Positions 1-64,000 of a DNA stretch of 64,000 bases are shown here, piece by piece. Position numbers and translations under genes: made by a program. Location of the stretch: contig QOQW01000009.1 of NCBI GenBank assembly GCA_003327425.1, forward strand, positions 62,001 through 126,000, read 5' to 3'. Below the pieces are notes generated by a model that was not told where the DNA came from, searched no databases, and was given only the letters and a program-made list of their open reading frames with translations. The DNA is from Candidatus Ozemibacter sibiricus. Its GTDB lineage: Bacteria > Muiribacteriota > Ozemobacteria > Ozemobacterales > Ozemobacteraceae. Numbering within the stretch: the first letter of the stretch is position 1; each line of letters opens with the position of its first letter.

Positions 1-692
1 ACAATATTGTTGACTGCTTCGAGACCTTCCCCTTCCCGCCCGGGGTGCTCGAGACCGCGCGGGGCGATGAGGCGGCCCAGGCCGTGGCCGCCACCTTGCC
101 CGAACCCGTTCGCGCCTCGCTTGACCGGCTCGAAAAAGCCGGGCGCGCCTACTACGAGTTTCGCGCTTCCCTGATGGTGAAGAACAATGAGGGCCTGACC
201 AAGACCTACAACCGGTTCCACGACCCCGGCCACGACGGCACCGGCATCAACGGCCGTGCCCCCGCCGACGTCGTCGCCGACATCAAGAAGCTCCGCGCCC
301 TGCACGCCGAGATGGACCGCGCCGTCCTCGACGCCTACGGCTGGGGCGACATTCCCACCGCCTGCGAGTTCCTGCTCGACTACGAAGAAGACGAAGACGA
401 CGATGACGAGGGCGCCTTCCGCCGCCGCCAGAAACCCTGGCGCTACCGCTGGCCCGACGAGGTCCGCGACGAAGTCCTCGCCCGCCTCCTGAAACTCAAT
501 GCCGACCGCGCCGCTGAAGAGCGCAGAAAGGGCCTGACCGCCGGCCCCAAACGACCGCCCGCATCGTCAGATGACGACTCCCCGCCCGCCGACCTCGACC
601 CCGCCCCCAAACGCGGTCGCAAGAAGAAGTCTTCAGCTTCTCACGCCACCCTGCCGGGGTTGTCACCTGCGAACGAGGACTCCGAACCGTGA
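1..692 (+). CDS. drmMI: C-terminal part of DISARM-type adenine-specific DNA methylase (5' end outside window)
   Basis: The reading frame is open from base 3 with no start, so only about the last 230 codons are here. Just before residue L at base 48 the frame reads CFETFPFP, followed by GLTKTYNRFHDP, LHAEMDRAVLDAYGW and a WRYRW...VLARLLKLN tail. These are typical of the C-terminal recognition region of large Eco57I/PglX-like N6-adenine methylases, including DrmMI of class 1 DISARM. The end is Lys/Arg/Pro-rich. The catalytic NPPY region would lie to the left of the window. The stop TGA (690-692) overlaps the GTG start of the next gene, so the two are translationally coupled. DrmMI rather than another methylase is inferred from the drmA/B/C remnants downstream. 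This part shows no disruption. Confidence 0.75.
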   Translation, partial: NIVDCFETFPFPPGVLETARGDEAAQAVAATLPEPVRASLDRLEKAGRAYYEFRASLMVKNNEGLTKTYNRFHDPGHDGTGINGRAPADVVADIKKLRALHAEMDRAVLDAYGWGDIPTACEFLLDYEEDEDDDDEGAFRRRQKPWRYRWPDEVRDEVLARLLKLNADRAAEERRKGLTAGPKRPPASSDDDSPPADLDPAPKRGRKKKSSASHATLPGLSPANEDSEP

Positions 693-1282
693 GCAGTCTT
701 GCACTACCCACACCCCACCTGGTGATCCTGGCCGGCCCGAACGGCGCCGGAAAGACAACCTGCGCGTCACGGTTGCTTCCCCCCGGCGTGCCCTTCGTCA
801 ATGCCGATGAGATCGCCAAGACTCTGCCCGGGTTCGAAGGCGTCGCTCAGGACCTGCGAGCCGGCCGGATCCTTCTCGAAAAGGTTTCGCACTTCGAGCA
901 ACATCGCCAGAGCTTTGCCATCGAGACCAATCTGGCCAACCGCGCCCTGCTGAAACGGATCGAACGACTGCAAGCGACCGGATACTCGGTGACCATGATC
1001 TTCCTGTGGCTACGGTCGGTCGATCTGGCCATCGACCGCGTCATGGAGCGGGTTCGGCGCGGCGGGCATTCCGTTCCGGCCGAAGTCATTCGCCGGCGGT
1101 ATCGGGTCGGTTTGACCAACTTCCTGAAGTGGTATCGGGTTCGAGTCGATTCATGGTTCATTTTCGACAACTCCCTGGGAGAGATACGCCTGGTTGCTTT
1201 ACAAGAGAAGCCTGGAGCGGAGCAGATATTTGAAAAGGACCTTTGGCATAAGATCAGGAAAGGGGTTGCCTTGGATGAGTAA
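689..1282 (+). CDS. Zeta-toxin-like P-loop kinase/ATPase
   Basis: A 197-aa protein with Walker A AGPNGAGKTT at residues 15-24. It continues with FVNADEIA, an ETNLANR segment, FLWLRS, GGHSVP and a RRRY...NF basic patch. This is the layout of the zeta-toxin/UDP-GlcNAc-kinase-like AAA family that is widespread as a small bicistronic module. The family is known or suspected to phosphorylate nucleotide-sugar or related small substrates; the actual substrate here is not readable. GTG at 689 is chosen because it forms a GTGA overlap with the methylase stop. The gene overlaps the next small gene by 8 nt. It is intact although drmA, drmB and drmC around it are broken, which fits an addiction-type module lodged in the defence locus (inference). 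Confidence 0.75.
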   Translation: MSSLALPTPHLVILAGPNGAGKTTCASRLLPPGVPFVNADEIAKTLPGFEGVAQDLRAGRILLEKVSHFEQHRQSFAIETNLANRALLKRIERLQATGYSVTMIFLWLRSVDLAIDRVMERVRRGGHSVPAEVIRRRYRVGLTNFLKWYRVRVDSWFIFDNSLGEIRLVALQEKPGAEQIFEKDLWHKIRKGVALDE

Positions 1283-1490
1283 CATCCGAAAAGAACCAGT
1301 CCCATCCCCCCGTGCGAGAGACCTCGAACGAAAGATTCAAGAAGCCGTCCGGGAAGCCCTTCTCGACCACCAGCGCGCCGGAAACCCCGTCGCCATCTGG
1401 CGGGACGGCAAGGTGGTCATCGTCCCCCCCAGCAAAATTCTCGAGCTTCTTGCTCGAGGTCGAAAGACGCCGCCCTCGCGGGGTGAATGA
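1275..1490 (+). CDS. Small conserved partner of zeta-like kinase, possible antitoxin
   Basis: A 71-aa charged protein with a predicted amphipathic helix (RDLERKIQEAVREALLDHQ) followed by AGNPVAIWRDGKVVIVPP and a short Ile/Leu tail. Small proteins with the 'GNP-AVWRDGKVV-IPP' pattern commonly sit beside zeta-like AAA ATPases, so I read this as the second gene of a two-gene cassette. Whether it neutralises the kinase is not shown by the sequence. ATG 1275 lies inside the end of the upstream gene (8-nt overlap), indicating coupled translation. A 135-bp stretch with no recognisable gene separates it from the drmA remnant. Confidence 0.6.
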   Translation: MSNIRKEPVPSPRARDLERKIQEAVREALLDHQRAGNPVAIWRDGKVVIVPPSKILELLARGRKTPPSRGE

Positions 1491-1625
1491 CTCATGGGCA
1501 GGGCTGGTGGTCGTGATTCCCACGCCAGCGAAGACCCTGTCATCTGATCATTGCCCGGCCTGGTCGACAGGGGCTTGGGCCGAGAAACGGCGCCCGAAGG
1601 CCCGCCCAAGAAAGAAGGCTGACTG

Positions 1626-2760
1626 ATGGCCAAACAATCCAGAGAACGAACACCGCCAACCAAGGACCAATCTGCCGAGATGCCCATGGCCGGATGCTCG
1701 ACGACCAGCGCCCAGGTTCGACAGGGGTTGGTCGAGGCGCTGCGGCTTGACCTCGTAGGTCCCGACAACGATCACCCCTGCGCCCGGGAACTCCTGCCCG
1801 AAGCGCCGAATCGGTGGTATCTCACCGGCTATCTGGTGCCGACGAACGCGCCGTTGGCTCAACGCTTCGATGAGACCTCCACCGAAGAGATCGATGCCGC
1901 CGGCGACGCGCAAGGAATCGACGATGCCGACGCCCCCGAGCAGAAGGCCGCCAGCCAGAAGAGCTTCCTGCCGTCATCGCTGGGGCTGAGCGTCATCGTT
2001 CCCGCCGATGCCGATGAATTGCGGGCCACGGTTTCGTGGGGCGATTACGTCTGGGAATCCGTCGACGGCACCCCCGAGCCGGGCCTGGACGCCCTTGATG
2101 GTTGCGAGAGCGATGGTGTAGTTCGCGAAGCTGTGGTCCCTCCAGCCACCCCCGCGCCGACCACGACGAGCTACCAGACTCCCGACCAAGAAAAACTCAC
2201 GTGTAAAACCCCGGCCAAGGAAGCCCCCCTTCGCCGCCCCGGAACCCCTGAAACCAACGGCTACCGTCGCCTTCCCCGGTCAACGACGGTCACCGTTCCT
2301 CTGTGCATTTCCGAGAAACCTCGGGCCGTGCCGCTGGTGGGCAACCCCGGTGTACAACTCGTGGTCACCATCCGCCAAGCCTTGGCCCCCGGCCTGCCGG
2401 GGGGCGCCAAGGCCGTCTCCATCTTTCTGGTCAACGGTCGTGACCCCCAGGAACCCGGTTATCGCGCGCGAGTCGGCCATCGATGCGGCCGGTCTGACCG
2501 TGCTGATGCGCTACACCCTCCGCCTGCTGACCCTGGACCAACTTGGTCGTGCCGCCGGCCTCATCTGCGCGCTTGAACTGGAACGGGAACGACAGCCCGG
2601 CCGATTGGGGGCTTGGCCCTTTGAGATCGGCTTGTGGGTAGGGCAAGCGGCCACCCCCAACATCCTAGGCGGCCAAGGAAATGCCGGGAAATTCACCGCC
2701 TATACCAAGCTGTTGGCCTTCAAGCGCGATCCCGGCCACAATCCGGCGCCGATTCCCTAG
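1626..2760 (+). pseudogene. drmA: drmA remnant (DISARM helicase), internal deletion and frameshift
   Basis: The N-terminal part (frame of 1626) carries LRLDLVGPDNDHPCARELLPE, RWYLTGYLVPTNAP, a FLPSSLGLS patch and SIFLVN. These are hallmarks of the DrmA N-terminus, a DISARM helicase that is normally over 1,000 aa long. Near 2449-2475 the homologous frame changes to that of 2350. There GLTVLMRYTLRLLTLDQLGRA and WPFEIGLWVGQAATPN continue, the part that normally follows the Walker A region. The P-loop segment between them is missing. The frame then stops at 2758-2760 just after PAPIP, where intact DrmA continues with a Cys-rich segment and motor motifs. About 370 residues of homology remain. It is almost certainly non-functional. 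Confidence 0.8.
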
Positions 2761-2978
2761 CGCGGGCCTTGGAGATGGGCCGGCTGTGTTCCAACGATCC
2801 GATCTGTGCATTGCACGCGCCGCGCGAGCATGATCCCCAACCCCTGCATGGGAGCGCCTGTCATGGGTGTTTGTTGATTTCAGAAACCTCGTGCGAGCAG
2901 CGGAACGATTTCCTCGATCGTTCACTGGTGGTTCCCACCATCGAAAACCTCGGTGCCGAGTTCTTTCTATCTCCATGA
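2757..2978 (+). pseudogene. drmB: drmB C-terminal remnant (DUF1998 end)
   Basis: In the frame ending at TGA 2976-2978 the translation reads GRLCSNDPICALH, then LHGSACHGCLLISETSCEQR, NDFLDRSLVVPT and GAEFF. This is the conserved C-terminal end of DrmB (DUF1998), with its Cys-rich CSNDP...CHGC...TSC pattern. The rest of DrmB is absent. The match begins within a few bases of the drmA stop, so one deletion removed the 3' part of drmA plus nearly all of drmB. The stop overlaps the drmC start as ATGA (2975-2978), preserving the original operon overlap. About 73 codons remain and no start codon of its own is evident. Confidence 0.8.
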
Positions 2979-3903
2979 GCGTATTTGAGCCGTTCCATGC
3001 CTTGGATGCTTGGCAGCTCGATGAGCTGGCCAGCGTCCTTCGAGGTGGGCCACGGGCCACCACGCTGTCCAGCCATGTAGTTGGACAGATTGTTGGTCCC
3101 GACCTGGTCATGCCCATCATGCAGGCCTTGGAAACCGCCGTGAAGAACGGTTGGACGCTTTCGCAGGCAGCGGAAGTCCTTGGCGAGATCAGCCGGTCGC
3201 GAAGGCTGGGCCAAGCCGACGCCTCGGCCTTCGACCTCTCGTCCTGTCGGGGCCTGAAGTGCCCGGCGTGGTCACCCGCGACACCAAGGCTGTCGTCCAC
3301 ACCCTGATCGAGGAGTGCCGGAGTGACATCCTCCTCGTCGGCTATGCCATTCACCACGGCCGGGACCTGTTCCAACGGTTGGGGGAAAAACTGGCGGCCG
3401 ACCCGTCGTTGCGTGTGAGGTTCTTTTTGAATGTGCACCGTACTCCTGGCAATGCTTCCACCTTGGCGGCCCAACTCGTCCAGAAGTTCGCGACCGAATT
3501 CGCGACATGGCATTGGCCGTGGAGGCCAAGGCCGGAAGTTTGGTACGACCCTCGATCGCTTCAGCTCGACCCGAAGGCCAGGGCGGTTTTGCATGCCAAG
3601 TGCCTGATCGTCGATGCCGCAATCGCTTTGGTGACCTCTGCGAATTTCACCGAGGCCGCTCAGGAACGCAACATCGAGGTCGGGATCATCATCCGCGATC
3701 AGTCTTTCATCCAGCGCTTAACCCTTTACTTCGAAGGCTTGCGCCAGACCTGCCTGCTGCCCCTCGGTTCCTCATCGACCTGGTGGGTTTCCCCGCCATA
3801 CGTGGGTAGGCTGGCCACTCTCCGATCCCTGCGTCCCCGAGGAGGTAGCCTCATTCTGAAAAGAATTGGACCTTCTCGCCGATTTATGCTATCCCGGTTC
3901 TAA
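2975..3903 (+). pseudogene. drmC: drmC (phospholipase D-like DISARM protein), frameshifted
   Basis: Starting at ATG 2975, about 87 codons give the DrmC N-terminal helical part (VLRGGPRATTLSSHVVG, then ALETAVKNGWT). At 3236-3240 the sequence reads gacctc-tc-gtcctg; removing the extra tc restores DLVLSGPE, so a 2-bp duplication shifts the frame. The new frame continues DrmC homology: LVGYAIHHGRDLF, FFLNVHRTPG, EVWYDPRSL, and the PLD HKD-type motif LHAKCLIVD (H-x-K, D) followed by TSANFTEAAQERNIEVG. Homology ends near LLPL, about 45 codons before the stop. One HKD motif is visible, as in the family. Translation from the natural start would end soon after the shift (near 3307), so the gene is probably inactive. 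Confidence 0.8.
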
Positions 3904-4056
3904 GGGTACCAGGCTCCAAAGGATGGCAGAGTTGTGCGTGGCGGCCGGATGGAGCCCGCTCGCCGAGGGCGGTGGGGAAGGGGGCCAGCGGATTTGCCAT
4001 CCCCCATTTGGTGTGCGGTGCCCAGGGAACTATCGTTTGTCCAGGAGATTTGTCCC

Positions 4057-4317
4057 ATGCCCAAGAAAGGTCACAAGAAGAATCCCATCGTCATCAACGT
4101 CCATTCCGCGACCGAGGCCCAGCACTATGCCGCTATCTGCGCCGAGCATGGCTGGCACTTCATCATCGGCATGAATCCTCACGAGCCTGTCGATCTGCGG
4201 CAACTCGAAGAAGCCAGGCATCCGCCAGAACCCCTGACCGCCGACGCCCGACCCGATCGCAACGCCCCCTGCCCCTGCGGCAGCGGGAAGAAGTTCAAGA
4301 AGTGCTGTGGGGCCTGA
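4057..4317 (+). CDS. Small SEC-C/SWIM zinc-binding protein (PBPRA1643-like)
   Basis: An 86-aa basic protein. The N-terminal half ([20 protein letters not shown], then HGWHFIIG) matches small proteins annotated as PBPRA1643-family. The C-terminal half holds the SEC-C motif [13 protein letters not shown], which binds one zinc ion; in SecA the same motif contacts SecB and ribosomes. ATG 4057 is chosen because AGGAG lies at 4043-4047 and the product begins with the basic [10 protein letters not shown]. It is a single-gene unit between the DISARM debris and the next accessory gene. Its cellular role is unknown. Confidence 0.8.
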
Positions 4318-4510
4318 ACGGGGGCCCCTTTGTTGTTGTGCGCACCTCGACCTCTGCCGAGCCTCCCCGCCGATACGCTGGCAACGAAAAGCCGTCGTTC
4401 AACCAGGCTTGGAAAGCCCGCCCTGGAAGAGGAGAAACGAATCGTTTGTTGAGCCGATCCCCAATGGGGATGAGCTGATCCGAATACCTAATGATGGAGG
4501 CCACCTGCCC

Positions 4511-5131
4511 ATGGCACGCTCGCCGAAAGTCGTCTATCAATTCAAGATCACGCTGCAAGAAATTGATCCCCCCGTCTGGCGTCGGATTCAAATCCCAGCC
4601 ACGTATGATTTCTGGCAATTCCATGTCGCTATTCAAGATGCCATGGGGTGGTTGGATTACCACCTCCACTCCTTCGAACTCACTCAGAAATTTCGGCGAA
4701 AACCTACAGTGATCGGCATTCCCGACCCTGACTGGAATGATCCGCCGACCATCCCGGGCTGGACCGTGAAGGTGACCGACGTCTTCCAAGAACTGGGCCA
4801 GCGGATGACCTACAATTATGACTTCGGGGACGGCTGGAGGCACGAGATCCTGTTCGAAGGGATGCTCCTGCCCTCTTCCGATACGAAGTATCCCGTCTGT
4901 CTGGCCGGCGGTGGCGCTTGCCCGCCCGAAGATTGCGGCGGTCCTTCAGGCTACGAGGAGATGCTGACCATCTTGAAGACTGGAAAAGGCAAAGCGTTCC
5001 AGGAAATGAAAGACTGGCTCGAGCATCACCAGAAGTGCTACTGGCCTTTCGATCCCCGCGCGTTCGACCCGGCCAGCGTCCGTTTCGACAACCCCAAGAA
5101 ACGCTTCAAGACGGCGTTCAAAAAGGGGTGA
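4511..5131 (+). CDS. Plasmid pRiA4b ORF-3 family protein
   Basis: A 206-aa protein with YQFKITLQEIDPPVWRRIQI at the start, then FWQFHVAIQDAMGW, HLHSFEL, MTYNYDFGDGWRHEI, CLAGGGACPPEDCGG and FDP(R/A)xFD near the end. This is the conserved pattern of the IS1096 TnpR/pRiA4b ORF-3 fold (PF07929). The family is common on plasmids, transposons and defence islands but has no settled biochemical function. ATG 4511 is selected because GGAGG sits 10 nt upstream and homology begins immediately after it. The longer upstream frame has no similarity to the family. Confidence 0.85.
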   Translation: MARSPKVVYQFKITLQEIDPPVWRRIQIPATYDFWQFHVAIQDAMGWLDYHLHSFELTQKFRRKPTVIGIPDPDWNDPPTIPGWTVKVTDVFQELGQRMTYNYDFGDGWRHEILFEGMLLPSSDTKYPVCLAGGGACPPEDCGGPSGYEEMLTILKTGKGKAFQEMKDWLEHHQKCYWPFDPRAFDPASVRFDNPKKRFKTAFKKG

Positions 5132-5261
5132 ACGACAACCTCCCGGCCGCGTCGCCGCCGGACGACCGAGGTTCGGTGGCGGACGGCGCTGGGGTCAGCA
5201 GGCGGCGCCGAGGTCGGCCGAGGCCAGAGGGGCGCGGCGATCGCTGCGCGCGGGGATGGGC

Positions 5262-6098
5262 TCAATACCCGCGGCAGTACTGGAAGTGCATGTAATCGTT
5301 TTCAACCTGGGTGAAGCCGTGCTTGAGGAAGATCTCGGCCAGCTTCTTCTGCCCGGGAGTCTGCCACCTCTGGCCCATGGGGTTTTCCGAGGCGTTGAGG
5401 TCGACCGCGATGCCCCAGGCATGGGTGCTCTTGGTGGTGCCGCCCCGCTTGTTGCGGTTGTTGTAGCAGCCGTCGAAGGTATGGATCTCGTGGGAAAGGC
5501 CCTTGGCCTTGATCTCTTCGAACACGGCCCGCAGCTTGTCGGCGATCAGCCGGTGGCAGGTGACGGGGATGTCCCGTCCCCCGGGGCCGGCCGGCATGGT
5601 GACGGTCACTTGGTTCTGCCCGGGGGGGCCGAACATCCGCTCGATGCCCTCACGGCCGTAGGGAGGCGGCCCCAAGGTGGAGGCAGGGGTGGTCGGACGC
5701 GTGCCGGAGTCATTCCTGGGCGGGGTGGAAGGAGCATCTGGGCCAGGGCGGGAGGACCCGGGGTTGCGGGGCGGTGCGGTGCGGCCTCCCCGGCTGGCGA
5801 TGATGTCGACGAGCCGCTCGAACAGGCGGGTGAGGCGTTCGAAGATCCGGGTCAGGCGCTCGAAGAGACGCGCCCACGGGTTGTCGGGCGGAGTGGCCGT
5901 TGGGCCGGTCGCCGGGGGTTCGGCCGGGGTCGGCGGGGCTTGTAGAGCCGGTTCGGCGCCGCCCTCGCCCTGGGGGTCGTGCTCCTGGAGGGTTCTCTGC
6001 ATGTCGATTTCCGCTCCCGCCAGGAACGGTTGGAATACCAGCACCAAGGCCAGCGCCAGGGCCGTCCAAGGCCGTAAGGGTTGCACGGGAAATCGCAT
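5262..6098 (-). CDS. Secreted M15-family (D-Ala-D-Ala carboxypeptidase-like) peptidase
   Basis: A 278-aa protein. It begins with a signal peptide (MRFPVQPLRP, then the hydrophobic ALALALVLVFQPFLAGA). Next come a Pro/Ala/Gly-rich stretch, a short helical segment of repeated FERLTR units (about residues 85-110) and a second Pro-rich linker. The C-terminal M15 peptidase domain has STHAWGIAVDLN and DYMHFQY, which contain the zinc ligands H, D and H of the LAS/M15 fold. It should trim peptidoglycan cross-peptides in the periplasm. ATG at 6098 is preceded by a strong GGAGGAGGGAG ribosome site. It converges on the gene at 4511-5131 across 130 bp in which I see nothing definite. Confidence 0.8.
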   Translation of the reverse strand: MRFPVQPLRPWTALALALVLVFQPFLAGAEIDMQRTLQEHDPQGEGGAEPALQAPPTPAEPPATGPTATPPDNPWARLFERLTRIFERLTRLFERLVDIIASRGGRTAPPRNPGSSRPGPDAPSTPPRNDSGTRPTTPASTLGPPPYGREGIERMFGPPGQNQVTVTMPAGPGGRDIPVTCHRLIADKLRAVFEEIKAKGLSHEIHTFDGCYNNRNKRGGTTKSTHAWGIAVDLNASENPMGQRWQTPGQKKLAEIFLKHGFTQVENDYMHFQYCRGY

Positions 6099-6306
6099 AC
6101 TCCCTCCTCCTGTTTGGCTTTGTTCAATCTTACCAATATCTGCAGGAAGGTTACACCAGCATCGCCTGCCGCTTCCAGTCGAGCCGCTTCCCTCTCCGAG
6201 CCAACCTCTCCCCGCATCCAGCGTGGCCAGCCGACACGCCTCGCCCTGGCCACCGGGGCGGCGCTCCCCCGCCCGCCGAACGCGGTGTGTTCGGCAGGCC
6301 GAACCA

Positions 6307-6340
6307 AGGGGTCCAGGGGCCTTCGGCCCCTGGCGGTATC
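6307..6340. repeat. Dispersed palindromic repeat, copy 1
   Basis: The core is CCAGGGGCC-ttc-GGCCCCTGG (6313-6333) flanked by AGGGGT and CGGTATC. A copy identical at 31 of 34 positions lies at 61624-61657. Both copies are in divergent intergenic regions and both follow a short GTTCGGC-containing stretch. It can form a strong hairpin on either strand. Confidence 0.7.
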
Positions 6341-6440
6341 GATGGAGCCAAGTCGTTCTATTAGCTCTGAAGATCATCTCCTCAAGAGTGGAGATTTTGA
6401 TGCCTCCTTTGCACGGCTGGTCGCCAAGGCCGGCGAACCG

Positions 6441-6449
6441 TGGTATCCT
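6441..6449 (+). promoter_or_regulatory. Extended -10 promoter candidate for yhbY
   Basis: TGG-TATCCT, matching the extended -10 form seen before several other rightward genes in this window. No clear -35 is visible. It lies 55 bp upstream of the yhbY start. Confidence 0.4.
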
Positions 6450-6503
6450 GCCGCCGGTCGGGCCTCGTGCGCCGACGATGCCATCCCACCGGAGGTCCGT
6501 TCC

Positions 6504-7052
6504 ATGCTTTTGACGCCGAAACAACGCAAGCACCTCGAGGCCCTGGCCCACGACCTGGAAGCCGTGGTCCGGATCGGCAAAGGCGGCATCACCCCCGCTC
6601 TGCTCGCCACCGCTCGCGAGGCCCTGCAGGCGCGCGAACTGATCAAGGTCAAGATCCTCGACAATGCCGAGATCGAGCGCGAAGAGGCCGCCGCCGCCCT
6701 CGTGCGGGGCACCCGGGCCGAGCTGGTCCGGGTCATCGGTCGCGTCATCATCCTCTACCGGCCCAATCCCGACAAGAAGCACCGCATCGAGTTCCCGGCT
6801 CCCGGTGCCGCTCGGGCCGAGACCGGCGACTCCGAGGCCGCGCCTCTCGCTCGGCCGGCGCGCGCCGGGCGGTCATCCCGCGCCTCGTCCGCGCCTCGTT
6901 CTCGAGTCGGGGAAAAGCCCGCCTCCAAGAAAGGGCCATCGCCTTCCCGCTCCACGGGCCGGAAGAGCCCGTCCCCCAGCGCTCGCACCCTGACCCGCCG
7001 GGCCATCGGCCGCCCGCCTCGCCCCTCTCGCCCGCCGCGCCGCCGCGGGTAG
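6504..7052 (+). CDS. yhbY: YhbY/CRM-domain RNA-binding protein with long basic tail
   Basis: 182 aa. The first ~95 residues form a CRM (YhbY) domain: LTPKQRKHLEALAHDLEAVV, then RIGKGGITPALL, a REAL-LIKVKIL stretch and VRVIGRVIILYRP. This fold binds 23S rRNA precursors and assists assembly of the 50S subunit. Usual family members are about 100 aa. Here a further ~85 residues are rich in Ser, Arg, Pro and Ala, are strongly basic and are likely disordered. ATG 6504 is supported by GGAGG at 6491-6495 and by homology starting at once. The tail composition resembles that of Pnp in this same window. Confidence 0.9.
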   Translation: MLLTPKQRKHLEALAHDLEAVVRIGKGGITPALLATAREALQARELIKVKILDNAEIEREEAAAALVRGTRAELVRVIGRVIILYRPNPDKKHRIEFPAPGAARAETGDSEAAPLARPARAGRSSRASSAPRSRVGEKPASKKGPSPSRSTGRKSPSPSARTLTRRAIGRPPRPSRPPRRRG

Positions 7053-7190
7053 CAGGCTCCTGGCCTGCCCACCGGGCGCTCGCGCTTGCCGTCAGGTTCC
7101 CAACGCCCTCCGAACCGAACGGCCGGTGGCCGATCGCTGAGAGAGCGGGCCTGGCTTGGCCGCCCCGCACGTGCTGGTCGAGGCCTGGTG

Positions 7191-7199
7191 TGGTAGAGT
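7191..7199 (+). promoter_or_regulatory. Extended -10 promoter candidate before receiver/PPDK-like gene
   Basis: TGG-TAGAGT, 35 bp before the ATG at 7234. It matches the extended -10 pattern of the other rightward units. No clear -35 box. Confidence 0.35.
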
Positions 7200-7233
7200 G
7201 GATGACGACCCGACCTTCGTCGAAGCAACCGCC

Positions 7234-10215
7234 ATGTCGCCCATCAACGATTCCTTTCGCAAATACACCTCGAACCGGGACATCCTGCATGACCTGATGC
7301 CCTTGCGCATGCGGGAGATCCTGCTGGTGGCGCCGCCCTACGATGCCTTCAGCCTGGAGCATGACGCCCCCCTGTCCGAGGTCATCTACGACGAATACAA
7401 CCAGCTCAATCTGGCCAATGCTCCGCGCATCACCAGCGTCTCGTCCGAAGAGGCCGCCGTCCAGCGCATGCAGGGCCGCCGCTTCGACCTGGTCATCGTG
7501 CTCAGCCGCGTCCATCGCGTCGACTGGCGCAGTCTGACCACGCGGTTGCGGGCCATCGATCCTCAGATCCCGATCCTGCTGTTGCTCAACGACAACGCCG
7601 AGATCGGGTTCTTCGACCAGAATCATCACCTGCTGGCCGGCTTCGACAACGTCTTCGTCTGGAACGGCAATTCCGAGATCTTCCTGGCCATGGTCAAGCT
7701 GGTCGAAGACCGGTTCAATGTCGCCAACGACACCCGCATCGGCCTCGTCCGCGTCATCCTGCTGGTCGAGGATTCGATCCGCTACTATTCGCGCTACCTG
7801 CCGGTCCTCTATCGCGAGATCGTCAAGCAGACCTACCGGCTGATCGTCGAAGAGCACCTCGACGAGATGCGCAAGATCCTGCGCTTGCGGGCCCGGCCCA
7901 AGGTGCTGATGGCATCCACCTTCGAGGAGGCCATGGCGATCTACGAGCGGTACCGCGACTACCTGCTCTGCGTCATTTCCGATGTCGCCTATCCGCGGGG
8001 CGGCGCCATCGACGAACTGGCCGGGGTCGAGCTGATCCGGCAGGTCCGGCGCCAGAGCCCCAACCTGCCGGTCCTCCTGCAGTCGTCGAATCCCGGCAAT
8101 GCCCGGCTGGCCGAGGAGATCGGAGCCGGGTTCATCGACAAGAACTCCGAGAGCCTGGCCGACGATCTGGCCAGCTTCTTCTACCACAAGCTCGGCTTCG
8201 GGCATTTCATCTTCCGCGACAACACCGGGCGAGAGCTGGCCCGGGCCACCACCCTCCCCGAGTTGAAGGAATGCCTCAGCCGCATTCCCGCCGAATCGGT
8301 GCTCTACCATGCCTCTCGCGACCATTTCTCGGCCTGGCTGATGGCGCGCGGCGAGATCGCCATCGCGCAGGTCGTCTTCGACGCCAAGGTCGACGATTTC
8401 AGCAGTGCGGAAGATCTGCGCCGCTTCCTGGTCGACGTCGGCGAACACGTCATGCGGCGCAATGTCACCGGCCAGGTCGTCCCCTTCGACGAAGCCTACC
8501 TGGGCGATGCCTGGGACCGCTCGATCATCCGGCTCGCCAAAGGCTCGCTGGGCGGCAAGGGCCGCGGCATCTCGTTCGTCAATGCGCTGCTGGCCGACCT
8601 CCAGCTCGATCAGCAGTTCCCCGGCGTCGAGATCCGCATCCCGCGCACCGCCGTCATCGGGGTCGATGAGTTCGCGGCCTTCCTGCACGATAATAAGTTG
8701 TACAAACTGGTTCTGGAGTGCCAGGACTACGATGCCGTCAAACGCCGCTTCCTGATGGGGAATCTCACCCCCGACCTGGTCCTGCGCCTGCAGCGGTACC
8801 TCGATCGGGCGCGGTATCCGCTGGCCATCCGCTCGTCCGGGATGCTCGAAGATTCGCAGTCCCACCCGCTGGCCGGTCTGTACCAGACGTTCTTCCTGCC
8901 CAACAACGACCCTGATCCGGCCATCCGCCTGCAGCAGGTCATGGAGGCCATCAAGCTGGTCTACGCTTCGGTCTACTCCCCGGCCGCCCGCGCCTACTTC
9001 GAGGCGATCGGGTTCAAGATCGAAGAAGAACGCATGGCCATCGTCCTCCAGGAGGTGGTGGGCGACCGCCATGGGTCGCGGTTCTACCCGCATATTTCGG
9101 GCGTCGCCCAGTCCTACAACTTCTACCCGGTCGGGTACCTCGAGCCGGGCGATGGGGTGGCCCAGATCGCGCTGGGCCTGGGCCGCTACGTGGTGGGCGG
9201 CGAGCCCTCCTTCCGGTTCTGCCCGGCCTATCCTGACGTCGATCTCACGCCGCCGTCGCAGCAGGCGAAGTTCGCCCAGACCCATTTCTACGCGCTCGCC
9301 CTCGATCGCCGGCATCCCGACCTCTTCGCCGGGGACGGCGCCACGCTGGCCACCCTGCCGGTCGAGGCGGCCGCGGCCGATGGCACGCTCGACCACCTGG
9401 TCAGCACCTGGGACTACCGCGAAGAGCGGCTGCGGATCGGCATGAGCGGCGTCGAAGGGGTGCGGGTGCTCAATTTCGCGCCCATTCTGAAGCTGCAGGC
9501 GTTTCCGCTGGCCCCCATCCTGCAAGCGATGCTGGGACACATCAAAACGGCGATGGACACCCCGGTCGAGATCGAGTTCGCGGTCGATCTCGGGCCGCGG
9601 GAAAGGCGACCGCCCACCTTCCATCTGCTCCAGATCAAGCATCTGGGGCTTGATGAGCGCGACTGCGGCATCGATCTGGCGGCGGTCGGCGGCGAAGATC
9701 TCTTCCTGCTGACCGACAAATGCCTGGGCAATGGGGTCGATCTGACCCTGCAGGACATCGTCTGGGTCGACCCCGAGCGGTTCGATCGGGCGCGCATGCC
9801 CGAGATGGCGGCCGAAGTGGCCGAGCTGAACGAGAAGCTGAAGCGCGAGGGGCGGAAATACCTGCTGCTGGGGCCGGGCCGCTGGGGCACCCGCGATCGC
9901 TGGCTCGGCATTCCGGTGGGCTGGGCCCAGATCTCGCAGGCTCGCGCCATCGTCGAATTCGAAATCGAAGGGTTCGCGGTCGAGGCCTCGCAGGGATCGC
10001 ACTTCTTCCACAACATCACCTCGATGAACATCGGGTATTTCACGGTGCCGCTGCGTTCCCCCCCCTGTCGACTCGACTGGGAATGGCTGCGGGCCCAGCC
10101 CGTGATGCAGCGGACGGCCCACCTCGTCCATACCCGGACGCCTCACTCGCTGCCCCTGGTCATGGATGGCCGTCGCCGCCTCGCGGCCCTCTTCAAGAAG
10201 CCCCGGACATTCTGA
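7234..10215 (+). CDS. Receiver-domain and PEP/pyruvate-binding (PPDK N-terminal-like) protein
   Basis: 993 aa. The N-terminus (about residues 25-170) resembles a degenerate receiver domain (REILLVAPPYDAF, FDLVIVLSRV, PQIPILLLLND). A second receiver-like unit starts near 174 (VRVILLVEDSIRYYSRY, then CVISDVAYPRGG, PNLPVLLQSSN, GAGFIDKNS). A pyruvate phosphate dikinase/PEP-synthase nucleotide-binding domain follows from about residue 440 (KGSLGGKGRGISFVN; near 527 PLAIRSSGMLEDSQ-HPLAG-YQT). The end has GPGRWGTRDRWLGIPV and QGSHFFHNITS. The phosphohistidine swivelling domain and the PEP/pyruvate barrel of true PPDK are absent, so it is unlikely to make PEP. Such 'PEP/pyruvate-binding' proteins occur in Bacteroidota and related groups with unknown function. 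ATG 7234 is chosen over an upstream in-frame start at 7156 for lack of homology there. Confidence 0.7.
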   Translation: MSPINDSFRKYTSNRDILHDLMPLRMREILLVAPPYDAFSLEHDAPLSEVIYDEYNQLNLANAPRITSVSSEEAAVQRMQGRRFDLVIVLSRVHRVDWRSLTTRLRAIDPQIPILLLLNDNAEIGFFDQNHHLLAGFDNVFVWNGNSEIFLAMVKLVEDRFNVANDTRIGLVRVILLVEDSIRYYSRYLPVLYREIVKQTYRLIVEEHLDEMRKILRLRARPKVLMASTFEEAMAIYERYRDYLLCVISDVAYPRGGAIDELAGVELIRQVRRQSPNLPVLLQSSNPGNARLAEEIGAGFIDKNSESLADDLASFFYHKLGFGHFIFRDNTGRELARATTLPELKECLSRIPAESVLYHASRDHFSAWLMARGEIAIAQVVFDAKVDDFSSAEDLRRFLVDVGEHVMRRNVTGQVVPFDEAYLGDAWDRSIIRLAKGSLGGKGRGISFVNALLADLQLDQQFPGVEIRIPRTAVIGVDEFAAFLHDNKLYKLVLECQDYDAVKRRFLMGNLTPDLVLRLQRYLDRARYPLAIRSSGMLEDSQSHPLAGLYQTFFLPNNDPDPAIRLQQVMEAIKLVYASVYSPAARAYFEAIGFKIEEERMAIVLQEVVGDRHGSRFYPHISGVAQSYNFYPVGYLEPGDGVAQIALGLGRYVVGGEPSFRFCPAYPDVDLTPPSQQAKFAQTHFYALALDRRHPDLFAGDGATLATLPVEAAAADGTLDHLVSTWDYREERLRIGMSGVEGVRVLNFAPILKLQAFPLAPILQAMLGHIKTAMDTPVEIEFAVDLGPRERRPPTFHLLQIKHLGLDERDCGIDLAAVGGEDLFLLTDKCLGNGVDLTLQDIVWVDPERFDRARMPEMAAEVAELNEKLKREGRKYLLLGPGRWGTRDRWLGIPVGWAQISQARAIVEFEIEGFAVEASQGSHFFHNITSMNIGYFTVPLRSPPCRLDWEWLRAQPVMQRTAHLVHTRTPHSLPLVMDGRRRLAALFKKPRTF

Positions 10216-10350
10216 CGGGCGCGCTCGCGGCCTGGCCTTCCGGCGGTTGGGCGAGACGGGGAAAGCCCGACCTGCCTGGTGCTCTGAGGCGGCGGCCGAT
10301 CGTCGGGCCGAGGCGATCTCCGGCGGAATGAGGTGGGCGGATCGGGATTT

Positions 10351-10359
10351 TGATACAAT
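10351..10359 (+). promoter_or_regulatory. Extended -10 promoter candidate for nifU-nifS
   Basis: TGA-TACAAT, 29 bp before the nifU ATG, with an AGGAG ribosome site at 10376-10380 in the short leader. No IscR-type box is apparent. Confidence 0.45.
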
Positions 10360-10388
10360 AGGGGGGATTTCATCTCAGGAGTTCGACC

Positions 10389-11219
10389 ATGTGGGACTAC
10401 ACCAATTCCGTTCTCGATCACTTCACCAATCCCCGCAATGTCGGCGAGATCGAAGATGCCAACGCCATCGGCGAGGTCGGATCCCTCGCTTGCGGCGATG
10501 CTCTCAAGCTGTTCCTCAAGATCGACCAGCAGACCGGCCGGATCCTCGATGCCAAGTTCAAGACCTTCGGTTGCGCCAGCGCCATCGCCTCGGCCTCGGC
10601 CCTGACCGAGATGGTCAAGGGCAAGACGATCGACGAGGCCCTGAAGATCAGCAACGACGACATCGCCCGTTTCCTGGGCGGCCTGCCGGAGCAGAAGATG
10701 CACTGCTCGGTCATGGGCAAGGAGGCCCTCGAAGCGGCGGTCGCCAACTACCGGGGCGAGAAGGTCGCCGCCCATGAAGAAGAGCCGCCGGTCTGCAAAT
10801 GCTTCTGGGTGAGCGAGAAGAAGATCCGCGAGGTGATCCTCGAGCACAAACTGACCACCGTCGAGCAGGTCACCAACTACACCAAGGCGGGCGGCGGCTG
10901 CGGCGGCTGCCTTCCCGACATCAAGCGGATCCTGGCCGACATCATGCATACCCAGGCGCCGCCGGCCGAGCGGCCGAAGATGACCAACCTCCAGCGGATC
11001 CAGCTCATCAGCCAGACCATCGAGAAAGACGTCGCGCCGATGCTGCGGGCCGATGGCGGCAACATCGAGCTGGTCGACATCGACGGCACGCTGGTCAAGG
11101 TGCGGCTGAAGGGAGCCTGCGCCGGCTGCGCCGGGGCCAAGGCCACGCTGCAGCACCTCGTGCAGGAGACCCTGCGCCAGAAGGTGTCGCCCGACCTCGT
11201 CGTCGTCGAGGAGAACTGA
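10389..11219 (+). CDS. nifU: NifU-type Fe-S cluster scaffold
   Basis: 276 aa with the full three-part NifU layout. The IscU-like N-terminal domain has scaffold cysteines C35 (LACGDALK), C62 (FGCASA) and C106 (KMHCSV). A central BFD-like [2Fe-2S] domain has CKC near residue 137 and GGGCGGC. The C-terminal Nfu domain has GACAGCAGA, a CxxC. It assembles Fe-S clusters from sulfur supplied by NifS. nifS begins 1 nt after its stop, so the two form one transcription unit. No nitrogenase genes are nearby, so this NIF pair probably serves general Fe-S maturation, as in several anaerobic lineages lacking ISC (inference). Confidence 0.95.
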   Translation: MWDYTNSVLDHFTNPRNVGEIEDANAIGEVGSLACGDALKLFLKIDQQTGRILDAKFKTFGCASAIASASALTEMVKGKTIDEALKISNDDIARFLGGLPEQKMHCSVMGKEALEAAVANYRGEKVAAHEEEPPVCKCFWVSEKKIREVILEHKLTTVEQVTNYTKAGGGCGGCLPDIKRILADIMHTQAPPAERPKMTNLQRIQLISQTIEKDVAPMLRADGGNIELVDIDGTLVKVRLKGACAGCAGAKATLQHLVQETLRQKVSPDLVVVEEN

Positions 11220-11220
11220 C

Positions 11221-12417
11221 ATGCCGCCGCGCCAGGTCTACCTCGACAACAACGCCACCACCCAGGTCGCCCCTGAAGTGCTCGAGGCCATGCTGCCCTT
11301 CTTCAAAGACCTCTACGGCAACCCCAGTTCGATGCATGCCTTCGGGGGGCAGGTGGCCCAGCATGTGCAGCAGGCCCGCGAACGCGTGGCCGCTCTGCTC
11401 AACGCCCATCCCGACGAGATCCTGTTCACCTCCTGCGGCACCGAGTCCGACAACCATGCCATCAAAGGCGTGCTGGAGGCGCATCCTGAGAAGCGGCATC
11501 TCGTCACCACCAAGGTCGAGCATCCCGCCGTGCTCAATGTCTGCCGCTACCTCGCCAAGCACCACGGCTACCGGCTCACCGAGCTGCCCGTCGACCGGCG
11601 AGGCAACCTCGATCTCGACCAGGTGGCCGCGGCGCTCACGCCCGATACCGCGTTGCTCAGCGTGATGACGGCCAACAACGAGACCGGCACGCTCTTCCCG
11701 ATCGAGAAGATCGGCGCCATCGCGCGCGAGAAAGGCGTGACCTTCCATACCGATGCCGTGCAGGCCGCCGGCAAGCTCCCGCTCGACATGGCCAGGCTGC
11801 CGGTCGATCTGCTCTCCATCTCCGGGCACAAGCTGCATGCCCCCAAGGGCATCGGCGTGCTCTACATCCGGCGCGGCACGCGGATCATGCCGTTCATGCA
11901 CGGCGGCCACCAGGAACGCGGGCGGCGGGCCGGCACCGAGAACGTGCCATACATCGTCGGCCTCGGCCGCGCCTGCGAATTGGCCCGGGTCGAGCTGTTC
12001 GAGGAGACCAATCGGTTGCGGCAACTGCGCGACCGGCTCGAGCAGGGACTGCTGGCCAGGATTCCCAGCACGCACATCAACGGCAACCCTGACTGGCGGC
12101 TGCCCAACACCACCAACCTCGGATTCGAGTACATCGAGGGCGAGGCCATCCTGCTGCATCTGAGCGCGGCGGGCATCGCCGCCAGCTCGGGCTCGGCCTG
12201 CACCAGCGGCAGTCTCGAACCGTCGCATGTGCTGATGGCCATGGAGGTGCCGTTCACCTACGCCCACGGATCGGTGCGGTTCTCGCTGTCGAAGTACAAT
12301 ACCGACCAGGATATCGACTACGTGCTGGCCACGCTGCCCGGCATCGTGCAGAAGCTGCGCGACATGTCGCCCTTCTACCCGAAGGATGCCCCACGCGTCG
12401 TCGAGACGGCGAGCTGA
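11221..12417 (+). CDS. nifS: NifS cysteine desulfurase
   Basis: 398-aa class V aminotransferase-fold enzyme. The N-terminus is VYLDNNATTQVAPEVLEAML. The PLP lysine is K204 in SISGHKLHAPKG. The catalytic cysteine is C327 in SSGSACTSGS, in the short-loop form of group I (NifS/IscS) desulfurases. It converts cysteine to alanine and passes persulfide to NifU. Length and motifs are normal. It follows nifU directly. The 264-bp space downstream contains a tandem duplication and no terminator that I can see. Confidence 0.95.
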   Translation: MPPRQVYLDNNATTQVAPEVLEAMLPFFKDLYGNPSSMHAFGGQVAQHVQQARERVAALLNAHPDEILFTSCGTESDNHAIKGVLEAHPEKRHLVTTKVEHPAVLNVCRYLAKHHGYRLTELPVDRRGNLDLDQVAAALTPDTALLSVMTANNETGTLFPIEKIGAIAREKGVTFHTDAVQAAGKLPLDMARLPVDLLSISGHKLHAPKGIGVLYIRRGTRIMPFMHGGHQERGRRAGTENVPYIVGLGRACELARVELFEETNRLRQLRDRLEQGLLARIPSTHINGNPDWRLPNTTNLGFEYIEGEAILLHLSAAGIAASSGSACTSGSLEPSHVLMAMEVPFTYAHGSVRFSLSKYNTDQDIDYVLATLPGIVQKLRDMSPFYPKDAPRVVETAS

Positions 12418-12428
12418 GCGGGAAGGGG

Positions 12429-12520
12429 CGTGAGCGGGGGCGGCGCAGACCGCTGATCGGCTCGAGCATTGTTCCGTGAGCGGGGGCGGCGCGGACCGCT
12501 GATCGGCTCGGGCATTGTGC
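12429..12520. repeat. 46-bp tandem duplication
   Basis: Two head-to-tail copies begin CGTGAGCGGGGGCGGCGC at 12429 and 12475 and differ at a few positions. They lie between nifS and coaD, whose 3' ends converge, outside any recognisable gene. Confidence 0.7.
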
Positions 12521-12681
12521 CGTTGGGGCCGAGGGTGGTCGCGCCGGCGATCGGCCTTGCTCGCGGCCCTTTCCCGGCGGCGCGTCGGGAAACGGGCCGA
12601 CCGCGGCCAGGGCGGTGGGCCGCGCTCCCTCGCACGCCTGGTATCAGGCGGCGGAGCGGGATGTGCTGACCGCCGGGACGG

Positions 12682-13181
12682 TCACGCCGGGGGCTTGGGA
12701 GCGGGGGGGACGGCGAAGGCGCGCCGCAGTTCGGCCTCGACCACGGGCGGCACCAGCGCGCTGACGTCGCCGCCGAAACGCGCCACCTCCTTGGCGATGC
12801 TCGAGCTGAGGAAGGAATACTGGGTCGACGACATCAGGAAGATCGTCTCCAGTTCGGGGGCGAGCTGTTTGTTGACCGAGAACATCTGCAGCTCATACTC
12901 GTAATCGGAGACCGCGCGCAGCCCCCGGATGACGGCGCAGGCGCCGATGGTGCGGCAGAACTCGACGAGCAGGCCGTTGAAATGGATGGCGCGCACATTC
13001 TCGAAGTCCTTGATGACTTCATTGATCATCTCGACCCGCATCTCGGGCGTGAACAGGCACTTCTTCGTGGGATGAACGAGGACGCCCACGATGACATGGT
13101 CGAAGATGCGGGCGGCCCGCGTCAGGATGTCGAGGTGACCGTTGGTGAAGGGGTCGAAGCTGCCGGGGTAGAGCGCGATTT

Positions 13182-13185
<4 letters not shown>
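12682..13185 (-). CDS. coaD: Phosphopantetheine adenylyltransferase
   Basis: 167 aa. The N-terminus KIALYPGSFDPFTNGHLDIL contains the nucleotidyltransferase (T/H)xGH signature. RGLRAVSDYEYELQM and STQYSFLSSSIAKEVARFGG are the conserved CoaD blocks. It makes dephospho-CoA from 4'-phosphopantetheine and ATP. Its ATG overlaps the maf stop by 4 nt (13182-13185), as the last gene of a leftward operon. The end carries a short Pro/Ala tail. Confidence 0.95.
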
Positions 13186-13828
<643 letters not shown>

Positions 13829-13832
<4 letters not shown>

Positions 13833-14557
13833 GCGGTTCTCCTGAAGAGTTCGAAGGCGAGAGCGGCCACCAGCAGGCCGGAGGGAATGGACAGCCAGAC
13901 CATGATCGTGAGATGGAACCAGAGGGGGAAGCCGGCCCCGGCCCACAGGCCGATCGTGCCGAGCTGCGCGAGGTTGTGGGCGACGGCACCCAGCACGCTG
14001 ATGCCGGCCAGGCCGAGCTGACCCCGGCCGGCGCCGATGGCCAGCGTCATCACGACGGCGGCCGCCAGGCCGCCGGCCACGCCGAGGAGGTGAGCGGGGG
14101 AGAAGAGCAGGCCGAGCGCCAGCCCCGATAGGAGGGAGCGGACGAGGACCAGGCCCACGGCGAACGCCGGCGACAGCCGGACGATGGCGAACAGCACGAT
14201 GGCGTTGGCCAGGCCGGGTTTGACCCAGGGCAGCAGGTGCGGCAGAGGCGCTTCGATGACCTGCAGGGCGGCGGCGACGGCCGACAGCACGCCGAGCAGG
14301 GCCAGCCGCGCCAGCGGCCGGTCATCGAACCGCACGCCGGCCACCAGCAGGCCGCGGCTCGGCGTCGGTGGCGACTGGCTGGCGGGCGCGGCCGCGGCCG
14401 CGGCGGCAGGACTGGCGCCCGCAGAGCGAACCGCGACCCCCGCGACGTGGTCGGTCGCGGGCGCGGCCGGGAGCGGGGCCGGCGAGCTCCGCCAGGCGTC
14501 GGGGGCGGCCCCCGCGCGAGGGGCCGCGGCCGGGTCGGGAGCGAGGGCCAGGGTCAT
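13829..14557 (-). CDS. Gx transporter family (PF07456) membrane protein
   Basis: 242 aa. The first ~65 residues are Ala/Pro-rich and probably disordered. From RPLARLALLGVLSAVAAALQ the protein is hydrophobic with about five membrane segments. LPHLLPWVKPGLANAIVLFA is the signature of the family once labelled heptaprenyl diphosphate synthase component I and now called Gx transporters, thought to move prenyl or quinone precursors or small substrates. ATG 14557 overlaps the NusG-II gene stop (ATGA). Pairing with apbE and NusG-II genes recurs in flavin-based electron-transfer loci. Confidence 0.85.
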
Positions 14558-14946
14558 CGGGTCACTCCATCCAGGGATCGATCGGTCGTCAGACATTCTA
14601 CACCAACGCCGTTGGGCGCGCAGCAGGTGCCGTGGGGGGCCTCCACCCACCCGGTCAGGATGCACAGGCGGGTCGGGCAGGGCGAGGATGCGATGCGCAC
14701 CCGGCCGGCGGCATCCCATTCGATGACGGAGGGGCCGAGCACGCCCTCGATGGTGATCGGCGTCGGGGAGGGGGCGGGGAAGAACCGTTCGCGCTCCGGA
14801 TGCCCGGCCACGAACACGCGGTAGCCGGCGCGCCCATGGCTCGCCGCGCGGCCGTCTCGCCACCAGAGCAGCCCGGTGCCCACCAGCAGGACCGCGATGA
14901 GCAGCCCATCGACGGGGGTGAAGAATCGGCGCTCGAGTTCGCGCAT
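14554..14946 (-). CDS. NusG domain II-containing membrane-anchored protein
   Basis: 130 aa. One N-terminal membrane helix (DGLLIAVLLVGTGLLW) is followed by an extracytoplasmic domain ending SPCPTRLCILTGWVEAPHG and TCCAPNGVGVEC. The paired C...C...C cysteines are typical of the PF07009 'NusG domain II' family. These proteins accompany ApbE and Gx transporters and are thought to support exported flavin or quinone redox chemistry. Stop and start overlap both neighbours within 4 nt, so it is part of one operon. Confidence 0.85.
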   Translation of the reverse strand: MRELERRFFTPVDGLLIAVLLVGTGLLWWRDGRAASHGRAGYRVFVAGHPERERFFPAPSPTPITIEGVLGPSVIEWDAAGRVRIASSPCPTRLCILTGWVEAPHGTCCAPNGVGVECLTTDRSLDGVTR

Positions 14947-14947
14947 C

Positions 14948-16057
14948 TCAGGGCCGGACCCGCTCGAACCAGGCCGGGCCGGCGGCGCTCAGCCAGACCG
15001 GGCCGGTGGCTGGCAGGAAGAGCGCGGGCAGGTTTTCGCGGTCGGCGGCGAGCCGAGCTTCGACCGGCGGCATGGCGAACAGGGCGGTGCTCCAGATGTC
15101 GGCCAGCAGTGGAGAGCTGGCGATGACGGTCACCGAGCGGTACCAGCCGGCCGGCTCGCCGGTCCGCGGGTCGAAAATGTGATTGATGCGCCGGCTCCCC
15201 ACCATGAGGAACCGCTCATAGTCGCCAGAGGTCGAGATCGCCACGGGCTGGACGCTCTCGACGTAGGCCAGGGCCCCGCCGTCGCGGGGATCGCGCACGG
15301 CCACCCGCCAGGGCTGGCCGTCGGGTTTGCCGCCTTCCATCCAGAGATCGCCGCCATCGTCGATGAAGAAGGCCGGGCAGCCCGCCTCTCGCAGCACGGC
15401 GGCTGCCCGCTCGATGGCGAACCCGCCGGCGATGCCGCCCAGATCGATCTGGGCGCCGGACGCCAGGGTGATGGTCAGCCCGCCGGTGGCGGTGGGATCG
15501 GGGGCGAGAGTGACGAGGCGGGTCCAACCGACGCGCGTCAGGCACTCGCGCAACTCGTCGGCCGATGGCAGCCGGCCTTTCTGGTCGTAGAAGCCATAGG
15601 CGCGTTGCAGGACGCTGAAGGTCGGGTCGAAATACCCCTCGGTGCGGCGGACCGCTTCATCGGCGCGGCGCAGCAGGTCGGCGAACCAGACGCTCGGCTG
15701 ATGCCGCCCGCGCAGGTTCAACAGCGTCAGTTCGGAGTCGGGGCGATGGAACGACGCCAGGCGGTCGACCTGATCCATGGCCTGGAAGGCGGCGCCGAGG
15801 GGATCGGGGTGGCGGGCGCCCGGCCACACCTTGAGGGTGACCAGGGTATCCATCATGATCCGGGTTTCGACGGCGGGCCCTGCCGCTGACGGTGGCAGTA
15901 GACCGAGCGCCCAGAGCAGGACCGCCGCGGCCAGCAGCAGGCCCACGGTGGCCAGGGGGATGCGGCCGCCCGACTGGCGGAGATCGGTGGGCGGCCAGGG
16001 GGCCCGTCGGCTCATCCGGCCGGCGCCGGACGGGCGGTCGCGTGCAACGATGTTCAT
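14948..16057 (-). CDS. apbE: FAD:protein FMN transferase, ApbE family
   Basis: 369 aa from ATG 16057 (a start at 16015, MSRRAPW, is also possible; neither has a strong ribosome site). A membrane anchor or signal (PLATVGLLLAAAVLLWALG) precedes the ApbE domain: MMDTLVTLKVW, MDQVDRLASFHRPDSELTLL, YFDPTFS, IDLGGIAGGFAIERAA, FIDDGGDLWMEG and ADIWSTALFAM. The enzyme attaches FMN to Ser/Thr of exported redox proteins using Mg2+. No obvious FMN-acceptor protein (FMN-binding domain) is in the window. It heads the operon apbE, NusG-II, Gx, maf, coaD. Confidence 0.9.
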   Translation of the reverse strand: MNIVARDRPSGAGRMSRRAPWPPTDLRQSGGRIPLATVGLLLAAAVLLWALGLLPPSAAGPAVETRIMMDTLVTLKVWPGARHPDPLGAAFQAMDQVDRLASFHRPDSELTLLNLRGRHQPSVWFADLLRRADEAVRRTEGYFDPTFSVLQRAYGFYDQKGRLPSADELRECLTRVGWTRLVTLAPDPTATGGLTITLASGAQIDLGGIAGGFAIERAAAVLREAGCPAFFIDDGGDLWMEGGKPDGQPWRVAVRDPRDGGALAYVESVQPVAISTSGDYERFLMVGSRRINHIFDPRTGEPAGWYRSVTVIASSPLLADIWSTALFAMPPVEARLAADRENLPALFLPATGPVWLSAAGPAWFERVRP

Positions 16058-16187
16058 GATGACTGCATCCGCATGGTTTGGGGGAAGGCGGCCCGATCTC
16101 CCTCGGCCAATCCTTCCGGATCGCGGAACCAACCGGCCAGGCTGTGGCGGTGTCGAGCGCTACGTCGCCTGCGCCGGCCGGCGGTCG

Positions 16188-17648
16188 TCAGGTCGGGCAG
16201 ACCGCGGCGAACCGCTCGAGGCGGGCCAGGCACCGGTCGCGGCCGAGCACGGCCATCACCTCGAACAGGCCCGGCGTGGCGGTGCGTCCGGACAGACCGA
16301 GGCGGCAGAGGTGGACGACATCGCCGAACTTGCGGCCTTCCGCCTCGGCGAACGACCTGACCAGGGCTTCCAGGGGACCTTCGGCGAACTCGGGAGCGGC
16401 GCGCAGGCGTTCGAGCAGCCGGTTGAGCAGGCCGCGGGCGCCGCCGATCTTGGCCGCCTTCTCAAGTCCCTTGGCGTCGTAGGTGGTGGGGGCGGTGAAG
16501 AACCAGTCGGCCATGGTCAGGATCTCGTTGTAGGTCTTGAGGCGTTCCCGGTACAGGCCGGCCAGCTTGACCAGGGCGGGTTCGTCGAGGCCGCCCGGGA
16601 AGCCGGGAATCTGGGCGAGCCAGGGCCGTAGCTTCGCCAACAGCGTTGCGGGCGAGAATCGTTTGATGTACTCGGCGTTCATCCAGGTCAGCTTGTCGAG
16701 ATCGAAGATGGCGCCATGCGAACTGACGCGGTCGAGGGTGAATTCGGCGAACAGCTCGTCGCGGCTGAGGATTTCGCGGGTGTGGTCGGTGGGAGCCCAG
16801 CCGAGCAGGGCGAGATAGTTGCGGAAGGCCTCGGGGTCGTAGCCCATCTTTTCATACTCGACGACCGAGGTGGCGCCGTGCCGCTTGCTGAGCCGTGCGC
16901 GATCCTTGCCGAGAATCATCGGGATGTGGGCGAACCAGGGCAGCGGGGCGCCCAGGGCCCGATAGAGCAGGATCTGCTTGGGGGTGTTGGAAATGTGGTC
17001 CTCGCCACGGATGACATGGGTGATCCGCATGTCGATGTCGTCGACCACCACGGCGAAATTGTAGGTCGGCATGCCGTCGGATTTGACCACGACGAGATCA
17101 TCGAGCTGATCGGAGGTGAACGACAACCGGCCTTTGGTGATGTCGTCCCATTCGACCCATTCGCGCTCCGGGCGACGCAGGCGCAGGACGAACGTCTCGC
17201 CGGCGGCGATGCGCCGTTCGACCTCGGCCCGGTCGAGGGCGCGGCAGCGACCGTCATATTTGATGTCGACCTTGCGTTCGGCCTGGTCTTTGCGCATGGC
17301 TTCGAGGGTTTCGGCCGTGCAGAAGCAATGGTACAGCTTGCCTTCGTGAAGAAGCCGTTCGATGGCGGCCCGATAGCGGTCTTCGCGCTGGCTCTGGAAG
17401 TAGGGACCGTGCGGCCCGCCGACGTCGGGGCCTTCGTCCCAGTCGAGGCCGAGCCAGCGCAGGCCATCGAGGATGGCTTTGGTATAGGCTTCCTGCGAGC
17501 GTTCGAGATCGGTGTCTTCGATGCGCAGGACGAAGACGCCGCGATAGTGGCGGGCGAACAGCCAGTTGAAGAGAGCGGTGCGAGCTCCGCCGACATGGAG
17601 ATGGCCTGTCGGGGAAGGCGCGAAGCGGACGCGGACCGGTGTTGACAT
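16188..17648 (-). CDS. gltX: Glutamyl-tRNA synthetase
   Basis: 486 aa. Class I HIGH-type motif APSPTGHLHVGGARTALFNW near residue 10. IEDTDLERS, GRCR and the RLSKRHG (KMSKS-equivalent) motif near residue 252 follow. The C-terminal anticodon-binding helical part ends CLARLERFAAV. It charges tRNA-Glu and, in many bacteria, also tRNA-Gln. ATG 17648 is chosen by homology (MSTPVRVRFAPSPTG), with AGGGGGAA upstream. A 130-bp gap without a visible terminator separates it from apbE. Confidence 0.95.
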   Translation of the reverse strand: MSTPVRVRFAPSPTGHLHVGGARTALFNWLFARHYRGVFVLRIEDTDLERSQEAYTKAILDGLRWLGLDWDEGPDVGGPHGPYFQSQREDRYRAAIERLLHEGKLYHCFCTAETLEAMRKDQAERKVDIKYDGRCRALDRAEVERRIAAGETFVLRLRRPEREWVEWDDITKGRLSFTSDQLDDLVVVKSDGMPTYNFAVVVDDIDMRITHVIRGEDHISNTPKQILLYRALGAPLPWFAHIPMILGKDRARLSKRHGATSVVEYEKMGYDPEAFRNYLALLGWAPTDHTREILSRDELFAEFTLDRVSSHGAIFDLDKLTWMNAEYIKRFSPATLLAKLRPWLAQIPGFPGGLDEPALVKLAGLYRERLKTYNEILTMADWFFTAPTTYDAKGLEKAAKIGGARGLLNRLLERLRAAPEFAEGPLEALVRSFAEAEGRKFGDVVHLCRLGLSGRTATPGLFEVMAVLGRDRCLARLERFAAVCPT

Positions 17649-17889
17649 ACGAGGTGTTCCCCCTTGTGAACCCTGCGGCCGAGCGGCCGGGAAGGCAGGA
17701 TACCGCAAGCCGCCCAGCGGTGCAAGCCAGGCCGTCCTGGCGAGGCGTGGCATGCCAGGTGGAAAGGGCTCCCCGAGCGGAGCGACACGGTCATGGTCGA
17801 CGGCGCACGGTTGCGCCGACGCTCTGCGGCCTGCCGGTCGCGGCAAACGCCGATGGGACGAGGGTTGGAAAATTACCTGCACCTGCCCA

Positions 17890-17919
17890 TTGACTCGCGG
17901 CGGCAGGGTGTGCTATAAG
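17890..17919 (+). promoter_or_regulatory. Sigma-70 type promoter of tRNA-Val/trmJ unit
   Basis: TTGACT (17890-17895), 18-bp spacer, TATAAG (17914-17919) preceded by TGC. The mature tRNA begins 11 bp after the -10 box, so transcription should start almost at its 5' end. Confidence 0.75.
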
Positions 17920-17930
17920 AGAAAAACCAC

Positions 17931-18005
17931 AGGCTTGTAGCTCAGTTTGGTTAGAGCACCACGTTGACATCGTGGGGGTCAGCGGTTCAAGTCCGCTCAA
18001 GCCTA
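17931..18005 (+). tRNA. tRNA-Val (anticodon GAC)
   Basis: A full cloverleaf can be drawn. Acceptor AGGCTTG/CAAGCCT, D stem GCTC/GAGC, anticodon stem CCACG/CGTGG with loop TTGACAT (anticodon GAC), variable GGGTC, T stem AGCGG/CCGCT with loop TTCAAGT, discriminator A. CCA is not encoded. It is followed after 20 bp by the trmJ-like ORF with only a short TTTTTATTTAA between them. Confidence 0.95.
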
Positions 18006-18025
18006 TTTTTATTTAAGGCCTGTTG

Positions 18026-18970
18026 ATGAACCCGTCGAACGCCTCTCCTTCCCTTCTCGACAATATCCGCATCGTTCTGGTCGAGCCCCAGGGCGCCTTG
18101 AATGTCGGTTCGACCTGCCGGGCCATGAAGAACTTCGGCCTGCGGCACCTCTACGTGGTGCGGCCCGGCTGCGAACTCGATCTCGATGCTGTCAAGATGG
18201 CCCTGCATGCGAAAGATCTGCTGCAGTCGGCCAGAGTGGTCCAGACCATCCCCGAAGCGATCGCCGGCAGCGTGCTGGTGCTCGGCACCGCCAACCGGCG
18301 CGGGGAATACCACGAGCCCAACATGACCGTCCGCGAAGGCCTGGAGCGCATCCGACGCGATCTGGCGGCGGGCCCCGTCTCGATTCTCTTCGGGCGCGAG
18401 GAATGGGGTCTGACCAAGGAAGATCTGGCCTTCACCCAAGGAACCATCCGCATCGTCACCCACCCGCAGTTTACCTCCTTGAACCTCGCGCAGGCGGTGC
18501 TGCTGATCGCCTATGAATTGTACCAGGCGTTCGGCGACCTGCCGGCGTCTCCGAAGCCGCACGCCGACAATCCATTCGAGCAACCCCCGACGGTCGAGGA
18601 GCTCGATCGCTTGTACAAGCACATGTTCTCGGTGCTGACGATGTGCGAGTTCCTGCCCCGTACCAATCCCGACGGTTTGTTCCAGATCATCCGGGCGTTC
18701 ATTTCCCGGGCCCAGGCGCGTCGCCGCGAGGTCAACATCCTGATGGGAGTCTTCTCGAACGTCGACGGCTTCATGAAGAAATACGTTCGTCACCGGGCCG
18801 GCAAGCCGCCCGCCCCCGGGGAGGCCCCTTTCCCGCCCTCCGCCGGGCGCCCCGCCGCGGGGCGGATGGGCGGCCTGACTCCCGATGACGAACCTCCCCC
18901 CGCCCGTTCGCCATCGCCGGCGGCGGGGCGGTCGCCCGCCGGTTCGCTCGATCCCGAGCCCGGCGTCTGA
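18026..18970 (+). CDS. trmJ: TrmJ-like tRNA/rRNA 2'-O-methyltransferase (SPOUT)
   Basis: 314 aa. The SPOUT-class TrmH/TrmJ core runs from IRIVLVEPQGALNVGSTCRA through MKNFGLRHLYVV, ALHAKDLL and VLGTANRRGE to ILFGREEWGLTKEDL and TSLNLAQAVLLIAYELYQ, the knot-forming SAM site. The family methylates the 2'-OH of residue 32 in the tRNA anticodon loop or related sites. The last ~55 residues are a Pro/Ala/Gly-rich tail outside the family. ATG 18026 is preferred to the adjacent TTG. It begins 20 bp after tRNA-Val, so they probably share a transcript. Confidence 0.8.
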   Translation: MNPSNASPSLLDNIRIVLVEPQGALNVGSTCRAMKNFGLRHLYVVRPGCELDLDAVKMALHAKDLLQSARVVQTIPEAIAGSVLVLGTANRRGEYHEPNMTVREGLERIRRDLAAGPVSILFGREEWGLTKEDLAFTQGTIRIVTHPQFTSLNLAQAVLLIAYELYQAFGDLPASPKPHADNPFEQPPTVEELDRLYKHMFSVLTMCEFLPRTNPDGLFQIIRAFISRAQARRREVNILMGVFSNVDGFMKKYVRHRAGKPPAPGEAPFPPSAGRPAAGRMGGLTPDDEPPPARSPSPAAGRSPAGSLDPEPGV

Positions 18971-19380
18971 ATCTCTGAATTTCTGAATCTCTGCCCTGAC
19001 GGCGAGGCGCCTCCCTTCGATTCGTCGAGGCGCTTGCCTCGAGTGCGCCTGGGTTGATCATGGGCTGAGGCTCGTTCTCGCCGAGAAGGATGTCCGCTCG
19101 GCCACCCCAGCGGCGAGGAGCGGCGAGGCCTCGCTTCCCGCTTCCCTGGCCTCTGCCGGTCGCGCTGGTCAGCGCTGGTCGGCGGCTGGTTCGCGGTCGA
19201 CAACCAAAGACGAAGGTAGACGACGGCCAGCCTTGCCAGCGGAAGCGATCGCTGGCCGTCGTGAGAAACCGCTAGAAAGGACGAGCCTGCCGCGTAGGTT
19301 GCCGCCGTCCGGTCGCCGCGCGCGACGGTTGAATCCCTCTCGGCCTGGGGATCAGATCGCCGGGGCGGGCCGGCCCGGCT
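18971..19380. other. Convergent intergenic region with inverted repeat
   Basis: 410 bp between convergent genes. It starts with short direct repeats of CTGAATCTCT (18968-18993). An 11-bp perfect inverted repeat CGACGGCCAGC/GCTGGCCGTCG at 19221-19231 and 19251-19261 could act as a bidirectional terminator hairpin, though no T-run follows. Nothing coding is recognisable. Confidence 0.5.
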
Positions 19381-19905
19381 TCAGCGCTTGCCGGGAGGAG
19401 GCGGGGCTTTCGGCTCGGCTCCCATCTTCAGCTTGAAGATGGCCAGGCGTTGCTGGATCATCTTCTGGAAGGCCGGCATCAAGGCTTTGGCCAGTTGGGC
19501 GAGCGCGCTCTCCTGCAAGCGATGGACCTGGACATGGCCATCCTTGGTGATGATCAGCAGGGCGATCGGCCGCATGAACCCGCCGCCGCCCCCGCCGATG
19601 CCGTGGCGATCCTTGGTCTGTTCGTTCCTGCCCCGCTCCGGCCGTTCGGAGGCTTCTTCCTGGCCGAACAGTCCTTCCCCGACACCGAAGCCGAGACCTT
19701 TGACCAGCACCGGCACGATCGTCAGATCGCCGACTTTGAGGGGAGCGCCCAGCGTTTGCGAGGAATCGAGGGTGCCGGCGATCAGTCCGGCCAGTTTGTC
19801 CATGGCGGGCAGCAGCATCAGCTCTTCGCCCTCGGGGGCCCCCTGAACGCTCGCGGCTCCCGCCAGGATCAGCATCACCACAAACCCCAGAGCCAGTCGT
19901 CGCAT
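19381..19905 (-). CDS. GerW/YtfJ-family secreted protein
   Basis: 174 aa. Signal peptide MRRLALGFVVMLILAGAASVQG. The body has TLGAPLKVGDLTIVPVLVKG, GFGVGEG and the run GIGGGGGGFMRPIALLIIT, then DGHVQVHRL. A Gly-rich turn before a hydrophobic 'P-A-L-I' strand is the GerW (YtfJ) signature. In Bacillus the family is a spore protein, but homologues are frequent in non-sporulating bacteria with unknown role. ATG 19905 follows an AAGGAGG site. Its start is 1 nt after the stop of the upstream membrane-protein gene, so they are co-expressed. Confidence 0.75.
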   Translation of the reverse strand: MRRLALGFVVMLILAGAASVQGAPEGEELMLLPAMDKLAGLIAGTLDSSQTLGAPLKVGDLTIVPVLVKGLGFGVGEGLFGQEEASERPERGRNEQTKDRHGIGGGGGGFMRPIALLIITKDGHVQVHRLQESALAQLAKALMPAFQKMIQQRLAIFKLKMGAEPKAPPPPGKR

Positions 19906-19906
19906 G

Positions 19907-20914
19907 TCATGTTCCTCCTTCGGTCGGTGCATTCTCCGACGGTCCGGCCAGGCCGGTCCGTATGAGTCCTCCTAGGCCGGCCAGGGTGAGCAGGCCGGTG
20001 AACACTCCGCCGACCAGCGGCAGAGCCCAGATGATCAGCAGGCTTCCTCCCGTCAATAGCACAAGATGAAGCGAGAAGGCCTGGGGCTCGACGCGGGAGA
20101 GCGCGGCCGCCAGGCCGCTCGCGCCGCTCATCAGTCCGGCCGGCATCAGCAGCAGGCCGATCGCGGCCCCGACCACCGGCAGCACCATCAGGCCCACCAC
20201 CGAATGGGCCAGCAGCCCGATCAACGCCAGCAGCACCAGCGTCAGCAGGCTTCCCCAGCCGAACGCCCGGGCGGGAAAGGCACGGAGCGCGTGCGCGCCG
20301 GCGACGAGTCGGCTCGGGATGAGCAGATGCAGGGCCAGGCCGGCCATCCACCAGGCCAGCAGCAGATCGCGCAGCACCCGTCGGCCGAGCTGGCGGAGCC
20401 AGCCGAGCCATGGCGGCGGCGGTCGCCCAGGGCGGTGGTCGCGCCTCGCCAGTGCCGTGCGGAGCTGGTCGAGCCAGGATGTCAGCAGAGTCTTGAGGGA
20501 AAGATCGGTGGACCCATCGCCCATGATCTCCGCCACCCAGCGCATGAATTGTCCCCAGGTCGTGCCGGGACCGGCGTCGAGTGGCTCGATCCGCGTGCCC
20601 GACGCATCCTGGATCAGCAGATAGCGGGGGGTCAGCGCCAGACCGGCCAGGTGGAGGCCTGCCGTGGCCGGCCCACCCCATGCCCCCTGCCAGCCGTCGG
20701 CCTGGACGACCACGGTGATGGTGGCGTGGCCGAGGCTGAGGGGTGGCCCCACCAGGAGAGGCGCCGAGCCGACGACCAGCGGAAGACGGCCCACCGTCTC
20801 AGGACCAAGGGCGGTCGGAGAAGACCGCGTGGGTGGGTCAGCCAGCGTGCCGTTGGCGATCCAGCACATTGCCCACACGGCCAACCCCAGCCGGATCCCC
20901 CTGAGCCTCCCCAT
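19907..20914 (-). CDS. Uncharacterised membrane protein with exported N-terminal domain
   Basis: 335 aa. An N-terminal signal-like segment (IRLGLAVWAMCWIANGTLA) leads an extracytoplasmic part of about 150 residues. This includes LGHATITVVVQADGW and HLAGLALTPRYLLIQD. Then follow four or five membrane helices (WWMAGLALHLLIP, SLLTLVLLALIGLLAHSVVG, MVLPVVGAAIGLLLMPAGLM, LLIIWALPLVGG). I do not recognise the family. ATG 20914 is used; a GTG three codons upstream is possible. It is the first gene of a two-gene unit with the GerW-like protein, suggesting they act together at the envelope. Confidence 0.6.
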   Translation of the reverse strand: MGRLRGIRLGLAVWAMCWIANGTLADPPTRSSPTALGPETVGRLPLVVGSAPLLVGPPLSLGHATITVVVQADGWQGAWGGPATAGLHLAGLALTPRYLLIQDASGTRIEPLDAGPGTTWGQFMRWVAEIMGDGSTDLSLKTLLTSWLDQLRTALARRDHRPGRPPPPWLGWLRQLGRRVLRDLLLAWWMAGLALHLLIPSRLVAGAHALRAFPARAFGWGSLLTLVLLALIGLLAHSVVGLMVLPVVGAAIGLLLMPAGLMSGASGLAAALSRVEPQAFSLHLVLLTGGSLLIIWALPLVGGVFTGLLTLAGLGGLIRTGLAGPSENAPTEGGT

Positions 20915-21375
20915 GTCGCTCACCTCTCCATTTCAGGGTAGGAGCGAACCTGGAAAAAGTCAAACGTCGTCGCCGCAGGCGCCCCGGTGACGCACCAGGG
21001 CAGCATTCCCGGAGGGGGTTTGAATGCGTGTATCCACCGGTTAGAGCGTCGGAGCGGCAGGTTCCTGGCCAGGGTGTTCGGCCGGCCCCAAAAGGGTGCG
21101 GGCGCAAAGCCGGGCGCCGGATGGTCGACCGCGGCGTCGGTTGGTCGACCGCGGCGTCGGTGGCCCAATGGCAGCGTCAGAGGCTCGATCGTGGCGTCGG
21201 TGGCCCCATCGCGGCGTCAGAAGCTCGATCGTGGCGCCCGCTCGCAGGGTTTCTCGGCGCTGGCGATTGTGGTACATTCCCCCCCAGGCCCGAGGCGGGA
21301 CCACGGACCGGGCGTTTCGGCGCGCGGTCGGCGGTTCGAGGTGCGGGCCTGACGTGGCGGCATGATCCATTCCTG
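20915..21375. other. Divergent intergenic region with 20-bp tandem repeats
   Basis: 461 bp between the leftward membrane-protein gene and the rightward MFS gene. It contains the six-copy repeat at 21122-21241 and an extended -10 box TGG-TACATT at 21270-21278, leaving a leader of roughly 90 nt before the MFS start. Confidence 0.5.
21122..21241. repeat. Six tandem 20-bp repeats
   Basis: Six units of exactly 20 bp without spacers, approximate consensus GGYYCGAYCGYGGCGTCRGW. The first two units are identical and the later ones diverge, with units 3 and 5 sharing a CCCCATSGC variant. They end about 30 bp before an extended -10 promoter box for the MFS/radical SAM unit. Confidence 0.8.
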
Positions 21376-22914
21376 ATGACGACTCACGATTCTTCCCAGA
21401 TCCCTTCCGATCTCACGCCGGCGGGGCGCCGGATCGCCATCCTGGCTTCCGTGCTGGGCAGCTTCCTGACGCCCTTCATGATCTCCGCGGTCAATGTCGC
21501 CCTGCCGGTCATCGGCCGCGAGCTGGGGCTCGATGCGGTGCTGCTCAACTGGGTGCCGACCGCTTTCCTGCTGGCGTCCTCCGTCTTCCTGCTGCCGTGC
21601 GGGCGGCTGGCCGATCTCTGGGGCCGGAAAGCCGTCTACCAATGGGGCATCGCCCTGTTCACCGCGACCTCGCTGCTGCTCGGCCTGGTCGAGGGGCCGG
21701 TCGGCCTGGTCGCCCTGCGCGCCCTGCAAGGCATGGCGGGCAGCATGGTCTTTGCGACGGGGCCGGCCATCCTGGCCTCGATCTTCGGCCCGGGCGAGCG
21801 GGGGCGGGCGCTGGGCATCAATGTGGCGGCGGTCTATTTCGGACTGTCGGCGGGGCCGTTCCTGGGCGGGGTCATGACGGTCCAGTTCGGCTGGCGCAGC
21901 CTGTTCCTCGCCCCGGTGCCGCTGGGCGTCCTCGCCCTGGTGCTTCTCTGGCGCGGCCTGCCGCAGGAATGGCGCACCGCCGGTCCCGCCCAGCCCTTCG
22001 ATCGCGGCGGGGCCCTGCTCTATGCGGCGGGGCTGATCGCGCTCATCGTCAGTCTGTCCTTCCTGCCCGGGGTGGCCGGCTGGAGCCTGCTGGCCGTGGG
22101 CGTGGCCGGGCTGGCGGTCTTCCTGTGGTGGGAAACCCGGGTTCAGGCGCCGCTGCTACCGGTGGCCCTGTTCCTCGACAACCGCGTGTTCGCCTTCGCC
22201 AATCTGGCTTCCCTGATCCATTATGCCGCCACCTACGCCAACAGTTTCCTGCTCAGCCTCTTCCTGCAGAAGGCGCGGGGCCTGTCGCCGCGGGAAGCGG
22301 GCACCGTGCTGGTCGTCCAGCCGCTGGTCCAGGCCGTCTGCTCGCCGGCGGCCGGGTGGCTGAGCGATCGCTGGGATCCGCGTCTGCTGGCCTCGGGGGG
22401 CATGGGCCTGACCATGGCCGGCCTGGTCGCGCTGGCCGGCAGCACGGCCGCGACCTCGCTCGCCTGGCTGGTCGTGGTGCTGGGGGTGATGGGGTTCGGC
22501 TTCGCCCTGTTCTCCTCGCCCAACATCAATTGCGTGATGAGCGCGGTCACGCCCCGCGATTACGGCCTGGCGGCCGGGGTGCAGAGCACCATGCGGGTGC
22601 TCGGCCAGATGACCAGCATGGCGGTCACCATGCTGCTGTTCGCCCTCCTGATCGGGGCGGTGGAGATCGATGCCCAGCGCTTGCCGGCCTTCCTGCAGAC
22701 GTTCCGGCTGGCCTATCTGATCTTCGCCGGTCTGTGCGCTCTGGGCATCCTGGCCTCGCTGGCGCGCGGCCCTGGGCAGCCGCCGCGCGCAGCCCCGCCG
22801 ACGGTCGCGGCCCCGCCCACGACGGCGACGGCCGGCCCCCGGGCCGCGCCGGTCCTGCCACCGGCGGGGAACGCCCCTGCCTCATCCCTTCCTTCCGGAG
22901 ACGATCATGGCTGA
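21376..22914 (+). CDS. MFS transporter, DHA2-like (14 TM) efflux family
   Basis: 512 aa. FLTPFMISAVNVALPVIGRE in the first helix, LPCGRLADLWGRKAVY as motif A and GMAGSMVFATGPAIL in TM5 (motif C-like region) place it in the drug:H+ antiporter DHA2 group. About 14 membrane helices are visible. SPREAGTVLVVQPLVQAV and GMGFGLF-like repeats lie in the C-terminal half. A ~45-residue Pro/Ala-rich cytoplasmic tail ends the protein. ATG 21376 precedes MTTHDSSQIP; the long upstream frame is repeat-derived. It overlaps the radical SAM gene by 8 nt, so exporter and enzyme are made together. Confidence 0.85.
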   Translation: MTTHDSSQIPSDLTPAGRRIAILASVLGSFLTPFMISAVNVALPVIGRELGLDAVLLNWVPTAFLLASSVFLLPCGRLADLWGRKAVYQWGIALFTATSLLLGLVEGPVGLVALRALQGMAGSMVFATGPAILASIFGPGERGRALGINVAAVYFGLSAGPFLGGVMTVQFGWRSLFLAPVPLGVLALVLLWRGLPQEWRTAGPAQPFDRGGALLYAAGLIALIVSLSFLPGVAGWSLLAVGVAGLAVFLWWETRVQAPLLPVALFLDNRVFAFANLASLIHYAATYANSFLLSLFLQKARGLSPREAGTVLVVQPLVQAVCSPAAGWLSDRWDPRLLASGGMGLTMAGLVALAGSTAATSLAWLVVVLGVMGFGFALFSSPNINCVMSAVTPRDYGLAAGVQSTMRVLGQMTSMAVTMLLFALLIGAVEIDAQRLPAFLQTFRLAYLIFAGLCALGILASLARGPGQPPRAAPPTVAAPPTTATAGPRAAPVLPPAGNAPASSLPSGDDHG

Positions 22915-23926
22915 ACCCCCTTCCCTGTTCATCGGCGACCTGCATGGCGGCGGACTCGTCCTGTCGTGGCGCTGCGGCTCGCAGTGCCGCCATTGCCTCT
23001 ACGGCTGCGGTCCCCACCGGCAGGATGGCGCCCCGGCCGATGAGGCCGCCTGGGAGGCCCTGCTCGACCATCTGGCTCGCATCGCGCCGCGGGCCGTCTG
23101 GCACATCGGAGGCGGCGAGCCCTTCCTGCATCTGCAGCGGCTGAAAAGCACGGTGGCCGGCCTGGCCCGGCGCCGCCTGCGGCTCGAGTACGTCGAGACC
23201 AACGCCTCCTGGGTGCAGGATCAGGCGCAGGCCGAGCGCGTGCTGGGCGAGCTGCGCGAGCTGGGGCTCGGCACGGTGCTGGTCAGTCTGTCGCCCTTCC
23301 ATGCCGAGTTCGTTCCCCACGGACGCACTCGCCTGCTCATCCGGGCCGCGGAGAACGTGCTGCCGGGCGGCGCCTTCGTCTGGATCCCCGAGTTCGCCCA
23401 CGATCTGGCCGAGGTCGATCCGCAGGCGAAATTGTCCTGGCGGGCCTTCCTGGCCGGGCGGCCGGCCGGCTACGCCCTGGCCCTGGCCGATCGCTACTAC
23501 CTCACCACGGGCGGGCGGGCCGGGCGCTATCTCGCGGCCCACGGGCGGTCCTTCCCCTGGGAGAAGGTGGCCGGACGCGCGCCCTGCCGCGAGCGGCTCG
23601 CCGATACCTCCCACTTCCATGTCGATGGGGAAGGGTGGTTCGTGCCCGGTCTGTGCGCCGGACTCGGCCTGCCGGTCCGGCGGCTGCCCGGTGCCCTCGA
23701 CCTGGCCGGCTTCCCGGTGCTGCGCTTCCTGGCGCGAGCCGATCTCGGCGGCCTGGTCGAAGAGGCGGCGCGGCAGGGGTTCCGGCCGCTGTCCGGCTAT
23801 GCCTCGCCCTGCGATCTCTGCACCCACGTTCGTCTGTTCCTCTTCCAGACCCGTCGGGCCGCATGCCCTGAGCTGCAGCCGGCCGGGTTCTACGACCCGC
23901 GCTCCCTTCCCGGCTACGGCGCCTAG
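22907..23926 (+). CDS. Radical SAM protein with C-terminal cysteine cluster
   Basis: 339 aa. The [4Fe-4S] motif is CGSQCRHC (C23, C27, C30), followed by WHIGGGEPFLH (the GGE SAM site), YVETNASW and VSLSPFHAEFVPHG. The C-terminal part has a HFHVDGEGWFVPGLCAGL segment with an upstream Cys, and CDLCTH, which could hold an auxiliary cluster in SPASM/twitch fashion. The substrate is unknown. The family appears as lone 'radical SAM protein' in many genomes. An 8-nt overlap with the MFS gene suggests a modified product or precursor that is exported or imported (inference). Its TAG stop shares a CTAG palindrome with the convergent gene. Confidence 0.8.
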   Translation: MAEPPSLFIGDLHGGGLVLSWRCGSQCRHCLYGCGPHRQDGAPADEAAWEALLDHLARIAPRAVWHIGGGEPFLHLQRLKSTVAGLARRRLRLEYVETNASWVQDQAQAERVLGELRELGLGTVLVSLSPFHAEFVPHGRTRLLIRAAENVLPGGAFVWIPEFAHDLAEVDPQAKLSWRAFLAGRPAGYALALADRYYLTTGGRAGRYLAAHGRSFPWEKVAGRAPCRERLADTSHFHVDGEGWFVPGLCAGLGLPVRRLPGALDLAGFPVLRFLARADLGGLVEEAARQGFRPLSGYASPCDLCTHVRLFLFQTRRAACPELQPAGFYDPRSLPGYGA

Positions 23927-25416
23927 CCGGGCAGGAGGGGGCCGCAGTCACAGACGGGAACCGGGGGCGGCGCGACCGCCTCACCCCCGACGTGGACCGC
24001 GACGATGGTCACATCATCGGCCGGGGGAGCCCCGGCGGTCTCGGCTGCGGCCCAGGCGCGCAGGTTGGCTTCGGTCTCGACCGGCGAAGGCCCGATCAGG
24101 GCCGGCAGGCGGGCGGCGAGCGCCTCGTAGCCGATCGGGCGGCCATCGGGGCGGATCGCTTCGACCAGGCCGTCCGAGAAGAGGATGAGGCGGTCGCCGG
24201 GGCGCAGGTCGTGCTCGACGACCTGCAAGGCCAGACGTTGGCGGGAACCCAGCGGGTAGTTGACCTGTGGCAGGTAGGTGCCGGTGCCCGCCCGGACCCG
24301 CAAGGGAAAGCTCTGGCCGGCATTGATCATCGACAGCCGTCCGACGGCGGGTTCGAGAACGAGGAAGACCACGCTGAAGGTCTTGCGACGCTGGAGCGTT
24401 TCGAGCAGGACCCGATTCAGCCGGTGCAGGATCTCCAGCGGCGGCACGCCGTCGAGCGCGAGGTTGACGCTCAGGGCCTTGGCCATCGCCATGACGAGCG
24501 CCGCGCCGACCCCGTGGCCGGACACATCGCCGAGGGCGACCGCGACGGCCCCCTCCTCCAGGCGGAGGAAATCGTAATAGTCGCCCCCCATTGCGGTGGC
24601 TGGCACGCAACGCCCATAGACCGACAGCGTCTCGGCCTCCAGAAGGGTTCGGGGAAACAGCCCCTCCTGGACGATCCTGCCCACCTCGAGATCGGCCATG
24701 GTTTCGAGCATGCCGTCGAAGGACTGCGCCAGCCGCGCGAATTCGTCGTTCCCGGGCCAGGCGATGCGGTGCCGGAAATCGCGGCGGTCGACCGCTTCGA
24801 TGCCGCGCGCGATGGCCTGGATGGGCGCCAGGAACGTACGTCCCAGCAGCCAGCCGACCAGCGCTCCCAGGCCCAGCAGCAGGGCCCCGAAGAGCGCCAG
24901 ACCATGCCGCCAGCCGCGCAGTTCGGCGTCGATGGGCGTCAGGGGGGCTTCATGGAGCAAGGTCAGCCCCTCCAGCGCGATACCCGGCTGGCCGGTCACG
25001 AGGCGAGGACCGTTCAGGATCCCGTCCAGCCCTGCGCTGGGACCATGACCGGCGACTTCCCGGCGGAAGGAGTCCTGGGTCCGGCCCAGGCGTGACAGCA
25101 GCAGGACCCGCTGGGGGTCGGGGCGGCCCGGCGCTGACCAGCCCGCCGAGTGGCGTTCCTGGGCGTACCAGGTCAGCAGGGTCCCTTTGGGGAAACGGGC
25201 GTCGTGGCGGCAGATGTCGCCGATGAAATGCTCCTGCAGGTCGAGCTGATACCACCCCAGGAAGGCCAGGAACTCGGGCTGGCCGGTGGGCGAATACCCT
25301 GGCCAGACGAACAGCAGGTTGTTGGAACGGCCAAGGCGGAAGTCCATCCACCGGTCGGGGTGGCGGGCGAACTGGCGCAAGAAGGTGGAGGTGTCGATGC
25401 CGCCGGCCACTTCCAT
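23923..25416 (-). CDS. SpoIIE-type PP2C serine phosphatase with sensor/HAMP region (possibly 5'-truncated)
   Basis: 497 aa. The N-terminal ~170 residues look like a periplasmic sensor part (NNLLFVWPGYSPTGQPEFLA). Next come a membrane helix (GLALFGALLLGLGALVGWLLG) and a HAMP region (PIQAIARGIEAVDRRDF...NDEFARLAQSF). The SpoIIE/RsbU phosphatase domain has VPATAMGGDYYDFL, ALGDVSGHGVGAALVMAM, RLILFSDGLVEA and PADDVTIVAV, with Mg/Mn-binding Asp present. Upstream, the same frame runs through EWLFELVAGQVFAADAAAGL into a TAG at 25432-25434. The protein therefore probably once continued further N-terminally; no first membrane helix is left. ATG 25416 is the first usable start and may not be the original one. 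Confidence 0.7.
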   Translation of the reverse strand: MEVAGGIDTSTFLRQFARHPDRWMDFRLGRSNNLLFVWPGYSPTGQPEFLAFLGWYQLDLQEHFIGDICRHDARFPKGTLLTWYAQERHSAGWSAPGRPDPQRVLLLSRLGRTQDSFRREVAGHGPSAGLDGILNGPRLVTGQPGIALEGLTLLHEAPLTPIDAELRGWRHGLALFGALLLGLGALVGWLLGRTFLAPIQAIARGIEAVDRRDFRHRIAWPGNDEFARLAQSFDGMLETMADLEVGRIVQEGLFPRTLLEAETLSVYGRCVPATAMGGDYYDFLRLEEGAVAVALGDVSGHGVGAALVMAMAKALSVNLALDGVPPLEILHRLNRVLLETLQRRKTFSVVFLVLEPAVGRLSMINAGQSFPLRVRAGTGTYLPQVNYPLGSRQRLALQVVEHDLRPGDRLILFSDGLVEAIRPDGRPIGYEALAARLPALIGPSPVETEANLRAWAAAETAGAPPADDVTIVAVHVGGEAVAPPPVPVCDCGPLLPG

Positions 25417-25431
25417 GACCCCTTCCAGGGG

Positions 25432-26942
25432 CTAGGCGCGGTCGGGCCGCAGGCCGGCGGCGGCATCGGCGGCGAACACCTGTCCGGCCACCAGTTCGAA
25501 CAGCCATTCGGGCACTTTGGCGCTATGGGTATTGTCCAAGGCAGGCGCTCGCGGAACCGCCGGGCCCGCAGGGCCTCGACGCCCTTTTCCAGATGGGCGA
25601 TCGGTACCAGGAACTGCTGGGACAGGATCTGCGCCACGCCCACCGCCAGGAGCAGGATGGTCAGCACGATCACGCTCACCCCCTGGCGCAGGCTGGCCAG
25701 ATCCGCCCTGATGGCCTGGTCGGTGGAAATGGCCACCAGAGCGAACCGGTGCAGACGGCGGCTGGGCAGACCGGTCAGCAACAGGGTCTGGTCGCCGGTG
25801 CCCACCCGGCGCCGGATCCGCAGATTGGCGATGCCGACGGCCTGGGCCAGGTGGCGGACCAGCCGGAGATGGCGGCGGCGGGCCAGGTGCCAGCGTCCCT
25901 CTCCCATCTGTTCCACGGTCCCGACGGTGATCAGGTCTTCGCCGCGCAGGAAGGTCGGCAGGACGCGCCGGCCATAGTCGCGCTCGAGCCTGGGCATTTC
26001 CCAGGCCATGGCTATGACGAAGAGGGCCTGACCGTGGTCGTCGTAGAAAGGCCACATGAACAGAAGCTTGTGGGAGTTCTCCACCTGGAACCGCAGGAGC
26101 TTGCCCAGCTGGCGGGCCGCTTCCCAAAACAGCTCTTCTTCGAGAGGGTCCAGGTGCAGATCCCCGGGCGCCGAGGCGGTGGCGTCGGGCCGCAGGGCCG
26201 TCAGCACCGTTTGCGCCGCTCGTCGCATTTGCCGGAGCGAAACCGCGCTCTGGCGGCCGGTCACGCGGTGGAAGGCCCCCTGCAGCAAGGCCTCGCCTTC
26301 GATCGTGAAGACCTCTTGAAAGTGAGGGCGGAACCGCCGGTGCCAGAGGGGCGCCAGTTCTTTGATCTGGCGGGCCAGGGGCGCGGCGGGGGCGGGTGGC
26401 AGGCGCAGGGCCTGTTGCAAGCGTTGCTGAAAGGCTTCCAGCCCGCGGTCGAATCCCTGGTCGAGACTGGCCAGGCGGCTCAGTACCTCGGCGTGCCGAC
26501 GTTCTTCGAGGATGGCGGCCCGATCCCAGAGGTAAAAGGCGGTCAGGCCCGACAGCAGCCCCAGCGGCAGGACGGTGGCGACCAGGATCAGGAACACCAG
26601 CCGCGAGATCAAGCGGGGATACGGTCGCTGCAACAGCCGGCGCCAGCCGGCCGCCCGCCACTGATCGCCGTGCCAGAGGGCCGCGGTGAAGCGGTCCAAT
26701 TGGCGGGCGACGACCTGGCTGGTGTCGGCCGATCGCGCCAGCGAGCTCGCCGCCCGCTCCAGGCGAGCCGCGGCCGCTTGCCGACACACCTGCCAGGCTT
26801 GCTGACAGTAGGCTTCCCAGCCGACGCCCAGCAGCAGCAGCGGCATGCCGCACAGCAGTCCGGCCAGCACCAGAGCGGGGCCGGCCCCCACCGGCGAGGG
26901 CGCCGGGGCGGTGGTTGGGCTGCTGGAACGGTCAGCCGTCAC
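25432..26942 (-). pseudogene. Sensor/HAMP paralogue of the adjacent phosphatase, truncated
   Basis: From GTG 26942 the protein has a signal-like helix (LVLAGLLCGMPLLLLGVGWEA), a second helix (LVFLILVATVLPLGLLSG) and a ~270-residue extracytoplasmic region with HKLLFMWPFYDDHGQALFV. A third helix (VIVLTILLLAVGVAQIL) and the start of HAMP (PIAHLEKGVEALRARRFRERLP) follow. At about 25540 homology stops. The frame of the sensor turns into Pro/Ser-rich shadow, while another frame gives sensor-like sequence to the TAG at 25432. No phosphatase domain follows. I read this as gene 1 of a tandem pair whose 3' half, and the 5' half of gene 2, were lost by a fusion deletion. Separate expression as a 589-aa product ending at 25173 is possible but unlikely. 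Confidence 0.6.
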
Positions 26943-26999
26943 GGCCGCGGCCGGGCGCTGCCGCGCCCACCAGGGCCAGGCGGAAGGGCAGGGCCCGCC

Positions 27000-27404
27000 T
27001 CAATTCCGGGTGTAGACCCATCCGCCCAGGCGGCGGATGACGGGGGCGGACAGGCTGGCGAGCTGGTCCGGGCCCCGGGAGTCGAAGATCAGCGACTCGC
27101 GGAAATGGATGACGAAGACGAGGTGGAAGTAATCGCGCCCGTGCTGATCGTAGGCGGTGTGGTATTGCACTTTGACCAGCCCCGGCAGGTCGGCAGGCAG
27201 GTAGTCCTGGGGCAGGACGACCGGATAGGTGCCTTTCTGGCGGCGGTGCTGTTCGATCCGCTTGACCAGCAGATCGCCTTGTTCGACCCACACCGGAAGC
27301 CAGTCCTCGGTATAGGGTTCGAGATAGAACGCGGCCAGCAGAACCCCGGCGGCCAGCAGCCCGGCCCCCAGGATCAAGCCGATCCGGAATTTCACATCGA
27401 ACAT
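27000..27404 (-). CDS. Small single-pass membrane protein of unknown function
   Basis: 134 aa. MFDVKFRIGLILGAGLLAAGVLLAAF is one N-terminal membrane anchor. The exported part has WVEQGDLLVKRIEQHRRQKGTYP, then LPADLPGLVKVQYHTAYDQHG and a final LGGWVYTRN. The 'RRQKGTYP' followed by a globular part is reminiscent of pseudopilin C-terminal domains, but there is no prepilin cleavage site, so I do not name it. It lies 57 bp upstream of the sensor pseudogene in the same direction and has its own strong promoter. Confidence 0.6.
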   Translation of the reverse strand: MFDVKFRIGLILGAGLLAAGVLLAAFYLEPYTEDWLPVWVEQGDLLVKRIEQHRRQKGTYPVVLPQDYLPADLPGLVKVQYHTAYDQHGRDYFHLVFVIHFRESLIFDSRGPDQLASLSAPVIRRLGGWVYTRN

Positions 27405-27718
27405 CGACCCTCCCCGCCCACGGCGCTTCGCCCGCGTGGCACGCGATCATTATAGCCTGGGTTCAGCGGGGGCTCAATCCCTGAAGGCCAGGGGCTGAGC
27501 ATCTGTTCGGCGGAAGACGGAATGGTTTTGCCCCACGAAGCGCTCGGTCTTCCAGGTGGGGGCGGTGCCTGCCCGGGGCTGATGGCCTGGCCGACGGCTG
27601 TTGGCCCGACGGATGGCTGGTTGCCCGGCGATCGTTCAAACGCGCGGCGGCGGCCTCGACGGATGATCCACGATGCCGGCGGCCGGCGCGCTGCCGGCGG
27701 TGCGGCGCGAGGCCGCTC
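27405..27718. other. Intergenic region with leftward promoter
   Basis: 314 bp. It holds the promoter at 27449-27477 for the small membrane protein gene. The remainder is GC-rich without recognisable genes or a clear terminator for the upstream methyltransferase gene. Confidence 0.5.
27449..27477 (-). promoter_or_regulatory. Sigma-70 promoter for small membrane protein gene
   Basis: Read on the minus strand: TTGAGC, 17-bp spacer, perfect TATAAT. The -10 box lies 45 bp from the ATG at 27404. Confidence 0.75.
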
Positions 27719-28996
27719 TCAGCGCACGAAGGTGCCCAGGATCTCGAGGTGGTAGGTGCCGGGGAACAGGTCGAAGGCATGGACCTGCTCCAGGCGGTAG
27801 CCCATCTTGCAGATCATCACGGCGTCGCGCCGGAAGGTCATCGGGTTGCAGCTCAAATAGGTGATCTTCTTCGGCTTGATGCCCGACATGCCGCGCAGCA
27901 CCCGCTGGGAGAGCCCGGTGCGGGGCGGGTTGACATGCAGGGCGGCGATGACGCCCTTGGTGAACGGGGTGCCGAAGATCGATTCGGCCTTCCGGCACAG
28001 GAAGCGGGTGCGGTTCGTTCCCTTCAGCTTCTGATTGCGCAGGGCGTCCTGGTAGGAGTCTTCGTTGCACTCGACCGCGACCGTCTCTTCGAACCGGTTC
28101 TCGAGCAGCAGGGTCTGGATGCCGATGCCGCAGTACAGGTCGATGAACTTTCCTTTCTGGGCGATGGGCTCGTGGATGGTCAGCAGCGTGTAGAGGATGG
28201 CTTCGGCCCCTTCGAGGTTGTTCTGGAAGAACGACCGGGGCGACACCACCCAGGGCCGCTTCATGAAGATGAACGGCTCCTGTTCGCGCATCAACGTCAA
28301 GCAGGAGGTGTTCTGCGCCACGATCTCCAGGCGGCCGAGCGACGTGTGCGTGTTGAAGAAGGTGCGGAAGGCTTCCAGCGTCGCTTCGTCCGGGGGTTCG
28401 CGCAGGGTGATCAGGGCGTGCTGCTGCGGCGGCAGCGTGCGCACCATGATTTCGAGGGTGTTGCGCGCGAGGTTCCGGGTGGGGGCCGATTCCAGGAAGG
28501 CCCGGAAGGCGTCATACATCGCCATGTTGGGGGCGCACTGCACGATGCAGCCCTTCAGATTGACCACATCATGCGAGCGGTACCGGTAGTTTCCCAGCAT
28601 GATGGTGCCGTCGTCCTTGACCTGGACCTTCAGCTCCATTTTGTTGCGGTAGCGGGTATCGCTGGTCGGCTCGATCGGGTACACCTTGCGGGGCGCGAAG
28701 GGCTTGACCAGGAATTCGAGGTAGGCTTCCTTCTCCTTCCGCTGCACTTCGGGATAGAGATGGAGCCAGTGGCAGCCGCCGCATTCGGGGAAATTGGGGC
28801 AGGGCGAGAGCTGCCGATGGGGGGAAGGTTCGATCAGTCGGGTCAGGGAGGCCCGCGCGTAATCGGTCTTCTGCTCGAGGATGTCGATCTCGGCCTTGTC
28901 ATGCGGCGCCCCGTAGGGGACGAACACGACCTTGCCGTTGAGATGGCCGAGCGCGTCGATGCCGTAGGTCATTTTCTCGATGGTGATGGTTTCCAT
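27719..28996 (-). CDS. TrmA/RlmD-family uracil-C5 RNA methyltransferase
   Basis: 425 aa. A TRAM-like N-terminal part ([28 protein letters not shown]) precedes cysteines [12 protein letters not shown], which with C in GCIVQC can bind a [4Fe-4S] cluster. The methyltransferase core has [38 protein letters not shown] (the NPPR site) and [14 protein letters not shown] (catalytic Cys). It methylates U to m5U in rRNA (RlmC/RlmD) or tRNA; which one cannot be told here. ATG 28996 follows AGAAGGGAA. It is transcribed divergently from rpsO with its own promoter. Confidence 0.9.
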
Positions 28997-29079
28997 GCGT
29001 GCGTTCCCTTCTTCCGAACAATAGGTTGAACCCGCCCGGCCCACGCGGGGGGAAACAGGTGGCTCCGGCGCGCCTGTGC

Positions 29080-29109
29080 ATTATCATCCCTGGCTGGCGG
29101 GCTTGTCAA
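29080..29109 (-). promoter_or_regulatory. Sigma-70 promoter of the uracil methyltransferase gene
   Basis: Minus strand: TTGACA, 18-bp spacer, GATAAT. The leader to the ATG at 28996 would be about 75 nt. Confidence 0.65.
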
Positions 29110-29378
29110 CCCCTCCGCCCCGCTGGCCGCCCGCCAGACGGCCCTGCCGTGCCCTGCCGTGCCGAGGCCACGGCGCCGCTCTTCGGCCCGCGCCGGCGCC
29201 CCTTGCCGCAGTCGTGCCGAGCGGTGGGGCGGCTTCAGGCTCGGAAGGGCTCTTCCCCGCGCCTGATCGATGCGCATCGGCAGCCCGTTCGTTCGCGCCG
29301 CTCCCGGCTCGCCCTCATGCCGAGACAATTTTCCTGTGGCCCTGGGCGTTCTTTCCGCTTCCCATCGCGATCCATTTG

Positions 29379-29387
29379 TGCTATACT
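29379..29387 (+). promoter_or_regulatory. Extended -10 promoter of rpsO-pnp
   Basis: TGC-TATACT with a weak TTCCCA at -35 distance. The transcript would start near 29394, giving a leader of about 65 nt. Confidence 0.65.
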
Positions 29388-29399
29388 CCGCCCTGTAGA

Positions 29400-29417
29400 C
29401 CTAGGGTCGTACCCAGG
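29400..29417 (+). promoter_or_regulatory. Hairpin in rpsO leader, possible S15 autoregulatory site
   Basis: CCT(A)GGGT-cgt-ACCCAGG folds with one bulged A. Flanking GACC/GGTC (29398-29401 and 29419-29422) offers an alternative pairing. S15 represses its own mRNA through leader structures in several bacteria, with no conserved sequence. The role here is inference. Confidence 0.35.
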
Positions 29418-29460
29418 AGGTCGATGCTTGGGTCTTCGATATCAGTCAAGGAGTTCAGTC

Positions 29461-29730
29461 ATGTCCATCGAAAAAGAAGTCAAAACCAAGGTCATCAACG
29501 ATTTCAAGCGGTCGGAGAAAGACACCGGTTCTCCCGAGGTGCAGGTGGCCATCCTGACCACCCGCATCAACAACCTGGCCGCCCACTTCGAGGCCAACCC
29601 CAAGGATCACCACTCCCGCCGCGGCCTCCTCAAGATGATCGGCGCCCGCAAGCGCCATCTCACCTACCTCAAGAACAAAGACTACGAGCGCTACCAGGCC
29701 TTGATCAAGAAACTGGGAATCCGGCGCTGA
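29461..29730 (+). CDS. rpsO: 30S ribosomal protein S15
   Basis: 89 aa. Conserved blocks [39 protein letters not shown] and [20 protein letters not shown] are complete. S15 binds the central domain of 16S rRNA early in 30S assembly. ATG 29461 follows AAGGAG at 29448-29453. pnp starts 16 bp after the stop, the classic rpsO-pnp pairing. Confidence 0.97.
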
Positions 29731-29746
29731 GGATTAGCATTCAGAA

Positions 29747-32125
<2,379 letters not shown>

Positions 32126-32152
32126 CCGGCGATTCCTGCGAGTCCTCTCCCG

Positions 32153-32181
32153 CCGCGCGGCGCCCTTGGCCGCGCGGTTTT
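32153..32181 (+). terminator. Rho-independent terminator after pnp
   Basis: Stem CCGCGCGGC/GCCGCGCGG (9 bp) with a 7-nt loop, followed by TTTT and TCGCT. It starts 27 bp after the pnp stop. Confidence 0.75.
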
Positions 32182-32400
32182 CGCTCTCGGCGGGGCCGCC
32201 CTCGCCGCGCGTTCGGCCTGCCCGCCAGCTCCTCCGTCTGGGAGAAGAGCGACCGAAAGGGAGCGGCCTGCGGCGTCCCCGCAGCCCACCGTTCCCGGGC
32301 GGTCGCCTGAGAAGGCCGGCCGGCCCATCGCCGGCGATCTTCCGACCCGGTTTCGGGCAGCGTTCGTGTTTGCTAAGAAAAGGGGAGAGGCCAACCGCCC

Positions 32401-33186
32401 TCAGTTGAGGGCCCGGGCCACCTCGGCGTCGAGTTCGGCGCGCAGGAGCATGGCGGCTCGTTGCGGGGTGTCGGGGGTGCCGCCGATCAAGGTGCGGATG
32501 CGCAGCAGCTGGCGGGTCGCTTCCTCGGCCGAGATCCAGGCGCCGAGGGCGTCGGTGTTCATGGCCGGGTAGGCCTTCTGGGCCACCACCCGCAAGCGCC
32601 GCATGCACTGGACGTACTTCACCTTGTTGGTGATGTAGCCGTCGCGATCTTTCAGCATGAAATGGCACTCGGCCAGCGTATCGTAGACCTGGGAGCGGTG
32701 GTGCAGATCGTTCTCGGGGAGGTTGTTCAGCACCTCGGTGAGCAGCGAGATCGCTGCGTCATAGCGGCCCGCCGCGTAGAGCGACTTGGCCTCGCTGATC
32801 TCGGGGATGGGCACGGCGGCCAGCGCCCGCATCTCTTCGAACTCGGGCACACGGCGCGGCCGGATCGGCACGACATCGGGCGGCATCCGTTCCAGGCGGT
32901 CGGCCATGTGGCTGGTGAAGGCGTTGATCGAGGCTTCCACCCGACCTTCGTTCAGGGTGCGCTTGGCTTCGGCCAGGCGATTGCTGAAGGCCGGCGAGTA
33001 GGAAGGCGCCGCCGGTTCGCCGGCCTTGGGTTTCTTGTAGGTCGAATAATCGACGTAGATGCGGTCATGCGAGAACCGCTTGATATCGGACCGGAAGATC
33101 GTGTTCAGGAAATTGTAGATCAGCGCGACCAGGATGATGATGAACACCACGGTCGGCCAGCGCCGTTCTTCCATGTTGAGGATCAT
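32401..33186 (-). CDS. Membrane-anchored TPR-like protein, last gene of pseudopilin operon
   Basis: 261 aa. One N-terminal helix (WPTVVFIIILVALIYNFLNTIF) anchors an exported or cytoplasmic helical domain with paired-helix TPR-like units (FSNRLAEAKRTLNEGRVEAS; SEAKSLYAAGRYDAAISLLT; SQVYDTLAECHFMLKDRDGY). No named family is recognised. Its ATG overlaps the preceding pseudopilin stop (TGATG at 33184-33188), so it belongs to the four-gene pilin-like operon. By position it may be an assembly or scaffolding factor for that structure (inference). Confidence 0.6.
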   Translation of the reverse strand: MILNMEERRWPTVVFIIILVALIYNFLNTIFRSDIKRFSHDRIYVDYSTYKKPKAGEPAAPSYSPAFSNRLAEAKRTLNEGRVEASINAFTSHMADRLERMPPDVVPIRPRRVPEFEEMRALAAVPIPEISEAKSLYAAGRYDAAISLLTEVLNNLPENDLHHRSQVYDTLAECHFMLKDRDGYITNKVKYVQCMRRLRVVAQKAYPAMNTDALGAWISAEEATRQLLRIRTLIGGTPDTPQRAAMLLRAELDAEVARALN

Positions 33187-33992
33187 CAGAATGTCCTGAA
33201 TTCGTCGGTGGTGCAGAAATAGCCGGGATAGGCCGCTTCGGCCAGCCGGACGCGGCTGTAGAACTTCCCGACCAGGTCGACCTCTTCGTCGCGGCGATCG
33301 CCCTGCTCGTCGATCTTGTTGTGGAGCCGCAGCACGATGAAGGTGGTCAAGGCCGCCTTCTTGGGATCGTTGAGGGGGCCTGGCACCGGGATCACCTGCA
33401 CGGTGGGCGGTTCGGTCGGATTGGCCGAGTTCCGCTTGAAGACCTGCTGATAGGCCTTGAAGGTGAAGGACGCCACATGCTGCAGCATCACCTTCTCGTG
33501 GCGCGCGTTCTCGGTGCCTTCATACTGGGCAGGCGGGCCTTCCTGGAAGCTCATCGGCGTGCGCAGGAACCGCAGGTAGCCCGGCACCTGCGATCGGGTC
33601 ACCGAGCCGTCGGGGTTCCAGGTGTATTCGATCTTCAGCACGTTGATGGCATAGTCATCATATTTCTTGTAGGTGCCGCGGAGGGTGTCATAGAAGATCT
33701 CGTCGAGCGGCGTGCGGGTCAGCTGGAAGCTGTAGAACCCGAATTTGCGTTCGGCCGGGTCGACCGTGTAGAACCGGTAGGCCGCGGCGATGTCGCGGGC
33801 CAGGCGGTCGAGGAAGATGCGGGTGTCGGCCTGCATCTGGCTTTGCGAGACGGTATGCCGGGTGGTCTCGCGGCCGCTCATCCAGATCTTCCAGGCGTAG
33901 CCCATCAGGAACGAGACGATCAAGACGGTGACCACCATCTCGACGATGGTGACGGCCCGTCGCCTCGGAACGATCTCAGAATTTGGCGCCAT
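33186..33992 (-). CDS. PulJ/PilW-like minor pseudopilin
   Basis: 268 aa. The type IV prepilin leader is short and basic (PRRRA) before VTIVEMVVTVLIVSFLMGYAW, with the conserved Glu at +5. Residue -1 is Ala rather than the usual Gly. The remainder contains QMQADTRIFLDRLARDIAAA and RLAEAAYPGYFC, a layout like PulJ/PilW minor pilins. It should be processed by a prepilin peptidase and sit at a pseudopilus tip. The start overlaps the previous gene by 17 nt; no good ribosome site is visible, so translation is probably coupled. Confidence 0.75.
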   Translation of the reverse strand: MAPNSEIVPRRRAVTIVEMVVTVLIVSFLMGYAWKIWMSGRETTRHTVSQSQMQADTRIFLDRLARDIAAAYRFYTVDPAERKFGFYSFQLTRTPLDEIFYDTLRGTYKKYDDYAINVLKIEYTWNPDGSVTRSQVPGYLRFLRTPMSFQEGPPAQYEGTENARHEKVMLQHVASFTFKAYQQVFKRNSANPTEPPTVQVIPVPGPLNDPKKAALTTFIVLRLHNKIDEQGDRRDEEVDLVGKFYSRVRLAEAAYPGYFCTTDEFRTF

Positions 33993-34449
33993 ATTTCACC
34001 ACTACCGTGCCGAACCCCAGACTGAATTCGCGGTCGGGTTCCCGCCATTTGATCTCGAGTTCGATCCGGAACTTCTTGGGATTGTTGTCGTCATCCGCGT
34101 CGGCCACGACCTTTGTCATGAACCGCCCGTAGTATTCGGGGTATTCGATGGAATCGGGATCGCTTTCCACCAGCTTGCCCTTGACCTGCTGGAAATCGTG
34201 GAACACGCCGGTCGGTTCGCGCATCTCCCTGGCGATCGCGTCGAACCCCATGGCCCGGATCTCATCGATGATCGTGCGCCCCAGGCTCTGGGCCACCATC
34301 AGGTTCTTGGCCTGCGCGGTGGTCTTGTGGCTGCTCTGGAAGAGGACGATCAGCGGCAGCAGCCCGAACGAGAAGACCATCAGGGTCATCAGCAGCTCGG
34401 GCGTGCTGAAGCCGTTGGAGCGACGCCCGCGGGGGCGATGGCGCCTCAT
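33976..34449 (-). CDS. PilV/PulI-like minor pseudopilin
   Basis: 157 aa. The leader RRHRPRGRRSNG is cut before FSTPELLMTLMVFSFGLLPL, a classical G/F site with Glu at +5 and a hydrophobic helix. SLGRTIIDEIRAMGF and a variable C-terminal domain follow. The start ATGA overlaps the stop of the PilX-like gene (34446-34449). Confidence 0.75.
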   Translation of the reverse strand: MRRHRPRGRRSNGFSTPELLMTLMVFSFGLLPLIVLFQSSHKTTAQAKNLMVAQSLGRTIIDEIRAMGFDAIAREMREPTGVFHDFQQVKGKLVESDPDSIEYPEYYGRFMTKVVADADDDNNPKKFRIELEIKWREPDREFSLGFGTVVVKYGAKF

Positions 34450-36818
34450 TGCGTGGCTCCCGTGAAGTAGAGGTGCTGGATCTTCGGGCTCAGATGCACG
34501 GAATGGACCATCAATTCATCTTTCTCGTCATAGTCGACCTTGATGTTGTAGACCCCGTTGCCTTCGTCTTTGAAATAGAAGGGGCTGTTGATATCGTGCA
34601 TCACCCACAGATCGCCGTCGAGCCGGGCCTTCTTGACGAAGAAGTTCACGTAGTTGCCCATGATCGAATTGACCTTGCTCTGCAATTGCGACAACTGCTC
34701 GGCCTTGAATTTCTCGGCCCACTTCTTGGGGGTGGCGGCCGGGTCCATGCCGAGGGCGCGGTATTCATCATCGAGGAGGGTGCCGGAGGTGGTGCGGATG
34801 CCCGCCATCGAGAAGACCGAGGCCTGGATCACCTTCCCGTGGCCTTCGATGACCATCTGGGCCCGGTCGAAATCGGGCCAGCCGACGCGTCCGGTGGCGC
34901 GGTCGATCAGCACGGGATAGTAGACCAGCGTCAGGTGGCTGGTCTGCCGATGGGCCGGATCTTTCAGGATGCTGCCGCGGATGACGAAGTTGCCATCGGG
35001 GCTGCCTTCGGTGCTGTACATGCCGACATAGATGATGCCCTTGCCTCGGTAGAGCACATCGCCGCGGGTGACGAACGAATCGAGGGAATAGCACCCGTCG
35101 AGGATCCAGGTCTTGCCGTCGACGGGGTCTTTCGGGATGTCGTCCACGCTCTTCATGCGGATCGTCGTCACCCGGTTGAAATCCTTGTAATTGGTCGGGT
35201 AGAGATTGAGGTGGTTGTTTTCGTCGATACCGCCCGGCACCGACGGATCACGGGGCTGGAAGATGGCGCGGTAGCCGGCTTCCAGGCCGGTGAGGGCCCA
35301 CCGGGGCGCGAACGAGACCACGTTCCAGCAGGTCCGGCCGATGCGGGCGAAGAACTCGCCGAAGCGTTCCCCCCAGCTTTCCGGATTGCGGTGATTGCCG
35401 TAGCAGAGCGAGAATTCGGGCCAGCGCTCGATCGGATACCCGACCTGCATGGCCTCGGGCCCGCGAATCAGCCGGAAATGCAGCGTTTCGCCGTAGATCT
35501 TGGTCTCGTTGTCGTATTTGGCATCGCCGGGCACCCAGCGATGCTCGATGCGCAGGTGCGGATCGGGGTCGGGCCAGTTTTCCGCGATGCGGTTCGGTTC
35601 GAAATAGCTCGGCACCCGATCGGGCACATACCGCCAGGGGAAGCGGCAGTAGGGTCCGGCCGGCAGGAACAGCTGCTTGACTCGCTTGCCGCGCACGTAA
35701 TCCTTGGTGGTCGAGTCGCCATAGCTCGACAGGAAATCGCCGATACTCTGCCAGATGTTCTGGTCGCCCCGCGGGATGATCCCTTTCAGGTAGGTGTTGT
35801 GGCCGAACATCCGCTTTTCGCTTTCGCTCATGTCTTTGTAGTCGTTGAGCGTTTCGACCAGGATGTCGTTGCCGAACATCTTTTTCGGTTCCCACAGGGC
35901 GCGGGCCGGGAACGGCAGATAGGACAACCCGTTGTAGGTGACGCTGTACTGGAAGGCATGGTTGGGCCCGGGCCGGCCATTGGGATCTTTGCGGCTGAAG
36001 GCCCATTGGTAGGCCGGCCGGTCGGTCGGCGCGAAATCGGGATTCTCGAGGCCGATGACCGCCGGGCCGTGCAGGTAGACCCGCGATTGGTAGGGGTGGT
36101 TCCACAGGACCAGCCGGCCGTTCCCCAGTTGGAAGTCGTTCTTGATCTCGTGCTGGTGGTTGCGCGGATCGGGGCCGAAGATCGTGAACATCGTGTAGTT
36201 GCGGGCGATCGGGCCGACGTTGACGATCTTCATGTCGCGAGTGATCTGGTACAGGAACTTGTGCGACTTGGTGCCCTGCCGGAAGCCCACCGTGACGTCG
36301 AGCCCCAGGCTGAGCTGATAGTCGAGGGACATCGGGCCATTGAACGATTTGTCGCGGTCTTTCGGCTTGTACACGCAGTTGGGGGAATTCATCGGCCGGC
36401 AGTCGATCGGCCGGTAGTCCATGATCTTGGCCCTGATCTTCTCGATGAAGAACCCTGCCCGCGTCATGTGGTGAGACAGCAACAGCTTGGTCTGGGTGAC
36501 GTACGGCGCGAAGTCGGGCAGGATGTCGAGCAGGCTGGGGTTGAGGGCGGTGCGGTCGGGGAAGAACTTGGCGTCTTTGCCCTGGTTCAGCAGCGGCCCC
36601 ATCTTGCCGGCGGCCGTCGGGTCGCGGAACTGCTCCTCGAGCGCCAGGAAGCACTCATCAGCGGCCGCCTCCGCGATCTGCTGCGACATGGTGGCGTAGA
36701 CCGACAGGGCGGCCTGCGAGTATTCCACCGAGCTGCTCTGCATCAGGAACAGGCCCATGAAGGCCAGCAGACCGAGGATGAGGACGGCGATGATATAGGC
36801 AAACCCGCGCCGCTTCAT
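34446..36818 (-). CDS. Large PilX/GspK-like pseudopilin
   Basis: 790 aa, far above the 200-330 aa usual for PilX or GspK. The N-terminus MKRRGFAYIIAVLILGLLAF is a short basic leader and a G/F cleavage site with Ile at +5 instead of Glu, typical of tip pilins of the K/X class. The body contains no repeats that I recognise; segments such as WILDGCYSLDSFVTRGDVLY and GKGIIYVGMYSTEGSPDGNF have a beta-rich look. ATG 36818 follows AAAGGAGG. It is the first of four overlapping genes that build a pseudopilus-like structure separate from the Tad system further right. Confidence 0.7.
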   Translation of the reverse strand: MKRRGFAYIIAVLILGLLAFMGLFLMQSSSVEYSQAALSVYATMSQQIAEAAADECFLALEEQFRDPTAAGKMGPLLNQGKDAKFFPDRTALNPSLLDILPDFAPYVTQTKLLLSHHMTRAGFFIEKIRAKIMDYRPIDCRPMNSPNCVYKPKDRDKSFNGPMSLDYQLSLGLDVTVGFRQGTKSHKFLYQITRDMKIVNVGPIARNYTMFTIFGPDPRNHQHEIKNDFQLGNGRLVLWNHPYQSRVYLHGPAVIGLENPDFAPTDRPAYQWAFSRKDPNGRPGPNHAFQYSVTYNGLSYLPFPARALWEPKKMFGNDILVETLNDYKDMSESEKRMFGHNTYLKGIIPRGDQNIWQSIGDFLSSYGDSTTKDYVRGKRVKQLFLPAGPYCRFPWRYVPDRVPSYFEPNRIAENWPDPDPHLRIEHRWVPGDAKYDNETKIYGETLHFRLIRGPEAMQVGYPIERWPEFSLCYGNHRNPESWGERFGEFFARIGRTCWNVVSFAPRWALTGLEAGYRAIFQPRDPSVPGGIDENNHLNLYPTNYKDFNRVTTIRMKSVDDIPKDPVDGKTWILDGCYSLDSFVTRGDVLYRGKGIIYVGMYSTEGSPDGNFVIRGSILKDPAHRQTSHLTLVYYPVLIDRATGRVGWPDFDRAQMVIEGHGKVIQASVFSMAGIRTTSGTLLDDEYRALGMDPAATPKKWAEKFKAEQLSQLQSKVNSIMGNYVNFFVKKARLDGDLWVMHDINSPFYFKDEGNGVYNIKVDYDEKDELMVHSVHLSPKIQHLYFTGATQ

Positions 36819-36883
36819 GTGTCCTCCTTTTGCCCATGGCAAAAAGCCCGATCCGATCGGTGTTTGTTTCTAAGTGTAACATA

Positions 36884-36912
36884 CCCCTCCCCCCCCGTCA
36901 AAGGGGGAGGGG
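36884..36912 (-). terminator. GC-rich hairpin after memo-ammecr1 gene
   Basis: Stem CCCCTCCCCC/GGGGGAGGGG with a 9-nt loop lies 28 bp beyond the stop of the leftward gene 36940-38607. It is followed on the minus strand by TATGTTACACTT, only partly T-rich. Confidence 0.5.
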
Positions 36913-36939
36913 AAGGCGATCGCCGCCCGGGGCGCTCGC

Positions 36940-38607
36940 TCAGGGTTCCTTCTCGCCGAAGACCTCGGCCGTGAAGCGCAGGAGCTGGGCGTCTGGCGCT
37001 TTGTGGGAGCCGGGAGGCAGCCCCGCCTTCAGGCACAGATGCTCGAGGAAGGTGTCGCGATCCCAGCCGTATTCGGTGGCCACCTGCGGCAGCAGCACCC
37101 CCGACCGGAACCCCTTCTTCAACAGCAGGCCGTCACGGCCGACCACGATCTCGTCGAGGTTGGCGACCGGGATCATGGGCGACAGCACCGAGATCTCGAT
37201 GTCGATCTCCTTCAGCTCGTCGAGGGTGACCTGGGGAAACCGCGGATCGCGGGTAGCCGCCGCCACCGCCATCTCCTGGATGGCCTCGCCCAGCGGCTCC
37301 ACGCCCTGGAGCAGGCCGATGCAGCCGCGCAGCTCGCCATGCTTCTTCAGCGTGACGAACACGCCGCACTTCTCGGCGAATCGCGGGTGGCGGAACGTCA
37401 AAGCGGGGCGGGGCCGGCCGGCCAGAACCGCTTCGAGCGTGGTGCGGACCGCCGCCAGTGCTTCCTTGTGCATCTCGTTCATCGCTTCTTCCTCCCTTGT
37501 GGCGGTCGCCGTCTCAGGGGTGGACCCCTGGCCGAGGCGGACCGGGCCGCTGCCGGTGCCGCTCCCGGGTGGCGAGCTCTCTGGTGGCGAATGCTCTTGA
37601 CGGTCGATGGCGGGGGTGGAGGCGGGCAGGCCCTCTGCTTCGCACAGGATGGCCGCATACCCTACCACCTGACTGGTATCTCCTGATGCGGCCGAGGAAT
37701 CGGTCCGCGCCAGCAGGCGGGCCCGCCCCCCGGCCGCCTTCATCAGGGTGGTCAAGGCCAGTACCCCGTTGAGGCCGCACAGTTCGGTCGTCTCGCGGCG
37801 ACAGGCCTCGAGCAATCGGGGAGCATCCAGCGCCAGGACCGCGTCGATCCCCACCTGATCGAGGCGCTGCGCCGTCGCCGCATCGTGGTAATGGGACCAG
37901 TCGGTCGAGGCCACGATCAGCACCCGCCCGGCCACGCCGGCCAGATGGCGGCGCAGCAGGTCGCCCAGCCGCAAGCCGTTTTCGGGCGGCCCGCCGACCG
38001 ACAGAAACACCGCCGGGCGGGCGCCCACCGTCTTCAGATAGAACGGCAGCAGCACTTCGAGAGAATGCTCGGCCACATGCTGGCGCGGGTCGACCACCAG
38101 GGCCGGATCGGCCACCAGCAGCTCCTGGCTGGTGGTGGCGTCGGCGGGCACCGGGCCCAGCGGCGTGTCATACCCGCCATCCGCCCAGAGCGAGACGGTC
38201 GGTCGCCCCGAGCGGTGGTCGACACCCAGGAAATAGACGCGATCGAAGGTCTGCCCGGCCACGCTCTTGAAGCCGAGCGCGGCCGTCGGGCCGGAATACT
38301 GGTAGCCGGCATGGGGCACGATCAACCCGACCAGGCGACTGGCGGTGGCGGCCGGCTCGACGGCCGGCGCCCTGGCCAGCAGCCCTTCGACCAGCGGGCC
38401 CAACGCTTCGGCGGTACCGGGATAGAACGCCCCCGCCACGGCGGGCGCCCGCAGGGTGCCGCCCCAGGCGGGAAGTCCGCCGACGATCAGCCCCCAGACC
38501 AGCAGGCCGACCAGGCTGACCAGGCCAACCAAGCCGCGCCGGTCGCCTGGTCGGAGGGCAGCGCCCGTTCGCGAGGAGCCGGACGTGGCAGGCAGGGCGA
38601 TACGCAC
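36940..38607 (-). CDS. Exported Memo-AMMECR1 fusion (AmmeMemoRadiSam proteins B+A)
   Basis: 555 aa from GTG 38607. An N-terminal helix (GLVGLVSLVGLLVWGLIVGG) precedes the Memo domain: APAVAGAFYPG, GLIVPHAGYQYSGPTAA, FLGVDHRSG and VASTDWSHYH, keeping the His/Asp metal-site residues. A Pro/Ser/Gly linker (about 325-370) joins the AMMECR1 domain: LRGCIGLLQGVEPLGEAI, TRDPRFP, IDIEISVLSPM, GLLLKKGFRSGVLLPQV. The system is defined by co-occurrence with a radical SAM enzyme, not seen here. A Met at 37482 in the linker has GGGAGG upstream, so free AMMECR1 might also be made. dapF ends 8 bp upstream. Confidence 0.85.
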   Translation of the reverse strand: MRIALPATSGSSRTGAALRPGDRRGLVGLVSLVGLLVWGLIVGGLPAWGGTLRAPAVAGAFYPGTAEALGPLVEGLLARAPAVEPAATASRLVGLIVPHAGYQYSGPTAALGFKSVAGQTFDRVYFLGVDHRSGRPTVSLWADGGYDTPLGPVPADATTSQELLVADPALVVDPRQHVAEHSLEVLLPFYLKTVGARPAVFLSVGGPPENGLRLGDLLRRHLAGVAGRVLIVASTDWSHYHDAATAQRLDQVGIDAVLALDAPRLLEACRRETTELCGLNGVLALTTLMKAAGGRARLLARTDSSAASGDTSQVVGYAAILCEAEGLPASTPAIDRQEHSPPESSPPGSGTGSGPVRLGQGSTPETATATREEEAMNEMHKEALAAVRTTLEAVLAGRPRPALTFRHPRFAEKCGVFVTLKKHGELRGCIGLLQGVEPLGEAIQEMAVAAATRDPRFPQVTLDELKEIDIEISVLSPMIPVANLDEIVVGRDGLLLKKGFRSGVLLPQVATEYGWDRDTFLEHLCLKAGLPPGSHKAPDAQLLRFTAEVFGEKEP

Positions 38608-38615
38608 GACCGAAC

Positions 38616-39488
38616 TCAGGCTTCCAGGCGGGTCAGGCAGTGCAGAAAACTGGGCGACAGCTGCCCGGCCGCGACCTCCTGGATCGGACCGGTCATGAAC
38701 ATCACGCCGCGCTCGTCCTGGGTGATGATCAGGTCGCCGCCGGGCATATGGATGGTGACGGGCGACGTCAGCTTGCCGCGCTTGATGCCGGCCGCCGTGA
38801 CCGCGGTGGCCCCGGTGCCGCAGGCCTGGGTCATGCCGCAGCCTCGCTCCCAGACGGTCACCTTGGCTTCATGCGGCGACAGCACCTCGACGAACTCGAC
38901 ATTGATCCGACGCGGATGGTTGGGATGGGTCTCCAGCCAGGCCCCGAGCGCGATCATCTCGTCCTGGGTCAGGGGCGACGACAGGAACAGCATGGCGTGC
39001 GGGTTGCCGACGTTGACATACACCGGCTCGAGGGTTTCCCCCTGCCAGTGGAGCGGCTTGCAGTCGCCGGGCGGCAGCAGTTCGCCGGTGGAAACGAGGT
39101 CGAACGTGGGTTTGCCCATCTCGACCCGGTAGAAGCACATGCCATCGCGCACCGCTTCCGAACGCACTTCCTTGACCCCGCTCAGGGTCTCGATCAGCAC
39201 GGGTTCGTGCCCGAGATGGTGCGTCTTGTACAGATGGGCCACGCCGCGAATGGCGTTGCCGCACATCTCGGCCTCGGTCCCGTCGGTGTTGAACATCTGC
39301 ATGCGGCAGTGATGGGCCGGATCGCGGGGCGATTGGATGAAGATCACGCCGTCGCCGGCCAGGCCCCGCCCCGGGTCGCACAGCAACCGCAGCACCTTGG
39401 GCCGTTTCAGCACCGAGAGGTCATGCCCCATTTCGTCGAAGAAGATGAAGTGATTGCCGAGGCCGTGCATCTTGTGGAAGCCGAACAT
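38616..39488 (-). CDS. dapF: Diaminopimelate epimerase
   Basis: 290 aa. The two catalytic cysteines are C76 in EMCGNAIRG and C223 in QACGTGATA. GNHFIFFDE, MQMFNTDGTEAE and VGNPHAM are standard. The first loop reads GRGLAGDGVIF where most homologues have G(I/V)GADG, a small insertion. It interconverts LL- and meso-diaminopimelate for lysine and peptidoglycan synthesis. ATG 39488 follows a GGAG site (39492-39497 region). It lies between the possible membrane protease and the Memo fusion, all leftward with short gaps. Confidence 0.95.
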   Translation of the reverse strand: MFGFHKMHGLGNHFIFFDEMGHDLSVLKRPKVLRLLCDPGRGLAGDGVIFIQSPRDPAHHCRMQMFNTDGTEAEMCGNAIRGVAHLYKTHHLGHEPVLIETLSGVKEVRSEAVRDGMCFYRVEMGKPTFDLVSTGELLPPGDCKPLHWQGETLEPVYVNVGNPHAMLFLSSPLTQDEMIALGAWLETHPNHPRRINVEFVEVLSPHEAKVTVWERGCGMTQACGTGATAVTAAGIKRGKLTSPVTIHMPGGDLIITQDERGVMFMTGPIQEVAAGQLSPSFLHCLTRLEA

Positions 39489-39500
39489 GCGGTGTTCTCC

Positions 39501-40712
39501 TCAGTGGAAATGATGAGCCAGTCGGGAAAAGAGCCAGAAAGCCACGCCGATGGCGGCCAGGAACAGGACGATCGTGCGCAGGTCCTTGCGCTCCAGGTGG
39601 AGGTCGCGCCAGTTGCCCAGCACGAACAGGATGCTGATGCAGGGCAGGACCGGCAGCCCCGCCCCCAGGAAGATCGCCGCCGCGACGGTGAGCAGAAAGC
39701 CCGCTCCCAGCAGCAGGACATTCTTGCGGAGGCCGAGATCGAACCGGCGCGCCGCCTGGAAATAGATGCCAAAAAACAGGAAATCCGTCAACCCGATCAG
39801 GAAGGGAAACGCCGCCGGACCACCGCTCAGGAGCGGGAACCGCAGCAGGAAATAATGGATCTGGGCCGACCGGATGATCAACGCTGTCGCCCCCTGCGCG
39901 ACGCTCCAGGCGTCGGCCAGGGTCGCCACCAGGGCGATGGGGATCAGATGGCTCTTTTCATCGATTCCGTCGCCGATCCACAGGCCGATCCCCGCGGCCA
40001 CCAGCAACTGCGCCAGGCACAACAGGAAGATCCGCCACGGGCTCTCAGGGATTTCCTCCTCCAGGAAGTCGGCCACCCGGCCGTGGATTTCGTTGCGGGC
40101 CACGATCACCCCGTCGGTTTCGGGCAGGCCGGCGTGGGCGGTCGTCCACAGCACCACCCCGGAAGTGATCGCAGCGGCCCGTTCGATGGCCGCCGTCCGT
40201 CCGGCCAGGGGCCGGGCCGTCACCAGCACCAGGGCCAGGCCCACCGCCCCCAGGGCGAGGTAGGTCGTCCGGTGGAGGGCCAACCTGGAAAAGGCGTTGA
40301 CCCAGGCGAACGACAGGCCGATCACCGCGGTGGCCGACAGGAACAGGGCCGCCGCGCGCGGCAGCTCAGGCAGCCCGGGCTGCAGGAGGGCGACCCCACC
40401 GAAGGCCAGGGCCCAGGCGACCGTCACCCGGCCGAGCAGAGCCCACGGGCGCGGCCGATCACCCTCCGGGGGCGGAGGGGGGGACGCGCCGGGGCCGGCA
40501 GGCCCGGCCGCCTCTCCGGCGGCCCGTTCATAGGTGGCCATCTCCTCGACCGCGCTTTGGCTGGCGGCCGTCGCCTCCTCCGAGGCAGAGTCGGCCGGGG
40601 CGGCGGGCGCGAGCTCTGGGGCCGCTCCTGGAGACGCCGCCCCCTCCGTGACAGGGTCCGCCGGCATTCCCTCGGCGGGCGCGGGTCGAGGCGAAGCAGG
40701 GGGGACGGTCAT
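39501..40712 (-). CDS. Polytopic membrane protein with presenilin-like GxxD features
   Basis: 403 aa. The first ~85 residues are Pro/Ala/Glu-rich and cytoplasmic. About nine membrane helices follow. In the second half one helix contains ALVATLADAWSV, the next FPFLIGLTDFLFFGIYFQAA, then a helix, then GLPVLPCISILFVLG. In archaeal presenilin homologues the order is (Y)D-A-x-S-V, GxGD-F, helix, PAL-type helix. The spacing and two membrane aspartates match, but Tyr and the second Gly are substituted (AD, GLTD). A GxGD-type intramembrane aspartyl protease is therefore a hypothesis; a transporter or plain membrane protein remains possible. It sits 12 bp upstream of dapF. Confidence 0.4.
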   Translation of the reverse strand: MTVPPASPRPAPAEGMPADPVTEGAASPGAAPELAPAAPADSASEEATAASQSAVEEMATYERAAGEAAGPAGPGASPPPPPEGDRPRPWALLGRVTVAWALAFGGVALLQPGLPELPRAAALFLSATAVIGLSFAWVNAFSRLALHRTTYLALGAVGLALVLVTARPLAGRTAAIERAAAITSGVVLWTTAHAGLPETDGVIVARNEIHGRVADFLEEEIPESPWRIFLLCLAQLLVAAGIGLWIGDGIDEKSHLIPIALVATLADAWSVAQGATALIIRSAQIHYFLLRFPLLSGGPAAFPFLIGLTDFLFFGIYFQAARRFDLGLRKNVLLLGAGFLLTVAAAIFLGAGLPVLPCISILFVLGNWRDLHLERKDLRTIVLFLAAIGVAFWLFSRLAHHFH

Positions 40713-40797
40713 CGCGCCGGGCGCATCCGCCAGCGGGAGAGCGGAGGAAGAGAAAAAGCCCGGGGGCGCGATCGTCGCCGGGCCGTGACCGACGGGC

Positions 40798-42243
40798 TCA
40801 CTTGCGGGTGGCGCCGCGCAGCAGATTCAGGCTTTCCGAGGCCAGGGCGACGAATTCCGGATCGGTGTTGCTGCGGATCGCCTCTTCATACGCCTTGATG
40901 GCGTCTTCCTTGCGGTTCAGCTTCTCGTAGATGCGGCCCAGATGCAGATGCACCTCGCTCGAGATCGGCTCGTGCGTCAAGCGGAAGATCTTCATCGCCC
41001 GCTCCTGCACTTTGAGGGCCTGCTCGTACTGGCCCTTGCGGTAGTGCACCCAGGCCAGGGAATCGAGGTAGGTGGCCCGATTGGGCTTATCGAGCTCGAG
41101 GGCCTTCTCGATCAACTGCTTGGCCAGTGGCAGCTCGCGGTTCTGGTCGGCCAGCAGGTAGCCCAGGGTGTTGGCGATCGCCCCGTTGTCGGGCATCAGC
41201 TCGACCATCTTCTTGAAGACCCGGATCGCGTCATCGAACAGCTTCTTCTCGAGGAAGGCCGACCCCATCACCGACAGCACGCGCAGATTGCCGGGATCGC
41301 GCTCGAGCAGGGCTTCCCACTCCTTCCGGGCTTTCTCGAGGTCGCCCATCTCGAAGAAGACCACCCCCAGATTGAGGCGGGGGCTGATGTCGGATTCATC
41401 GAGCGAGATGGCGCTGCGGTAGATCTTTTCCGCCTCCACCAATTCCTTGGTGCCGAGGAAGACGTTGCCCAGGTTGATGCGGGCCTTGACGTTCTTGGGG
41501 TCGAGCGCCAGCACCCGATTGAACAATTCGATGGCCCGATCTTTCTCGCCGAGGACCGAGTAGACCAGGCCGAGGTTGTTCATCGCGTTGATGTGATCGG
41601 GCTCCATCTTCAGGACGGTCTCGTATTTGTTGATGGCCTCGAAGAAGCGAGACGTCTCGTGGTAGGCGACGCCCAGATTGTAGTGCGCCTCGGCGGGCAG
41701 ATTGGGGTCGAGGGCGAACGCCTCTTCGTAGGCCTTGATCGCTTCGTCGATGCGATTGGTGAAATAGCTGGCCATTCCCAGCAGATACCATGTGTAGGGC
41801 TGCCGCCGGTCGATGGCCAGCGTTCGCCGCAGGTACGAAGCCGCTTCGGGGAAGCGTTCGAGCTGCAGGTAGAGTTTGCCCAGGTTGCGCAGGGCTTCCG
41901 AATACATCGGGTCGATGGCGACGGCCCGCTTGAGCATCTCTTCCGCTTTCTGCGTGAGGCCCTCCTGCAGATACAGCAAACCCAGGAAATTATGGGCCTC
42001 TTCGGAATACGGGTCGATGCTCATCGCTTTGAGGAACGATTCCTCCGCCTTCTTGTTCTGCTCGAGGATCAGGAAGTTCAACCCCTCGTGGATCAGCCGG
42101 CGCGCTTCTTCTTTGGGCGTGATCTTGTCCTTGTCTTTGGCCGAACCGAATCCCGGGATGGCCCCCGCGAGCAGCAGAACGACCAGCGCGATGCCGAGCA
42201 GGCGAGGGGGCAGGAGGGGCCGGGGGAAGGCGGAAGGTGTCAT
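40798..42243 (-). CDS. Secreted or lipid-free TPR-repeat protein
   Basis: 481 aa. Signal peptide-like RLLGIALVVLLLAGAIPGFG. After it lie about eleven consecutive 34-residue TPR units, each with the W/L-G-Y-A-P pattern (AHNFLGLLYLQEGLTQKAEEML; ALRNLGKLYLQLERFPEAASYL; and so on to HLHLGRIYEKLNRKEDAIKAY). TPR solenoids bind partner proteins. TadD of Tad systems is a TPR lipoprotein, but this gene is separated from the Tad cluster and lacks a lipobox, so the link is speculative. It is 19 bp downstream of the small exported-protein gene. Confidence 0.8.
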   Translation of the reverse strand: MTPSAFPRPLLPPRLLGIALVVLLLAGAIPGFGSAKDKDKITPKEEARRLIHEGLNFLILEQNKKAEESFLKAMSIDPYSEEAHNFLGLLYLQEGLTQKAEEMLKRAVAIDPMYSEALRNLGKLYLQLERFPEAASYLRRTLAIDRRQPYTWYLLGMASYFTNRIDEAIKAYEEAFALDPNLPAEAHYNLGVAYHETSRFFEAINKYETVLKMEPDHINAMNNLGLVYSVLGEKDRAIELFNRVLALDPKNVKARINLGNVFLGTKELVEAEKIYRSAISLDESDISPRLNLGVVFFEMGDLEKARKEWEALLERDPGNLRVLSVMGSAFLEKKLFDDAIRVFKKMVELMPDNGAIANTLGYLLADQNRELPLAKQLIEKALELDKPNRATYLDSLAWVHYRKGQYEQALKVQERAMKIFRLTHEPISSEVHLHLGRIYEKLNRKEDAIKAYEEAIRSNTDPEFVALASESLNLLRGATRK

Positions 42244-42262
42244 ACGGGTCTCCTGAATGGCG

Positions 42263-42820
42263 TCAGAGGTCCTCCATGCGGCTGTCGGATTCGCGGATGG
42301 AGGCGTTGATGGCTTCTTCGATATCGCGCAGGGCGATGTCGATCGACTTCAATTCTTTCTCGGCGGCCTGGGCCGAGGCGAGGTAGAGGGCGAAGTTGCC
42401 GTCCTTGCGGGCGCGCAGGGCGCGCCGACCGTAGGTGGCCAGGGCCTGGCTGCCGTCCTGGATCTGCTTGATCAGGGTGTCGCGATTGGGGACATTGGCG
42501 AATCCCAGGATGCCGCGCACCAGATCGAAATCCATGTGCATCTTGCGGGCCAGGCTCATCAGCGCCTTGCCATGATGCTCGCTGGGGGCGAACCGGTAGC
42601 GGGCCTGGTGCCGGGGGCTCTGGAACCGGCCGGCTTCGACCTTCATGTCATGGGTGTAGCGGTACAGGACCTTGAGCCGCTGCAGGTTGGCGTTCAAGAT
42701 CTGCGAGAGCATGATCTCTTCCTTGACGCTGGGGCTGCCGATGGCGCGGGGCGCCACCTGGACGCAGGCGACGGCCAGCAGGAGAAGGGTCAGGACCAGC
42801 CATTTCTTCGAGCTGAGCAT
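42263..42820 (-). CDS. Exported helical protein of unknown function
   Basis: 185 aa. Signal peptide KKWLVLTLLLLAVACVQVAP; the C in AVAC might be a lipidation site but the context is weak. The mature part is mostly helical (EEIMLSQILNANLQRLKVLY; LASAQAAEKELKSIDIALRD). No family is recognised. ATG 42820 follows AAAAGGAG. It heads a leftward unit with the TPR protein and has its own promoter. Confidence 0.6.
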   Translation of the reverse strand: MLSSKKWLVLTLLLLAVACVQVAPRAIGSPSVKEEIMLSQILNANLQRLKVLYRYTHDMKVEAGRFQSPRHQARYRFAPSEHHGKALMSLARKMHMDFDLVRGILGFANVPNRDTLIKQIQDGSQALATYGRRALRARKDGNFALYLASAQAAEKELKSIDIALRDIEEAINASIRESDSRMEDL

Positions 42821-42846
42821 GGGAACTCCTTTTCGCTCTACGAGAT

Positions 42847-42875
42847 ATTCTACCCCGGTTGCCGCGCAAGAGCAA
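42847..42875 (-). promoter_or_regulatory. Promoter for exported helical protein/TPR unit
   Basis: Minus strand: TTGCTC, 17-bp spacer, TAGAAT, 27 bp before the ATG at 42820. Confidence 0.55.
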
Positions 42876-42952
42876 CGGGGCCGGCCGCCCCTGAGGCGGG
42901 CCGACGCTCCTGCCATCGGGTGAAGGCGCGGGTTTGTTTAGGGCCGCGCGCG

Positions 42953-42961
42953 TGGTATCAT
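42953..42961 (+). promoter_or_regulatory. Extended -10 promoter of ridA
   Basis: TGG-TATCAT with a weak TTTGTT at 42933-42938 as -35. It matches the extended -10 pattern of other rightward units. Confidence 0.5.
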
Positions 42962-43012
42962 CGAATGGCTCCGGGATGTCCGGGCCCATCTTCTCTCGCG
43001 TTGGAGGTCGCC

Positions 43013-43396
43013 ATGTCTCGCGCTGTGGTCGCCACCCAGAAGGCTCCTGCCGCCATCGGTCCGTACTCGCAAGCCATCAAGGCCAACGGCTTCGTCTTCA
43101 CCTCGGGGCAGATTCCGCTGTCGCCGGCCACCGGGGCCCTGGTCGCACCCGACATCGAGGGGCAGACCAGGCAGGTCATGGAAAACCTCGCCGAGGTTCT
43201 CAAAGCCGCCGGCACCGATTTCAGCAAGGTGGTCAAGACCACCATCTTCCTGGCTGACATGAACGATTTCGCCAAGGTCAACGAGATCTACGCCAGCTAC
43301 TTCCCGAAAGACCCGCCGGCGCGCTCCACCATTCAAGTCGCCCGCCTCCCCAAGGACGCCAAGGTCGAAATCGAAATGGTCGCGATTGCCGGCTGA
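43013..43396 (+). CDS. ridA: RidA-family 2-iminobutanoate/2-iminopropanoate deaminase
   Basis: 127 aa. APAAIGPYSQAIKANGFVFT, SGQIPLSP, QVMENLAEVLKAAG, VVKTTIFLADMNDFAKVNEIY and PARSTIQVARLPKDAKVEIE are the full RidA signature, including the catalytic Arg in PARST and the Glu in VEIE. It hydrolyses reactive enamine/imine products of PLP enzymes. Start ATG 43013 follows TTGGAGGT. It is a single gene with its own promoter and terminator-like hairpin. Confidence 0.95.
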   Translation: MSRAVVATQKAPAAIGPYSQAIKANGFVFTSGQIPLSPATGALVAPDIEGQTRQVMENLAEVLKAAGTDFSKVVKTTIFLADMNDFAKVNEIYASYFPKDPPARSTIQVARLPKDAKVEIEMVAIAG

Positions 43397-43422
43397 TGTA
43401 GAAGATCGGCCCCTCAAAATGA

Positions 43423-43457
43423 AAGGCCGTTCCCGCCCTGGAAGCGGAAACGGCCTT
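43423..43457. terminator. Hairpin between ridA and the convergent Tad gene
   Basis: AAGGCCGTT...AACGGCCTT (9-bp stem) with inner CCCGC/GCGG, 27 bp after the ridA stop. No T-run on the plus strand. On the minus strand it follows the TadG-like gene stop by about 60 bp and is followed by TTTCATTTTGAG, so it may serve both. Confidence 0.55.
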
Positions 43458-43514
43458 GTGTGGCCGACTGCGGCGGCGTCGACATGCCCCCCCTTAGGCT
43501 GGCAGTCGAAGTTG

Positions 43515-46205
43515 CTAGTTGACCGGAAGTTCACCAGGTTTCACGATATAGCGAATGAATCTGCCACGGACTTGACCAGTCTGGTAGTATCCGAGATCGC
43601 CGGAATCTCCGGATTGGATGTTGGCTCCTGCCCGGGTATATTCGGAGGGATCGAGCAGCTCGAATTCGGCGAATCCGATGATGCGAACCGATGAACCGAA
43701 ATTATATTGATCAGGCGAATAGACCCCATTCGGATGGTCTTGCCCTTGGATGTCATAGATGGCCGCAGCGTTGGCATTGTGGGGGTTATTGATCGGGACC
43801 TCGGGGGGAATATCGGTGATGGGGACGATTACACGTCGCGAAGGCGAGGCCGTCGAGTCGCCGAAAACCCGAAAACTGACGCCTTGGTCGGTGGGGCCGC
43901 TTTGGTTGCCGGGTTCGGGAATGATGCGATCGCTGAGCTGCAGGGGCTGGTTGAATCCGTACTTCAGCCGGTCGCGATAGTCGTTGGCCCCCCCGCTCAC
44001 GAAATTATCGGGATCGATGACGCCATAGTTGTTCTTTTGCTTTCCAACGACAGGCACGTTGCCGCCTTCATTGACGTCTTTTTCGACGAGTGACCCCAGC
44101 AGGACGTTGTTCAAGACCAGTCGTTTGGTCTGAACGTTGTAGTGATAATGGCCTCCCAGGAAGGTGAAAGTGCCGGAACCCTCGCTGCCCCAGATGTATT
44201 TCGCCCAGTTCTGGTTGGAATTATCACGCCCGAGAATGGTGATGTCAGGTTTAAGGTAGGTTGTGATGAATGACGCCGTATGCCCTTGACCCGTATCACA
44301 GTTCGAGGCGTGGTTCTGGATGCGCGGTTCGGTCGAGGGCCCGGTCAATGTGAACACCTGGTTGGTGGCTCCGCTCCGGGAGTTGATGTTGGAATACCAG
44401 GTTGCACCGGATTTTCGCGGAAACGTCATGTAGCTGAATCCGGTGAAAGCCATGCAAGCATTATACGCTTGCGTCGGGGTCTGGCCTTGACTGATGCTGC
44501 GTTGCCACAACGAAAGGTCGAGGGTCTCGGGGGCGAAGCATTGGGCAAACAGGAAGCCTCCCAACTGGACATGCTCTTTGATGCGTCTTGCGACTTCCCA
44601 TTTCATTTTCTGCACCCGATTGGCCCGGTTGAACCAACCATCTTGCGTTGGAGGAAGAGGCCTCGTCCCATCCGAATACACGGCGTATTGGGGCTTGGGG
44701 CGGGAATTGGCATCATCGGTGAATCCTTTGGACGTGGCGATGTTCAGTACCGTGGGCCATTCCCGGCATTGCGGCCGTTCGGGGTCGTCTTGGCAGATGT
44801 AGACTCCGCTGATCGATTGCCAGAGCACACCCGTGTAGGTCGCCTTCTCGCAGCAGCGACGGCGAACGTTGGCGCAGTTATGGGTGTTATCATTGGGGGT
44901 GGGTTTATAGCCTGCGGCCCACGTATCACTGGTTGCATTATAGAACCCGCGACAATAGGAGCACATCCGGTCGCGAACGGTGTTTCGTTGCGAAGTATTC
45001 GAGGTCGGTCCGAGACGTCCATTATCTTTGGCAACTTTGCAGGTGTCCAACCATTGGGAGCACCCACCATTGAACCCCGTGAAGTCTTCGTGGTGAAGGT
45101 GGACCCAGTGGTAGAACTGCAATGCGCCGTCGATGATCTCGCCATCGTAGATGCGGTTGCACCGAGAGGCGTTGTAATTGGCGGTGCGCGTCCAGCCATT
45201 GGAATGGATCGCTGGTGGGAGTCCATACGTTCCATAGGGGATGCGGGCAGTCTGTAACACTTGTTCGACCGGGTCGGGGTCATCTTGCGAAGAATAGACG
45301 GCAATGCGCGGTCGGTTGTACAACTCAAGCACGTTGGGGTTGACGGCATTGAAGATGGCTTGGATGTTGTCGCGGCCTTCCACCACGGTGTAGTTGACCC
45401 CGTAGCTGTTGCAAGTTTGAATGATGGCTTGGTCATAGTTCAACAAGAAAGATCCGCCACGGTATCCGAGCAACCAATAAGCTGGGACATACCCAGGGTC
45501 GTTGTCATCGATCTTCAAGCACCAGAACACCACGCCGTAGGCCCTCTGGAAGCCGGTTTCGCTTTGTGAACCGGCATCCATGGGAATCAAGATCATGCGG
45601 TAGTCCTGGGTCGGTGGCGGCGGGTTGTTGCCGCCGCCGCTCCCGAGCTTCAGGATATATTCGGTTCCTGTGGCGAACGATTCGGTCGGATCGAAGAAAT
45701 CGATGCTATAGGTGGTGCGGGTAAGATCTTTGACCACACCGTGGGGAATCGCCAGAGGGATGATGCTGGCGCCCTCGGGAGGCCCAGAGCGGCTGGCGGC
45801 GACCCGGTATTCCTGAATGCCGAACGCCCCAGCGAAAAAGCTGGGCGAAGAACTGCGGCCGATCACCTCGAGTTCGTTGGCAGGGGTTATGCGGATGGTG
45901 CAAGAAGCGATCTCGGCCGGCGTCAGCCCATTGGCGGCGAGGACTTCTTGGACTTTGGCTCGGACTTCGGTCAAATACCTGCCGGCAGGGCCGCCAGACT
46001 CGCCAATGCGCTTCTTCAACCAATCATTTCCAGCTTTCCAGCCGGCATTCACGGCGCCTTGAATCCGGGCGTGGCGGTAATACGCCAACCCGGCGTCCGT
46101 GACCAATCCTGCAAGACCCACGAGGAGAAGGCTCGAAAGGGCGGTCAGGAGGAGAATTCCTCCCGTGGTCGGGCGGAACTTCTGTCGCTCTGAGAACCTT
46201 TGCAT
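43515..46205 (-). CDS. Large TadG-like Flp-system protein
   Basis: 896 aa. The N-terminus RQKFRPTTGGILLLTALSSL followed by GLAGLVTDAGLAYYRHARIQ is the Tad/TadG anchor (PF13400-like): one membrane helix and a D-x-G-x-x-Y-x-R-x-x-(Q) motif. The exported body includes a Cys-rich part (about residues 380-480: CSYCRGFY, CANVRRRCCEK, CQDDPERPQC). It also has segments resembling a class I glutamine-amidotransferase-like fold (RIAVYSSQDD; GGFLFAQCFAPETLD near 550; FTFLGGHYHYN near 683). Catalysis is not shown. ATG 46205 follows GGGAGG. As the last gene of the Tad cluster it likely forms a surface or tip component. Confidence 0.65.
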   Translation of the reverse strand: MQRFSERQKFRPTTGGILLLTALSSLLLVGLAGLVTDAGLAYYRHARIQGAVNAGWKAGNDWLKKRIGESGGPAGRYLTEVRAKVQEVLAANGLTPAEIASCTIRITPANELEVIGRSSSPSFFAGAFGIQEYRVAASRSGPPEGASIIPLAIPHGVVKDLTRTTYSIDFFDPTESFATGTEYILKLGSGGGNNPPPPTQDYRMILIPMDAGSQSETGFQRAYGVVFWCLKIDDNDPGYVPAYWLLGYRGGSFLLNYDQAIIQTCNSYGVNYTVVEGRDNIQAIFNAVNPNVLELYNRPRIAVYSSQDDPDPVEQVLQTARIPYGTYGLPPAIHSNGWTRTANYNASRCNRIYDGEIIDGALQFYHWVHLHHEDFTGFNGGCSQWLDTCKVAKDNGRLGPTSNTSQRNTVRDRMCSYCRGFYNATSDTWAAGYKPTPNDNTHNCANVRRRCCEKATYTGVLWQSISGVYICQDDPERPQCREWPTVLNIATSKGFTDDANSRPKPQYAVYSDGTRPLPPTQDGWFNRANRVQKMKWEVARRIKEHVQLGGFLFAQCFAPETLDLSLWQRSISQGQTPTQAYNACMAFTGFSYMTFPRKSGATWYSNINSRSGATNQVFTLTGPSTEPRIQNHASNCDTGQGHTASFITTYLKPDITILGRDNSNQNWAKYIWGSEGSGTFTFLGGHYHYNVQTKRLVLNNVLLGSLVEKDVNEGGNVPVVGKQKNNYGVIDPDNFVSGGANDYRDRLKYGFNQPLQLSDRIIPEPGNQSGPTDQGVSFRVFGDSTASPSRRVIVPITDIPPEVPINNPHNANAAAIYDIQGQDHPNGVYSPDQYNFGSSVRIIGFAEFELLDPSEYTRAGANIQSGDSGDLGYYQTGQVRGRFIRYIVKPGELPVN

Positions 46206-46244
46206 AGCTAAACCTCCCATCTTGGGCCGATCGGGGCAGGGTGA

Positions 46245-46685
46245 CTATTCTTTTCGCTCCCGTGCCGTGCACGATACTTGATATTCATTCCTCCCGAAAA
46301 TGAACCCGAATCCGGGGGTGATCAGAGGTACGGTTGCTGTGGCTGAAATGATGACTTCCTGGGAGCTATCGCCCACCCCGCGAATATCTGGTTGGCTGAT
46401 CCATAGGGGGGGGATCCATGGAGAACGCAGTTGGTGAAAGCGGTTCAAGACTTCGGAGAGCGGTGTGTGCGTAGAGCTGCCATACGCTCCGCGAATCAGC
46501 GAAAACTGCCGGCGCGTGGCCAGCCGCGTCGCGGATTCGACTTGATGGGAGAGCGAAGACCAGGCATGGAATGTCCGCGCCAGATCGAAAATCGCGAGGA
46601 GGAAGAACAAGAAGATCGGGAGGGCGAACGCGAGTTCGACCAATCCTTGTCCGTGGCGGCGGCGAACGGGAGCCATGAGCAGCAT
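46245..46685 (-). CDS. TadE-like pilus assembly protein
   Basis: 146 aa. Basic leader PVRRRHGQG then LVELAFALPIFLFFLLAIFD, the TadE motif with conserved Glu and a long hydrophobic helix, followed by DLARTFHAWSSLSHQVESATR. A second start at 46691 (TTG) is less likely: GGAGG at about 46692-46696 is correctly spaced for ATG 46685. Minor pseudopilin of the Tad system. Confidence 0.8.
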   Translation of the reverse strand: MLLMAPVRRRHGQGLVELAFALPIFLFFLLAIFDLARTFHAWSSLSHQVESATRLATRRQFSLIRGAYGSSTHTPLSEVLNRFHQLRSPWIPPLWISQPDIRGVGDSSQEVIISATATVPLITPGFGFIFGRNEYQVSCTARERKE

Positions 46686-46706
46686 GAACAACCTCCGGTG
46701 AGGCTC

Positions 46707-47189
46707 TCAGCGATTGACGAGGACCAGGGGGATTTTGTAAACACTGAACACTCGCAGGGGAAGGGAGGGGTTCCCTTGGATGATTTCAGCCAGCCGTTGG
46801 AAGATTGGGGTGTAGAGAGGGGATGAAGATATCAGGGTGACGCGGACAGCCCGGTCTCCTGATGCCAGCAAGAAAGGATTCACATATTGGACGGTGATGG
46901 GTTGGGTCCAGGTGGGGGGGCGCTTGTTCATGACATAGGCGGTCACCTGGCTGGCGCTCATCACCCCCTGAGTCCCGTTGCTTTCGGCGGCAAACTGGGC
47001 GGCATCGTTGCACAATTGCTGCAAGACGAGAAGATTCCGCAAAGCGAAACCGAAATCGACGATGCCCGCAATGACAAAAAGGACAAAGAGACCCACCGCC
47101 AACGATAACTCAACGATGGCTTGCCCCCTCTTTTGGCGATGGCCTAGTCTGAAGAGCCAGCGAACAGGAGTGGGCCTCGTTCGGATCAT
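46707..47189 (-). CDS. TadE-like pilus assembly protein
   Basis: 160 aa. RQKRGQAIVELSLAVGLFVLFVIAGIVD is the TadE prepilin-type segment. DFGFALRNLLVLQQLCNDAA and a C-terminal LYTPIFQRLAEI follow, closely parallel to the product of 57045-57497. ATG 47189 is chosen for the ATGGAG ribosome site 6 nt upstream; the longer frame upstream (to 47381) is not TadE-like. The next gene starts 21 bp downstream. Confidence 0.8.
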   Translation of the reverse strand: MIRTRPTPVRWLFRLGHRQKRGQAIVELSLAVGLFVLFVIAGIVDFGFALRNLLVLQQLCNDAAQFAAESNGTQGVMSASQVTAYVMNKRPPTWTQPITVQYVNPFLLASGDRAVRVTLISSSPLYTPIFQRLAEIIQGNPSLPLRVFSVYKIPLVLVNR

Positions 47190-47590
47190 ACGTTTCTCCA
47201 TAATGGGTAGGAATCGGCACCCGGGCTGTGAGGCAGGGAACTCCCAAGGGGTACAGTTAGCAACAATTATGCCACAGGTAGGATGGGGGGGAAAACCTGA
47301 TTTTCTGAGACCCCACCCCCTGGGAGGTGGTGTGGCAGGGTAGGCGTTCGGGATCATCAATGCGTGGTTTTTTAACCGCATAGGGAAAGTTTGTTCGTCT
47401 CCCTGTCAACGGGAAAAGCTGGTATTTCCGACCTTAGGGCGGTAGAACAATGGGGAAGAGGGAATGGGCAAGATCGGCCATGCCCGAAGTCCATGGTTTT
47501 GCCATCAGTTGGCCAGGAGATTTTACGAACAAGAACCTGGCCCCCACGGGGGAGCCAGGTTCTGAATGACAAAGCGGTTTCTTGGTGGTC
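47190..47590. other. Non-coding gap inside the Tad cluster
   Basis: 401 bp. It holds the hairpin at 47532-47563, a minus-strand TTGACA (47404-47409) without a convincing -10 at the right distance, and an imperfect hairpin around 47362-47380. It probably separates the tadE-tadE-tadG unit from the machinery genes upstream. No small Flp-like ORF was found. Confidence 0.45.
47532..47563 (-). terminator. Hairpin after lipoprotein gene
   Basis: AGAACCTGGC/GCCAGGTTCT, 10-bp perfect stem extended by CCCC/GGGG inside, 28 bp beyond the stop at 47591. It is followed on the minus strand by TTGTTCGTAAAATC, with only a short T-content. Confidence 0.6.
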
Positions 47591-48787
47591 TCAGCGAAGG
47601 GTAGGTACCACCCCGAACCCCGATGTGGGCAGGGGCGTGGTCACTTCAGGAGTGACGCCCAGCCAGCCGACGAGAGCGCGTTCAACTTTGGCGGTGGTGG
47701 AATCGTCCCCGATGGCCCAATCGATGATATTCCCATTATCGTCTTTCTTCGGGGTAGGAACGGCGCCATATTCGGCAATCGTATAGAAGCCCGCGGGGAG
47801 ATCCTGGAGATGGAGATACCCCAGGTCGTTGGTAGTGAACCCAGCATAGATGACCGCGGGGATTTCCGTGCCGGAGCGGACGGAACGATAGTATAAGACC
47901 AGAGTGGTAGTGCTGGCGAGAGGCACGAAGGTGTCGGGATTCCTGAGTTGCCCGGTGATGCCGCCGGTAGTGGCGTTTTGGGTCACCAGGCGGACATCGG
48001 GGATCTTGAATCCTGTGAGATCACTCCCATCACCTTTGGATTTGGGCAAGGTGGTGGAAGTGGTGATGGTTGTTCTCTGAGAAATGACCTTATTCTTGCC
48101 CTCAACTTGGAGGGTGAAACTCTGCGCAAAATAGTTCGATTTGGAATAGGTCAATGTCCATGTTCCAGAGGCGATTTTTTCCAGGAAATAATACCCGTTG
48201 CCCGTGGTGGTGGTGCGGTAGAACTGGCCCGTCTGGCCAGGAGCGGATAGTTCGACCGTGGCGAACATGATGGGAGCCCCATGCGCGGTATCGATGACCC
48301 GGCCGATGATGTCGACCGTCTCTTGGGTCGCTCCTGGGTTGCGCGATAGCGGAATGGTCGTCGAGCTGATTTTGCCAGCGACGATTTCGACCACGCTGAA
48401 GGTGGTGCGGTAGATATTCGCGGTGTCGGCTACCTTGAGGTTGTAAAACCCGGGGTTGAGCTGATCGAAGGTGAATGAGTTGTTGTTGAGAGCGGCCATG
48501 CGGGCCAGCTCCCTATCGCCGAGGTAGATCGAAACGGACAAGGCGGCCGCGGTTTCGGTGATGGCGGTGTTGCGATCCGCTTCCACCAGAATGCCGAAGA
48601 CTCCCCCCGTGGTCTGGGTGGACGAGGCGGTTTGCCCTGAGGCGGCTGGAACGGTGGTGGACAGACCGGCTCCGCTGGGATTATTCCCTTGGCAGCCGGA
48701 CAGAGCCACGCCGGTAAGGAGCAATAGGATGAAACCGAACCAAAGCGAACTGCCTTTCGGATCCTCAGAAAAATAGGGGGTTCTCAC
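47591..48787 (-). CDS. Lipoprotein with carboxypeptidase regulatory-like repeats
   Basis: 398 aa. Signal plus lipobox LLLLTGVALSGC, then a Ser/Thr linker. Beta-rich units follow, including GVFGILVEADR, DIIGRVIDTAHGAPIMFATVEL with YYFLEKIASGTWTLTYSK and GGITGQLRNPDTFVPL with LGYLHLQDLPAGFYTI. The pattern (G-x-V-x-D-x-x-G-x-P...G-x-Y-x-F-x-x-x-x-x-G-x-Y) is the CarboxypepD_reg beta-sandwich, common on surface proteins. GTG 48787 follows AAAGGAG. It is embedded in the Tad operon, so it may be an outer-membrane partner of the pilus. Confidence 0.7.
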   Translation of the reverse strand: MRTPYFSEDPKGSSLWFGFILLLLTGVALSGCQGNNPSGAGLSTTVPAASGQTASSTQTTGGVFGILVEADRNTAITETAAALSVSIYLGDRELARMAALNNNSFTFDQLNPGFYNLKVADTANIYRTTFSVVEIVAGKISSTTIPLSRNPGATQETVDIIGRVIDTAHGAPIMFATVELSAPGQTGQFYRTTTTGNGYYFLEKIASGTWTLTYSKSNYFAQSFTLQVEGKNKVISQRTTITTSTTLPKSKGDGSDLTGFKIPDVRLVTQNATTGGITGQLRNPDTFVPLASTTTLVLYYRSVRSGTEIPAVIYAGFTTNDLGYLHLQDLPAGFYTIAEYGAVPTPKKDDNGNIIDWAIGDDSTTAKVERALVGWLGVTPEVTTPLPTSGFGVVPTLR

Positions 48788-48802
48788 GGTTTTGGACTCC
48801 TT

Positions 48803-49192
48803 TCAGGATTGATTCCTGGGCTGAGGTCGATCATGGAGAGAGCCTGCGGTCAGGCGTATCCCGTCGCCAGGCGCGAGCCCATGCTGTCGGATGGTCCCTG
48901 CTGGCAATTCCAGGGCCGAACGGGCATCGCCGTGCCATCGGGTGAGGCCGATCCAGGGTCGAAGATGGGAATAGGCGGCGACGACCACGTTTTGTTGATC
49001 GAGGAACAGGACATCGATCGCATAGCGCATGAACAGCATATGAACTGATTGACATGGCTCCAGCAGCAGCCCCGTTCCCGGCTCGAGGGAAGACGTGAAC
49101 ATCAAGCCTCGAAATCGCTGCCAGAAAGTGTTGGCATAGCGTATCCGATCCCCGATCAGAGCGCCCTTGTCGGTCAGGACGGTGAGATACAT
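48803..49192 (-). CDS. DUF192 family protein
   Basis: 129 aa. RYANTFWQRFRGLMFTSSL followed by GLLLEPCQSVHMLFMRYAID and VLFLD-QQNVV, then LELPAGTIRQHGLAPGD, are the complete PF02643 (DUF192) signature. The family is a small beta-barrel of unknown function, often exported and often found in or near Tad loci. Here there is no signal peptide. The gene lies 36 bp downstream of tadC and 15 bp upstream of the lipoprotein gene. Confidence 0.85.
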   Translation of the reverse strand: MYLTVLTDKGALIGDRIRYANTFWQRFRGLMFTSSLEPGTGLLLEPCQSVHMLFMRYAIDVLFLDQQNVVVAAYSHLRPWIGLTRWHGDARSALELPAGTIRQHGLAPGDGIRLTAGSLHDRPQPRNQS

Positions 49193-49228
49193 GGCAGACC
49201 CCGCGAGGCGAGGGTAAATAAGCTGTCG

Positions 49229-50176
49229 TCATTTTCCTTCCATATCTTGACCGGCTTCAAGGATCTGGAAGACGGCGGGGGCGCCGATGATGATGCCGAC
49301 ATTCGGGAAGATGAAGAAGACGAGGGGGATCATCATTTTGACAGGCGCTTTGGCGGCTTCTTCTTCGGCTCGCTGTCGCCGTTTTTCGCGGAGCTGGTCG
49401 GATTGGATCCGGAGGACCTGCCCGATGGAGACGCCAAGCTGGTCAGCTTGGACAATCGCGGAAACGAAGGCTGACATGTCGGGATGGTCGAGGCGATCGG
49501 CCATGTCTTTGAACGCATCGCGGCGCGATTGGCCCATCCGGATGTGGCGGAGGGTCAAACTGAATTCATCGGGAATGGGACCTCGCATTTTCTCGACGAC
49601 TTTGTCGCAGGCGGCATCGAACCCCAGACCGGCTTCCACCGCGACGGTCAGCAGGTCCAGAACGTCAGGCAATTGTTTGGTCACCGCATGCAGCCGATCA
49701 GCGATTTTCCGCTGGAGGAACATCCGCGGTCCGAGCACACCGATGATCAAACCGAAAATGCCGCCCATGACCAATTGCATCGGCTGCCATTTCAAGACCA
49801 CGCCGAAGGCTACGGCGACCGAGGGCGCGATGACCAAGCACAGATTTTGAATGACGAGGAATTCACCAACGGTCAAGCCCCCAGGGTATCCTGCCTGGGC
49901 CAGCATCTTGCGGATATTGCTTTTCTGGGCTCGTTTGATTTCTTTGGGATCGCGTTTCCCGGCCATGCGAGCGAGAAGCGGTCGAATGATCCGATCGACG
50001 AAGGGCTTATTCAGCTCTTCCGGTCCGAGGGTCGCGCCTGAGGCGAGCTGGCCGGCCTCGCCATCGAGTTGCGCGAGGCGATTCTGGATATCATTTTGAG
50101 GTGCGCCAGAGGGGAAGAGCAGGAGAATGACCAGGAAAACGATGAAGGCGCCAATTCCTATGAACAGGATTTCCAT
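49229..50176 (-). CDS. tadC: TadC inner-membrane platform protein
   Basis: 315 aa. A type II secretion F (T2SSF) domain: LPDVLDLLTVAVEAGLGFDAA, LRHIRMGQSRRDAFKDMADR, FVSAIVQADQLGVSIGQVLR, then PVKMMIPLVFFIFPNVGIII at the end. Helices lie at the N-terminus, in the middle (two) and at the C-terminus. With TadB it forms the rotating or platform complex driven by CpaF. It starts 10 bp after tadB. Confidence 0.9.
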   Translation of the reverse strand: MEILFIGIGAFIVFLVILLLFPSGAPQNDIQNRLAQLDGEAGQLASGATLGPEELNKPFVDRIIRPLLARMAGKRDPKEIKRAQKSNIRKMLAQAGYPGGLTVGEFLVIQNLCLVIAPSVAVAFGVVLKWQPMQLVMGGIFGLIIGVLGPRMFLQRKIADRLHAVTKQLPDVLDLLTVAVEAGLGFDAACDKVVEKMRGPIPDEFSLTLRHIRMGQSRRDAFKDMADRLDHPDMSAFVSAIVQADQLGVSIGQVLRIQSDQLREKRRQRAEEEAAKAPVKMMIPLVFFIFPNVGIIIGAPAVFQILEAGQDMEGK

Positions 50177-50186
50177 GATCCTCTCC

Positions 50187-51242
50187 TCAGACCTCGATAT
50201 CGATGATCTTCATGATAATGTACATGCCGATGGCCTCCCAGATGAGTCCGGCCACGATGACGAACCAGCCGCGGAACGGCCCCTGTTTGAAGGTGAAAAT
50301 CTTCATGATGAACTTCGGATTGAGGATGAAAATGGCCCCACCGATGAAGAAGGGGAGGGCGCCGACCAGCAACCCGGAGATCTTGGCCTGGGCGGTTTTG
50401 GTCTGGATGTCGCCTTTGATGCGCATGCGCTGCCGGATGGTATGGCCGATTTTGTCAAGGATTTCCGCCAGATTGCCGCCGACTTGCCGCTGGATGAGGA
50501 CGACCGTCGTCACCAGATCCCAGTCTTCGCTTTCGACGCGGCTGTTGAGGGCCCGCAGGGCATCTTCCAGGTTCATGCCGAGGCTGTTTTCTTTGAGCAC
50601 GCGACGGAGTTCGGTGGACATCGGAGGCGGGGCCTCGCGGGAGACCATTTCCATGGCCTGGAGCAGGGAGTAGCCGGCCTTCAGGCCGTTGGACAGCATG
50701 ATCAGGCAGTCGAGAATCTGATCATTGAAGGCGGCCACCCTTTGCGCTTTTTTCAGGGAGACGACGAGATTCGGCAGGTAGAACCCCAGAATGCCTCCCG
50801 CGATGCCGAAGATCGGGTTCTTGAGAGAAAGAAGACCGAACAAACCGACTCCCAACAGGAATTTGATGGCCATGTATTCATTGGCCTTCAGGGGGATGTC
50901 GGCTTTGGCCAGGAGTTCGGCGATGCGAGCGGCTTGCCCTTTGGGGGTGATCAATGAACCGACATTGAAAAGAACCTTTTTGATGCCGCTGGTTTCTCCG
51001 CGGGTTTCGCGGAGCCAATCGTCATCTCCTTCCTCGATAGCTCGGGAACTCGTGTCCCTATCGACTTCTTCTTCCTCGGGAGGGGTATAGGCGCGGGCGG
51101 CCATCTCGCTTTCGACGAGATACTGCTCCATACGAGCGCGGACATCATCCCCGGGGGCTTTCCCGAAGATGGAGAACAGGAGCAGCACGAAAGCCAGGGT
51201 GGCAATTCCGACGACACTTACGAAAATGAGTTCGAGTGGCAC
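50187..51242 (-). CDS. tadB: TadB inner-membrane platform protein
   Basis: 351 aa. N-terminal helix LIFVSVVGIATLAFVLLLFS, a charged cytoplasmic part, then the T2SSF domain: ILDCLIMLSNGLKAGYSLLQ, AMEMVSREAPPPMSTELRRV, NLEDALRALNSR, LVTTVVLIQRQVGGNLAEIL. Two C-terminal helices follow. Normal length for TadB. The start lies 3 bp after the cpaF stop, so the genes are coupled. Confidence 0.9.
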   Translation of the reverse strand: MPLELIFVSVVGIATLAFVLLLFSIFGKAPGDDVRARMEQYLVESEMAARAYTPPEEEEVDRDTSSRAIEEGDDDWLRETRGETSGIKKVLFNVGSLITPKGQAARIAELLAKADIPLKANEYMAIKFLLGVGLFGLLSLKNPIFGIAGGILGFYLPNLVVSLKKAQRVAAFNDQILDCLIMLSNGLKAGYSLLQAMEMVSREAPPPMSTELRRVLKENSLGMNLEDALRALNSRVESEDWDLVTTVVLIQRQVGGNLAEILDKIGHTIRQRMRIKGDIQTKTAQAKISGLLVGALPFFIGGAIFILNPKFIMKIFTFKQGPFRGWFVIVAGLIWEAIGMYIIMKIIDIEV

Positions 51243-51245
51243 GTT

Positions 51246-52613
51246 CTACCAGCCCTTTCCGGTGTCGGTGAAAATGTTCGGGGGAAGATGGATACCGTGT
51301 TCCTCGAATTTGGAGGCGAACTTGGGGCGGATGCCCGTCGCCTTCAGCCGGCCCAGGATCTTGCCCTTGGCATCGACCCCGGTCTGCTCGAAGCGGAAGA
51401 TGTCCTGCATGACGATCTTGTCCCCTTCCATGCCCTGGATCTCGGTCAGGTAGGTGATCTTGCGGGAGCCGTCCTTCAGGCGGCTCTGCTGGATGATCAG
51501 ATGGACGGCCGAGGCGATCTGCTCGCGGATGGCACGGACCGGCAGATCCATGCCGGCCATCAGCACCATCGTTTCCAGACGGGCCAGCATGTCGCGCGGG
51601 GTGTTGGCGTGGCCGGTGGTCAGCGACCCGTCGTGGCCGGTGTTCATGGCCTGGAGCATGTCGAGGGCCTCGCCGCCGCGGCACTCACCGACGATGACCC
51701 GCTCGGGGCGCATGCGCAGAGTGTTCTTGATCAGGTCGCGCATGGTGACGGCCCCTTTCCCTTCGATGTTGGGGGGGCGGGTTTCGAGCCTGACCACGTG
51801 CGGCTGGCGCAATTGCAGTTCGGCGGCGTCTTCGCAGGTGATGATGCGTTCATCTTCCGGAATGAACGAACTGAGGATGTTGAGGGTGGTGGTTTTTCCC
51901 GAGCCCGTGCCGCCCGACACCACGATGTTCAACCGGACCTTGATGCAGGCCTCCAGGAATTTGGCCATCTCTTCGGTCAGGGTGCCGAAGCGGATCAGAT
52001 CCTGGATGCCGAGGGCTTCCTTCTTGAATTTTCGAATGGTGATGGTCGGTCCGTTCAGGGCCAGGGGCGGGATGATGGCGTTGACGCGGGAGCCGTCGGG
52101 CAGACGAGCGTCGACGTAAGGGACCGATTCGTCGATGCGGCGTCCGATCGGGGCGACGATGCGCTCGATGATCCGCATGACGTGGTCGTTGTCCTTGAAT
52201 TTGATATCGGACAGGATCAGCTTCCCCTTCTTTTCGTAGTAGATCTGGTAGGGGCCGTTGACCATGACCTCGGAGATGTCCTCCTCATCGAGGAGCTTCT
52301 GGATCGGCCCATACCCGATCATGTCGTCGAGGAGGATCTGGCACATCGCCTCCATTTCGCGAGGGGCCAGGGTCACATTCAGTTTGGGGCTCTCCTCGGC
52401 CGTCACCTGCATGATGCGGTCGCGCAACATCTGGCGCTTTTTCTCGATGTTGCTCTCGACCATGATCGCCTGAGGCATGTCATCGATCAGGCGGGTGTGG
52501 ACCTTCTCTTTGAGCCGCTCGAAACCGGTGATCTCCCGGGTTGCCGCAGAGTCGAGAAGGCCGGATTTCTCGGTCTTCTTCTCTTCACTGAGTCGCGATA
52601 GCAAGCCGCCCAT
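51246..52613 (-). CDS. cpaF: CpaF/TadA secretion ATPase
   Basis: 455 aa. Family markers are YGPIQKLLDEEDISEVMVNG, GRRIDESVPYVDARLPDGSR and Walker A SGGTGSGKTTTLNIL near residue 235. TCEDAAELQLRQPHVVRLET (Asp box and His box), RMRPERVIVGECRGGEALDM (Walker B) and MNTGHDGSLTTGHANTPRD complete the set. It hydrolyses ATP to drive pilus assembly. Motifs are all intact, so the machine looks active. The C-terminus ends LPPNIFTDTGKGW. Confidence 0.95.
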   Translation of the reverse strand: MGGLLSRLSEEKKTEKSGLLDSAATREITGFERLKEKVHTRLIDDMPQAIMVESNIEKKRQMLRDRIMQVTAEESPKLNVTLAPREMEAMCQILLDDMIGYGPIQKLLDEEDISEVMVNGPYQIYYEKKGKLILSDIKFKDNDHVMRIIERIVAPIGRRIDESVPYVDARLPDGSRVNAIIPPLALNGPTITIRKFKKEALGIQDLIRFGTLTEEMAKFLEACIKVRLNIVVSGGTGSGKTTTLNILSSFIPEDERIITCEDAAELQLRQPHVVRLETRPPNIEGKGAVTMRDLIKNTLRMRPERVIVGECRGGEALDMLQAMNTGHDGSLTTGHANTPRDMLARLETMVLMAGMDLPVRAIREQIASAVHLIIQQSRLKDGSRKITYLTEIQGMEGDKIVMQDIFRFEQTGVDAKGKILGRLKATGIRPKFASKFEEHGIHLPPNIFTDTGKGW

Positions 52614-52632
52614 GTCGTTGTCCTCCTTAGGG

Positions 52633-53841
52633 TTACGATCCGAAGATCAGCTTTCTCAATTTCAGCAGGGCCCCGCCGGACGCCGGGGCGGTGACCGGGG
52701 TCTCGTCGCCGACGATCAGCGTGGTCATGGCCTCGAGCGCCCTGGCCAGAGGGCTGTCGGGGAATTTTACCACAAACGGCTCGCCTTGGTTAAGCGCCGA
52801 TTGGGCCGTTTCCGCTTCCATGGGTACGACCGCGAAGATCGGGATGGCCAGGCCTTCTTCGATGTCCTTGCGGCCGATGCCGACGTTGGGGATGTCTTTA
52901 TTGATGACCAGCTTGACCTTCGCCATGTCGTATTTGATGTCGTTGAGGGTTTTCAGGCAGAGCTTCGTATTCTTCAGGGAACTGATCTCGAGGGTGCCGA
53001 CCAGCAACACCAGGTCGGTCTGGTCGAGGATCTGCAGTTCGATGGTGCCGAGGTGGGGGGCGGTATCGATGATGATGTACTGATAGATCGGCGCCAGCGT
53101 CTCGAGGATGGTCTTGACATGCTGGGGCTTGATGGCGTCGGCGAAGGCTGGTTCGATCGGGGCCAGCAGAAGATCGAGCCCCGACGGATGATTGGTGAGG
53201 TTGGCGTCGATCTTGCCGGCGGTGATGTCCTCTTCCTTCTCGACGATGTTGTAGATATTGCGGCCGGCCTTTTGGTTGAGGGTGATGGCGACATCGCCGA
53301 ACTGGAAGGAGGCGTCGATCAGCAGGGTGCGCTTGCCGCGCCGCGCCAGACTGATGGCCAGGTTGGTGGCCAGGGTGGTGCGACCGACCCCGCCCTTGGT
53401 GGCGAAAAAGGACAGGATCTCGGCGCGGGCCTCCTCCTGCTGGAGGTCGGGGCGGTCTTTGATCCAGTTGTTGAAGGTGTTGTGGATGGCATCGGCCAGG
53501 TCGCTGCTCGAGAACGGCTTGGTCAGGAAGTCCTTGGCCCCGGCCTTCATCGCTCGGCGGAAATACTCCTGCTCGCTCTGGATGGACATGATGATGACCT
53601 GGAGGTTGGGGAGTTCCTTGGCCAGGATCTCGGTGACCTTCAGGCCATCCAGCTTGGGCATGTTGATGTCCATCAGCACCACGTGCGGCGACAGTTCGCG
53701 AGCCAGTTTGAGCGTCGCTTCGCCATCGCCGGCTTCCCCGATGACCTGGATGGAATCATGGCTGCTGAGCATCCGGCGAACGTTCGAGCGCAGCTCGACC
53801 ATGTCGTCGGCGATCAAGACCTTGATGCGGCGGGGTCGCAT
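52633..53841 (-). CDS. cpaE: Receiver-CpaE/TadZ fusion (MinD-like ATPase)
   Basis: 402 aa. A receiver domain (residues 6-125) has KVLIADDMVELR, VVLMDINMPKLDG with the phospho-Asp, and FLTKPFSSSDL. A MinD/CpaE ATPase follows near residue 145: ATKGGVGRTTLATNLAISLA, LLIDASFQFGDVAITL, LLLAPIEPAFADAI and IIIDTAPHLGT. The canonical lysine after the second Gly of the deviant Walker A is Arg (VGRTT). A complete receiver means polar placement of the pilus could be controlled by a histidine kinase. It lies downstream of the hairpin that follows cpaC. Confidence 0.9.
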   Translation of the reverse strand: MRPRRIKVLIADDMVELRSNVRRMLSSHDSIQVIGEAGDGEATLKLARELSPHVVLMDINMPKLDGLKVTEILAKELPNLQVIIMSIQSEQEYFRRAMKAGAKDFLTKPFSSSDLADAIHNTFNNWIKDRPDLQQEEARAEILSFFATKGGVGRTTLATNLAISLARRGKRTLLIDASFQFGDVAITLNQKAGRNIYNIVEKEEDITAGKIDANLTNHPSGLDLLLAPIEPAFADAIKPQHVKTILETLAPIYQYIIIDTAPHLGTIELQILDQTDLVLLVGTLEISSLKNTKLCLKTLNDIKYDMAKVKLVINKDIPNVGIGRKDIEEGLAIPIFAVVPMEAETAQSALNQGEPFVVKFPDSPLARALEAMTTLIVGDETPVTAPASGGALLKLRKLIFGS

Positions 53842-53872
53842 TCCTTCACATCCTCAAGGGGTCAGGGGAAGA

Positions 53873-53901
53873 AACGGCCTGGGCAGGTCACCCAGGCCGT
53901 T
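53873..53901 (-). terminator. Intercistronic hairpin between cpaC and cpaE
   Basis: AACGGCCTGGG/CCCAGGCCGTT, an 11-bp perfect stem with a 7-nt loop, followed on the minus strand by TTCTTCCCC. Located 26 bp after the cpaC stop and 32 bp before cpaE. It could be a partial terminator or an RNA-processing/stabilising structure that sets different levels for secretin and motor proteins. Confidence 0.55.
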
Positions 53902-53926
53902 GCTGTGCTTCACGGGAACCGGGGTC

Positions 53927-55645
53927 TCAGCGGCCGGCTTCCTCCGGGAAATGGCTGGCTTTGATCTTCTGGAAGAGATCATGCAGCTTTTCCAGGCGGT
54001 CGCTCCGGCGGGGGACAGGCACCGTTTCGAATTTCTTGACCGGCAGGGCATCTTTTTCTCGCCCGATGATTTCCGGCGTCAGCAGGACGATCAGCTCGTT
54101 TTCCTCGACCCGGTCGCGCTCCCAGCGGAACAGCCGACCAAGATACGGGATACGCGAAAGGCCGGGGACGGATTCTTTGCTGACGATTTTGTTCTTGGTG
54201 ATCAGGCCACCCAAAATGATGGTTTCGCCGTTGCGAGATTTGATGGTGGTGCTGAGGCTGCGGGTATTGATGGCGTTGGTGGTCTCGTCGAAATCATCGC
54301 GCTTGGCGAAAACCGAGAATTTGAGCGAATCATCCTGGACGAACAGGTCCCTGATGGCCAGTCGGAGCATGGCGTTGTATTGCCTGGTCAGAGGAGCGCC
54401 CAGGTTGTCACGACCGACCAGGACTTCACGTTGAGTACCAGTCTGGAAGAAGGCGATCCCTGGATCTTCGTCAGGCTTTGTTCCGATGGTCGGCTCTTTC
54501 CCATCGGTGATGTCCCCTTCCCCCAGCCAGCCGGTGCCGGCGATTTTCGTGGGCTTGGTGTTGGCGTAGCAGATGAGTTTGGGGTTGGCTAGAACTTTGG
54601 CTTTCCCGGCTTTTTCGAGAGCATTGATCTGGGCATCGATGATTTCGAAACGGTTCAGATTATTCATTTTGAATGGATTGACCCGATCAGGTACTGGGGC
54701 AGGCCCTTGTTGGACAGCACCGCGGAAATCCTTCGAAACATTCTCATAGAAGTTCACGATGCCCTGCTTGAGTTCGCCACCCAGCTCATTCGCGCTACCC
54801 CAGCGGATACCCAATTCCTTGGTCGTTTCTCGCCTCATCTCGAGAACATAGGCTTGAAAAACCACTTGGGTGGGATTGGAGATGGTGAGAAGGTTGCGAA
54901 CCGATTTCTTGGGGTCGTCGACGAAGCCTTGGACGATTTCCTGCGTGCGAATATAGTCATTCTGGGTCTCGACGGTGCCTTCGAGGATAATCATGGCATC
55001 TTTGCTATCAGTAGCGAGAGAGGAACCTGGAGGAGTGCCTGGGCCTGTCGCCGCTGGATCGGGTTCTTTCTTGGTGACCACGGTGACCTTGACGGTCGGG
55101 ATCTTGATGGCATCCTGGATTCTCTGCGCGAGAGTCACGCTGGGTTTGACTTCCAAAAGATTTTCAACCTTGCGATCACCGACCAGGCTTTTCAACAATT
55201 GTTCCGCTCTGGCTTTTTTTTCTGGAGCGTCGACCATGCCTCGAAGATAGACCACATCTGGGAAAATGGCCAAATTTACTCCGGGCTCTCCGATCAGGGC
55301 GTTGAATTTGTTCTGAAGGATGTCTTCTTCCTGATAGGTGTTGACATCGTGGATGAGTTTATTGCCATTGGGATCCCAGAGGATGACCTGCGTGGAATCG
55401 GGTTGTGTTCCGACGCTGGTAAAAACAATTTCTTCATCGGTGACCACTGGAGCGTCGATGACTCCCTGCTTGACGACAAATACCCGTTTAACCGGAAAAG
55501 AGGTCTTGTAGATAAAGGATTTCCCCAGAGGAATCAAAATCCGGTCAGCGTAGGCAGGGGAAGAAAGCCCAGTAGCCAGAGCGAAGGCCAGCACAATTGC
55601 CAGAAGCGAAAACCACCGAAGGGTTTGGGGGGTGTTACTGGTCAT
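53927..55645 (-). CDS. cpaC: CpaC/RcpA Tad secretin
   Basis: 572 aa. Signal peptide WFSLLAIVLAFALATGLSSP. The N-terminal domain has KSFIYKTSFPVKRVFV and EEIVFTSVGTQPDSTQVILW. A BON-like part is LAIFPDVVYLRGMVDAPEKK, with a second copy-like MIILEGTVETQNDYIRTQEI. The secretin domain ends SLSTTIKSRNGETIILGGLI, then SVPGLSRIPYLGRLFRWERD and ENELIVLLTPEII. It forms the outer-membrane pore, the main evidence for a diderm host. cpaB ends 14 bp upstream. Confidence 0.9.
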   Translation of the reverse strand: MTSNTPQTLRWFSLLAIVLAFALATGLSSPAYADRILIPLGKSFIYKTSFPVKRVFVVKQGVIDAPVVTDEEIVFTSVGTQPDSTQVILWDPNGNKLIHDVNTYQEEDILQNKFNALIGEPGVNLAIFPDVVYLRGMVDAPEKKARAEQLLKSLVGDRKVENLLEVKPSVTLAQRIQDAIKIPTVKVTVVTKKEPDPAATGPGTPPGSSLATDSKDAMIILEGTVETQNDYIRTQEIVQGFVDDPKKSVRNLLTISNPTQVVFQAYVLEMRRETTKELGIRWGSANELGGELKQGIVNFYENVSKDFRGAVQQGPAPVPDRVNPFKMNNLNRFEIIDAQINALEKAGKAKVLANPKLICYANTKPTKIAGTGWLGEGDITDGKEPTIGTKPDEDPGIAFFQTGTQREVLVGRDNLGAPLTRQYNAMLRLAIRDLFVQDDSLKFSVFAKRDDFDETTNAINTRSLSTTIKSRNGETIILGGLITKNKIVSKESVPGLSRIPYLGRLFRWERDRVEENELIVLLTPEIIGREKDALPVKKFETVPVPRRSDRLEKLHDLFQKIKASHFPEEAGR

Positions 55646-55659
55646 GGTCAGCTCTCCTC

Positions 55660-56784
55660 TTATTCCCCAGAGGGATTGGCGATATCGACGGTCTGGGGGG
55701 CGGGGCGGTTGGTCGTGGCTAGGGATGGCCGCGGAAGGGAGGTGGGAACAGGGCGATTCGTCGTCTGAAGGGGGTAGGTTTCGCGGATCAGTTCCCGTCT
55801 GAGGTCTGAAGAGCCATACCAGATCTCCACTTTGTCATCCACGAGAGGCCGCGTGGGGGTCGGGGAGGTATCGATCCCCGCGGCCACCATAGCTGGGGTT
55901 GCCTCGATCGGGGTGGTAGGGGCGGGAGAAGAAGGCGGGCTGCCGGAGCCAACCACGTTCACCGCTGGGTTTTCGGGAGGTTTGGGAAGAGCTGCTCTCG
56001 CGTCAGCCACACCTTCCTCGGCTTCCATTCCCAGCCCCTTCAACACGGCTTTTTCGGTGGCGCCCGTGGTTTGCACCCGATTATCTTTATCTTTGGGGTT
56101 CTTGAGGACCAGGCGGAATGTCACACCAGAATCAAGAAACATCAAGCGTTCCAGCTCTTCAGGGGTGACGGCGAGAGTGACCAGATCGACTTTGGCAGCG
56201 GCGATCGCAGGTGGGGTCGAGGCAAGAGAGCCATCGAATTGGAACATATTGCCAACGGCCAACACCAGAATGTCTTGCAAAACGATTTTGGAAACCGTCT
56301 CTCGATTTTTCAACTTGAACGTGGCTATGACATCGACATAATTTCCCTGTTGGATGAATCCTCCCACCCCGGTCACCTTGGAAACGGCGATGGAAACTGC
56401 CCGTTTTCCGGGAGGGATCGCGTGTGCCAGATCGGGAATGGCGTCTTCGGCCAATAGCCGCTGCTCGGTCATCACATCGCCCTGGAGGATGGGTACGGCA
56501 GTAAACCGATTCGCCAGGGAAGCTATCGCAGTGAAGGCGTTGGGGAAATGCAACGCATCGGAAGCATTGATTTCCTTGATCTCAAACATCTCATTCAATA
56601 GTTTAGGTTCGAGGCGGGTCCGGACGGGGATGCGCTTCTTGGCGACCACTAATGGTTTGGTTTCTAGCTTGGGAGGCAGGATGCGTAGGTCGCTTTCGCG
56701 TGGGGTACGCTGGATCTTCTTCCACAGGGTACCTGCGACCAATATGCTTAGGATCAATGCGACAAGAATGGCTTTTCTATTCAT
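55660..56784 (-). CDS. cpaB: CpaB/RcpC Flp pilus assembly protein
   Basis: 374 aa. N-terminal anchor KAILVALILSILVAGTLW. The SAF-like domain is VVAKKRIPVRTRLEPKLLNE with TAVPILQGDVMTEQRLL. The RcpC domain is PPGKRAVSIAVSKVTGVGGF followed by IQQGNYVDVIATFKLKN, LQDILVLAVGNM and VTLAVTPEELERLMFLDSG. The C-terminus is a Pro/Thr-rich extension of about 100 residues. ATG 56784 has GGGAGGAGG upstream at 11-nt spacing. It is the first gene of the main Tad unit with a strong promoter upstream. Confidence 0.9.
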   Translation of the reverse strand: MNRKAILVALILSILVAGTLWKKIQRTPRESDLRILPPKLETKPLVVAKKRIPVRTRLEPKLLNEMFEIKEINASDALHFPNAFTAIASLANRFTAVPILQGDVMTEQRLLAEDAIPDLAHAIPPGKRAVSIAVSKVTGVGGFIQQGNYVDVIATFKLKNRETVSKIVLQDILVLAVGNMFQFDGSLASTPPAIAAAKVDLVTLAVTPEELERLMFLDSGVTFRLVLKNPKDKDNRVQTTGATEKAVLKGLGMEAEEGVADARAALPKPPENPAVNVVGSGSPPSSPAPTTPIEATPAMVAAGIDTSPTPTRPLVDDKVEIWYGSSDLRRELIRETYPLQTTNRPVPTSLPRPSLATTNRPAPQTVDIANPSGE

Positions 56785-56813
56785 CTGGGGTAGATCCTCC
56801 TCCCGCTAGAGTG

Positions 56814-56852
56814 TCACAGAACATAGCATACTCTAAGGTGAATACGCAACAT
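56814..56852 (-). other. Candidate 12-codon leader ORF upstream of cpaB
   Basis: On the minus strand an ATG at 56852 has a GAGGAG ribosome site 6 nt upstream. It encodes MLRIHLRVCYVL before a TGA at 56814-56816, 29 bp before the cpaB ATG. It would be translated from the transcript of the promoter at 56873-56901. Too short to judge by coding bias. Confidence 0.35.
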
Positions 56853-56872
56853 GGCGATCTCCTCAACGGACG

Positions 56873-56901
56873 ACTATGATCCTGAGAATAGGGATTGTCA
56901 A
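56873..56901 (-). promoter_or_regulatory. Sigma-70 promoter of the cpaB-tadC unit
   Basis: Minus strand: TTGACA, 17-bp spacer, CATAGT. Transcription would start near 56866, leaving an ~80-nt leader that carries the small ORF at 56814-56852. Confidence 0.65.
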
Positions 56902-57044
56902 GGAGATTTTTGCGGCCGCCACTGGCCGGGGTGAACAGTGCCGCGTCTTCCCTGCTGCAATTGCTTCTTTCAGGCGAAAGGGGCGAGGCGACGACCGCCC
57001 CCCCTTCCAAATCGGGCAGGCGAGCTGATAGCGACAGGAAGGTG

Positions 57045-57497
57045 TTAGCTGGTGGCGCCGAGAATGCGGCGGGGGACCTGGAAGGCGGCGGTGGTCGCCA
57101 GAGGCATACGTCCGCCGTAGATGCGCTGATAGAAGGGAGTGAACAAGGGGTGCCGGTAGCTGAGTCGCAGGATGATGACGCGGGATCCATTCACCAAAGA
57201 GGTGTTGATGGTCGGCTGGATCTGGCAGCCCTGTTGGGGGTCGGAGGAAAACCACCAGGCCGGCAGTTTCGGTCGGGCGGTATCGGTCAGATAGTTGACG
57301 ATGTCGGTGGTGGTGACATTGCCGTTCCGCTTCTCGGCCGCCCACTGCGCTGCTTGATGCGCGGCGTGCTGCAGGGCCATCAAACGGTAAAAAGCGAAGC
57401 CGAAGTCGATGACGCCACAAAAAATGAAAATGAAGAAGAGGGGGGCCAGGAGGGCCATTTCCGCTACGGCCTGTCCTTGCCGCCGTTGACGCCTCAT
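57045..57497 (-). CDS. TadE-like pilus assembly protein
   Basis: 150 aa. RRQRRQGQAVAEMALLAPLF with FIFIFCGVIDFGFAFYRLMA is the TadE segment, with Glu after the short basic leader. HAAHQAAQWAAEKRNGNVTT and a C-terminal FTPFYQRIYGG follow. It is closely similar in layout to 46707-47189, so this cluster carries at least three TadE-type proteins. ATG 57497 follows CGGAGG. Confidence 0.8.
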   Translation of the reverse strand: MRRQRRQGQAVAEMALLAPLFFIFIFCGVIDFGFAFYRLMALQHAAHQAAQWAAEKRNGNVTTTDIVNYLTDTARPKLPAWWFSSDPQQGCQIQPTINTSLVNGSRVIILRLSYRHPLFTPFYQRIYGGRMPLATTAAFQVPRRILGATS

Positions 57498-57556
57498 TTT
57501 GGGCCTCCGAGTGACACCAGAATTGAGAGGATAGATGTAGGATGCCCTACAAGAAT

Positions 57557-57586
57557 ACCCTACCGCCGGGGGGAAATTCCTGTCAA
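57557..57586 (-). promoter_or_regulatory. Weak promoter candidate for tadE (57045)
   Basis: Minus strand: TTGACA, 18-bp spacer, TAGGGT. The -35 is perfect, the -10 poor. It lies between the tadV stop and the tadE start. Confidence 0.35.
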
Positions 57587-57620
57587 TGGGGCGCTGCCTT
57601 TCGAGCGATCTTCCAGCTGC

Positions 57621-58148
57621 TCACCACAAGGGCGGAAGATGCAGGATACGGGCGAGAAGACAACCTAGAAAGAGGTCTTGCCCTAGGTAAAATTTGTATT
57701 GCAGGGGATCTTGGGCATCGGGCAGCCGCTTCGAAAGGAAACTGCCCGTCAGGTAGCTGGTGGTAAGCATTGCTAGCGCCTGCTTCCCATGATTGAGGTA
57801 GAGAATGAACAGGGCGTGTGGCAAACCCACCGCACTCGCGATGAGGAAGACCCAGATCACATATTGGCATCCTCCCCATGCCCCTATGCCTCCTAGGAGT
57901 TTGACGTCGCCCATGCCGATGAGCCCGAACAAGGCCAGCCATAGGTAGAGAGCGATTCCCAACAAGGTGGCCGCCATGCTCCAGGCCAGGCCGGAGACCC
58001 CAGCCCAGAGGAAATGGGCCAGCCACCCAGAAACCATCATGGGGAAGGTCAGCCAATTGTAGATCTTGCCCGTTCGCACGTCGGTGACCATCGCCACCCC
58101 GGCTCCCAGGATGGCGACGATCTGAAACCATGACAAGGCGGCATCCAT
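57621..58148 (-). CDS. CpaA/TadV prepilin peptidase
   Basis: 175 aa. A24-type aspartic peptidase with the two catalytic Asp motifs: VTDVRTGKIYNWLTFPMM (D23) and GLIGMGDVKLLGGIGAWGG (GxGD). About five membrane helices and no N-methylation domain, as in TadV/CpaA. It should cleave the TadE-like proteins, and perhaps the pseudopilins of 32401-36818. It is the most upstream gene of the Tad cluster in this window, 72 bp after the terminator of the next unit. Confidence 0.85.
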   Translation of the reverse strand: MDAALSWFQIVAILGAGVAMVTDVRTGKIYNWLTFPMMVSGWLAHFLWAGVSGLAWSMAATLLGIALYLWLALFGLIGMGDVKLLGGIGAWGGCQYVIWVFLIASAVGLPHALFILYLNHGKQALAMLTTSYLTGSFLSKRLPDAQDPLQYKFYLGQDLFLGCLLARILHLPPLW

Positions 58149-58174
58149 GACAATCGACCGCCCCCATTCTTAGC

Positions 58175-58215
58175 AAAAAAGATACCACCCCCCCGGAGGT
58201 CCGGGGGGTGGTATC
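58175..58215 (-). terminator. Rho-independent terminator after Wzz/BY-kinase-like gene
   Basis: GATACCACCCCCC/GGGGGGTGGTATC, 13-bp stem, followed on the minus strand by TTTTTTGCTAAG. It begins 6 bp beyond the stop at 58221. Clear and strong. Confidence 0.85.
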
Positions 58216-58220
58216 TCTCG

Positions 58221-60164
58221 TCAGCTGTTCACATAGCCCAGGACTTTGGCGCGGATGCTTTTGAGAAAATCGCGGCTGGCGCAGATGTCGGCTTCGGGCT
58301 CCCCTTCCCGATGCAGGAGGACGACCCCGCCGGCTTGGGAGGCCAGGATGCCCGCATCGGGATAGTCCAGCAAGCCCGGGGTGTCGATCAGGACCAGCTC
58401 GACCCGCCGTTTCAACTGATCGAGCAGATCGATCATGGCCACCGAGCCCAGCAGCTCGGCAGGACTGGGAGGCAGCGGTCCGGAAGGGAGCAGGCCCAGG
58501 TGTTTGACCATCGTGGGCTGGACCAGACTGAGCCCCTCCCCGCCGCAGAGGGCGGTGCTGAGGCCCTGGTGGTTGCTGGCGTCGAACACTCGATGGAGAG
58601 ATGGTTTGCGCAGATTGGCGTCGACCAGCACGACCGAATAGCCGGCCTGGGCGAACAGCACGCCGAGGTTGGCGGCGAGCGTGGTGCGGCCCATCCCGGC
58701 GCGGGCTGAGCAGATCAGGATGATCCGGGTGCCGGAATCCGACAACGCGATCTGCAGATTGGAACAAAGCGCCTTGTACGGTTCGAGGCGAGGAGAGTCG
58801 GGATCGTTGAGGACGAGCAGCCGGTCATCGTGGGGCTTGATCCGGACGGGGTCGGGCTCGGGAAGCGCCAGCCGCACCGGGTTGAGGGCAGGGAGCTGCA
58901 GAAGGGCCTGGACCGGCTCCAGAGCTGGCCCGCCGGCCGTGCCGGCCATCAGAACGGGCCCCGAGACCGAAACGATCTCCGCTTTCATGGGGGCGGGGCT
59001 GTACAGCAGGAAGATCGCCAGCAAGGTGCCGCCGACGAAGGCCAGGATCTGCCGCTGGATGTAGGACAGACCGGCGGGGCGGGGTTCCCCGCGATCCTTC
59101 TTCAGAACCTGGATCTGGCCCATGCGCGTCGTCTGCTTGAGGGTGAGGTCCTCGAGCTTCATCAGCACTTCCTTGTACAGACCTTCCAGGGATTGGCGCC
59201 GCGACCGCAGAGCTTCCAGCTCCGCGCCGGCCGCCTGGCTCCCCAGATTGGCCGCGGCCAGCGTCTGCAGCTTGTCCCGCAGGGCCCGCAGCCTGGCTTC
59301 CCCTTCTTCGATGCGGCGCTGGGTTTGCAGAAATTCGGGATTGAGTTCCTCGCGGTCACGGACCTGCGAGAACCCTTTGAGTTTGCGTTCGAGGCGGTCG
59401 ATCAGCGAGGTGGCCTCGATCACCTTGGGGTGTTTCTCGCGGTAGGTCTTGAGCAGGTCGAACAGGTGGTTGCGCGCCTCCGACAGGGCGTTGGACGTGT
59501 CGGTATACGACCTGGTCAACTCGCGGCTGGAAACGACCTTGATGCGAGGCAGCGATTGCAGGTGCTTGCGCTGCTGCTCGAGCCGGGCTTCCAGTTGCTG
59601 GATCTCCTCCTCGAGAGGAGCGGCGTCGGGATGGTTGATGGCCGTCGCACGCCCCTCCAGCTGGGCGATCTCCTGGCGATTGGCTTCCAGTTTCTCTTCG
59701 AGGAGAGCCTTCTTGCGCTCGAGAGCCTGCATCTCGAGTTCCCCGGACTCGCCGGCGAATTTCAGGAATTTGTCGGACAGGCTCTTGATGATGGTGGCGC
59801 TGAGTTCAGGCAGGACCTCGGGGTCGGAATGCCGGACGGTCAATCGGACCAGCCCGGAGCCGGCATCTTCCAAAGTGAACGGTTCCTGACCGAAGGTCGA
59901 CGCCGGATCGAGGCCGCACGCCCGGCAGATGTCCTGCAGCGTCTGTTTCTGCGACAGGATGCCGTTCATCGAAGCCGCCAGGCTGGTGGCACCTTCCTGA
60001 TCGGACGCGAGAATCCGCAGCAGGGCGGTGCTCTCGAACACCGGCGGAAAATGATGGGTGATGAGCGTGGTCAGCAGGACGGTGCCGGCGATGATGAAGA
60101 ACGCCTGGGTCCGGTTCCTGCCGAGACTGCGTAGGATCCCTTCGAACAGGCTTTCCTGCGCCAT
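58221..60164 (-). CDS. Wzz-type chain-length regulator fused to BY-kinase-like ATPase
   Basis: 647 aa. N-terminal helix TQAFFIIAGTVLLTTLITHH, then a Wzz/GumC periplasmic region with long coiled coils (about 140-350). A second helix is ILAFVGGTLLAIFLLYSPAP. The cytoplasmic ATPase has SARAGMGRTTLAANLGVLFA near residue 490 (Walker A with Arg where Lys is usual), VVLVDANLRKPSLHRVFDA and LVLIDTPGLLDYPDAGIL. The C-terminal Tyr cluster of autophosphorylating BY-kinases is absent. It probably controls export or length of a surface polysaccharide, but kinase activity is doubtful. Confidence 0.8.
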   Translation of the reverse strand: MAQESLFEGILRSLGRNRTQAFFIIAGTVLLTTLITHHFPPVFESTALLRILASDQEGATSLAASMNGILSQKQTLQDICRACGLDPASTFGQEPFTLEDAGSGLVRLTVRHSDPEVLPELSATIIKSLSDKFLKFAGESGELEMQALERKKALLEEKLEANRQEIAQLEGRATAINHPDAAPLEEEIQQLEARLEQQRKHLQSLPRIKVVSSRELTRSYTDTSNALSEARNHLFDLLKTYREKHPKVIEATSLIDRLERKLKGFSQVRDREELNPEFLQTQRRIEEGEARLRALRDKLQTLAAANLGSQAAGAELEALRSRRQSLEGLYKEVLMKLEDLTLKQTTRMGQIQVLKKDRGEPRPAGLSYIQRQILAFVGGTLLAIFLLYSPAPMKAEIVSVSGPVLMAGTAGGPALEPVQALLQLPALNPVRLALPEPDPVRIKPHDDRLLVLNDPDSPRLEPYKALCSNLQIALSDSGTRIILICSARAGMGRTTLAANLGVLFAQAGYSVVLVDANLRKPSLHRVFDASNHQGLSTALCGGEGLSLVQPTMVKHLGLLPSGPLPPSPAELLGSVAMIDLLDQLKRRVELVLIDTPGLLDYPDAGILASQAGGVVLLHREGEPEADICASRDFLKSIRAKVLGYVNS

Positions 60165-60286
60165 GGGTGCCTCCTCGACGCGATGTGTCTGCTAGATCTC
60201 ATCGGCACAAGCCCCCGGAAACCTGAGCGGTCGCCGGGGGCCAGTCGGAAGGCGGACGAAGGGAGGGAGTCAGCGCCTGCGTTGCT

Positions 60287-61390
60287 TCAGCGGTAGAAGG
60301 CGTTGATCGTCTGGGCCACGTATTCCAGCCCGCCCGCTGGGATCTCGGGGTAGATGGGAAGGGCCAACGTGCGTTTGGCGGCGGTTTCCGCCACCGGGAA
60401 ATCGCCCTGGCGGTACTGGAGGTAGGAGAAGCATTCCTGCTGATGCAGCGACAGGGGGTAGTAGATGGCGCACCCGATCTGCTTTTCGGTCAGGTGCTGC
60501 TTCAGCTCGTCGCGGCGATCGACCGCGATCACGTACTGGTTGAAGATGTGGTACCGGCCCTCGCGCCGCACCGGCACCTGGATCTTGGGATTGTTGGCGA
60601 AGAAGTGGTCGTACCGGTCGGCATTGCGGCGGCGGCCCTCGGTCCAGCCGGCCAGCAGCGGCAGCTTGGCGGAGACCACCACCGCCTGGATGGCATCGAG
60701 CCGGCCGTTCATGCCGACTTCGGCGTGGTAGTACTGGCGCTCGCCGCCGTGCACTCGCAGCGCCTTCATGCGCTTGTAGAGAGCCTCATCGTTGGTGGTG
60801 ACCAGGCCGCCGTCGCCGAAGCACCCGAGGTTCTTGCTGGGGAAGAAGCTGAAGGCGCCCACGTCGCCGAGATTGCCGGCCTGCTTGTCGCCGTACTTCG
60901 CGCCGATCGACTGGCAGGCGTCTTCGATGACCTTCAGCCCGTGCCGGCGGGCGATGGCGTTGATGGCATCCATGTCGCAGCACTGTCCGAACAGATGCAC
61001 CGGCATGATCGCCTTGGTGCGTCGCGAGATGGCCTTCTCGATCTTGGTGGCGTCGATGTTGTAGGTGTCGGGCTCGATGTCGACGAACACCGGCCGCGCC
61101 CCCACCCGATGGATCGAGCCGGCGGTGGCGAAAAAGGTGTACGGGGTGGTGATGACTTCGTCGCCATGCCCGATGCCCAGGCCCATCAGGGCCAGCAGGA
61201 GCGCGTCGGTGCCCGAGCTGACGCCCAGCGCATACTTCACGCCGATGTAGTCGGCCAGCTCTTTCTCCATCTTTTCGACCTTGGGGCCGAGGATGAAGGC
61301 TTGACTTTCGATGACCTGCATCAGTTCAGGCATCAGCCGGTCTTTGTACTGGGCGAACTGGGGTTTCAGGTCGAGCAGGGGAACGTTCAT
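60287..61390 (-). CDS. DegT/DnrJ/EryC1/StrS family sugar aminotransferase
   Basis: 367 aa. VPLLDLKPQFAQYKD, SQAFILGPKVEKMEKELADY, GVSSGTDALLLALMGLGIGH, ITTPYTFFATAGSIHRVGAR and MPVHLFGQCCDM lead to IEDACQSIGA and the PLP lysine in GAFSFFPSKNLGCFGDGG. PDN-sugar aminotransferases of this type act on keto sugars for O-antigen or capsule. ATG 61390 follows GGAGG at 8-nt spacing. It is separated from the Wzz-like gene by 122 bp and probably in the same unit. Normal length and motifs. Confidence 0.9.
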   Translation of the reverse strand: MNVPLLDLKPQFAQYKDRLMPELMQVIESQAFILGPKVEKMEKELADYIGVKYALGVSSGTDALLLALMGLGIGHGDEVITTPYTFFATAGSIHRVGARPVFVDIEPDTYNIDATKIEKAISRRTKAIMPVHLFGQCCDMDAINAIARRHGLKVIEDACQSIGAKYGDKQAGNLGDVGAFSFFPSKNLGCFGDGGLVTTNDEALYKRMKALRVHGGERQYYHAEVGMNGRLDAIQAVVVSAKLPLLAGWTEGRRRNADRYDHFFANNPKIQVPVRREGRYHIFNQYVIAVDRRDELKQHLTEKQIGCAIYYPLSLHQQECFSYLQYRQGDFPVAETAAKRTLALPIYPEIPAGGLEYVAQTINAFYR

Positions 61391-61464
61391 GCGCATGCCT
61401 CCGGTCGGGGTCCCGCCGGGGGCTGCCCGGACGGGCCAGGTGAAATCTGTCACAAACCGGGGAC

Positions 61465-61493
61465 ACCGTACCACGAACCCTCCGTGAGGTCAA
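61465..61493 (-). promoter_or_regulatory. Sigma-70 promoter of aminotransferase/Wzz unit
   Basis: Minus strand: TTGACC, 17-bp spacer, TACGGT, 75 bp upstream of the ATG. Confidence 0.55.
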
Positions 61494-61623
61494 GCCCTGC
61501 GCGTTTATCAGACCAGTCCAACCCAGCCTCCAGCCCTCGTTGCAAGTCTGGTCACCCCGGCGGGGCCGACGGCGAACCCATCGACCCGGCGGCCGGACGC
61601 GGGGCGTTCGGCCGCCCGTGATC

Positions 61624-61657
61624 AGGGGTCCAGGGGCCGGCGGCCCCTGGCGGTGTC
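61624..61657. repeat. Dispersed palindromic repeat, copy 2
   Basis: Core CCAGGGGCC-ggc-GGCCCCTGG with the same flanks (AGGGGT, CGGTGTC) as at 6307-6340. The right flank of both copies continues with a similar GGAGYC...CTTCT...GCTCTG stretch, so the shared element may be about 80-100 bp. Confidence 0.7.
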
Positions 61658-61732
61658 TTCGGAGTCGAGGGGCCAACTCCTTCTGAGCGCTCTGCTGGGC
61701 CAGCCTGCCAGTGGCGCCGGCGGGGCGGTTCA

Positions 61733-61741
61733 TGCTATAGT
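61733..61741 (+). promoter_or_regulatory. Extended -10 of obg, implying near-leaderless mRNA
   Basis: TGC-TATAGT ends only 7 bp before the GTG start. With a normal -10 to +1 distance the transcript would begin at or next to the start codon. No Shine-Dalgarno sequence is visible. Confidence 0.5.
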
Positions 61742-61748
61742 CCTGGTC

Positions 61749-63029
61749 GTGAAATTCATCGATGAACTGGTGATCGACGTCGAGTCCGGCAAAGGCGGGG
61801 ACGGCATGGTGGCCTTTCGCCGCGAGAAGTTCGTGCCCTACGGTGGCCCCTCGGGCGGGGACGGCGGCCGGGGCGGCGATGTGGTGCTGGTGGCGACTCG
61901 CGACCTCAACACCCTGTTCGAGCTGGGCTTTCAGCGCCTCTATCAGGCCGAACCTGGCGAAAACGGCCAACCCAAGAACATGGAGGGGGCGAACGGCCGT
62001 CCCTGCGAGCTGCGCGTGCCGGTCGGCACCCTGGTCTATCGCGACGACACCGGCGAATTGCTGTGCGACCTGTCCGAGCCGGGGGCGCGCTTCGTCGTCG
62101 CGCGGGGCGGTCGGGGCGGCCGGGGCAACGCACGGTTCGCCAGTTCGGTGCGTCGCGCCCCCCGTATCGCCGAGAAGGGCGAGCCTGGGGAACGCCTGCG
62201 CCTGCGCTTGGAACTCAAACTGCTGGCCGACATCGGTCTGGTCGGGCTGCCCAACGCCGGCAAATCGACCTTGCTGGCGGCGGTGAGCAACGCGCGGCCC
62301 AAGGTGGCCGACTATCCCTTCACCACGTTGGTGCCCCACCTCGGCATCATCAAGCGGGAAGGCCGGCGGGCCTTCTGCATGGCCGATCTGCCCGGACTGA
62401 TCGAGGGGGCCCATGCGGGGGCCGGGCTGGGCATCCAGTTCCTCAAGCATATCGAACGCACCCGCCTGCTGTTGCACCTCGTCGATCTGGGCACGCAAGA
62501 TCGAGCCGCGGCGCGTCGGGCCTTCCAGACCATTCGCGCCGAACTGGGGGAGTATGATCCAGCGCTGCTGGAGCGGCCCATGCTGGTGGTGGCCACCAAG
62601 CTCGATCTGCCGACGGCCCGCCAGAACTGGCCCGCCTTCCGCACCTGGGTCAAGAAGCAGGGCTTCGAGGCCATGGCCATCTCGGCGGCGACGCATGAGG
62701 GGGTCGATGCCCTCCTCGATCACCTGGCGGCCACCCTCGATCGGTTGCCCGCGCCGCCCCTGACCGTGGCGACGCCTGAACCGGTCATCGAGTATCTGCC
62801 GCCCTTCGAACTCGAGAAGGTCGCGCCCGGCCAATGGGAAGCCCGCGGTCGCGAGATCGAACGCCTGGTGGCCATGACCGATTTCACCAATGACGAGGCC
62901 ATTCTGCGGTTCAAACGGAACGTGCAGAAGATGGGCTTCCTCGATGAACTGGCCCGGCAGGCGGCCGCTCCCGACGATACCGTCAGCATCGGGGATATGG
63001 AATTCCAGGTCCGGGAATTCGCCCTTTGA
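61749..63029 (+). CDS. obg: GTPase Obg/CgtA
   Basis: 426 aa. The Obg fold is Gly-rich: KFIDELVIDVESGKGGDGMV, AFRREKFVPYGGPSGGDGGR, GKDVVLVAT-like. The G domain has G1 GLPNAGKSTLL near residue 165, G3 ADLPGLIEGAH and G4 ATKLDLP. A C-terminal OCT domain follows (about 345-426: FELEKVAPGQWEARGREIER; VQKMGFLDELAR). It binds the 50S subunit and couples growth to GTP/ppGpp. GTG 61749 is fixed by homology (VKFIDE). The usual neighbours rplU/rpmA are missing. It is followed by nadD-yqeK after a short repeat. Confidence 0.95.
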   Translation: MKFIDELVIDVESGKGGDGMVAFRREKFVPYGGPSGGDGGRGGDVVLVATRDLNTLFELGFQRLYQAEPGENGQPKNMEGANGRPCELRVPVGTLVYRDDTGELLCDLSEPGARFVVARGGRGGRGNARFASSVRRAPRIAEKGEPGERLRLRLELKLLADIGLVGLPNAGKSTLLAAVSNARPKVADYPFTTLVPHLGIIKREGRRAFCMADLPGLIEGAHAGAGLGIQFLKHIERTRLLLHLVDLGTQDRAAARRAFQTIRAELGEYDPALLERPMLVVATKLDLPTARQNWPAFRTWVKKQGFEAMAISAATHEGVDALLDHLAATLDRLPAPPLTVATPEPVIEYLPPFELEKVAPGQWEARGREIERLVAMTDFTNDEAILRFKRNVQKMGFLDELARQAAAPDDTVSIGDMEFQVREFAL

Positions 63030-63039
63030 TCAACGTTCT

Positions 63040-63095
63040 GTGAAGATCGTTCCGTGAAGACCATCCGGTGAAGATCATCCTGTGAAGATCGGCCT
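63040..63095. repeat. Four tandem 14-bp units overlapping the nadD start
   Basis: GTGAAGA(T/C)C followed by 5 bases, at 63040, 63054, 63068 and 63082, spaced exactly 14 bp. The last unit is the start of nadD. Each unit provides a GTG, but the first and fourth are the only two in the same frame and an in-frame TGA separates them. Confidence 0.75.
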
Positions 63096-64000
63096 GTTCG
63101 GGGGCAGTTTCAACCCCATCCATCGCCAGCATCTCGCCATCGCCGAAGCCGCGCGCGAGCAGGCCGGCCTCGACGAGGTCTGGCTGCTGCCCGTCTTCCA
63201 CCCCGTTCATAAGGATGACGCGGCCCTGCTGCCCTATCCGCAGCGCCGAGCCCTGGTCGAAGCCGCCATCGCCGGGCGCCCCGGACTGCGGGTGAGCGAC
63301 CTGGAACGGGACCTGGGCGGACCCTCGTTCACCAGCCGGTTGGTTCGTCACTGTCGCCAGACGTGGCCGCATCACGTCTTCCACCTGATCATCGGGGCCG
63401 ACTCCCTCCAGGATCTGCCCGGCTGGCACGAAGCGGAGACGCTGGTGCGCGATCTGCCTTTCCTGGTCGTGGCGCGGCCGGGCATCGCCTCTCGGCTGTC
63501 CCTGCCCAACGATGCCAGCCGGTGGCTCGCCGTGGAACCCGATCCGGTGTCGGCGCGGGCGATCCGGGAGGCGCTGCGGCGCGGCCGTTGCCGCGGGCTG
63601 CCGGTGGCGCCTGCGGCGATGGCGCTGATCGTCGAACATGACTGGTACGGGTGTCTGGGGCCCGCCTACCGGGCCTGGTTCGCCGCCGTCCGGGCCCGGA
63701 TCGCTCGTCACGCGCGGTCCATGCAAGAGCACCTCGAAGGGGTGGCCCGGCAGACGGCCATCTACGCTGCGGGGTTGGGCCTCGACCCCCGCCAGGGGTA
63801 TCTGGCCGGCCTGGCGCACGATCTCTTCCGGTTGGCTTCTCCCGCGGTCCTGGCTCGATGGGGGAACAAAGCCCCCGGGCGTCCTTCGGCCCTCGAGCGG
63901 CAGATTCCCATGCTGGCGCATGGCCGGGCCGCCGCCGGCTTCCTGCAGCATCTGCGGCCGCCAGTGCCCGCCGCGGTGGTCGAGGCGGTGCGGCGACATA
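63082..64000 (+). CDS. nadD: Nicotinate-nucleotide adenylyltransferase fused to HD (YqeK-like) domain, 3' end outside window
   Basis: 306 codons to the window edge without a stop. The NadD domain has KIGLFGGSFNPIHRQHLAIA with the GSFNPIHxxH nucleotidyltransferase signature, LLPVFHPVHK, HLIIGADSLQDLPGWHEAE and PVSARAIREALRRG. From about residue 205 an HD-type domain resembling YqeK follows (EHLEGVARQTAIYAAGLGLD, GYLAGLAHDLFRLA), the metal-dependent Ap4A hydrolase family. In many Gram-positives nadD and yqeK are adjacent separate genes; here they are one frame. GTG 63082 is chosen by homology. Confidence 0.8.
   Translation, partial: MKIGLFGGSFNPIHRQHLAIAEAAREQAGLDEVWLLPVFHPVHKDDAALLPYPQRRALVEAAIAGRPGLRVSDLERDLGGPSFTSRLVRHCRQTWPHHVFHLIIGADSLQDLPGWHEAETLVRDLPFLVVARPGIASRLSLPNDASRWLAVEPDPVSARAIREALRRGRCRGLPVAPAAMALIVEHDWYGCLGPAYRAWFAAVRARIARHARSMQEHLEGVARQTAIYAAGLGLDPRQGYLAGLAHDLFRLASPAVLARWGNKAPGRPSALERQIPMLAHGRAAAGFLQHLRPPVPAAVVEAVRRH

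Follow-up and report, generated by a model that had tools for sequence, protein, structure and literature searches.

Presenilin is the membrane-cutting enzyme behind the amyloid of Alzheimer's disease, and presenilin/SPP proteases are central to this disease, to Notch signalling and to ER quality control. Both aspartates are required for catalysis in the presenilin/SPP family. In presenilins and SPPs these residues lie in TM6 and TM7, with the PAL motif in TM9, as described in the excerpts of PMC7768045. In the literature covered, which was represented in part by excerpts, the prokaryotic presenilin/SPP members beyond prepilin peptidases are archaeal. Apart from prepilin peptidases, bacterial proteases of the presenilin/SPP type were not found described in the open PMC literature, including the excerpts of PMC2947513, PMC12067869, PMC7366577, PMC4343526 and PMC7768045, and an earlier description may exist in subscription or bioRxiv work.

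The window analysed here is a stretch of 64,000 nucleotides from Candidatus Ozemibacter sibiricus, whose minus strand carries an ORF with an ATG start that covers exactly positions 39501-40712 and encodes 403 aa (Table 1). Beyond its approximately 88 N-terminal residues, an extension absent from most homologues, the product is a polytopic membrane protein. Comparison with the same-genus homologue L002 over 308 codons revealed purifying selection on the gene (NG86 dN 0.092, dS 0.525). An earlier note on this DNA had proposed a possible divergent presenilin-like protease from three motifs, and these were found as first noted in the minus-strand ORF: ADAWSV (D267), IGLTDF (G307..D310) and AGLPVLP (P354..P357). 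The spacing proposed there also agrees with the structural model described below, in which D267 (helix 253-272) and D310 (helix 308-323) are placed on adjacent helices, and helix 328-349 intervenes before PVLP opens helix 355-366, two helices after Asp2. The term divergent is likewise apt, given the changes of Y to A before Asp1, G to T before Asp2 and A to V in PAL, plus a different helix layout.

Table 1. Position of the presenilin-like gene, its predicted features and its neighbours in the window, and of fusion proteins at other loci
Feature	Coordinates	Strand	Basis
TPR-repeat protein, upstream conserved neighbour	40798..42243	-	Pfam TPR; upstream in 15/15 named loci L027-L041
Presenilin-like intramembrane protein, 403 aa	39501..40712	-	ORF; conserved family; model pLDDT 94.2 over aa 85-403
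N-terminal extension rich in Pro/Ala/Glu, ~aa 1-88, before first membrane helix; predicted start codon	40449..40712	-	sequence
Helix carrying first catalytic-type Asp (ADAWSV), aa 253-272	39897..39956	-	model helix 169-188
D267, putative catalytic Asp1	39912..39914	-	42/42 scorable homologues
GLTDF helix, aa 308-323, predicted beta strand (model 220-223) just before	39744..39791	-	AlphaFold2 model
D310, putative catalytic Asp2	39783..39785	-	42/42 homologues; aligns with GLGD Asp of presenilin-1
PVLP (PAL-like motif), aa 354-357	39642..39653	-	first Pro 42/42; aligns with presenilin-1 PALP
Extra C-terminal helix beyond PAL, aa 375-402	39507..39590	-	model helix 291-318; presenilin-matched range stops at 289
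Diaminopimelate epimerase (dapF), downstream conserved neighbour, 12-nt gap	38616..39488	-	PF01678; downstream in 13/15 named loci L027-L041
604-aa fusion proteins	L042:3253-5064, L043:920-2731, L044:5563-7374, L045:3116-4927		

In an alignment of 25 family members the invariant positions were D267, S270, V271, G274, G307, D310 and P354. Addition of eight more distant members found by profile resulted in a set of 33 diverse homologues with only four columns invariant in all, D267, G307, D310 and P354, indicating that the motif pattern is more than chance. Over all fetched loci there were 43 distinct homologous ORFs, of which 42 were scored, as L017 runs into a contig edge ahead of the motifs. 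The first D, the first G of GxxD, the second D and the first P of the PAL-like motif were kept in 42 of these 42. Invariance of both aspartates, a check suggested in the earlier note, was thus observed in the 33-member alignment and in the full set of scorable ORFs.

The positions around these four residues were variable. At Asp1 the window protein reads AD, and the YD form was present in 1/42 homologues; at Asp2 it reads GLTD, with GxGD in 12/42, and the residue before Asp2 was always small (T 15, G 12, S 9, A 6). The third motif, PVLP in the window protein, was PVLP in 19 homologues, PALP in eight, PAIP in five, PALV in five, PGIP in three and PVIP in one, and was cut off after the first P in the remaining one, so that PAL was found in 13/42 and the first Pro in 42/42. 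Canonical GxGD and canonical PAL both occur inside the family, in L048 (GMGDF, PALP), L049 (GIGDF, PALP) and L089 (GVGDV, PALP). With regard to the described enzymes, replacement of the glycine before Asp2 in MCMJR1 (G219A) slows cleavage (excerpts of PMC2947513), and a title cited by PMC7768045 describes the first Pro of PALP as essential. Since the window protein has Thr for Gly before Asp2, its activity could be low. The bacterial family keeps exactly the indispensable residues and relaxes the rate-tuning ones, and for this reason we regard it as very probably an active aspartyl protease that works within the membrane.

Relaxation of GxGD, with T, S or A in 30/42 homologues, might also be expected if the protein had a presenilin fold and no protease activity, the Asp pair serving for ion or proton passage, sensing or scaffolding and the signalling fusions marking a sensory membrane domain. 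Fusions to a HAMP-cyclase and to a sub-threshold HisKA_7TM region, detailed below, are compatible with such a role. Against it, the columns that stay invariant coincide exactly with the catalytic and PAL residues of presenilin, and a plain scaffold need not retain both Asp in every lineage, so we regard this explanation as improbable. Altogether, the gene product is very probably, as judged from fold and conservation, a bacterial intramembrane protease of the di-aspartyl type with the presenilin/SPP fold.

An AlphaFold2 model was obtained from 22 aligned family sequences, with pLDDT 94.2 and pTM 0.88 (window aa number = model residue + 84). Comparison of this model with the PDB through VIA-align placed SPPL2a, presenilin-1/2 or PSH in all of the top 24 entries (Z 13.7-9.1, rmsd 3.3-4.4, 148-193 residues), and the first unrelated entry was MurJ, with Z 6.7 over 53 residues; it has to be noted that Z near 13 may arise by chance for helical bundles. 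With Foldseek against the PDB, ranks 1-15 were all SPPL2a or presenilin (E 1.1e-3 to 0.2, best probability 1.00) and the first unrelated entry had a probability of 0.15, with no E-value below 0.001 and with low TM-scores by query (0.27-0.40; 0.34-0.40 in the top ten). A second model, built for L049, a distant member that is 21% identical to the window protein, reached pLDDT 88.7 and pTM 0.83. VIA-align recovered for it the same 24 presenilin/SPPL2a/PSH entries on top (Z 13.3-8.7), followed by an entry at 4.6, and Foldseek placed presenilin or SPPL2a at ranks 1-13 (E 0.03-0.36). The two models are not fully independent, because their input alignments share most sequences. Structure prediction, another check suggested at the outset, thus returned the presenilin/SPP fold in both cases, and these results support the view that the window protein and L049 share the predicted fold of the presenilin/SPP structural superfamily (A22-like).

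At the level of sequence, a profile of the 25 members run by hmmsearch against all PDB chain sequences (E<=10) had as its sole match the presenilin-1 C-terminal fragment 2kr6 (E 2.4e-4), with GltDF aligned on GLGDF and lPvLP on LPALP. A profile of the six-member canonical subgroup matched only presenilin-1 (E 1.4e-3) and presenilin-2 (E 2.1e-3) among PDB sequences, and the 33-member profile gave presenilin-1 as its best match (E 4.4e-4), ahead of two designed proteins and of myomaker (E 0.029-2.7). The single window protein gave no useful match in Pfam, NCBIfam or PDB sequences. In the Pfam checks of the window protein and its relatives, none reached the curated cut-offs of PF01080, PF04258 or PF06550: the best Pfam A22 score was that of PF01080 on L026 (E 0.0031, 16.8 bits, below the cut-off of 34.3), PF04258 had no match in the window protein or in the family members checked, and the archaeal family PF06550 was found neither in the window protein's own genome nor in any of 286 sampled bacterial relatives, in a search that was positive in two archaeal controls. 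Comparison by hhalign with PSH, on its own or joined by one haloarchaeal sequence, gave no significant match; in the latter, non-significant alignment the GxGD stretch was in the correct register (FLIGLTDFLFF on FIGLGDAVIPT). As a yardstick, PSH itself finds no presenilin in the PDB by phmmer up to E 10. The motifs of the Natrinema PSH-type protein (YDAISV, IGLGD, AGLPLL) can be set beside ADAWSV, IGLTD and AGLPVL of the window protein.

These data bear on whether the resemblance could be due to chance, the gene encoding a polytopic protein of another kind, for instance a transporter, with meaningless motifs. Helical bundles often yield middling structural scores, and a sub-threshold match to PF09527 (E 8e-4) points in the same direction; this match was seen in 1/25 members only and was dropped. 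The clean score gap between presenilins and all other entries in two models, profiles that match only or first presenilins, and the invariance of the motif residues make a chance resemblance highly improbable.

The helix layout does not follow that of A22 proteins. Nine hydrophobic helices were predicted in both models, the same number as in A22. The Asp1 helix is the fifth, with four others ahead of it, the Asp2 helix is the sixth, and PAL opens the eighth, with a ninth beyond, instead of Asp in TM6/TM7 and PAL in TM9. The range matched to presenilins runs from the second helix, at model residue 31-39, up to 287-289, and the first and the last helix are not part of it. The loop that leads into the Asp2 helix is bordered by short predicted beta strands (model 205-207, 220-223), of the kind that presenilin makes with its bound substrate (excerpts of PMC12067869). 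Judged strictly by motifs, order of helices and Pfam cut-offs, the window protein is not A22; its predicted fold and catalytic-type residues place it in a bacterial branch of the presenilin/SPP superfamily.

Regarding orientation, mean K+R values in the short loops taken as cytoplasmic were 1.9 (L2), 2.9 (L6) and 3.0 (L8), versus 0.4 in L7, the PAL loop, as counted over the first 14 of the 25 alignment rows. The putative periplasmic loops L3 and L5 are long and bear K/R too, which makes the positive-inside evidence modest. The charges in L2, L6 and L8 relative to the PAL loop moderately suggest a periplasmic Asp1-Asp2 loop, that is, an SPP-like orientation.

From the computed data (predicted fold, motif conservation, distribution and gene order) we infer catalysis, orientation and substrate class as follows. 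Asp267 and Asp310, on neighbouring helices within the membrane, would activate water and cut a transmembrane helix of the substrate. As in presenilin, this substrate would be kept extended, lying as a strand along the beta strands predicted ahead of the Asp310 helix and the PVLP segment. An SPP-like orientation would imply N-in/C-out (type II) membrane segments as substrates, of which spent signal peptides, proteins resembling pilins and regulators anchored in the membrane might be examples.

Of 142 whole genomes searched, 26 gave matches, and a scan of named genomes revealed 21 loci in Candidatus Riflebacteria/Ozemobacteraceae, Wallbacteria, UBP16, UBP13 and a few unassigned or oddly named MAGs. 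In a sample of 381 genomes 38 genomes with a match were listed in all, and two marginal matches (G015 and G097, E near 9e-4, outside the catalytic region, that of G097 with two stops) were dropped. Clear matches were found in 24/39 genomes of the window's phylum (25 were listed, of which one was marginal and discounted) and, outside the phylum, in 12/342 genomes from eight families, to which a separate search added a ninth, f113. Some of the homologues found across all these groups carry canonical GxGD and PALP. The patchy occurrence outside the phylum would be expected if the gene had arrived by recent transfer from archaea or eukaryotes, or by contamination, rather than belonging to an old bacterial lineage. 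We consider such an origin unlikely, in view of its presence in most genomes of the phylum with a conserved gene order, the lack of PF06550 among the 286 bacterial relatives and the distance of the sequences from every known A22 family. The family appears to consist of bacterial presenilin relatives that standard protein-family catalogues do not list.

Analysis of the gene neighbourhoods revealed no partner gene universal among those examined. The order in Riflebacteria is a small secreted-looking protein, the TPR protein, the presenilin-like gene, dapF, Memo-AMMECR1 and then pilin-like genes, presumably PilX-, PilV- and PilW-like, one of which has a sub-threshold PF07963 match. In the window, the Memo-like and AMMECR1 domains are fused in a single protein (36940-38607, minus strand) two genes past the presenilin-like gene. 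In f24 and f113 the gene follows, in 6/6 loci (L101-L105, L097) and often with overlap, a metallo-beta-lactamase-fold gene that we take to be YycJ-like (the fold was assigned by Pfam on the G054 copy and by similarity on the other copies). An ECF sigma factor and a single-span protein are also upstream in G054, and lnt is upstream in G157.

Several lineages link the gene to signalling domains. A 1132-aa protein in G175 (L098:4306-7701, minus strand) joins the presenilin-like region to HAMP and an adenylate/guanylate cyclase domain, and the next gene in UBP13 is a GAF-GGDEF. In the Wallbacteria-type 604-aa proteins (Table 1) the presenilin-like region is the C-terminal half, and the N-terminal region has a sub-threshold HisKA_7TM match (E 4e-4, 20.7 bits vs 28.6; checked on L042).

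In f113, six consecutive pilin-like genes stand right after the presenilin-like gene (L114:2831-10205, L115:2203-9448). Motif-defined pilins were present within ~10 kb in 5/20 gene regions (17 in 389 kb) vs 1/14 control regions (2 in 253 kb; 14 controls existed of 20 requested), and 12 of the 17 came from two clusters, G148 and G150. A general link to pilin genes was discarded, as the association is lineage-specific and therefore no general evidence. These genes would acquire a meaning if the family were an offshoot of type IV prepilin peptidases (A24) that processes nearby pseudopilins, an explanation to which the GxxD motif and the pilin-like genes downstream in Riflebacteria, and also in G148 and G150, lend themselves. 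We give it very little credence: the structural matches are presenilin/SPP, the motif scan found no pilins near the gene in most other lineages, and separate PF01478 A24 enzymes are present in 39/39 genomes of the phylum, one of them within the window. The same count led us to reject a substitution for prepilin peptidase. No A24 structure was among the PDB matches listed by Foldseek and VIA-align, an absence that is in itself no exclusion.

Elsewhere in the window, a second, separate GxGD-type protease gene matches PF01478 (A24, prepilin peptidase) at 57813-58118 (minus strand). The ORF at 46707-47381 (minus strand) has a TadE-like N-terminus (GQAIVELSLAVGLFVLFVIAG), which suggests a Tad pilus region in the window.

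Taking the reading as a presenilin-type protease further, bacteria may hold an unrecognised, old and scattered third presenilin/SPP branch made up of active, SPP-oriented aspartyl intramembrane proteases, wired to signalling in several lineages through a HAMP and adenylate/guanylate cyclase fusion, a fusion to a histidine-kinase-type 7TM sensor, or a GAF-GGDEF or ECF sigma factor neighbour. We see the case for this wider proposal as evenly balanced. If true, bacteria would have presenilin-style regulated intramembrane proteolysis, a further kind besides rhomboids and site-2 proteases. With its small members, the branch would supply simple new models of gamma-secretase catalysis, would separate the motif positions that can be dispensed with from those that cannot (D, first G, D, first P) and would bear on the age of the family.

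Among the known systems, type IV prepilin peptidase/FlaK (A24, PF01478) is also a GxGD-type di-aspartyl membrane protease, and pilin genes lie near the presenilin-like gene in some lineages; PF01478 is, however, absent from the Pfam matches of the window protein at E<=10, and the phylum has its own A24 enzymes. In the excerpts of PMC2947513, the aspartates of TFPP are placed in soluble regions and cleavage outside the membrane. The archaeal PSH/MCMJR1 (PF06550) shares the predicted fold (4y6k Z 11.3, 4hyg Z 10.8), is prokaryotic and has close motif wording, whereas PF06550 gave no match in the window genome or the bacterial relatives and the hhalign comparisons described above were not significant. 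Presenilin-1/-2 (MEROPS A22A, PF01080), the catalytic subunit of gamma-secretase, has the same fold (Z up to 13.6), with two membrane Asp on neighbouring helices, the G..D and LPxLP motifs aligned by profile and beta strands predicted just before the Asp2 helix of the window protein. The latter differs from it in the residues that precede Asp1 (A, not Y) and Asp2 (T, not G) and in PVLP for PALP, in four predicted helices instead of five before the Asp1 helix and one more after the PAL helix, and in a probably opposite orientation. SPP/SPPL2a (A22B, PF04258), from which the window protein departs in the lack of a PF04258 match and in the same motifs and helix layout as from presenilin, has the same fold, provides the top structural match (9k93, Z 13.7) and shares with it an Asp1-Asp2 loop that, in the window protein, probably lies outside the cytoplasm.
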